Positions 1-37,330 of a stretch of DNA of 37,330 nt are shown piece after piece. The position numbers were made by a program, and so were the translations under genes. The stretch is from Bacteroidales bacterium. Its GTDB lineage: Bacteria > Bacteroidota > Bacteroidia > Bacteroidales > UBA12077. Position 1 is the first letter of the stretch, and every line of letters starts with the position of its first letter. The stretch lies in contig JAIPAF010000003.1 of the NCBI GenBank assembly GCA_021740225.1, positions 1-37,330 of the forward strand, read 5' to 3'. Below the pieces are notes generated by a model. It ran no database searches and was not told where the DNA came from. It saw only the letters and a program-made list of their open reading frames with translations.

Positions 1-135
1 ATTCTAAAAGGTGATTTATAACAGGTTGATAATTCTAAAAAGAATTTGATAAATTTACCCTCCCGGTAAGAATAAGGGAAAATCCAAATAAAAATAAATT
101 AATAAATGTTGTAAAAATATAATAATAAACTAATT

Positions 136-143
136 AAAGGAGG
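136..143 (+). promoter_or_regulatory. Strong Shine-Dalgarno sequence AAAGGAGG before the 148 start codon
   Basis: taattAAAGGAGGtaatATG; 4-nt spacing to ATG at 148. Confidence 0.7.
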
Positions 144-147
144 TAAT

Positions 148-1371
148 ATGGCACTCAATAAATTAAACGGCATTCTCTATAACAATGTTAAACAGCTTGA
201 AGAAGAGGGAAGGGCAAAAGGAAAAGAGAAAGTCATCACCGGGATCATCAGGCCGAAAGACGGGAGAGGAACCCGGTATATTCTGGAAGGTTATGGCAAT
301 AAGGAATTTGTCAGGATGAACTCAAACGCCTACCTGGGATTGTCGCTTCGAAGCGACATGATTGAAACCGAAGAGCAGGGAGCGAGAGAATTCGGCGTAG
401 GTCCCGGGGCAGTACGATTCATCAACGGAACCTACAAATCTCACATAGAATTGGAAAAGCGACTTGCAGAATTTCATTCACGAGAGGAAGGGATGATTTT
501 CAGTTCGGCTTACGCCACCAGCCTGGGCGTGATCTATCCACTAACAACAAAAGAAACCATTCTGATCAGCGATGAGCTCAATCACAACTGCATCATCAAT
601 GCCATCCGGCTTAGCAAACCGGCAGGCAAAGAAATCTACTCACACAACAACATGGATGAGCTGGAAAATGCTCTTGAGCAAAGTGTCGGAAAAGGCAAAC
701 GGGTCCTGGTTGTTACCGACGGTATCTTCAGTATGCGCGGTGACCATGCGCCCCTGGATAAACTGGTGGAATTGTGCGAAAAATACAATGACCGGTTCGA
801 GGAAGGGGTCATCTCTGTTGTTGACGATTCCCACGGCGTTGGAGCATTCGGAGCATCCGGCAGAGGCGTGGAAGAATATACCGGAACAAAGGTAGATATA
901 TTGATCGGTACACTTGGAAAAGCATTTGGTGTTAACGGCGGATATGTGGTTTCCTCATCCGATGTAATCACCTACCTGAGGGAAACAGCTCCCACCTATG
1001 TTTACTCCAATCCCATTACAGTTTCAGAAACAGAAGCAGCCAAAAAAGCCCTCGATATAGTTGACTCGGAAGAGGGAAAGAAAATATTGGAACACCTCAG
1101 GGCAATGACCAAGCGTTTCGAAAACGGCTTGAAAGATGCCGGTTTTGAGACGATTGAAGGCGAACATCCGGTAGTTCCATTAATGGTAAGGGATACCCAA
1201 AAAACCAAAAAGATGGTAGCCTACCTGAATGAAAACGGGATTCTGGCCACCGGCTTAAGCTATCCGGTAGTGCCCATAGGCGATGAAGAAATCCGGTTCC
1301 AGATTGCAGCCGACCATACGGAAAAAGATATCGATTATGTGTTGAATGTTTTGAAGAATTATATGGGATAA
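148..1371 (+). CDS. PLP-dependent alpha-oxoamine synthase family protein (glycine C-acetyltransferase / 8-amino-7-oxononanoate synthase / serine palmitoyltransferase-like)
   Basis: 407-aa ORF; motifs NAYLGLS, GPGAVRFINGTYKSHIELEKRLAEFH, DDSHGVGAFG, GTLGKAFGVNGGYV (PLP lysine region) typical of the family; strong SD. Confidence 0.85.
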   Translation: MALNKLNGILYNNVKQLEEEGRAKGKEKVITGIIRPKDGRGTRYILEGYGNKEFVRMNSNAYLGLSLRSDMIETEEQGAREFGVGPGAVRFINGTYKSHIELEKRLAEFHSREEGMIFSSAYATSLGVIYPLTTKETILISDELNHNCIINAIRLSKPAGKEIYSHNNMDELENALEQSVGKGKRVLVVTDGIFSMRGDHAPLDKLVELCEKYNDRFEEGVISVVDDSHGVGAFGASGRGVEEYTGTKVDILIGTLGKAFGVNGGYVVSSSDVITYLRETAPTYVYSNPITVSETEAAKKALDIVDSEEGKKILEHLRAMTKRFENGLKDAGFETIEGEHPVVPLMVRDTQKTKKMVAYLNENGILATGLSYPVVPIGDEEIRFQIAADHTEKDIDYVLNVLKNYMG

Positions 1372-1382
1372 TTCTGAACCAT

Positions 1383-1532
1383 GTTAACAGTAAAAATGAT
1401 GTTGATGAATGGAATAATCTCACATCTACCCAGCAAAAAGGATTAAAGGAAAGTCATAAACAATTGGATAATAATGAAGGGATATCGCATAATCAGGTGA
1501 TGGAAAATAGTAGAAAAAAGTATAATGGCTGA
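1383..1532 (+). pseudogene. 5'-truncated antitoxin remnant of a RelE/ParE-type TA module
   Basis: In-frame reading VNSKNDVDEWNNLTSTQQKGLKESHKQLDNNEGISHNQVMENSRKKYNG* ends at the tga at 1530-1532. It resembles the C-terminal half of Bacteroidota RelE-associated antitoxins (W..L...Q..gl..s...ld.g..i.h..vm...rkky). No in-frame ATG or N-terminal half upstream. Confidence 0.5.
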
Positions 1533-1819
1533 AATAATATGGGGCCCCTCTTGCTAAAGAAGATCTGGAAAACATCCCCTACCTTAATGATAAATGGAGT
1601 GCTCGAACAGTCATTCAATTTCTTGATAAGATAGATCATATTACCCATCAAATCAAAACTAATCCATATCAATATCCGCACATCAATAAAGATTTGGGAA
1701 TTCGTAAATGTGTTATTACAAAACACAATATCCTCTTTTACCGGATCTATAATAACAATATTGAAGTTTTACGGGTATATGATGTCAGGCAAAATCCAAA
1801 TGATTTAAAGTTCAAATAA
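1525..1819 (+). pseudogene. Frameshifted RelE/ParE-family toxin
   Basis: ATG at 1525 reads MAEIIWG then stops. A 1-nt shift at the tgGGGcccc tract (1541-1548) restores APLAKEDLENIPYLNDKWSARTVIQFLDKIDHITHQIKTNPYQYPHINKDLGIRKCVITKHNILFYRIYNNNIEVLRVYDVRQNPNDLKFK*, a complete RelE/ParE-like toxin, ending at taa 1817-1819. Overlaps the antitoxin stop, as in TA operons. Confidence 0.65.
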
Positions 1820-1859
1820 ACTCATTATAAAACCTTTTCTTTAGTTTTATGCAAATGTC

Positions 1860-1867
1860 TATATTTG
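1860..1867 (+). promoter_or_regulatory. Candidate Bacteroidota -7 box (TAnnTTTG) upstream of gltX
   Basis: TATATTTG ~25 nt before the ATG at 1892; -33 element not clear. Confidence 0.3.
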
Positions 1868-1891
1868 CGCATAAAACAAAAAACAAATGAT

Positions 1892-3436
1892 ATGGCTCAA
1901 TCAGATATAAGGGTACGTTTTGCACCGAGTCCCACGGGACCACTTCATATGGGCGGAGTAAGAACTGCACTGTATAATTACTTGTTTGCGCGAAAACATA
2001 AAGGAACATTTGTTCTCAGAGTCGAGGATACCGATAGAACCCGTTATGTAGAGGGTGCAGAACAATACATCATAGATGCACTGAACTGGTGTGGACTCAG
2101 TTATGACGAGGGTGTGGATAAAGGCGGCGACTACGGCCCTTACAGGCAATCAGAACGCAGCATGCTTTACCGGCAATATGCGGAAAAGATGGTGCAGGAA
2201 GGAACCGCCTACTATGCCTTTGATACAAGTGAAGAACTGGAAGCCATGCGGGAAAGACTTAAACAGCAGAAAAGCGACATCCAGCAATACAACGCAGTAA
2301 CCCGTGGCGACATGAGAAATTCACTCACGCTTTCCCGGGAAGAAGTCAATGAATTGATCAATAAAAATGAGCCATATGTGATCCGATTCAAAATGCCGGA
2401 AGATCAGCACATTGCGGTCAATGACCTGATCCGTGGCGAAGTGGAGGTAAACACCAATCAGCTTGACGATAAAATACTGTTCAAATCCGACGGCATGCCT
2501 ACTTATCATCTGGCCAATGTGGTAGACGATCGTGAGATGAAGATCAGCCATGTGATCCGTGGCGAAGAATGGCTGCCCTCCCTCCCGCTCCATTTTTTAC
2601 TTTACGAAGCGCTCGGATGGAAAGAGGAGATGCCCGTTTTTGCTCATTTGCCGTTAATATTAAACCCCAGTGGTAAAGGGAAGCTCAGCAAACGCGACGG
2701 GAAAAAACAGGGATTCCCTGTTTTTCCCATGCAATGGACAGATCCTGAAACCGGCGAAACATTCAAAGGATATAAGGAATGGGGATACCTGCCTGAGGCA
2801 TTTATCAACATCCTGGCCTTTCTGGGATGGAATCCCGGCACCGATCGCGAGCTCTATACACTTGACGAGCTGATAGAAGCCTTCGAACTGGAAAAGGTTG
2901 GCAAAGCAGGGTCTAAGTTCGATCCGGACAAAGCCAAATGGTTCAACCATCAATACCTGATGAAAAAGTCGGACAATGAGCTGGCCATGCTTTTCATGCC
3001 CGTATTAAAAAAGAAAGGATATGAACCTCCCTTTGAATTTGTCAGGGAAGTCTGCAGTCTTGTGAAGGAAAGGGTTTACCTCATTAATGAAATATGGGAT
3101 CACTCGTTCTTCTTCTTTCAACCTCCCGAGAAATACGATCAAAAGATGGTTAAAAAGAAATGGAAGGAACACACCCCGGAATTGCTGAATGAACTCAAGG
3201 AAAGACTAAAAGCCCTGGATGAATTTCAAGCAGATATCATCAAGGATACAGTAAAGAAGCTCACCCAGGAAAAAGAAGTGGGTATGGGACAGGTCATGCT
3301 GCCCCTGCGCATTTCCCTTGTAGGAACAGGAATGGGACCGGACGTAGCCAAGATCATAGAAATGATCGGCAAAGAAGAAACGATCAGGAGGATAGAGAAG
3401 GCGGTGGAAAATATTAACACAGGGAATGCTTCTTAA
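1892..3436 (+). CDS. gltX: Glutamate--tRNA ligase
   Basis: MAQSDIRVRFAPSPTGPLHMGGVRTALYNYLFARKHKGTFVLRVEDTDRTR class I HIGH-type motif; KLSKRDG KMSKS-type motif. The ORF track starts at TTG 1865; the ATG at 1892 matches the family N-terminus better. Confidence 0.95.
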   Translation: MAQSDIRVRFAPSPTGPLHMGGVRTALYNYLFARKHKGTFVLRVEDTDRTRYVEGAEQYIIDALNWCGLSYDEGVDKGGDYGPYRQSERSMLYRQYAEKMVQEGTAYYAFDTSEELEAMRERLKQQKSDIQQYNAVTRGDMRNSLTLSREEVNELINKNEPYVIRFKMPEDQHIAVNDLIRGEVEVNTNQLDDKILFKSDGMPTYHLANVVDDREMKISHVIRGEEWLPSLPLHFLLYEALGWKEEMPVFAHLPLILNPSGKGKLSKRDGKKQGFPVFPMQWTDPETGETFKGYKEWGYLPEAFINILAFLGWNPGTDRELYTLDELIEAFELEKVGKAGSKFDPDKAKWFNHQYLMKKSDNELAMLFMPVLKKKGYEPPFEFVREVCSLVKERVYLINEIWDHSFFFFQPPEKYDQKMVKKKWKEHTPELLNELKERLKALDEFQADIIKDTVKKLTQEKEVGMGQVMLPLRISLVGTGMGPDVAKIIEMIGKEETIRRIEKAVENINTGNAS

Positions 3437-3628
3437 GGAGGATTTTGCTGGAAAAGCATACAATCAAGGAGGTAAACATTCATTAGCTTAACAGTTTATT
3501 AAAGGCTTGAATTTCAAATATATTTATATGCCAATTCAAAAACGCTGCCTGTATCATGCAAAATATAAATGATGCAAAAGTAGGGATTGAATGCATAAAA
3601 CCTTGTTAAATCTTTTCCAAAAATAAAT

Positions 3629-3682
3629 CATATTTAAAAATTTTGGCTTAATTTTTGAACCATATTTAAAAATTTTGGCTTA
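3629..3682. repeat. 22-bp perfect direct repeat, two copies with a 32-bp period
   Basis: catatttaaaaattttggctta at 3629-3650 and 3661-3682, just upstream of the ORF at 3708. Confidence 0.85.
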
Positions 3683-3707
3683 GCCTTTCAACAAATAAAA
3701 TATTATC

Positions 3708-4841
3708 ATGTATTCTAGAGATATAGAACTTCTAATCAAGAAATATTTAAACAGTAAGGAAATCATCATCATCTATGGTGCTCGCCAAACGGGTAAAACT
3801 ACCCTGTTAAACAAAATGTTCTCTGGTGATCAAGATGCATTGATCCTCAATTGCGAAAGGCCCGATATAAAAGATGTATTGGAAAATATGGATCTCAGCC
3901 AATATCGCTTATTATTCCGGAACAAAAAAGTGATTGCCCTTGATGAGGCCCAAACAATACAAAATATAGGCAAAATCCTGAAAATAATATATGATTCTCC
4001 TGAATTTAATCATAAGATCATTGCAACAGGTTCAAGTAGTTTTGATCTTGCCGGTAAGATTTCTGAACCCCTAACCGGAAGGAACATCAAATTCAGGATA
4101 TTTCAGTTATCATATAATGAAATTGCTGAAAACAAATCATGGTTGTGGTGCATGGAAAATATGGAAGAACTCCTAATATACGGATCTTATCCTGGTATAA
4201 TAGACAAACCAATAACAGAAAAAGAATTAATGCTTAGCAACTTAGCCTCCGATTATTTGTATAAGGACATATTTGAACTGGAACAGATCAGAAATCATAG
4301 TATTTTGAGAAAGCTGGTCAAAGCCCTTTCCTGGCAAATCGGTTCGCAGGTGTCATACAATGAAATTGCCAATATGATTGGTACTTCAATGAAAACGGTT
4401 GAAAAATATATTGACCTTCTTGAAAAATCATTTGTGGTATTCGGACTATCATCATTTAACAAAAACCTGCGGAATGAAATAAAAAAAAGCAGGAAGTACT
4501 ATTTTTACGACAATGGTATAAGAAATGCCGCGATAAGCAACTTTTCATCTCTTACAAACAGACAGGACAAAGGTGCTTTATGGGAAAATTTTTGCATGAG
4601 CGAAAGAATAAAATACAATTCAATCCATAATCCTTTGGTAAATGTATTCTTTTGGAGAACTTACGACGGTGGGGAGATTGATTTGGTTGAAGAAAAAAAT
4701 GAAAGGATATATGCATTCGAATTCAAATATAACCCGAAATCAAAAGTTAAAATTCCGAAAAGTTTTGTCAATGCATACCATCCTCAATTGTCCCAAGTGG
4801 TTGCTTTGGAAAATGTTCATGAATTTCTGTTGAAGAGCTAA
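3708..4841 (+). CDS. AAA family ATPase with C-terminal DUF4143-type domain
   Basis: Walker A GARQTGKTTLLNKM; Walker B-like KVIALDEAQ; sensor ATGSSSFDL; C-terminal FFWRTYDGGEIDLVEEKNERIYAFEFKY nuclease-like/DUF4143 pattern. Confidence 0.85.
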   Translation: MYSRDIELLIKKYLNSKEIIIIYGARQTGKTTLLNKMFSGDQDALILNCERPDIKDVLENMDLSQYRLLFRNKKVIALDEAQTIQNIGKILKIIYDSPEFNHKIIATGSSSFDLAGKISEPLTGRNIKFRIFQLSYNEIAENKSWLWCMENMEELLIYGSYPGIIDKPITEKELMLSNLASDYLYKDIFELEQIRNHSILRKLVKALSWQIGSQVSYNEIANMIGTSMKTVEKYIDLLEKSFVVFGLSSFNKNLRNEIKKSRKYYFYDNGIRNAAISNFSSLTNRQDKGALWENFCMSERIKYNSIHNPLVNVFFWRTYDGGEIDLVEEKNERIYAFEFKYNPKSKVKIPKSFVNAYHPQLSQVVALENVHEFLLKS

Positions 4842-4957
4842 ATGAATGAATCCATTTTCCTCCAGGCTTTATTACCGACGATTTAAATCCCGGGACCAAT
4901 GATAATATGGACCTCGGTGGATAAATCGTATCACTGGCTTGCGATATTTCCCCGTAA

Positions 4958-4988
4958 TTGTAGAGAAGTAGGCCGTACGTCCCTACAA
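4958..4988. repeat. 31-nt REP-like imperfect palindrome / possible bidirectional terminator
   Basis: ttgtagagaagtaggccgtacgtccctacaa; outer arms ttgtag/ctacaa pair perfectly, 11 of the first 13 positions pair; lies between convergent genes. Confidence 0.5.
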
Positions 4989-4997
4989 GACTATATT

Positions 4998-6773
4998 TTA
5001 TTTATTCTTCTGTTTGTTTTTCTGCTTTTTGGGTTGCTGTTTCTGTTGTTTTGCAATCTTGGCCCAGGTATCCTTCAGGGTAACGGTGCGGTTGAAAACA
5101 AGCTTTTTGTGGGGATCACAGTATCGGTCCACACAGAAGTAACCTTTGCGTTCAAACTGGAACTTATCCTCCGGTTTGGCATCTTTAATAAAAGGCTCCA
5201 GCATGCAATTTTCCAATATGTGAAGGGAATCGGGATTAAGATTTGCCCTGAAATCCTTTCTTTCTTCGTCTACTTTATCCGGATCTTCGGTCATGAAAAG
5301 CCGGTCGTACTGGCGTACCTCAACCGGTATGGCATGCTTTGCCGAAACCCAGTGCAGTGTTCCTTTAACTTTTCGGCCGTCAGGTGATTGACCTCCCCGG
5401 GATGACGGATCATAAGTACACCGAATTTCTGTAATTTCCCCGGATGCATCTTTTACAACATCTTCGCAGGTGATGAAATAAGCATAACGTAATCTTACTT
5501 CCCGGCCTGGTGCCAGACGGAAGAACTTTTTAGGCGGCTCTTCCATAAAATCATTGCGTTCGATGAAAATTTCACGGGAGAAAGGCACCTCTCTTTTTCC
5601 CATGCTTTCATCTTCGGGATTGTTCACAGCATCAAGCTCTTCTTCCTCATTCTCGGGGTAGTTGGTGATGACTACCTTTACCGGATCAAGAACACCCATC
5701 ACCCGCTGGGCTTTTTTATTAAGGTCTTCCCTAAGGCTGTTTTCAAGAAGCGCCATGTCAATGATATTATCTCGCTTGGCAATCCCCACTCTTTCAGAAA
5801 AATCCCGGATAGAAGCCGGAGTATATCCTCTTCTCCGTAAACCTGAAATGGTAGGCATTCTGGGATCGTCCCAGCCATCCACTGTACCATCTTCAACCAG
5901 TTGCAGCAGTTTCCTCTTGCTCATTACGGTATAACCCAGGTTCAGCCGGGCAAATTCTATTTGCCTCGGCCGGTAATCCCCTTCGGCAATATGATCAAGC
6001 AACCAGTCGTAAAGCGGCCGATGTACTTCAAATTCCATAGTGCACAAACTGTGAGTAATGCCTTCAATATAATCACACTGACCATGCGCCATATCATACA
6101 TGGGATAAATACACCACTCATCCCCGGTCCGGGGATGAGCCATGTGCCTGATCCTGTATAAAACCGGATCGCGCAGATGCATATTGGGCGAGCTCATATC
6201 AATTTTGGCCCTCAGCTGATAACGCCCCTCCGGAAATTCTCCTTCTTTCATTCGCCGGAAAAGATCCAGGTTCTCCTCAACCGGACGATCCCTATAAGGA
6301 CTTTCTTTGCCCGGCTCAGTAGGTGTGCCCCGGGAATTTTTGATCTCATCGGGAGTCATCTCACAAACAAAAGCCTTCCCCTGCTTGATCAGTTTTTCGG
6401 CAAATTCATACAGCCTCTCAAAATAATCGGAAGCATAATACTCTCTCCCCTCCCAGTCGAATCCAAGCCAATGAATGTCTTCCTTAATTGAATCAATATA
6501 TACCTGTTCCTCTTTCAAAGGATTGGTATCGTCAAAACGAAGATTGGTCTTCCCGTTATATTTCCCGGCCAGGCCAAAATTCAGACAAATGGATTTGGCA
6601 TGTCCTATATGTAAAAATCCGTTCGGTTCGGGGGGGAAACGGGTGTGGATCCGCCCTCCGTTTTTGTTTTTACTCAAATCTTCCTCAATGATCTGTTCTA
6701 TAAAATTCAAGGATTTCTTTTTTCCTTCCTCGTTTTTTTCATTATTTGCCATGAGCTCAAAAGGTTTATTCAT
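4998..6773 (-). CDS. glnS: Glutaminyl-tRNA synthetase
   Basis: [58 protein letters not shown]; Lys/Gln-rich C-terminal tail. Confidence 0.95.
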
Positions 6774-6914
6774 TCACCCGATAAGTAACTGTAGAAACAA
6801 AATGGTACTTAACGACCAAAAAAAGAATGTTAATTTTGTATCCAGTCGTACAAAAATATTTGATTTTATTGAATAAATCATTTACAGCATTATAAATCTT
6901 AATAATTTTTAGTT

Positions 6915-7265
6915 ATGGGAATGATTCAGCTCGAAGACATGGAATTTTACGCATTTCACGGTCATTTTAAAGAAGAACAGATCGTGGGAAACCGCTTTCT
7001 GGTGAACCTGACCATTCATACGGCCATGAAAAAACCGGCACAAAGTGATAACCTGAAAGACGCACTCAACTATCAAACCGCCTATGAAATCGTTAAAAAG
7101 GAGATGGAAGAAAAGTCGCACTTGCTGGAGCACATCGCAGGCCGGATCCTGGATATGCTCTACCATCATTTTGATACCATTGAAAAAGCTACGATCAAAG
7201 TATCAAAAATGAATCCTCCAACGGGAGGAAAAATGAAATGCGTGAGCGTAACCCTGGAGAAATAG
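6915..7265 (+). CDS. folB: Dihydroneopterin aldolase
   Basis: 116-aa ORF; MIQLEDMEFYAFHGHFKEEQIVGNRFLVNLTI ... KVSKMNPPTGGKMKCVSVTLEK typical FolB signature. Confidence 0.88.
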   Translation: MGMIQLEDMEFYAFHGHFKEEQIVGNRFLVNLTIHTAMKKPAQSDNLKDALNYQTAYEIVKKEMEEKSHLLEHIAGRILDMLYHHFDTIEKATIKVSKMNPPTGGKMKCVSVTLEK

Positions 7266-7455
7266 TCTGATCAAAAAAGCTTCACGGGAATTGTGGTTTT
7301 TGTTAACATGGCATCTTAGCATATGAGTAGGAAAGGAAAGCCCTGAATAAATACAATGAACTAAAAGCAGGATTAGATAAAGCATAACTGTGTAGCTTGA
7401 CAGTTCGATATATTTTTCGTATCTTGTCTCCCTTTAATTAAATCGGTAGTTTATT

Positions 7456-7800
7456 ATGATTCAAGAATATGGTTTTGGGAAGATGGTTATTAACGGGGAA
7501 ACTTATGAACAGGACCTTATCATCACTAAAGATAAAGTCATACCGGACTGGTGGCGCAAAAAAGGCCACCAACTCCAGCTTGATGACCTCGAAGAAGTTC
7601 TGGAAAATTATAAGCCAGAAGTATTGGTTGTAGGGAAAGGCCAATTCGGCATGATGAGTATTGACAATAACATAACAAATTATTTACATGAGCACAATAT
7701 CTCCTTACAACACAAAAAAACCGGGAAAGCAGTTCAGATTTTCAACAAATTGTATCATGAAGGGAAAAACGTAGTCGGAGCCTTTCACCTCACCTGTTGA
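7456..7800 (+). CDS. Mth938-like domain-containing protein (DUF498 family)
   Basis: IQEYGFGKMVINGETYEQDLIITKDKVIPDWWRKKGHQLQLDDLEEVLE...EVLVVGKGQFGMM; TGKAVQIFNKL. Confidence 0.75.
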   Translation: MIQEYGFGKMVINGETYEQDLIITKDKVIPDWWRKKGHQLQLDDLEEVLENYKPEVLVVGKGQFGMMSIDNNITNYLHEHNISLQHKKTGKAVQIFNKLYHEGKNVVGAFHLTC

Positions 7801-7855
7801 TGAGAAAAAAATCCCATAGCAATTTGTCTTTTTTTTATCACTTTCAAACGGGGTT

Positions 7856-8458
7856 ATGAAAAAAACAATCCTTATTATAGTGCTCACAGGTTTTATGCTT
7901 CCAGTACTAGCACAGCGTTTTCACGGAGGTGCTATGCTGGGTCTGGCAGCAACACAAATAGACGGTGATAACCTCGGGGGATATAACAAACCGGGCATTC
8001 GGGGAGGAGGATGGGTCAATACCCCCGTTTCCGAAAGCCTCGTCATGCAATTGGAACTGGAATTCATACAAAAAGGCAGCAAAGTTTCCCAGAACGAACT
8101 TAAAAATAAAGAGTATTATCATGCCCGGCTGAATTACCTCCAGGCTCCCGTATTGGTTCAAACATCATTAATGACCAGACTAACCGGTGAGGCAGGAATC
8201 GCAGGAGCTTACCTGGTTGCTTCATTGGAAGATGATGATGGGGGTGGTTTTATTGAAGCTGATCCTCCCTTTGACCAATTTGAATTATCAGGATTACTGG
8301 GACTGAACTACGAGTTAAGCGAACACTTCATTGCCAATGTCCGGTTCAACTATTCCCTGCTTCCCGTGAGGCCACACCCGGGCAATCAATCTTATTGGCT
8401 CGACAGGGGGCAATTCAACAATGCCATGCTGTTTTCGCTGTATTACCGAATTGACTGA
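7856..8458 (+). CDS. Secreted outer-membrane beta-barrel protein (PorT-like)
   Basis: N-terminal signal peptide MKKTILIIVLTGFMLPVLAQ; alternating beta-barrel pattern; FHGGAMLGLAATQIDGDNLGGYNKPGI; aromatic-rich C-terminus. Confidence 0.7.
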   Translation: MKKTILIIVLTGFMLPVLAQRFHGGAMLGLAATQIDGDNLGGYNKPGIRGGGWVNTPVSESLVMQLELEFIQKGSKVSQNELKNKEYYHARLNYLQAPVLVQTSLMTRLTGEAGIAGAYLVASLEDDDGGGFIEADPPFDQFELSGLLGLNYELSEHFIANVRFNYSLLPVRPHPGNQSYWLDRGQFNNAMLFSLYYRID

Positions 8459-8466
8459 GGGAACAT

Positions 8467-10611
8467 CTATTTTTTTTCCAGCATCAGAAAATCGATTTGT
8501 TTCTTTTCCAGATCGGCACGTATCAACTTTACTCTCACCGGATCGCCAAGCTGGTATTTTTTGCCTGTGGTTTGACCGATAATACAATAATTTCTCTCAT
8601 CAAAAATGTAAAAATCATCGTCAAGATCTCTTATATGTACAAGACCCTCGCATTTAGAGTCGTTCAACTCAACAAAAACTCCCCACTCCATCACGCCGGA
8701 GATAATGCCTTCAAAATCCTCGCCAATTCTATCCTTTAAAAATTCTACCTGTTTATATTTGATTGAAGCCCGCTCGGCATTCTCGGCCAGCTTTTCCATA
8801 TCCGACGCATGTTCGCACATATCCTCAAATTTTTTCCTATTGGCGGATTTCCCATCATCTAAATAACGGGCCAGGAGACGATGAACCATCATATCTGGAT
8901 ATCTTCGGATGGGTGAAGTAAAATGGGTATAATAATCAAAAGCCAGACCGTAATGTCCGATGTTTTTAGTTGAATACTCGGCCTTGGCCATACTTCGAAT
9001 GGCAAGGGTTTCGATTACATTCTGTTCTCCTTTTCCTTCTACCTGCTCCAGCAATTCATTAATAGAGCGGGTAATGGTTTTATTGTCTTTCATATTGATC
9101 GAATAACCGAATTTTTGAACGAACTCTGCAAATGTTTCGAGTTTATCTTTATCCGGGCTGGCGTGTATTCGGTATACAAAGGTTTTGGGCTTTTTGTCCT
9201 GAGGTACATTGCCAATATATTCAGCCACCTTTCTGTTTGCCAAAAGCATAAATTCTTCGATCAGTTCATTGGACTCGCTGTGTTCCTTGAAATATACACC
9301 GGTAGGCGATCCTATTTCATCAAGCAGAAATTTCACCTCCACCCTTTCAAATGCGATGGATCCATGCTTAAAGCGCTCTTTTCTCATCTTTTGGGCAAGC
9401 TCATTCAGTTTGAGCATCTCTTCCTTATACTCCTCTCTTTGATGATCGATAATTTCCTGGGCTTCCTGATAATTAAACCGCCGGTTGGATTTGATGATGG
9501 TTTTACCGAACCACCGATCATGCACCCTGGCTTTATCATCCATTTTGAATACCGCAGAAAAACAAAGCTTTTCCTCGTTCGGACGTAAAGAACACACATT
9601 ATTGGACAACTTTTCCGGCAACATGGGCACCACCCGATCGACCAGATATACCGAAGTTCCCCTCTCATAAGCTTCCTGATCGATAATGGTATTCGGCGTT
9701 ATATAGTGAGTGACATCGGCAATGTGGACACCTACTTCCCACATTCCGTTATTTAATTTCCTCACAGATAAGGCATCATCGAAATCTTTGGCATCTTCCG
9801 GATCAATGGTGAAAGTACACACATTCCGAAAATCCCTTCTCGAATTATATTCCTCATCCGGAATATGATCCGGGATATTTTCAGCAGCATTTTTTACTTT
9901 TCCCGAAAAATCATAAGGAAGATCAAACTCGGCAAGAATGGCATGCATCTCCACCTCATTATTCCCCGGATCTCCCAATACTTCCACTATCTCGCCAAAA
10001 GGATTATTAACTTTCTCCGGCCAATCGGTAATCCGGGCTATGGCTTTCTGGCCATTCCTTGCATCTTTTGACTTTTTCAGGGGAATAAAAATGTCATAAG
10101 GCACTTTTCTGCTGGCGGTAACAAGAAAAGCAAAATTTTTGGAACGCGATACGGTGCCGACAAACTGGGTTCTGGCCCTCTCAAGAATTTTGACTACTTC
10201 ACCTTCCAAAGCTTTATTCTTGTGGTAGGCAAACAAACGCACCCGAACCCGGTCACCAGGCAAAGCATGATGCAGATTCCTTCCAAAAATATATACCTCC
10301 TGATCAATGCCTTCCGAAACCAGATAGCCCACTCCTTCAGAAGTAAATTCAATTCTTCCTTCAAGAATGCTCGTTTTTAACTTGATCTGATATTTGCCTT
10401 TTTTTACTTCCTCCAGATAATCCGTACGCTCCAGCTCAGCCAGGGTATCCATTACCAGCCTCCTTTTATGCTTATTTTTTATATTCAACTGGCTGGAGAT
10501 CTGCTTATAGTTATATGATTTCGTAGGATGGCGATTGAAAAAATCAAGTATATCCTCTTCCAATCTTTTCTTCAATTTGGCTTTCGACCGGTTCTTTTTC
10601 TTTTTTCCCAT
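8467..10611 (-). CDS. rnr: Ribonuclease R (RNB family exoribonuclease)
   Basis: DPEDAKDFDDALSVRKL RNB active-site motif; HYGLAFDYYTHFTSPIRRYPDMMVHRLL; C-terminal S1 domain (GVFVEL..CEGLVHIRDL). Confidence 0.95.
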   Translation of the reverse strand: MGKKKKNRSKAKLKKRLEEDILDFFNRHPTKSYNYKQISSQLNIKNKHKRRLVMDTLAELERTDYLEEVKKGKYQIKLKTSILEGRIEFTSEGVGYLVSEGIDQEVYIFGRNLHHALPGDRVRVRLFAYHKNKALEGEVVKILERARTQFVGTVSRSKNFAFLVTASRKVPYDIFIPLKKSKDARNGQKAIARITDWPEKVNNPFGEIVEVLGDPGNNEVEMHAILAEFDLPYDFSGKVKNAAENIPDHIPDEEYNSRRDFRNVCTFTIDPEDAKDFDDALSVRKLNNGMWEVGVHIADVTHYITPNTIIDQEAYERGTSVYLVDRVVPMLPEKLSNNVCSLRPNEEKLCFSAVFKMDDKARVHDRWFGKTIIKSNRRFNYQEAQEIIDHQREEYKEEMLKLNELAQKMRKERFKHGSIAFERVEVKFLLDEIGSPTGVYFKEHSESNELIEEFMLLANRKVAEYIGNVPQDKKPKTFVYRIHASPDKDKLETFAEFVQKFGYSINMKDNKTITRSINELLEQVEGKGEQNVIETLAIRSMAKAEYSTKNIGHYGLAFDYYTHFTSPIRRYPDMMVHRLLARYLDDGKSANRKKFEDMCEHASDMEKLAENAERASIKYKQVEFLKDRIGEDFEGIISGVMEWGVFVELNDSKCEGLVHIRDLDDDFYIFDERNYCIIGQTTGKKYQLGDPVRVKLIRADLEKKQIDFLMLEKK

Positions 10612-10722
10612 TAAGATTACTATTGATTTTGAATGTTAAAATTACTCTAATTTTATTTGATCCCCCCTGATGCAATCAGTTATTTATAAATAAAAAACGA
10701 ATCAGAGATCAGGGTATTTTGA

Positions 10723-11724
10723 TTATATATCCAGAGAATTCACAGTATCTGCTATGGTTTGATGTAAAGGAATGAATTGATGGTTTAATCTATTCTTTAC
10801 CTTATCATTGGAAAATCTTACCCTTCTGTGCGCAGATTGGTGCAGCTCCTTTGTGATCCTGGGTTTTTGCAGTAAAAGCTTGCTTCGGAAGCGTTCAAGT
10901 TTCCATGCGATATCGGTGACAAACGGTTTGAGCTCCCGGCGTGGCATTTTGCTCTGAAATGCTTCTGCGATCAGTTGAAAAAGCTCTTTATAGGTATGAT
11001 TTCCTTCGGAGACAATAAAACGCTCATTCATGATGTCTCTTTGCATCAGGTTTATCAGAATACCGCATACATCCCTTACATCGACAAAACCAGTCATACC
11101 GCCCGGATAAAAACCAATGCCCTTTTTAATCACTTTAAAAAAATTGCCGGGTCCTTTCAAAGGAATGCAAGGACCCAGCACAATAGAGGGGTTCACCACC
11201 ACAGCATTCAATCCTTCTTCAACCCCGCGCCACACCTCCAGCTCCGAATGAAACTTGCTTTCAGCATAATTGGAATACCGCTGGGGAAAGTTGCCGAAAA
11301 ATTCTTCCGTGACCACCTGATCTTCTCTAGCCGGATCAAGGGCTGCGACAGAACTTATGCAGGCCAGTTTCCCTACCCCGTTTTGAAGGGCGGCGTTCAC
11401 CACATTCGCGGTTCCTACTATGTTAATGTCGAACATCTTATACTTATCTGCCGGGTCAAAAGATACCATGGCCGCACCATGATAGACCTCATCCGCCCGG
11501 CGCATCACCTCCAGGAGCGTATCATATTCCGTGATGTCTCCGTCAACCCAGTCAATCTTCCTGAAATGGGTTTCATAATCCCGCGTATAGAATCTAAATA
11601 CACATTTTACATATTGCAGATCGCTCGAAGAACGCTTCAAAGCCACCACCTTATTGCCCCCGTTAATTAAATGATAAAGTAAATGGCTTCCTATAAACCC
11701 CGTTGCACCGGTTACAAACACCAT
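10723..11724 (-). CDS. NAD-dependent epimerase / dihydroflavonol-4-reductase-like extended SDR
   Basis: MVFVTGATGFIGSHL (TGxxGxxG); SNYAESK (YxxxK). Confidence 0.88.
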   Translation of the reverse strand: MVFVTGATGFIGSHLLYHLINGGNKVVALKRSSSDLQYVKCVFRFYTRDYETHFRKIDWVDGDITEYDTLLEVMRRADEVYHGAAMVSFDPADKYKMFDINIVGTANVVNAALQNGVGKLACISSVAALDPAREDQVVTEEFFGNFPQRYSNYAESKFHSELEVWRGVEEGLNAVVVNPSIVLGPCIPLKGPGNFFKVIKKGIGFYPGGMTGFVDVRDVCGILINLMQRDIMNERFIVSEGNHTYKELFQLIAEAFQSKMPRRELKPFVTDIAWKLERFRSKLLLQKPRITKELHQSAHRRVRFSNDKVKNRLNHQFIPLHQTIADTVNSLDI

Positions 11725-11977
11725 ATCTACTGCTTTATAAATTTCTATCCGCTTTTGATAAACTTATATACAAAAGAGTCAAAATTAAATTCACTGAAAA
11801 ACAAAGAGGATTTTATTGACTGATTACTATAAGGTTCTTGCCAAATATGCAATTTAATTTCACAATAAACAACAAATAATTTCTAAATTCGCAAGAGAAA
11901 TCCACGGGTAAATTTTTATTAAAACAAGTGACTTTACGACATACAAAACCTTTTTAGTAACCCATAAATAAAGATCT

Positions 11978-12586
11978 ATGTTTTCAGGAATCGTTGAAGA
12001 AGCTGCCCCGGTAGTAAATATGGAAAAGGAAGGCGGAAACCTTCACATCACCATGGAATGTTCATTTGCCGATGCCCTTAGTATAGACCAAAGTGTTTCC
12101 CACAATGGCGTATGCCTTACGGTGGTAGAAGTTAACCCCGGGAAAAAAAATTTCACAGTAACAGCTGTAAAGGAAACCCTGGATAAATCGAACCTGGGCC
12201 TCCTGAAAATCGGTGATAAAGTAAACCTCGAAAGAAGTATGAAAGCCGACAGTTTTCTCGACGGCCATATTGTTCAGGGTCATGTAGATCAAACCGCCAG
12301 ATGCACTGAAGTAAGAGAGACAGAGGGAAGCTGGTATTTCAGATTCGAGTATGATCCCACCCAGGAAGATTATATAACCGTTGAGAAAGGATCGATTTCC
12401 ATAAACGGGGTGAGTATGACCGTTGTAAATTCAAAGGACACCTCTTTTGAAGTTGCTGTCATCCCCTACACTTATAATATAACGAATTTTCACCAAATCA
12501 AAGCGGGAACCATTGTCAACCTCGAATTTGATGTAATCGGAAAATATGTAGCCAGGATTGTCAGGCAACAATTGGGTAAGGAATGA
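11978..12586 (+). CDS. ribE: Riboflavin synthase alpha chain
   Basis: MFSGIVEE; duplicated lumazine-binding domains; NGVCLTVVEV / INGVSMTVVNS; GHIVQGHVD. Confidence 0.93.
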   Translation: MFSGIVEEAAPVVNMEKEGGNLHITMECSFADALSIDQSVSHNGVCLTVVEVNPGKKNFTVTAVKETLDKSNLGLLKIGDKVNLERSMKADSFLDGHIVQGHVDQTARCTEVRETEGSWYFRFEYDPTQEDYITVEKGSISINGVSMTVVNSKDTSFEVAVIPYTYNITNFHQIKAGTIVNLEFDVIGKYVARIVRQQLGKE

Positions 12587-12673
12587 TATCAAAACATGAA
12601 AAAACAGGTGAATATCATAAAATTATTGCCAATCCGTTTTACCGGTTAATATAATAACATTCAATCGTCAATT

Positions 12674-13723
12674 ATGATGACCTCTTCACCCAAACAAATG
12701 GCTGTGAATATCTCCCTGATATCTGCCTTTATTTCAGCGGTAGTATTGCTGTTGCTGTTTTTCTCCGACCAGGCCACCGAGTTGCTCCCTGTGATCTTTG
12801 GGATACTTTTCATTTTTATTGCGGTATACATAGTGGTTTACTACATGCTAAACAGTTTTATATTTGAAAAGATCAATCCCATATACAAGACCATCCATCA
12901 AAAGAACATCCCGGAAAAAGATTTGAGGCGGGATCTTGAAGAGAAAGACATCATCCGCGAAGTAAATGATGAAGTAATCAACTGGGCAAGAAACAAGACA
13001 CGAGAAATTGCTCAGCTTAAGCAAATGGCCAGGTACAGGAAAGAATTTCTCGGCAATGTATCGCATGAGCTTAAAACTCCCATCTTTACCATACAGGGCT
13101 ACGTGCTTACCCTTCTGGACGGCGCTATCGATGATCCGGAGATCAATAAAAAATACCTGAAAAAGGCTGAAAAAAACATCAACCGGATGATCTCCATAGT
13201 AGAAGATCTGGAAGCGATCACCAAGTTAGAATCCGGGGAGCTTACCCTCAATTACGAAACTTTTGACATTGTATCCTTAATGAAAGATGTGTTTGAAACC
13301 CAGGAATTAAAAGCAAAAGAAAAAGATACCAGGCTGACCTTTGACTCCAAATACGACAAGCCGATAAAAGTTTATGCCGACAAGGAAAGGATCTTTCAAT
13401 TGGCATCCAATCTGATCGTCAATTCCATCAACTATGGAAAAAACAATGGAAAAACTACGGTATCGTTCATGGATATGGGGGACAACATCCTCATTGAAGT
13501 GACTGACAATGGTTTGGGTATCGAACAGAAAGACATCCCAAGGATCTTTGAGAGGTTTTACCGGGTGGATAAGAGTCGATCCCGTGAACAAGGCGGAACG
13601 GGCCTTGGCTTGGCTATTGTAAAACACGTGATCGAAGCCCACAACCAAACCATTAATGTCAGAAGTACCCCGGGTAAAGGAAGCTCTTTTGCCTTCACCC
13701 TGAGCAAGGCAAAAAAGAAATAA
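12674..13723 (+). CDS. Membrane sensor histidine kinase
   Basis: Two N-terminal TM segments; H-box FLGNVSHELKTPIFTIQGYV; N/G boxes LIVNSINYGKNNGKT, DNGLGIEQKDIPRIFERFYRVDKSRSREQGGTGLGLAIVKHV. Confidence 0.92.
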   Translation: MMTSSPKQMAVNISLISAFISAVVLLLLFFSDQATELLPVIFGILFIFIAVYIVVYYMLNSFIFEKINPIYKTIHQKNIPEKDLRRDLEEKDIIREVNDEVINWARNKTREIAQLKQMARYRKEFLGNVSHELKTPIFTIQGYVLTLLDGAIDDPEINKKYLKKAEKNINRMISIVEDLEAITKLESGELTLNYETFDIVSLMKDVFETQELKAKEKDTRLTFDSKYDKPIKVYADKERIFQLASNLIVNSINYGKNNGKTTVSFMDMGDNILIEVTDNGLGIEQKDIPRIFERFYRVDKSRSREQGGTGLGLAIVKHVIEAHNQTINVRSTPGKGSSFAFTLSKAKKK

Positions 13724-13807
13724 CCGGCAATTTCTTTTAGAAAACAAGATATTGCTTTAAGGTATAGAGCACAAGTCTTTTTGATCCATTCATGACATCA
13801 TCTGAAT

Positions 13808-14968
13808 ATGAACATACTGATCGCATCGGATTCCTTTAAGCACAGCCTCTCTTCATACGAAGCAGGCAAAAACTTAGCCGGAGGAATAAAAAAAATATTA
13901 CAGGAAGCTGAAATGATCGTATCACCGATAGCTGACGGAGGAGAAGGAACCGTTCAGGCTCTGACGGATGCCATCGGAGGGAAACAGATTGAAACGCAGG
14001 TACATGATCCATTGATGCGAAAGATCACAGCTTCTTTCGGTATTCTAGGGGACGGCGTAACGGCGGTAATCGAAATGGCGAGCGCATCAGGCATCGAGCT
14101 ACTGACTCCGGAAGAGCGGAATCCCCTTCACACCACTACCTATGGTACGGGTGAACTGATCAAAGCTGCACTGGATCACAATTGTTCAAGGATCATACTG
14201 GGGATTGGCGGCAGTGCAACCATCGACGCGGGAGCAGGCTTACTGGCAGCACTGGGAGCAAAATTCCCCGGTTCAGGTAAAGAAACCATTCTCCCTACGG
14301 GGGGAAACCTGAATCAAATACATACTATAGACATCAACGAGCTGGATCACCGGCTGCAGAGCACACACCTCCGGATCGGGACAGATGTAGACAATCCACT
14401 TACAGGTGAAAGGGGTGCTGCTGCCGTATACGGCCCCCAAAAAGGGGCCGGTCCGCAAGATGTCAAAAAGCTGGAACAAAACTTAAACAAGTATGCTGAT
14501 CTGCTGAATGGTTTCACCGGAAAACAATTTCATACGCTGCCCGGAGCCGGCTCAGCCGGAGGACTGGCCATCAGCCTAATGGCCTTTGCTAATGCAGGTA
14601 TGGAAAGCGGATTTGACCTTATAGCAGAAGAAACCGGTCTGGAAGCACGCGTTAAACACGCAGACCTGGTCATCACCGGAGAAGGCAAGATCGACAGGCA
14701 GACCGCTTACGGCAAAACCGCCTGCGGAGTCGCCCGACTGGCTATAAAATATAACAAACCTCTGATAGCTGTGGCAGGTACGGTGGGCAACGGAACCGAT
14801 GAGTTATACAACATGGGATTTGATCTGATTCTTCCCATTATTGAAAGCCCTGTTAATCTGGAGACCTCACTCCGCGAAGCTCCAAATCTCTTGGAAAATA
14901 CAGGTATGAGAATTGGCAGGATCCTGAAGCTAAATGACAGGTTTATGAAGAAGGACTCCTCAAGTTGA
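13808..14968 (+). CDS. Glycerate kinase
   Basis: MNILIASDSFKHSLSS; ISPIADGGEGTVQALTDAIGG; LGIGGSATIDAGAGLLAALGA; GAGSAGGLA. Confidence 0.92.
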   Translation: MNILIASDSFKHSLSSYEAGKNLAGGIKKILQEAEMIVSPIADGGEGTVQALTDAIGGKQIETQVHDPLMRKITASFGILGDGVTAVIEMASASGIELLTPEERNPLHTTTYGTGELIKAALDHNCSRIILGIGGSATIDAGAGLLAALGAKFPGSGKETILPTGGNLNQIHTIDINELDHRLQSTHLRIGTDVDNPLTGERGAAAVYGPQKGAGPQDVKKLEQNLNKYADLLNGFTGKQFHTLPGAGSAGGLAISLMAFANAGMESGFDLIAEETGLEARVKHADLVITGEGKIDRQTAYGKTACGVARLAIKYNKPLIAVAGTVGNGTDELYNMGFDLILPIIESPVNLETSLREAPNLLENTGMRIGRILKLNDRFMKKDSSS

Positions 14969-15119
14969 ACAATGGATGGGTCGACTGAACAGTGAAGAGC
15001 CAAAACTGGATAATAATTGGGCAATTTAAATCAAATGATTTTCAGGTCTAGCGTTTTTTGTTTTTTTTGGGTAATGAAAAAAAGTAAAATATAATTTACC
15101 CTTAATTATAATTTTGTTT

Positions 15120-15133
15120 GCAGCTAAAGCTGC
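15120..15133. other. Small perfect hairpin gcagc-taaa-gctgc in the intergenic region before the export locus
   Basis: gcagctaaagctgc, 5-bp stem and 4-nt loop. Confidence 0.35.
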
Positions 15134-15313
15134 GGTAAGAATAAACCGGGTTAAGCAGTTGCAAAAAAAATTTCTTCTCTTTGTAATAAATCAAAAATTT
15201 TTGTGTCTAACCTTTAATAGATGATACAATATTAGCCGGGCTTTAAATCTAAAAAAGTTAGAGTAAATCTCCCAAAAGTTTTTTATTTATTATTACATTT
15301 TAAAATTAATTCG

Positions 15314-16213
15314 GTGGAAATTCACATTGATCAGTTAAACAAGGTTTATAACAAGGATTTTTATGCCCTGAAAGACGTTTCGTTGTCTATTGGCAACGGG
15401 ATGTTTGGCCTTCTTGGTCCCAACGGGGCCGGCAAATCCACTTTGATGCGAATCCTGGTAACTCTCATGAAGCCCACTAGCGGCAAGATTACTGTTGACG
15501 GAAAAAATATCCACAAACACCGAAAAGAAATTCGTAAGATGATCGGATACCTTCCCCAGGATTTTCGATTTTTCTCAAAACTGAAAACATGGGAATTTTT
15601 GGATTATTCTGCTGCCTTATCGGGGATGACCAACAATAAGCAGCGCAAAGAAGCGGTTGATCAAATGCTTGAAGATGTTGGGCTTTTTGATGCCCGCGAC
15701 CGACAGGCAGGAAAGCTTTCGGGCGGAATGAAACGCAGGCTTGGAATTGCCCAGGCCCTCATCAACGATCCCAAACTGATCGTGGTCGATGAGCCTACAA
15801 CCGGTCTTGATCCGGACGAACGGATTCGCTTCCGTAATCTGTTGTCGAAAATATCCGGAGAAGAACGAGTAATCATTCTTTCCACCCATATCGTTGCAGA
15901 CATTTCCAGTACCTGCAACCAAATGGCACTACTCAGTCAGGGAGAAGTTGCCTTTCAAGGAACTCCCGAAGATATTACGGAAAAGGCCCGTGGCAGTGTA
16001 TGGAAGGTAATCCTTACCACCAGGGAGCTGGAAAAGGTAAAAGAGGAATACCCGGTTATCTCTACGGTCATGATGGAAAAAGGATGGGAAGTGATTCTGG
16101 TGGCCGATGACCTCCAAGGCTATCCAGGTGAAAAGATAGAGCCCGACCTGGAACATGCCTACGTATACTTTATGGATAAAGAATTAAACGAATTCATGGT
16201 TAGTGAATATTAA
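15314..16213 (+). CDS. ABC transporter ATP-binding protein
   Basis: GTG start; FGLLGPNGAGKST Walker A; LSGGMKRRLGIAQ signature; LIVVDEPTTGLD Walker B; LSTHIV H-loop. Confidence 0.93.
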   Translation: MEIHIDQLNKVYNKDFYALKDVSLSIGNGMFGLLGPNGAGKSTLMRILVTLMKPTSGKITVDGKNIHKHRKEIRKMIGYLPQDFRFFSKLKTWEFLDYSAALSGMTNNKQRKEAVDQMLEDVGLFDARDRQAGKLSGGMKRRLGIAQALINDPKLIVVDEPTTGLDPDERIRFRNLLSKISGEERVIILSTHIVADISSTCNQMALLSQGEVAFQGTPEDITEKARGSVWKVILTTRELEKVKEEYPVISTVMMEKGWEVILVADDLQGYPGEKIEPDLEHAYVYFMDKELNEFMVSEY

Positions 16214-16224
16214 TCAATAAAACA

Positions 16225-19200
16225 ATGTTTTCTTTCAAAAATTTTAATACGGTTGCCCGGTTTGAGTCCAAAACACTCATGCGGAGCTGGTTCTTGCGTA
16301 TTTTTGCAATCATTGCCTTTATCGTACTGATCTTTTTTAATATCCTCGTTTCGCAGCAGGATTTTTCCCCCAGAGTGCTCAGAGGATTACCCACCAATAT
16401 TCCCTACGCATCCCTGTTGATATTTAATGTTATTCAGGCTGTTATAGCTGTTTTCCTTGCAACTGATTTTATGAAAAGGGATAAAAAACAGGATACAACA
16501 GAAGTAATTTACGTACGCTCACTTTCCAATGCAGAATATATTTGGGGCAAAGTATTTGGAAATTTAAAGGTTTTTCTCGGCCTGAATGTGCTTATCCTGC
16601 TTATTCCACTCATATTCACTCTGGTTACCCAGGATATGACACTAAACCTGTTGGGTTACGGCTTATATTTTCTTTTAATTTCACTGCCCACATTATTATT
16701 CATTTTTGGATTATCATTCTTTCTGATGGCATGGCTGAGGAACCAGGCTATCGTATTGCTTGTGCTGTTGGGCTACATTGCCTTAACCCTGTTTTATCTG
16801 GACGATAAGCTCTACTACATCTTTGATTACATGTCATTCAACATTCCCATGATATGGTCGGAATTTATTGGTCTGGCGGATTCTTCCCGTATTATAATGC
16901 ACAGGGCATTATACGTTTCACTGGGAATTGCAATGGTTTTCCTTACGGTTCTTTTAATGAAACGCCTTCGTCAGTCCAATTCGGCTTACTGGATTTCATG
17001 GACCGGCGGGATTCTATTCCTGGGAATTGCTGTATTCCTTGCTGCAAATCATATCGAAAAGGAGACTTCTATGCGCCAATTCCGGAACAAGTTGATCGCC
17101 CTGAATGATCAGTATCTTCAGAATAATTTGCCGAGGGTTCGGGAATATGATCTTGATCTTGTCCACAAAGGAGATAAGGTTCAGATGGTGGCTGAAATGG
17201 AAGTGCTCAATCCCACCGGCGAAAAGCTCGACTCTCTTATTTTCAGCTTAAACCCAGGATTTAAACTGAACAGATGTACCATTGATGGTCAAGAAAACGG
17301 ATACAGAAAAGACCATCATTTGGTTATTATCGATAAAACTTTGAAGCCCGGGGATTCAACTAATATCACTCTACATTATGCCGGCCGGCCAGATGAAAGG
17401 GTATGCTATCTGGATGTTCCAAACCGGCTTCTGTTCAGAGGCGAACATATGATCTTGTTCAGAATGCCTAAAAAATTCAGCTTCACTACTCCCGGTTATC
17501 TGATGTTTACACCGGAACTTTTATGGTATCCTGTAGCGGGAACTGGGTTCTCAACCAAAAATGTAGCGGGTTTCCGAAAGAATTTTGCAGAATATCAATT
17601 GACAGTAGAACCTGCCAAAAATATGACGGTACTCAGTCAGGGGAAAGCCGAAAGGGAAAACGAAAAATGGGTCTTTGAACCCGGAAAACCTATGACATGC
17701 ATGTCGGTTATTGCCGGAAAATACCAGCGGGATTCCCTTACGGTAGATAACATAACCTACAACATCTATCATAAAGCCGGTCATGACATATACAATCCCT
17801 TCTTTAACGATATCCGGGATACCATCCCATCGATCATTAAAACTGTAATGGGGAATTATGAGTCGGATCTGCATCTGGAATATCCCTTTGAAAATTTTTC
17901 CATTATTGAAGTACCGGCTCAATTTCATGCCTATAAGAAGAATTTCACCCTTGCCAATGAAGCTACTTTACCCCAAATGGTATTGATGAAGGAACGTGCA
18001 TTCTCTTTAGACGGTGCTGATTTTCCCCGGTCTTTAAGAAGAAGGCTAACACGGAGTGATAGGGATCGTTCGGCTGAGGATATAAAAGCCGAATTGTTCA
18101 GGCAATTCATTCAGTCCAACTTTATCGAAGGTGAGGATTTTCGCAGGGGGTGGTTCAGAGCCGAGGACATCAGTGGCAACACAAAAATATTCCCCAATTT
18201 TATTTCCTATACCAATGATTTTGGAGTTAAGGAACTTCCCGTGATGAATCCGGTCCTTGAGCGATACATAGAAAGTCGCAGCACAGAAGAGGACAGGAGC
18301 AGATTCTTAGGTAACGACGGAGTGGGAGAAGAAGAGAGAGCAAATCTTCTGTTGAAGAATAATTCATTCGCCGAGTTGATGAGCGATACAGCCCATTTTG
18401 TCCGTCTCAGTGATGTAATCGATATCAAAGGGAGTTACTTTATTGATCTGATGAAGCATTTCTCAGGAAATTTCGACTTCGATCCGGTGCTTGACAGCTT
18501 TATTGTAGCTTCGCGCTATCAAAACAACACCGGTGAGATATTCCTGGATTACATGAAAAACAGATATAATGTAAACACAGAAAAGTATATGAACGACTGG
18601 CTATATTCCAAACAGTTGCCTGCATTTGAATTCACCGATATGGATGCTTACTCTTATTATGAAAAGGAGCGGCCCAGGTATCAGGCAGAAATTACCATCA
18701 CAAATACAGGCAAAGGTTTGGGTATCGTAAATTTGAACATGCGTATAGGACGACGGAGAAACAGCAGTTTGTCGGAAGAAAAGACGGTCATCCTGGATCC
18801 GGGGCAAAGCAAAAGAATCGGATTGTCTGTGGGTGAAGAACCCTCCATGTTAATTGTCAATACGCTTGTCTCTTCCAATTTGCCTTCCACCCTGAATTTT
18901 CCTTTGCAGGATATTAAAGAAGACAAGGATGCCAATGGCGGTGAATTTATCCGGGAGGTGGAACCGCCTTCCTCCGGGGATGAAGCCATTATAGTAGACA
19001 ATGAGGATCCTTCGTTCCGTGTCTTAGTCCCTGAAAAAGCTATAAAGCTGAGGGACCTTATTCAAAACAACCAAAGCCGGGAAGAATATACAGGGGTAAA
19101 TCCCTGGCGTCCACCGGAAGAATGGCAAAAAGCCATCCACAGCAAGTTTTACGGAGAGGTCAAATTATCGGCCAATTATGTCAGAGCCGGTAATGGAGAA

Positions 19201-19509
19201 CAAAAAGCTCTTTGGATGGTGCCCATAAAGGATGGGGGATACTACGAAGTACAGGCCTATGTCTCCGATGCAGGACTACAGCCACAATGGGGCCGCGGCG
19301 GAGAGAATAACGAAGAAAAACTTTATCATTATAAGATATTCCATGACAGCGGTGAAGAGGTTATTCCGGTTAATGCCAGAAACTATGAGGGCGACTGGGT
19401 CTCGCTGGGAGAATATTATTTTTCCCCGGATTCAGCAAAAATTCAAATATCCAATCAATCCAAAGCCAGAACGGTGGTCGCTGACGCCGTTAAACTAATC
19501 CAAAAATAA
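16225..19509 (+). CDS. ABC-2 type permease fused to an M1-peptidase-like extracytoplasmic region (no HEXXH) and a golvesin-like C-terminal domain
   Basis: N-terminal multi-TM region; central region with VEVPAQFHAYKKNFTLANEATLPQMVLMKER, as in ABC-2/M1 fusions; C-terminal IVDNEDPSFRVL...YYEVQAYV...SLGEYYFSPDSAKIQISNQSKARTVVADAVKLIQK resembling golvesin-type domains. Confidence 0.75.
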   Translation: MFSFKNFNTVARFESKTLMRSWFLRIFAIIAFIVLIFFNILVSQQDFSPRVLRGLPTNIPYASLLIFNVIQAVIAVFLATDFMKRDKKQDTTEVIYVRSLSNAEYIWGKVFGNLKVFLGLNVLILLIPLIFTLVTQDMTLNLLGYGLYFLLISLPTLLFIFGLSFFLMAWLRNQAIVLLVLLGYIALTLFYLDDKLYYIFDYMSFNIPMIWSEFIGLADSSRIIMHRALYVSLGIAMVFLTVLLMKRLRQSNSAYWISWTGGILFLGIAVFLAANHIEKETSMRQFRNKLIALNDQYLQNNLPRVREYDLDLVHKGDKVQMVAEMEVLNPTGEKLDSLIFSLNPGFKLNRCTIDGQENGYRKDHHLVIIDKTLKPGDSTNITLHYAGRPDERVCYLDVPNRLLFRGEHMILFRMPKKFSFTTPGYLMFTPELLWYPVAGTGFSTKNVAGFRKNFAEYQLTVEPAKNMTVLSQGKAERENEKWVFEPGKPMTCMSVIAGKYQRDSLTVDNITYNIYHKAGHDIYNPFFNDIRDTIPSIIKTVMGNYESDLHLEYPFENFSIIEVPAQFHAYKKNFTLANEATLPQMVLMKERAFSLDGADFPRSLRRRLTRSDRDRSAEDIKAELFRQFIQSNFIEGEDFRRGWFRAEDISGNTKIFPNFISYTNDFGVKELPVMNPVLERYIESRSTEEDRSRFLGNDGVGEEERANLLLKNNSFAELMSDTAHFVRLSDVIDIKGSYFIDLMKHFSGNFDFDPVLDSFIVASRYQNNTGEIFLDYMKNRYNVNTEKYMNDWLYSKQLPAFEFTDMDAYSYYEKERPRYQAEITITNTGKGLGIVNLNMRIGRRRNSSLSEEKTVILDPGQSKRIGLSVGEEPSMLIVNTLVSSNLPSTLNFPLQDIKEDKDANGGEFIREVEPPSSGDEAIIVDNEDPSFRVLVPEKAIKLRDLIQNNQSREEYTGVNPWRPPEEWQKAIHSKFYGEVKLSANYVRAGNGEQKALWMVPIKDGGYYEVQAYVSDAGLQPQWGRGGENNEEKLYHYKIFHDSGEEVIPVNARNYEGDWVSLGEYYFSPDSAKIQISNQSKARTVVADAVKLIQK

Positions 19510-19515
19510 ATCATT

Positions 19516-20997
19516 ATGATTCTAAAACGCTTTATTGCTATCTTTTTTTTATCTTTTTTGGTTGTATCAGCCGGCGCACAACAGTTGCTGACACTTGAAG
19601 AAGCGTTGGAAATTGCCAACGACAACAGCCCGGAAGTAAGAAAAAGCCGATTGAACAGGCAACGCAGCAAAAATTTTCTGGATGCGCAAAGGGCTTCGCT
19701 AAAAACCAATTTCAACCTTTCTCTTGAGCCTTTCAACTACTCAAGAGAAGAACGATTTTATGAAATGGAATCCAGGTGGCAAACCACCGAAATGTATTCC
19801 AGCATGGCCAATTTTAGCATTTCTCAGCCAATCACGCTTACAGACGGGGAACTATCCCTGAACAACCGGCTTGCCTGGCAACATTCCACCACGGAAGTAG
19901 GCACACAACTAAACGAAGATATTGCTTTCAGTAACAATTTGTTTCTGCAGTACGAACAGCCCCTGTTCTCCTATAATGAAACCAAACAGAATCTGGAAGA
20001 ACTGGAGCTGGATTACGAAAGGTCAGACATACAATACAGGCTTCAAAAGCTAAACACAGAGGTACAGGTAACCAGAAGCTATTATAATTTGTATGCCTCT
20101 CAAATGGCATTGGAAATATCCAGAGAAGAACTGAAAAATCAGAAGGAGAATTACCAGGTTGTGCAAAACAAAGTAGATGCCGATTTACTGGCCTTAGAGG
20201 AACTTTATCAGGCGGAAGTTAACCTGACCTCGGCACGTTCACAGGTTTATACCCGTGAAGTTCAGCTCCAAAATGCGAAGGATGATTTCAAACAACTCAT
20301 TGGAATGGATCTGGACAGAAATTTCAGGGTTGAACTCGATATAGAGATCGATTCGGTAGATATAAACATGGATAAAGCCATACAGAATGCCCTTGGATCT
20401 CGCCTGGAGATCCGCAACCGGGAGATCGAACTTCAAAACGCCAAGTTCAACCTCATTGAAACCAGTGACCGGAATAAATTTAAAGGAAATGTATCGGTTT
20501 CTGTTGGTGTTCAAGGAGTAGACAAACAATTTGCTGATATGTACGATGTACCTACAACCAGCCCTTCCATTTCGCTAAGCTTTAACGTTCCCATCTGGGA
20601 CTGGGGGGCTCGCGAAGCCCGTATAAAAGCTGCTAAATTGAATGTACAATCCAATCGGATTGATTTGAATGAGGAGTCCAAATCGATTAACCTGGGCATT
20701 CGCCAAACTATACGGAACCTAAGGAATTATAAGAATCAGATAGAGATAGCCAGAAAGAATCAAAAGAATGCCCAACTGACTTATGATATCAACCTGGAAC
20801 GGTACAACAGGGGTGATCTTACCGGAATGGATATTCAGCAATACCAGAACCAACTAAGTCAGGCGAAAATGGATCTGACCACAGCCCTCATCGATTATAA
20901 AATGGAACTGCTTAATCTTAAAATGCAGACGCTGTACGATTTTATAGAAAATGAACCGTTGCTCCCCAAAAATGTAGTTAACAGTATTTTAGAATAA
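19516..20997 (+). CDS. TolC family outer membrane efflux protein
   Basis: Signal peptide; LTLEEALEIANDNSPEVRKSRLNRQRSK; long coiled-coil repeats; RYNRGDLTGMDIQQYQNQLSQAKMDL. Confidence 0.9.
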   Translation: MILKRFIAIFFLSFLVVSAGAQQLLTLEEALEIANDNSPEVRKSRLNRQRSKNFLDAQRASLKTNFNLSLEPFNYSREERFYEMESRWQTTEMYSSMANFSISQPITLTDGELSLNNRLAWQHSTTEVGTQLNEDIAFSNNLFLQYEQPLFSYNETKQNLEELELDYERSDIQYRLQKLNTEVQVTRSYYNLYASQMALEISREELKNQKENYQVVQNKVDADLLALEELYQAEVNLTSARSQVYTREVQLQNAKDDFKQLIGMDLDRNFRVELDIEIDSVDINMDKAIQNALGSRLEIRNREIELQNAKFNLIETSDRNKFKGNVSVSVGVQGVDKQFADMYDVPTTSPSISLSFNVPIWDWGAREARIKAAKLNVQSNRIDLNEESKSINLGIRQTIRNLRNYKNQIEIARKNQKNAQLTYDINLERYNRGDLTGMDIQQYQNQLSQAKMDLTTALIDYKMELLNLKMQTLYDFIENEPLLPKNVVNSILE

Positions 20998-21002
20998 TAA
21001 AC

Positions 21003-22088
21003 ATGAATTGTATGCATACAAAAACTTTTTTCTTTTTACGAATCCTTTCCGCTATCACCCTCTTTGCGATGATGATTTCCGGGTGTAACCAGGGAGAGAT
21101 CAGCAGAGACAGTGATGTTGCCGTACCTGTGTCGGTTACGGAAGCCAATTATGAAGCCATTAGTGAATTCCTGCAAACCACCGGCACAGTGAATGCTGTT
21201 CATTCAGCAGAGCTGGTGACCAAAGTGGAAGGAGATTATTTTCTTCAAACCAATCCGAGAACCAACCAAAAGTTTGCCCTGGGTGATCAGATAAAAGAAG
21301 GGGAAACACTAATAAAGCTAAAAAACAGGGAATATGAGCTGGGTATTCAGATTGAATCAGTAAAACTGGAGCAGAAAATAGCCAAACAGGAATATGAAAA
21401 GCAACAAGCTCTATACGAAAAGGGGGGGGTGACCCTTCGGGAACTGACCAATGCCGAAAAAACTTATATCAATGCCCAGAATGCTTTAGAAGAAGCCAAA
21501 CTGAACCTGAACAAGCTTTCCGTAACCGCTCCCATCACCGGATTTATCACTCAACTACCCTACTATACCCCGGGAACCCATATGAATGCCAATACCAACG
21601 TTGCCAAAATAATGGATTACCGTGAATTGATGCTGGAAGTGAGTTTTCCGGAGAAAACCCTGCCGATAATTCAGACCGGCCAACAAGTAAGAATAAATCA
21701 TTATTCCCTGGATACAGCGCAAGCCCTTGAGGGTAGAGTAACGGAGATTTCTCCTGCTGTGGATCCGGACACCCGTATGTTTGATGCCAAAATCCGGGTA
21801 CAGAATCAACAAAAACGGCTTCGGCCGGGAATGTTCGTAAAAGCCAATGTTATGGTAGAACATAAAGACAGTGTGATCACTCTGCCGCGGGAAATCGTGC
21901 TCGAGAGAAACGACCGGCAGATCGTATATGTGGTCCAGCAAGACCGGGCCCATGAAAGAAATGTAGTAACGGGAATTGAATCCGGCGACAGGGTTGAGAT
22001 CATTGACGGGATTGAAGAGGATGAACGGGTGGTCACCGACGGCTACGAAACACTGAGGGACCGGAGTAGGGTGAAGGTGCTGCAATGA
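21003..22088 (+). CDS. Efflux RND transporter periplasmic adaptor subunit (HlyD/MFP family)
   Basis: Lipoprotein-like N-terminus (MMISGCNQ); VEGDYFLQTNPRTNQKFALGDQIKEGETLIKLKNREYE; LSVTAPITGFITQLPYYTPGTH; RVTEISPAVDPDTRMFDAKI. Confidence 0.92.
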   Translation: MNCMHTKTFFFLRILSAITLFAMMISGCNQGEISRDSDVAVPVSVTEANYEAISEFLQTTGTVNAVHSAELVTKVEGDYFLQTNPRTNQKFALGDQIKEGETLIKLKNREYELGIQIESVKLEQKIAKQEYEKQQALYEKGGVTLRELTNAEKTYINAQNALEEAKLNLNKLSVTAPITGFITQLPYYTPGTHMNANTNVAKIMDYRELMLEVSFPEKTLPIIQTGQQVRINHYSLDTAQALEGRVTEISPAVDPDTRMFDAKIRVQNQQKRLRPGMFVKANVMVEHKDSVITLPREIVLERNDRQIVYVVQQDRAHERNVVTGIESGDRVEIIDGIEEDERVVTDGYETLRDRSRVKVLQ

Positions 22089-22144
22089 AGAATGTGAGAA
22101 TGCGTGAATGCGAGAATGTGAGAATGCATGAATGCGAGAATAAA
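22089..22144 (+). repeat. Left octamer array (GAATGNNN), including a 24-bp tandem duplication
   Basis: AGAATGTG|AGAATGCG|TGAATGCG|AGAATGTG|AGAATGCA|TGAATGCG|AGAATAAA; 22089-22112 and 22113-22136 match at 23/24 positions; starts immediately after the adaptor stop codon. Confidence 0.9.
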
Positions 22145-22167
22145 ATAATAAAATTTAAGTAAGAAAG

Positions 22168-22539
22168 ATGACCGAAAAAGAAATTTTTATTGAAAAGTTG
22201 AAGAAAATTACAAAAGAATTCGCTGTAGATATAATTTTCTTTTGTAATGCATTGAAGACCTGCAAAGCATCATCGGTTGTTGAATATCAGCTTGTAAAAT
22301 GTGCAACCTCAACGGGGGCAAATTACAGATCCGCTTGCAGAGCGAGATCCAAAGCTGAATTTTTTAGTAAAATTTGCATTGTTTTAGAAGAAGCCGATGA
22401 GTCGGACTACTGGCTTGAGATAATAGATACTGCCGGATTATCTGATAACAAAAAAGAATTGACAAGACTCAGAAAAGAAGCCAATGAAATAATAAGAATC
22501 ATAGGAAAAGCAAAAAATTCATCTTTTCCTAACAAATAG
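22168..22539 (+). CDS. Four-helix-bundle protein (S23 / rRNA intervening-sequence protein-like)
   Basis: 123-aa ORF; CKASSVVEYQLVKCATSTGANYRSACRARSKAEFFSKICIVLEEADESDYWLEII matches the family pattern. Confidence 0.88.
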   Translation: MTEKEIFIEKLKKITKEFAVDIIFFCNALKTCKASSVVEYQLVKCATSTGANYRSACRARSKAEFFSKICIVLEEADESDYWLEIIDTAGLSDNKKELTRLRKEANEIIRIIGKAKNSSFPNK

Positions 22540-22548
22540 TTAAAATTC

Positions 22549-22652
22549 AACTATTCATGCGTACAATCATTAAAATCTCCATACTTTCACTCATTCATAC
22601 ATTGAAGCATTCAAACATTCATGCATTCACGCATTTTAGCATCCAAGCATTT
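22549..22652 (-). repeat. Right octamer array, same repeat in inverted orientation (NNNCATTC)
   Basis: Phased 8-mers, clearest at 22589-22652: actcattc|atacattg|aagcattc|aaacattc|atgcattc|acgcattt|tagcatcc|aagcattt; more degenerate units back to 22549. Confidence 0.8.
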
Positions 22653-22705
22653 CATAACTAATATATCATAACATAAAGAACCACATTACAGATAAAAAGG
22701 ATTCC

Positions 22706-25700
22706 ATGATAAAACTAACCCGCTTCTCAGTAAAATACCCGGTAACCATTACAATGCTTGTTTTTGCAGTCCTGCTTCTCGGTTACATCTCATTTAACCG
22801 CCTGGGGACGGACTTGTTTCCCGATTTAAGAAATCCGCGGTTGTTTGTAGAACTTCATTCCGGAGAAAAACCCCCTTCGGAAATTGAATCGAGGTTTGCA
22901 GAAAACATAGAAAGTCTGGGTATACGCCAAAACGGAGTGACCGATGTTTCCACGGAGATTGGTACAGGAAGGATGTTAACCACCATTCATTATGAATGGG
23001 GACAGGACATGAATGCTGCCTTTCTTGATCTACAAAAAGCACTTTCTTCTGTGGCCACCAATCAGGAAGTGGACGAGCTTAACATCTACCAGAACGATCC
23101 CAACGCCGCACCCATCATGAGGGTAATCGTCAGTAATGCGGACATCAATGATATGAATCTGCTGCGACAGACGGCGGAGAATTATATTTATAACCAGTTG
23201 GTGCGGCTGAATGGAGTGGCCGATGTTGAACTCTCCGGTGAAGAAGAGGCGCAACTGCTCATTCAAACGGAAAGCTATCTTATGGACGCTCACGGTCTAT
23301 CCATGGACGAGATATCTTCCCGTATTCAGGCTTTCAACCGTGATATCAGCGGGGGTACGCTTGAGGAAAAAGGAACGGAATATCTCATCACGGGAGAAAG
23401 TTTATTGGGAAAGGTGGAGGATTTTCGCAACCTGATTGTGGGATACCAGCAGAAAACTTCCAGAAACAATGAGCGCACTCAAATTCCTGTCACCCTTGAA
23501 CAAGTGGCTGATGTGCAAATGAAAAACAAAGACCCTGATAACATGGTTTACTTCAACGGGGAGCGGTGTATCGGACTTGCCATTTACAAGGAGCAGGGCA
23601 AAAACACCGTGGATATAGTAAAATTGGTAGACCAGGCCCTGACTGATTTAAACAAGGCTTTGCCGGGCTACCGGTTCACCGTTGTAGAAAACCAGGGAGA
23701 ATACATTGACCAGGCCATTGGTGAAGTAGAAAACACTGCCCTTATCGGTATTTTATTGGCGGTTTTCGTGCTTTTCCTATTTTTACGGCGATTGCGTGTA
23801 ACGCTCATTGTTTCGGTGGCCATCCCCATATCAATCATTGCCACTTTTAATCTAATGTATTTTAACGGTTTAAGCCTAAATGTAATGACATTGGGTGGTC
23901 TTGCCCTCGGGGCCGGTATGCTGGTGGATAATGCCATTGTAGTAATCGAAAATATATTCCGCCACATCGAAGAGGGTTCCTCTGTGAAAGATGCTGCCAT
24001 ACAAGGCACGGCAGAGATGGGAGGAGCCATTACAGCCTCTACACTCACCACCATCGTAGTATTTTTACCTATTGTATACCTGCATGGTGAATCGGGCGAA
24101 TTATTCAAGGAAGAAGCCTGGACCGTGGCATTTTCTCTCTTGTCCTCTCTTTTTGTTGCTCTGCTTGTTATTCCGGTAATGACGGATAAGTGGATCAAAG
24201 CGGAGCGGAAAAAAACATTGAAATCAGTAAATATAGGGTGGTATGGCCGGTGGCTGAGCGGGATTCTCAACAAGCGATGGCTCGTTATTGGACTCAGTGC
24301 AGGTTTGATCGGCTTTGCCGCTTTATTGCTGCCGCGCGTGGGAAGTGAATTCATGCCCAAATCCCAGGGTGGCGCATTTGCTGTTTCAATAGAACTTCCC
24401 GGCGGTACCCGTTTGGAGAAAACAGCCAGGGTGGGCCGGCAGGTGCAGGCTATGATGGACGATGCCTTTGGTGATAAAGTGTCCTATTATTACCTGCATG
24501 TGGGACCCGGAACTGAAGAAGATGCTGCTACTACAGAACTAATGCAGGGAAGCAACTTCGCCAGCATTCAGGTACAACCCAAAGAGGGGGCGGTCATCCG
24601 CCCCGAAGAGGTGATTGCATTGACCAACTCCTCACTAGGTGATGTATCGGGCCTGAAAATAGAATACAAACAAAAACAAACAAGCCTGGATGAGATTCTG
24701 GGAACCGATGCATCTCCCCTTGTCGTCCAAACTTCCGGAGAAGAGCTGGAACAGATCGAATCGATCACCGAGAATATTCGTAAAGAACTTACAGGCATTG
24801 AAGGATTGTATGACGTAAAAACCAATTTTGATAAGGGCGCACCTGAAATTGAAGTCCGCGTAGACCGGTACCAGGCGGGAATGTACAATATCAGCCTGGA
24901 TCAGATAGTCAATCAGATTGAAAGGCAATTGACCGGAATGGAAATAGGGGAGTTCGACAGGGAAGGAGAGATGACCGATATTACCCTGAAATTACCTGAT
25001 TTGAGCAGAAAAGACCTTGAAGAGCTGGAGTTGAGATCGGGGAATCAGGTTATACGGCTGGACCAGATTGCCACCTTCCATACCGGTCAGTCACCGGGAA
25101 AGATATACCGGGAAAACCAAAAACGGGTGGGTAAAGTAATGGCCCGTATTGAAGAGGATATAACCCTGGATCGTGTGGTCAAAAAAGTAAATGCCAAACT
25201 GGCCGGGATAGAATTCCCAGCCCGTTATCAAACAGAAATCACAGGAGAAGAACAAAAGAGAGCAGAATCTTTCGCAAGTCTAAAATTTGCACTCATACTC
25301 TCCATCATTCTGGTATATATGGTGATGGCCTCGCAATTCGAAAGTCTGCTACATCCCATGACTATTCTGCTTTCACTGCCTCTTGCTTTCACCGGTCCCG
25401 TATTTTTATTTCTTGGAATAGGTGAATCATTTAACATCATAGCATATATTGGCATTATCATGCTGGCAGGAATAGCGGTGAACAACAGCATCATCCTTGT
25501 TGATGCCATCCGCCGGTATCAGCGACAGGGAATGGTAAAGCGGGATGCCATATTACAAGCCGGGCAAAACCGTATAAGACCCATTGTGATGACCAGCATT
25601 ACCACCATTCTGGCGCTATTACCGTTAACCATTGACTTCGGTCAGAGTGCCGAGCTCCGTTCCCCAATGGCCTGGGCTGTTATAGGAGGTTTGATCACAT

Positions 25701-25789
25701 CAACCATCCTTACGCTAGTGACCATCCCTTGCGTGTATTACATTTTTCAGCGAAAAGAAGTATTGTCAAATCCGGAAGATCAGGAATAA
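22706..25789 (+). CDS. Efflux RND transporter permease subunit
   Basis: 1027-aa ORF; GTDLFPDLRNPRLFVELHSGEKPPSEIESRF; TM4 GGLALGAGMLVDNAIVVIENIFRH; TM10 GIIMLAGIAVNNSIILVDAIRR; RIRPIVMTSITTILALLPL. Confidence 0.95.
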   Translation: MIKLTRFSVKYPVTITMLVFAVLLLGYISFNRLGTDLFPDLRNPRLFVELHSGEKPPSEIESRFAENIESLGIRQNGVTDVSTEIGTGRMLTTIHYEWGQDMNAAFLDLQKALSSVATNQEVDELNIYQNDPNAAPIMRVIVSNADINDMNLLRQTAENYIYNQLVRLNGVADVELSGEEEAQLLIQTESYLMDAHGLSMDEISSRIQAFNRDISGGTLEEKGTEYLITGESLLGKVEDFRNLIVGYQQKTSRNNERTQIPVTLEQVADVQMKNKDPDNMVYFNGERCIGLAIYKEQGKNTVDIVKLVDQALTDLNKALPGYRFTVVENQGEYIDQAIGEVENTALIGILLAVFVLFLFLRRLRVTLIVSVAIPISIIATFNLMYFNGLSLNVMTLGGLALGAGMLVDNAIVVIENIFRHIEEGSSVKDAAIQGTAEMGGAITASTLTTIVVFLPIVYLHGESGELFKEEAWTVAFSLLSSLFVALLVIPVMTDKWIKAERKKTLKSVNIGWYGRWLSGILNKRWLVIGLSAGLIGFAALLLPRVGSEFMPKSQGGAFAVSIELPGGTRLEKTARVGRQVQAMMDDAFGDKVSYYYLHVGPGTEEDAATTELMQGSNFASIQVQPKEGAVIRPEEVIALTNSSLGDVSGLKIEYKQKQTSLDEILGTDASPLVVQTSGEELEQIESITENIRKELTGIEGLYDVKTNFDKGAPEIEVRVDRYQAGMYNISLDQIVNQIERQLTGMEIGEFDREGEMTDITLKLPDLSRKDLEELELRSGNQVIRLDQIATFHTGQSPGKIYRENQKRVGKVMARIEEDITLDRVVKKVNAKLAGIEFPARYQTEITGEEQKRAESFASLKFALILSIILVYMVMASQFESLLHPMTILLSLPLAFTGPVFLFLGIGESFNIIAYIGIIMLAGIAVNNSIILVDAIRRYQRQGMVKRDAILQAGQNRIRPIVMTSITTILALLPLTIDFGQSAELRSPMAWAVIGGLITSTILTLVTIPCVYYIFQRKEVLSNPEDQE

Positions 25790-25798
25790 GCCTTCACT

Positions 25799-28700
25799 AT
25801 GAACAAATTTGTAAAGCGAAAAATACTGGTCTCCATGCTGTTCCTGGCTTTAGTCATGCTGGGAATCTTTTCCTATCGATCGATGCCGGTTGAACTATTT
25901 CCAAGCGCCGAAACACCGGTACTCTATGTCCAGGTAAACTACCGTTCCCAAATAAACCCTCATTTTGTGGAAAAGGATGCCATCATTCCCCTGGAGGGGA
26001 TCATCAGTGAAGAAGAAGGTGTTGATGAGCTGGAATCGAACATTTCACAAAGGCGGGCAACCATTGTGGTTACCTTCAGGCAGGATGTGGACATCAACTA
26101 TGCTTATCTGAAGCTGGAGCAAAAGATACAGGAGTTTCAGCGGGAACACCGGGAAAACTATATGGTAAACCTGGTCAAGGTCAATACCGACATGTCCTCC
26201 AACCAGTTTATGACCATCCAGGCGCGGGGTGAAGGCGATATCGACCGGATTCGGAATGTCGTTGATCAGGAGATCCTTTCCGATCTGGTGGCAGTGAATG
26301 GCGTAGGTGATGCTACGGTTCAGGGAGGACAGGAACGATCCGTTGAAGTAATTTTTGATGAGGAAACCTGTGAGGCCCTTCACATCACACCCGGAAGGAT
26401 CAATAACCGGCTCAATATGTATTCCAATCAGCGGCTATATGGCGGGATGGTCTATGATGTGGGCAAACGCTGGATTGTAAACGTATCCGGTGAATTAACC
26501 AGCATCAATGAACTAGGGGATATCATACTGGATGACAACGGTAACGTTCGTCTGCAGGATGTGGCTACAATCAACATGGGAAAAAAAGAGCGGGAAACCA
26601 TCAGCCGTGTAAACGGCATGGAAGCAGTGACCATAACGATCTATAACGACGCCAATGTAAATGATATCACACTCTACCATAAGCTACAGGATGCCATAGA
26701 AAATATTAACTCGGAGATGGCTTCCAATCGAGTTGAACTGGTTATCCAGAGCTGTGAGGCTGAAACCATGGAAGAGAACATGAATCAGATACTCAGCCTT
26801 GCTTTAATCGGCGGATTACTGGCCATCTTCGTCCTATGGATATTCCTGCGGAACATACGTTTGGTAGTTGTTGTGGCGCTTGCGATACCCATTTCCATCT
26901 TCGCCTCGATTAATTTTCTCTATGCTGCCGGCATTACCATCAACACGCTCACTTTAATGGGTGTGGCCCTGGCCATCGGGATGCTCCTGGATAACAGTGT
27001 GGTGGTGCTGGAAAATATCTATCGGTTAAGGACAGAAGGTGCCACTCCAGTAGGTGCTGCATCCGGAGGAACAAGACAGGTGATCCGTGCCGTGACGGCC
27101 GCTACTCTTACAACAATAGCCGTTTTTCTGCCCTTTGCATTTTCTACAGAGTTCTTCATTAAACTCTTGGGGAACAATGTGGGGTTTTCCATTATTTTTA
27201 CCTTGCTGGTGTCGCTTCTTGTGGCACTAATATTTATACCGATGGTGGTATACCAATTCCTCAAAGCCCGCAGGAAAGCCCTGACCCTCCATTCGATAAA
27301 TTTTCGAAAACCAATAATTCGCGGATACCTGATATTGTTAAGATTTTGTCTGCGCCATCCTGCCCAGGTGCTCTTTACCATGGTCTTGCTATTTTTTGCC
27401 GCAGTAGTGATTAGTCTGTCAGTTAGTGTAAACACCCTACAGGAAGCGGAAACAGACAGTTTTCGGGTTTCAATCACCATGCCGGGGGGTACAACCCTGA
27501 AAACCTCCGATGAAACGGTAAGCAATATGGAGGACGATCTCGGAAATATAGAGGAGATTGATGAAGTAGTCAGCAACATTGAAGCAGAAGAAGCTTCCAT
27601 GATCATCCAATTGAAGGAAGAGTTTAAAAAGATCAACGACCGGAGTGTAGCTCAAATAAAAGATGATGTACTGAATAGGCTGGATGTATATAACAACGTT
27701 CATGTTAGCATTACGGACATGACCTCGTCTGATGACAGCAACTTCAATATTGGAGGCGGTGCTTCAGATTTTTTGAGTTTCATGGGTGTCGGACAACAAA
27801 CGGAAGAGGTGCTCATCAAGGGTTCGAATTATGAAGATATGGTTTTGGTTGGTGAAAATGTAGAGTATATACTTTCTGAAGAATCGGATAATGTAACCTC
27901 GGCGCGCCTGCAAATATCGCGTGAACAGCCGGAGGTGAGGGTACTTTTCGACCAACGCCTAATGGAGGCTTTAAATATAGATTACACCAGTGTGCAACAG
28001 GAGATGAACGCTTTCTCCAGGCAACTCGAGAGTGGTATGACCTTTAAACAGGGTGATGAGGAATACGATATTACCATACGCAGCAAACAGGCTGAAGAAA
28101 ATCAAAAAGAACAAAAAGGCATGGAAGATCTCCGGCATTTGCTCATAGATGCTGACAATGATAGTGTTGTTTCCTCCCATCATCTAATGGATTTCAGTTC
28201 CCTGCGCTATAGTGAAGGAATTGCTTCCATTCACCGGCAAAACAGGGAAAAAAGCATCTCGGTAAATTACCGCTTTTCATCTGAAATCAATGAAGACAAT
28301 GATTTGCTGGAGAGTGCCCGTGCCGAAGTAGACGAACTGATTTCCGGTTTATACGTTCCACCGGGAGTAGCGGTAGAAGTACAGCATGAGCAGGATCAAT
28401 ACGGTGAATTCAAAATGCTTATTCTTGCTGCCTTTATACTGATCTATATGATCCTTGCTTCCGTATTTGAAAGCTTTTCCACCCCATTCGTCCTGTTGTT
28501 TTCCATACCCTTGGCGGCCATCGGATCGCTCATGGGGCTCATTTTAACCGGAAATTCCCTGCTCAATGCCAATACCCTTATTGGGTTTCTCATCCTCCTG
28601 GGAGTGGTGGTCAATAATGGGATCATACTGATTGATTTTGTGCAAAATATGAGGTTCAATGGAGCCAGGATTGCACGAGCCGTTATCAGTGCAGGATTGC

Positions 28701-30514
28701 TTCGTGTGCGCCCGATTCTCATTACCGTGATCACCACAGTTATAGGAATGCTTCCACTGGCCATGGGACAGGGCGAATATGTAGGTAGCATTGGAGCTCC
28801 TTTTGCCATCACAGTGATTGGCGGGTTGCTGTTTTCCACCTTGTTCACACTGGTAATCATTCCCACCGCCTACTACGCAATGGAAACCACCCTTCGTTGG
28901 TTTGCTTCGCTTCCGCTTCACATCAAGATCATCAACTGGATGCTTTTGCCGGCAGGTATAGTGCTGGCCATCATAGAGGCGGATACCCTGCTGTGGCAAA
29001 TGGTTGGCGTGGTTGCCGTATTGACTGTTGTGCCTGCAACGACCTGGTTTTTCACCGAAAGCCTGCGTAAAGCATCAGCGGACGTAATCGACAGAAATAG
29101 TGACATCGTTATCCGTATCCGAAACCTGGTAAAAATCTATGACCGGCCTTCAAGACCCCTGCGTGAATGGCTGGGGAACAAGCATCTGAATGAACTCCTT
29201 GGTATGGGAGAAGAAAAACAAAATTCACGTCAGGAGCTGATATGGCAGATGCCGCTTCTGGGCTTCCTCGGATGGTTTGCCTGGTTTTATCAGTCGGGGG
29301 GATTTTGGACATACATCTTATCTGTGGCGTTATGGTTTTACTTAATTTTCCTGATTAAACGTCTCATTACCCTGTTTCCCTCATCCCGTGTTAAAAGATG
29401 GTTTTCCCGGCTGCATTGGATTGTTCTTCGGTTTTTCCCTCTTGTTATACTCGGAGTCTATCAAATCAAATTCACGAATACGGGAGCCACGGTTGTCTGG
29501 GGATTACTCACTTATTTCCTTCTGGGCATTTATCTTACTTCACAACACCTCAAGGAAAACCGGGTGAACACCGCCCGCATCAAAGGGCGTTTTGCCGGTC
29601 TGAAAAAACTATGGATAAACCTTGTGCGCGCCGTGCCGATGATCGGTCGTGAGCGAAAGCCTTTCAAAGCGCTGAAGAGTGTCTCGATGGATATCGGTCA
29701 TGGAATGTTTGGCCTGCTTGGCCCCAACGGAGCAGGCAAGACAACCCTGATGCGGATTATATGTGGTGTGCTGGAGCAGAGCTATGGGAAGATCACCATC
29801 AACGAGATCGATACCCTTGAAAAACGGGAAGAATTGCAGGGGTTGATCGGATATTTGCCCCAGGAATTCGGCATGTATGAAAATATGACCGCCAGGGATT
29901 ACCTGGATTACCAGGCCATACTCAAAGGTTTGCACAATCCGCAAACCCGTAAGGAAAGGGTGGACAATGTATTGCAGTCGGTTCACATGATTTCCAATGC
30001 CAATAAAAAGATCGGTTCGTTCTCAGGGGGTATGAAACAACGGATAGGAATTGCCCAGGTATTGCTGAACCTACCCCGTATACTGGTGGTGGATGAGCCA
30101 ACAGCCGGACTGGATCCCCGTGAACGCATCCGCTTCCGAAATCTTTTGGTAGAGCTGAGCAGTGAACGGGTAGTGATCTTCTCTACCCATATTATCGAAG
30201 ATATTGCCAGTTCGTGCAACCAACTGGCAGTGCTTGACAAAGGAAACCTGAAATATTACGGAAAACCGGCTGAGATGGCATCACTGGCAAAAAACAGGGT
30301 ATGGCAGTTTGATGTTCCGGCAGAACAATTTGAAGGGATAGCCCAGGATTTGAAAGTGGTTCATCATATAAGAAAAGGAGAAAATATCCGTGTGAGGGTA
30401 GTGAATCCCGACAAGCCGCATGAAAATGCCCAAAATGTTACTGCTGTGCTTGAAGACGCCTATATATGGCTCCTGAACTTCAGCGGAAAAAACAATACAA
30501 TTCAATCATCTTAA
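25799..30514 (+). CDS. RND efflux permease fused in-frame to a C-terminal ABC transporter ATPase domain
   Basis: Single 1571-aa ORF. Residues ~1-1035 are a full RND permease (MPVELFPSAETPVLYVQVNYRSQINPHFVEKD; GMLLDNSVVVLENIYR; VVNNGIILIDFVQNM; RVRPILITVITTVIGMLPLAMG). Residues ~1290-1571 are an ABC ATPase (FGLLGPNGAGKTT at 29711-29746; SFSGGMKQRIGIAQ; ILVVDEPTAGLD; IFSTHIIED). Confidence 0.93.
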   Translation: MNKFVKRKILVSMLFLALVMLGIFSYRSMPVELFPSAETPVLYVQVNYRSQINPHFVEKDAIIPLEGIISEEEGVDELESNISQRRATIVVTFRQDVDINYAYLKLEQKIQEFQREHRENYMVNLVKVNTDMSSNQFMTIQARGEGDIDRIRNVVDQEILSDLVAVNGVGDATVQGGQERSVEVIFDEETCEALHITPGRINNRLNMYSNQRLYGGMVYDVGKRWIVNVSGELTSINELGDIILDDNGNVRLQDVATINMGKKERETISRVNGMEAVTITIYNDANVNDITLYHKLQDAIENINSEMASNRVELVIQSCEAETMEENMNQILSLALIGGLLAIFVLWIFLRNIRLVVVVALAIPISIFASINFLYAAGITINTLTLMGVALAIGMLLDNSVVVLENIYRLRTEGATPVGAASGGTRQVIRAVTAATLTTIAVFLPFAFSTEFFIKLLGNNVGFSIIFTLLVSLLVALIFIPMVVYQFLKARRKALTLHSINFRKPIIRGYLILLRFCLRHPAQVLFTMVLLFFAAVVISLSVSVNTLQEAETDSFRVSITMPGGTTLKTSDETVSNMEDDLGNIEEIDEVVSNIEAEEASMIIQLKEEFKKINDRSVAQIKDDVLNRLDVYNNVHVSITDMTSSDDSNFNIGGGASDFLSFMGVGQQTEEVLIKGSNYEDMVLVGENVEYILSEESDNVTSARLQISREQPEVRVLFDQRLMEALNIDYTSVQQEMNAFSRQLESGMTFKQGDEEYDITIRSKQAEENQKEQKGMEDLRHLLIDADNDSVVSSHHLMDFSSLRYSEGIASIHRQNREKSISVNYRFSSEINEDNDLLESARAEVDELISGLYVPPGVAVEVQHEQDQYGEFKMLILAAFILIYMILASVFESFSTPFVLLFSIPLAAIGSLMGLILTGNSLLNANTLIGFLILLGVVVNNGIILIDFVQNMRFNGARIARAVISAGLLRVRPILITVITTVIGMLPLAMGQGEYVGSIGAPFAITVIGGLLFSTLFTLVIIPTAYYAMETTLRWFASLPLHIKIINWMLLPAGIVLAIIEADTLLWQMVGVVAVLTVVPATTWFFTESLRKASADVIDRNSDIVIRIRNLVKIYDRPSRPLREWLGNKHLNELLGMGEEKQNSRQELIWQMPLLGFLGWFAWFYQSGGFWTYILSVALWFYLIFLIKRLITLFPSSRVKRWFSRLHWIVLRFFPLVILGVYQIKFTNTGATVVWGLLTYFLLGIYLTSQHLKENRVNTARIKGRFAGLKKLWINLVRAVPMIGRERKPFKALKSVSMDIGHGMFGLLGPNGAGKTTLMRIICGVLEQSYGKITINEIDTLEKREELQGLIGYLPQEFGMYENMTARDYLDYQAILKGLHNPQTRKERVDNVLQSVHMISNANKKIGSFSGGMKQRIGIAQVLLNLPRILVVDEPTAGLDPRERIRFRNLLVELSSERVVIFSTHIIEDIASSCNQLAVLDKGNLKYYGKPAEMASLAKNRVWQFDVPAEQFEGIAQDLKVVHHIRKGENIRVRVVNPDKPHENAQNVTAVLEDAYIWLLNFSGKNNTIQSS

Positions 30515-30540
30515 AACAAGGAGGAAATTTTCAAACCAGT

Positions 30541-31254
30541 ATGGTAAAACTGATAAAACATTGGCTTATCAACTCCGTGCAAATCACCCGGCACAACCTG
30601 AAAATCATATTCGGGGATAAATTTCCCTTCTTCCTGTTGGGGGCATTTGCCATATTCATCTTCATCGTGTTAATCAATTTGTTCGGGGGTGATCCGTTCA
30701 CCAGTGAATCGGTTTATTCACTGCTGGTCTTTGAAGGGATCATCATCGTATTTTTCCCCACCATCTATGCGGTACAGACGGATATTGACAAACGGACCAT
30801 AGAGATTCTTTTCGGCATTCCCGATTACCGTTATAAAGTATGGCTAGTACGCCTTCTGATCGCCTTCATCGTATGCTGGGTTCTTCTGGCGGTACTGGCC
30901 CTGATGTGCTATTTCGCACTGGTCAGTTTTCCCGTGGGCACCATGATCTATTATGTCATCTTTCCGGTTTTTGCCCTGGGAAGCCTGGGATTCCTCATTG
31001 CAACCCTGGTAAAAAACGGAAACAGCGCTGCGGTTGTAGCTATAATCATTGGTTTGGGCTTATGGGTATTATCCGAGGCATTGGTAGATAGTCAGTGGAA
31101 CGTCTTTCTCAACCCGTTTGATGAGGCCGATATGGCCGGACAAATATGGGAAGCTACCATAAGGAAGAACCGCCTGTTCCTTTTCGTTGCCGGAGTGGTA
31201 TTTCTTGTGGGTGGTTTACTAGGTCTCCAGAACCGGGAAGGGTTTATGCAGTAA
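30541..31254 (+). CDS. ABC-2 type transporter permease subunit
   Basis: SD AAGGAGGAAA before ATG 30541 (the ORF track begins at 30466, overlapping the previous gene). MVKLIKHWLINSVQITRHNLKIIFGDKFPFFLLGAFAIFIFIVLI...; about six TM segments; TDIDKRTIEILFGIPDYRYKVWLVRLL typical of ABC-2 permeases. Confidence 0.82.
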   Translation: MVKLIKHWLINSVQITRHNLKIIFGDKFPFFLLGAFAIFIFIVLINLFGGDPFTSESVYSLLVFEGIIIVFFPTIYAVQTDIDKRTIEILFGIPDYRYKVWLVRLLIAFIVCWVLLAVLALMCYFALVSFPVGTMIYYVIFPVFALGSLGFLIATLVKNGNSAAVVAIIIGLGLWVLSEALVDSQWNVFLNPFDEADMAGQIWEATIRKNRLFLFVAGVVFLVGGLLGLQNREGFMQ

Positions 31255-31268
31255 AATTGTTTGAAAAG

Positions 31269-31432
31269 AGTTTGAGGGTTTGACAGAAGTTTGAGGGTTG
31301 AGCCATTGATGGTTATTTATTGTCATTGATGGTCATTAAGTACCCATTTGTTGCCATTCAGTGGTTAATTCGATGGTCATTCAGTGGTCATTCGATTGTA
31401 ATTCAGGAACATTGATTACCATCCGTCAAAAG
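31269..31432. repeat. Degenerate short tandem repeat region: 12-bp direct repeat then a ~10-12 bp CATTnnnTGGT-type array
   Basis: agtttgagggtt at 31269-31280 and 31288-31299; then ccattgatggt/tatttattgt/cattgatggt/cattaagtac/.../ccattcagtgg/ttaattcgatgg/tcattcagtgg/tcattcgattg/taattcagg/...cattgattaccatcc. Confidence 0.65.
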
Positions 31433-31502
31433 CCGAACAAGTGTATGGTCATATATTTATGAACCATATATCTTCAGGTCAAAAATCTGTCCGACCCATA
31501 GC

Positions 31503-33221
31503 CTACCTGGTTCTTATCTTAAAAGCGACATCCGGATGGATTTTTCTCATCTCCGGGACCTGGATTTTCAACTTTCCATTCCGGGAGCTTTCGGTGTAGG
31601 ATTGGATCTTTTTTCCACTCCAGGTATCATACCACACAACTGTATAGCTCTGATCTGTCAGTCCTTCAATAGTAAATTGGAATCCGCTGATGTCTTTACT
31701 TTGATAAGAACGACCCCATCCAAATGCGTTCTTTCCAGTTCCCATAACGTAAAGATCGACGCCATTTGCAGAAACTTTCAGAGGTCGGTAAGGCTTATTT
31801 GCCAAATCAATATCTGAAACAAAACCGGCAAGGATCTTAAGATGATCCCAGTCTTGCTCAGTTAATTCCGGGTAACTCCACCACACCGGAGTAGCCGCGA
31901 GGCCACTGGTCAGGCACGCCCATATCTGGTTGTGATAGGAAATGTGGTACCGCTCATCCTCTGGTTCAAAATAGGCAAGGCTGGCACCGGCTTCACCAAA
32001 AATGGCGGGTTTTTTGAAATTATCCCAGAACCTGCGGCTCGCCCAGGCATAATTATACATGGCACTGCGCAAGCTGTCGCCGGGATATTTTGCTTCCCAT
32101 CCTTGTTCAGGGTAAACATGAAGATTCGGAATATCAATCAAATGGTGCAATGTTTCCCGGTATTGTTTGAATCCTCCGCTAAAAGAGGCGGTAACCGGAT
32201 GGTTATAGGGATCGTGCTCTTCAAAGTATTCCTCACATTTCTTAACCCATTCGTAACATTCCCGGTGCCTTCCATGGGCCCATCCGTCGGTACCGTTCAT
32301 TTCATTGATCAGCTCCCAGATACCCATGCTGCGGCTATAAGCAAACCGGGCTATCATATACCGGTATTTTTGCTTCTGGTATTCCCATACCAGTGAATCA
32401 CTATAAACCTCCTCCACTTTAACAAGCTGGCTGTAGGGGTTATTTTCCCACTGCGATGCCCAAACGGTTTTGGAAAAAAGGTCGTGCGGCCAGATAGCAT
32501 ACATCAACTTGACATCCCTTTCTTCGAGAATCGATAGCAAAGAGTCGATCCGTCCTACCTTCTTCTGGTTGTACTTCCCCAGCACCTCCTCAATCAGGCC
32601 GGTACCGTTGAGAAATCCACCATAGGTAATGTCCCAGATGGCAAACAGGTTGGCATCGTGTTCGGCATACTTTTCAAACCGCTGCATATCATTCTTCCAG
32701 GGAGAATAAACCCCTGTGCCGTAGAAGGTTTTCCCGTCATCATAAGCAAAATAGTGCGGATTGACCTCTGAAGGCTTGATCCATCCATAATGTTTCGATT
32801 CAATGGCTGTGAATTTTGCTGAGGCCGATTCGCCCTTCTCTCCCTCATCTTCAACAAACAACTGATAAGTGTATTCACCCGTTTCGCCGGGTGAGAAACG
32901 GACTTTCCACTGTTCCCTGTCTCTGTAATTGTCGTAAAACCCGTTTATCCTTATCTCTTTCCCGGAAGGAGCCGTAAACAATGCATATGCATCAATGTCT
33001 GCAGGGTCATAGGGATTTTCAATCTCTACATTCCTGAGGTCGAATAAGATCTCGAATTTTTCATACTTTTTTACCCTGGTGGTATTGGTCCCGGCTATTT
33101 TAATTACCGGTGATCCTACTTTCCGTTCTCTACCTGTAATTCCCTTTCTTTCCGAAAAAGCTTGATTCAATGAAAACAAAATAACTACCATGATGAGGTA
33201 AAATGAGGTGAATTTTTTCAT
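31503..33221 (-). CDS. Secreted DUF5060-domain glycoside hydrolase-like protein (TIM-barrel, cellulase-like)
   Basis: Signal peptide; EKFEILFDLRNVEIENPYDPADIDAYALFTAPSGKEIRINGFY; SPGETGEYTYQLFVED; SMGIWELINEMNGTDGW and KPAIFGEAGAS resemble GH-A catalytic Glu contexts. Confidence 0.75.
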   Translation of the reverse strand: MKKFTSFYLIMVVILFSLNQAFSERKGITGRERKVGSPVIKIAGTNTTRVKKYEKFEILFDLRNVEIENPYDPADIDAYALFTAPSGKEIRINGFYDNYRDREQWKVRFSPGETGEYTYQLFVEDEGEKGESASAKFTAIESKHYGWIKPSEVNPHYFAYDDGKTFYGTGVYSPWKNDMQRFEKYAEHDANLFAIWDITYGGFLNGTGLIEEVLGKYNQKKVGRIDSLLSILEERDVKLMYAIWPHDLFSKTVWASQWENNPYSQLVKVEEVYSDSLVWEYQKQKYRYMIARFAYSRSMGIWELINEMNGTDGWAHGRHRECYEWVKKCEEYFEEHDPYNHPVTASFSGGFKQYRETLHHLIDIPNLHVYPEQGWEAKYPGDSLRSAMYNYAWASRRFWDNFKKPAIFGEAGASLAYFEPEDERYHISYHNQIWACLTSGLAATPVWWSYPELTEQDWDHLKILAGFVSDIDLANKPYRPLKVSANGVDLYVMGTGKNAFGWGRSYQSKDISGFQFTIEGLTDQSYTVVWYDTWSGKKIQSYTESSRNGKLKIQVPEMRKIHPDVAFKIRTR

Positions 33222-33325
33222 AGAAAAGCGGTTTGTATGTTAATCCTGTTTTTAAAAGAAGAAAAAATCAGTATTTAGGTATATATTCCTTGTCACTTTT
33301 AATCTCAGCAGCTTAAATCTGCTAC

Positions 33326-34780
33326 TTATTCTTCAGTTCGTGTTGCATCATCCCAGTCGTCGGTTCTGAAAGATGAAGCTGGCAACAGATTGGTATCATA
33401 AAGCGTCCCGACTATCCAGTTGCGCCAGGCATAACGCACCGCCACGGGATCGGGTACCTTATCGCTTTTCACAAGTACCTCACTGCCGCCTACAATTTCG
33501 GCATCGGCCGGATAAAATACCTTATCTTCCCCTGCAATCTCAAATCCCTCCAAATCATCATATGCATAGAGCCCGTTCTCCGCATTGTCAAACTTTAAAA
33601 CAATAGCACTGTCTTTTACCTCATGCGACTTGTAGACCGGCGAGGCGCCGTCAACATTATCGTAACCATAAGTTTGACTCAGCGCATTAAACAGCAACCG
33701 TTCAGCCACCTCTTTCTTCTTCGGTGGGTGAATGCAATCAGGCTCCCCGATATCCATTGTAATGGCAATACCTGAATTGGGTATCAGATCCAGACACTGC
33801 AGTTGCACTTCCCGTATAAAAGCAGAATTTTCTGCGGTCGAAAACGCTTCGTTTCCTCCATACATGTAAGGGGCAATTTGCACATAATAAAACGGAAAAT
33901 CACCAATTCCCCAACGCGTGCGCCAGTCCTTTACCATTGCAGGAAACAGATCTTTATATTTTTGAGGCTCCAGGCGGTTGGATTCACCCTGATACCAGAG
34001 CGCTCCCTTTATCCGGTAAGGGATCAACGGATGAATCATCGAATTAAACAGGGCGGTCGGAATGTGATTGGTGTTTTCTGTAATATCAGTATCTTCAAGG
34101 TCAACCTCCTGGTACTCGCTCATCACTTCCTTGCTAATCCAGGCCTGAACAGAACTGCCGCCCCAGGAAGTATGAATCATTCCCACCGGAACATCTAAAA
34201 TCTGCTGTAACTGCCTGCCAAAGAAGTAAGCTACGGCGCTGAAACCCCAGACATTCTCCGGAGAAGCCTCTTGCCAAGCGGTATATTCTTTTACATCTTT
34301 TAAAGGCGTTTTCGAACCGACCCGGTCTACAGTAAAAAGCCGCAAATCACTATTTTTCGACTTAGCCGTCTCCATAACAGAGCCATAGGTGGGCTGACCG
34401 GTATAGCCCCTAAGGGGCTGCTGCATATTGGATTGGCCCGAGCACAGCCACACTTCCCCGAAAACTACATTCCACAGCTTAATGTTCGAATCCTTGCTCG
34501 TAATTTCAATGTTCTGAGGCTCCTGGCTGTTGGTTGTTTCTACCTGTACACGCCAGTTACCCTCCTCATCTGCTTCCACATCCAACGCCTTACTTATCCA
34601 GGAGGTTTCTATGGTGATTTTCTCATTCGCATCAGCCCACCCCCATAAGACGACGGTGGCATCGCGCTGTAAAACCATATTCGAAGACACGATAGCAGGA
34701 AGTTTTACTTCTGCCTGGATGGATTGCATACATAACAAAAAAAATGCTGCTATTACTGAAATTAAAGTTACTCTTTTCAT
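33326..34780 (-). CDS. Sialate O-acetylesterase-like SGNH/SASA family protein
   Basis: MKRVTLISVIAAFFLLCMQSIQAEVKLPAIVSSNMVLQRDATVVLWGWA; VWLCSGQSNMQQPLRG; GMIHTSWGGSSVQAWIS; GALWYQGESN. Start moved from 34861 to 34780 to match the signal peptide. Confidence 0.88.
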   Translation of the reverse strand: MKRVTLISVIAAFFLLCMQSIQAEVKLPAIVSSNMVLQRDATVVLWGWADANEKITIETSWISKALDVEADEEGNWRVQVETTNSQEPQNIEITSKDSNIKLWNVVFGEVWLCSGQSNMQQPLRGYTGQPTYGSVMETAKSKNSDLRLFTVDRVGSKTPLKDVKEYTAWQEASPENVWGFSAVAYFFGRQLQQILDVPVGMIHTSWGGSSVQAWISKEVMSEYQEVDLEDTDITENTNHIPTALFNSMIHPLIPYRIKGALWYQGESNRLEPQKYKDLFPAMVKDWRTRWGIGDFPFYYVQIAPYMYGGNEAFSTAENSAFIREVQLQCLDLIPNSGIAITMDIGEPDCIHPPKKKEVAERLLFNALSQTYGYDNVDGASPVYKSHEVKDSAIVLKFDNAENGLYAYDDLEGFEIAGEDKVFYPADAEIVGGSEVLVKSDKVPDPVAVRYAWRNWIVGTLYDTNLLPASSFRTDDWDDATRTEE

Positions 34781-34915
34781 TTGCTGAAATTTAAAAATTA
34801 AAACTTCTGAAATATAAAAAAATTCTAAGAGAGTAAAAATTATTATATCACCCCCTTTCACCAGAATCCTGGGGACATCTTATCACAAGCATCTAACTCA
34901 GGTTTTTCTTTATAA

Positions 34916-36244
34916 CTATACTGCTTCCCTGATCAGATTATATTTCCCGGTTTTCGGATCGTTCGCAATATCGCTCACCACTTCAATCCGGTAGTCGAGA
35001 TTCAACATCTCTTTCTTCTTTAATATTTCCCTCAACCGCCCATCAATCTTTTTTATTACCTCATCTCTGCTAAATTGCTGTGAAATAACGGCTCTAAATA
35101 TAAAAGAGGTATTTCCTGTTCTGATAATCTGATATTTTTCCAGGCCCCTGACATAAAATTCTACAATAACGATCGGATGTATAAAATCAAAATCACCCCT
35201 TTGATTGATAAACCAAAGCAATTCCTCCTGACGCCCGATAATATGTTTGATTTTAGTAAACGGCCAGATCCCTCCTTCTCCCCGGGGAACCAAAATATCA
35301 TTCATCCGGTAGCGAATTAACGGCTGGGTATAATTATACAAATTGGTCAAAAGCATATGATCGTCCCGGAATTCAATATAATTCACATCATCGAACAGGT
35401 AAAATCCTTTTAGATCCTTGCGCTCAACTCCCAATATCAGTGATTCCGAGGCAGCATAATAGTTGATAAGTTCACATTCCCACACTTCATAGATGATTTC
35501 TTCCGTTTCAGGCGTAATGGGTTCTCCGCCACACACTACAGCCTGGGGGCTGACAAATAGCTTACCGTATTTTTGCAGCTCTGCCAGCATCCTGATACCG
35601 GTGGGATATCCCGTAATAACATCCGGATTGAGTCTGTTCAATGCATCGGTATATTGCTCAAGGGGATAATTAATGTCTAAAACAAGATAATCCCGGTAAA
35701 CAAATGCTTCCGGTGAATGAAGCGGACTTAAAAACAGGCAGACACCTGCATAATGGCCGTCAACCGCACCGATAAACACATATGATTTTGGTTTTAGACC
35801 AAAATGCGGAAATATCCGCAAAGCAATCGCTTTTATGAAATCCCATTCACGCCGGTTATAGAGAAAATACCCCACTTCCCCAGTGGTGCCGGAAGTATGT
35901 ATTACCCGGTATTTATTATATAAGGCTGTATCCGGAGCTGGAAAGGATTCCAGAAAATCTTCCACCCGCTCTTTTGTTAATTCGCCGGGAACAACCAAAT
36001 CATCAAAATGATCCATCATTACTTTTTTGTCAATTACAGGCAAATTATTGATATCAATATTTTCCAGAGTCTTGGAGTATATACCATGATCCGAATAATA
36101 TTCCCGGTAAAAATCGGAATGATGAAAGGCATATTTCAGCAGCCTGCGAAACTTGATTTCCCGTTGCCGTAAAATGGCACGGCGATCTCTATGTACATTA
36201 CGGTTAAGTTTGAAATTATAATACAAAATCCGGGATAAAGCCAT
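34916..36244 (-). CDS. CapK/PaaK-like (phenylacetate-CoA ligase family) adenylate-forming protein
   Basis: HTSGTTGEVGYFLYNRREWDF; VVCGGEPITPETEEIIYEVWECELINYYAASESLILG; YTQPLIRYRMNDIL. Confidence 0.82.
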   Translation of the reverse strand: MALSRILYYNFKLNRNVHRDRRAILRQREIKFRRLLKYAFHHSDFYREYYSDHGIYSKTLENIDINNLPVIDKKVMMDHFDDLVVPGELTKERVEDFLESFPAPDTALYNKYRVIHTSGTTGEVGYFLYNRREWDFIKAIALRIFPHFGLKPKSYVFIGAVDGHYAGVCLFLSPLHSPEAFVYRDYLVLDINYPLEQYTDALNRLNPDVITGYPTGIRMLAELQKYGKLFVSPQAVVCGGEPITPETEEIIYEVWECELINYYAASESLILGVERKDLKGFYLFDDVNYIEFRDDHMLLTNLYNYTQPLIRYRMNDILVPRGEGGIWPFTKIKHIIGRQEELLWFINQRGDFDFIHPIVIVEFYVRGLEKYQIIRTGNTSFIFRAVISQQFSRDEVIKKIDGRLREILKKKEMLNLDYRIEVVSDIANDPKTGKYNLIREAV

Positions 36245-36419
36245 ACAAATAACCTTTTTGAATAAAACAATCTCCCCCGTTTTATATTTTAGACTCCGGT
36301 TAAAAAGGCTAACTTTCAGAGCTAACAGAAATTATTCTGCGTTACAAGAAAAAAAGGGCTGGGCTCTTGTCGCCGTAGATAGGATAGATCGGAGGGATCA
36401 CTTCGTACAGAAAATAAAA

Positions 36420-37160
36420 TCAAAAATTCCAAACAATGCCGGTAGAGGCAAAATTTATTAAAGTAAAACTATATACTTCATCAACATCAGCACCACCCTC
36501 CAATATCCTGTAGCCTGCCTTTACCGAAAGATTATCTGTTACAGGCACTTTGCCTCCCAGGAAAAAATCAAATGCTCTGCCCGGACCTCCTGCCAGTCCG
36601 TCACCTTTTAAAAAGGCTGACCATCGCTCAAAATCATAGGCTGCAAAGACATGCAGCAACGGAACAAATCCAAGATCGTCTTTTTTAACGCTTACATCAT
36701 CCGTACTTAATTGAACCCGGGCATCTCTGACTTTAGCAGTAAACCCGACCCCCAACGTCCACCTATCTGTCATCAGCACATCTCTTCTATAGGTAAGGCG
36801 GTAGCTATTAAACTTGTAGTATCCTTCAACAAATTGACCCCTGGAAAAGAGGGTATGCTGAAAATTGATGTCAAAAGGAGCCGAACCTTCATAATTTAAA
36901 CTCAAGGGAGCATACAGAGCAAGCAGATGATTCTTTTCCGCAAAGGTAAAGCCAACTGTAATGCGATAGGGAATTACCGGACCCTGAAGATCGAAATCTT
37001 TATTGAAATCAAACTTTGTGGCGGTTCGGCTATCATTAGGAATCCTAATATCATTATACTCCTGGAAGGCCAGACCGGTTTCAACATCCAGACTCAATTG
37101 ACCGAAAATCTGAATAGAAGAAACAAACAAAATAATAAATAATAAAATCAGCTTTTTCAT
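36420..37160 (-). CDS. Outer-membrane protein of unknown function, possibly beta-barrel
   Basis: Signal peptide MKKLILLFIILFVSSIQIFGQ when started at 37160 (ORF track start is 37214); beta-rich alternating sequence, C-terminal F. Confidence 0.6.
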   Translation of the reverse strand: MKKLILLFIILFVSSIQIFGQLSLDVETGLAFQEYNDIRIPNDSRTATKFDFNKDFDLQGPVIPYRITVGFTFAEKNHLLALYAPLSLNYEGSAPFDINFQHTLFSRGQFVEGYYKFNSYRLTYRRDVLMTDRWTLGVGFTAKVRDARVQLSTDDVSVKKDDLGFVPLLHVFAAYDFERWSAFLKGDGLAGGPGRAFDFFLGGKVPVTDNLSVKAGYRILEGGADVDEVYSFTLINFASTGIVWNF

Positions 37161-37330
37161 TGATCCGTTATTATACCATATGTAATAATCAGCAACCAAT
37201 TCTTTCCGGCCCACAGAAAACTTAAAAGATTTCCGGCCTTTCTCTTTTAAACGATATGCAATAATATTAATATTGCCCCAATAACATAAGAAACCGTTCT
37301 GGCAGTTTGGGTTTCTCCCTCTAAAGTGGA

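What the first reader, a model, noticed from the sequence alone, without database searches (positions are those of the whole stretch)
22089..22652. Four-helix-bundle ORF bracketed by inverted arrays of the same 8-bp repeat
Seen: left of the ORF is a phased GAATGNNN array (22089-22144); right of it is a phased NNNCATTC array (22549-22652), the reverse complement. The right array read in reverse contains AATGCGTGAATGC, also present in the left array. The ~560-bp unit sits exactly between the adaptor stop codon and the RND permease, genes normally adjacent. Established: S23/IVS-type four-helix-bundle genes occur as insertions in 23S rRNA genes and elsewhere, and Avd is a related fold. Inference: this is a mobile or domesticated cassette with octameric terminal arrays, not ordinary operon content.
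Basis: partly seen in the sequence, partly recalled or inferred. Interest (0 to 1): 0.8.

Follow-up and report, generated by a model that had tools for sequence, protein, structure and literature searches.

The report
Mobile gene cassette with matched repeat arms
A small gene for a four-helix ring-type protein, framed by two mirror-image stretches of an 8-letter repeat, sits inside a bacterial pump operon; the same gene-plus-arms design recurs in many bacterial groups and some archaea, each protein lineage carrying its own repeat, which marks it as a little-noticed mobile cassette rather than ordinary operon content.

Summary
A GAATGNNN array (22090-22144), a 123-aa four-helix-bundle ORF (22168-22539; TIGR02436/PF05635) and an inverted NNNCATTC array (22580-22651) sit between an RND adaptor and its permease. 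None of 274 swapped flank pairs and none of 1000 shuffles reach the arm match. Wider sampling gives a general pattern. Of 138 such ORFs in order-level relatives, 46% have inverted complementary arms against 0 of 283 control genes; 50 of 84 do in a cross-phylum sample. Units are 7 or 8 bp and differ between loci, but the two arms of a locus match each other. The unit follows the protein lineage: all 8 proteins of the window's clade (>=57% identity, window included) carry phased AATG octamers (2 of 155 others do), at about seven unrelated junctions. Genomes with this clade hold octamer arrays; five of six without it hold none. In two lineages octamer elements have GGTACTAC-type ends and 8-bp target duplications, and one is a deletion derivative of the cassette. 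Best reading: a mobile, IVS-like cassette whose protein probably recognises its own repeats. Mobilising enzyme, RNA role and host benefit are unknown. I found no earlier description of such arms outside rRNA.

The parts
22090..22144 (+). 5' arm: six phased GAATGNNN octamers plus a degenerate GAATA unit, starting 1 nt after the adaptor stop codon
22168..22539 (+). Four-helix-bundle ORF (23S rRNA IVP / TIGR02436 family), 123 aa
   Evidence: AlphaFold model pLDDT 87.5 with four helices; best fold matches 2rld and 2gsc, weaker match to Avd 4dwl/8ub7
22580..22651 (+). 3' arm: inverted octamer array (NNNCATT[CT]); pairs with the 5' arm, stem across the ORF in the predicted RNA
21003..22088 (+). RND efflux membrane-fusion (adaptor) gene upstream of the cassette, host operon
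   Evidence: HlyD_D23
22706..25789 (+). RND permease gene downstream of the cassette, host operon
   Evidence: ACR_tran

Best explanation
The unit is a small mobile cassette: an S23/IVP four-helix-bundle gene between two inverted tandem arrays that belong to that protein's lineage. Shown by comparison: inverted arms are a general feature of these genes, the arm unit travels with the protein lineage to unrelated operon junctions, empty sites exist, and two related lineages have transposition products (8-bp duplications, deletion derivatives). Inferred: the protein, a pentamer in its solved homologue, binds the tandem repeats (constant core plus variable spacer, perhaps one unit per protomer) and thereby marks or protects the cassette. 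It has no catalytic domain, so movement needs an enzyme in trans or host recombination. The cassette persists best at short gaps between co-directional genes, where it can be expressed from the host operon and does little harm.
For: Arms: 46% of 138 ORFs score >=32 vs 0/283 control genes of the same genomes; cross-phylum set 50/84 vs 1% of swapped pairs. Lineage link: at non-homologous junctions in different genera, 31% of pairs with >=60% protein identity share arms vs 0.6% below 30%; distant copies within one genome rarely share arms; permutation p=0.0005. Window clade: 8/8 with phased AATG vs 2/155 others; junctions include a second RND operon, ABC permease|ATPase, an RND-type permease and an ABC-type operon. 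Genome level: RAATG arrays in all 9 genomes with the clade that were searched, in none of five without it; the sixth, G126, has its 9 hits at one other four-helix locus. Empty sites of 15-17 nt vs about 480 nt. Mobility: TIR-like ends with perfect 8-bp duplications in 6 of 8 elements; L390 is the cassette with an internal deletion. Purifying selection, median dN/dS 0.13. Repeat units 7 or 8 bp, uneven conservation in 44/109 arrays. 81% co-directional with both neighbours vs 52% control.
Against: About half of the family copies lack recognisable arms. No mobilising enzyme identified. The window copy has no target duplication or TIR, so its own insertion is not dated. The orthologous junction in sister species carries octamer arrays without the ORF, so arms may precede or outlive the gene. 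Protein-repeat binding is untested, and uneven conservation can partly come from duplication of higher-order units (24-bp unit in the window). The 8-bp duplications were seen in derivatives, not in a full cassette.
Confidence: 0.72

Rival explanations
1. RNA-level element, like the 23S rRNA intervening sequence: the arms pair in the operon transcript, RNase III cuts the stem and removes the ORF segment, which makes the insertion tolerable; spread is by copying of RNA or simply by descent.
For: Predicted RNA stem joins both arms around the ORF, z -5.25; same protein family and terminal inverted repeats as the Coxiella IVS, which RNase III excises (PMC4990558); strong co-directional bias.
Against: Arms show no excess of G-U over A-C mismatches on the sense strand (103 vs 111), as selection on an RNA stem would predict; reverse transcriptase genes show no association with copy number; target duplications point to DNA transposition.
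Confidence: 0.3
2. Neutral hitch-hiking: host-specific short tandem repeats spread by slippage and template switching, arms become mirror images through hairpin-templated repair, and the gene merely sits in one.
For: GAATG arrays without the ORF outnumber those with it in the genus; inverted arrays can be homogenised by template switching (general knowledge).
Against: Control genes of the same genomes have no such arms; arm unit tracks the protein across genera and not the genome.
Confidence: 0.12
3. Domesticated operon regulator: the protein binds its arms in the mRNA and tunes the ratio of the flanking subunits.
For: Recurrent junctions inside complexes (mutA|mutB, sufB|sufC, cysD|cysN, sdhA|sdhB, RND adaptor|permease, read from the neighbour sequences); arms of one locus match each other better than arms of orthologous loci; purifying selection.
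Against: Presence at a junction is patchy; one copy is decaying (L226/L334, two stops); subunit junctions are common in operons anyway.
Confidence: 0.15

Closest known systems
23S rRNA intervening sequences (IVS) with S23/IVP ORF (Coxiella, Leptospira)
   Same: Same protein family, terminal inverted repeats, ORF in the loop, described as selfish
   Different: Inserted between protein-coding genes, not in 23S rRNA; arms are tandem 7-8 bp arrays whose unit follows the protein clade; RNase III excision untested
REP/RAYT REPtrons and TIRtrons (PMC3733652)
   Same: Gene flanked by inverted repeats with many solo copies in the genome
   Different: No tyrosine transposase in the cassette; sampled Y1 genes here carry REP-like palindromes, not heptamer arms
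MITEs
   Same: Octamer elements in two lineages have short TIR-like ends, 8-bp target duplications and internal deletions of the cassette
   Different: Parent cassette codes for a non-catalytic four-helix protein; transposase unknown
Intergenic heptamer repeats (cyanobacterial STRR; TAACTGA repeats, PMC4679880)
   Same: Short tandem 7-bp units between genes, in Bacteroidetes too
   Different: Reported almost only as direct repeats and not linked to this gene in that paper
DGR accessory protein Avd
   Same: Related four-helix fold
   Different: No reverse transcriptase or template repeat found with the cassette

Membership tests
PF05635/TIGR02436 four-helix-bundle (S23/IVP) proteins | Profile match above curated cut-off | tested here: met
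   74.3 bits vs 24 (TIGR02436), 46.1 vs 33.8 (PF05635)
PF05635/TIGR02436 four-helix-bundle (S23/IVP) proteins | Four-helix fold | tested here: met
   Model with four helices, TM (query) 0.73-0.81 to 2rld/2gsc
PF05635/TIGR02436 four-helix-bundle (S23/IVP) proteins | Pentameric assembly | not testable with these tools
   Known for 2GSC from the title of its paper; not modelled here
23S rRNA IVS | Located inside the 23S rRNA gene | tested here: not met
   Lies between adaptor and permease genes; no Rfam match in 21900-22800
23S rRNA IVS | Complementary termini forming a stem | tested here: met
23S rRNA IVS | Excision by RNase III | not testable with these tools
   needs an experiment
DGR | Reverse transcriptase with TR/VR pair | tested here: not met
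   No RVT_1 match in G000 (57% complete) or in G002, G003, G004
REPtron (RAYT) | Y1 tyrosine transposase flanked by the same repeats | tested here: not met
   No PF01797 match in G000, G002 or G004; sampled Y1 genes have other palindromes
MITE / transposon | Terminal inverted repeats and target duplication at the window copy | tested here: not met
   No GGTACTAC-type end beside the window cassette and none visible in its flanks
MITE / transposon | Terminal repeats and target duplication in related octamer elements | tested here: met
   6 of 8 elements with perfect 8-bp duplications, GGTWCTAC-type ends

The most novel reading that the evidence does not exclude
A class of mobile elements spread over bacteria and archaea in which a non-catalytic four-helix ring protein and its tandem 7-8 bp inverted arms form a lineage-matched protein-repeat system, with solo-array derivatives, living in operon junctions; the 23S rRNA IVS would be its best-known special case.
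Probability: 0.5. Interest if true: 0.85.

Novelty: new variant of a known kind. Interest (0 to 1): 0.74.

Why it matters
These genes are common (112 of 147 order-level relatives have 1-21 copies) and are annotated only as 'four helix bundle protein' or '23S rRNA IVP'. Matched arms that follow the protein lineage give the family a mobile-element context outside rRNA and a concrete ligand to test, link the 23S rRNA IVS to a wider element class, and offer one origin for intergenic short tandem repeats in prokaryotes.

Tried and rejected
Host-specific repeat only: rejected by the protein-clade link. RNA-stem selection: no G-U/A-C asymmetry. RT in trans: no association, OR 1.2. RAYT in trans: Y1 presence is associated with the gene (OR 10.7, rho 0.62; DDE_Tnp_1 OR 2.6) but Y1 genes carry different ends, and G002 and G004 have neither Y1, RT nor DDE_Tnp_1 matches, so left open. 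Rfam: no match. Arm statistics use my own gene calls and scoring threshold, and the relatives sample favours high-scoring family members.

Full report
What is there. Between the RND adaptor (21003-22088) and its permease (22706-25789) lie a GAATGNNN array (22090-22144), an ORF of 123 aa (22168-22539) and an inverted octamer array (22580-22651). The ORF belongs to the S23/IVP four-helix-bundle family; the predicted structure has four helices (mean pLDDT 87.5) and its best matches are 2rld and 2gsc, with weaker matches to DGR Avd. The arm match (score 43) was reached by none of 274 swapped flank pairs and none of 1000 dinucleotide shuffles.

The genome and genus. The MAG (1.6 Mb, 57% complete) has three family genes. 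Only the window copy has GAATG arms; L001 has heptamer arms (GCAGTAG-type) and L002 a heptamer array on its left side. GAATG arrays occur at about nine places in the genome, several as inverted pairs without an ORF; one of these lies at the adaptor|permease junction of another RND operon (L019). By the strict GAATG pattern the arrays are present in all five genus members and absent from ten sampled sister-genus genomes.

General pattern. In 138 family ORFs from relatives, 46% have complementary arms at a threshold that none of 283 control genes reaches; 81% are co-directional with both neighbours against 52% of control genes. Across a wider named sample including Planctomycetes, Acidobacteria, Deltaproteobacteria, Chloroflexi and a Methanomicrobiales archaeon, 50 of 84 pass, against 1% of swapped pairs. 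Repeat arrays of four or more units: 166 in real flanks, 1 in shuffled flanks; period 7 in 108, period 8 in 51. Conservation inside the unit is uneven in 44 of 109 tested arrays, as expected for a core plus spacer, though copying of higher-order units could add to this. At orthologous junctions the two arms of one locus match each other better than arms of different loci (mean 28.5 vs 20.2).

Arms follow the protein. At non-homologous junctions in different genera, arm similarity rises with protein identity (31% of pairs at >=60% identity, 0.6% below 30%; permutation p=0.0005). All eight proteins of the window clade (>=57% identity, window included) have phased AATG octamers, against 2 of 155 others. 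They sit at about seven different junctions. Proteins near 50% identity have other units (L233, L234). RAATG arrays are found in all nine genomes searched that carry the clade, and in none of five without it; a sixth without it (G126) has nine overlapping hits at one other four-helix locus.

Mobility. The second RND operon has gaps of 15-17 nt in G031 and G010 but about 480 nt with the cassette in G002 and G003, where the G003 copy is decaying. In G074 about ten near-identical elements carry octamer arms inside GGTACTAC...GTAGAACC ends; with L381, six of eight elements with both ends have perfect 8-bp target duplications. The window-type genes at L225 and L230 have the same left end, and L390 is that end plus arms plus an internally deleted ORF. 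The window copy shows no such ends. At the window's own junction sister species have octamer-type arrays without the ORF (G002, G004), other genera have short gaps, and G021 has a PDDEXK_3 ORF between direct repeats.

Mechanism. The RNA of the window cassette is predicted to fold with both arms paired (z -5.25), as in the Coxiella IVS, which RNase III excises (PMC4990558). But arm mismatches show no sense-strand G-U excess, so I rank DNA-level arms first. The protein evolves under purifying selection. My inference, not shown, is that the ring protein binds the tandem units.

Known work. The IVS and S23p are known; PF05635 genes in cas operons are reported (PMC3936711); heptamer repeats are reported (PMC4679880). 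I found no report of inverted tandem arms around these genes outside rRNA in nine searches of the held library, which lacks most subscription papers.

Noticed in passing
L060 (G021:C73), adaptor|permease junction: A PDDEXK_3 (GxxExxY) ORF occupies the same junction of an orthologous operon, between two direct copies of a ~115-bp repeat.
   Followed up: partly
window 25799-30514: One 1571-aa ORF joins an AcrB-type RND permease to an ABC ATPase domain; frames of about 1570 aa occur at RND hits in relatives.
   Followed up: partly
147 relatives: Y1 transposase presence and copy number correlate with four-helix-bundle copy number (OR 10.7, rho 0.62), RT does not; cause unknown.
   Followed up: partly
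window 31259-31406: Separate degenerate tandem repeats (19 and 10-11/22 bp) downstream of ORF 30466-31254.
   Followed up: no
L228 (G120:C58): Three copies of the window-type gene within about 5 kb.
   Followed up: no
L372 (G110:C21): Y1 transposase gene flanked by long inverted clusters of GCTGCGTAGCAGC-type palindromes.
   Followed up: no
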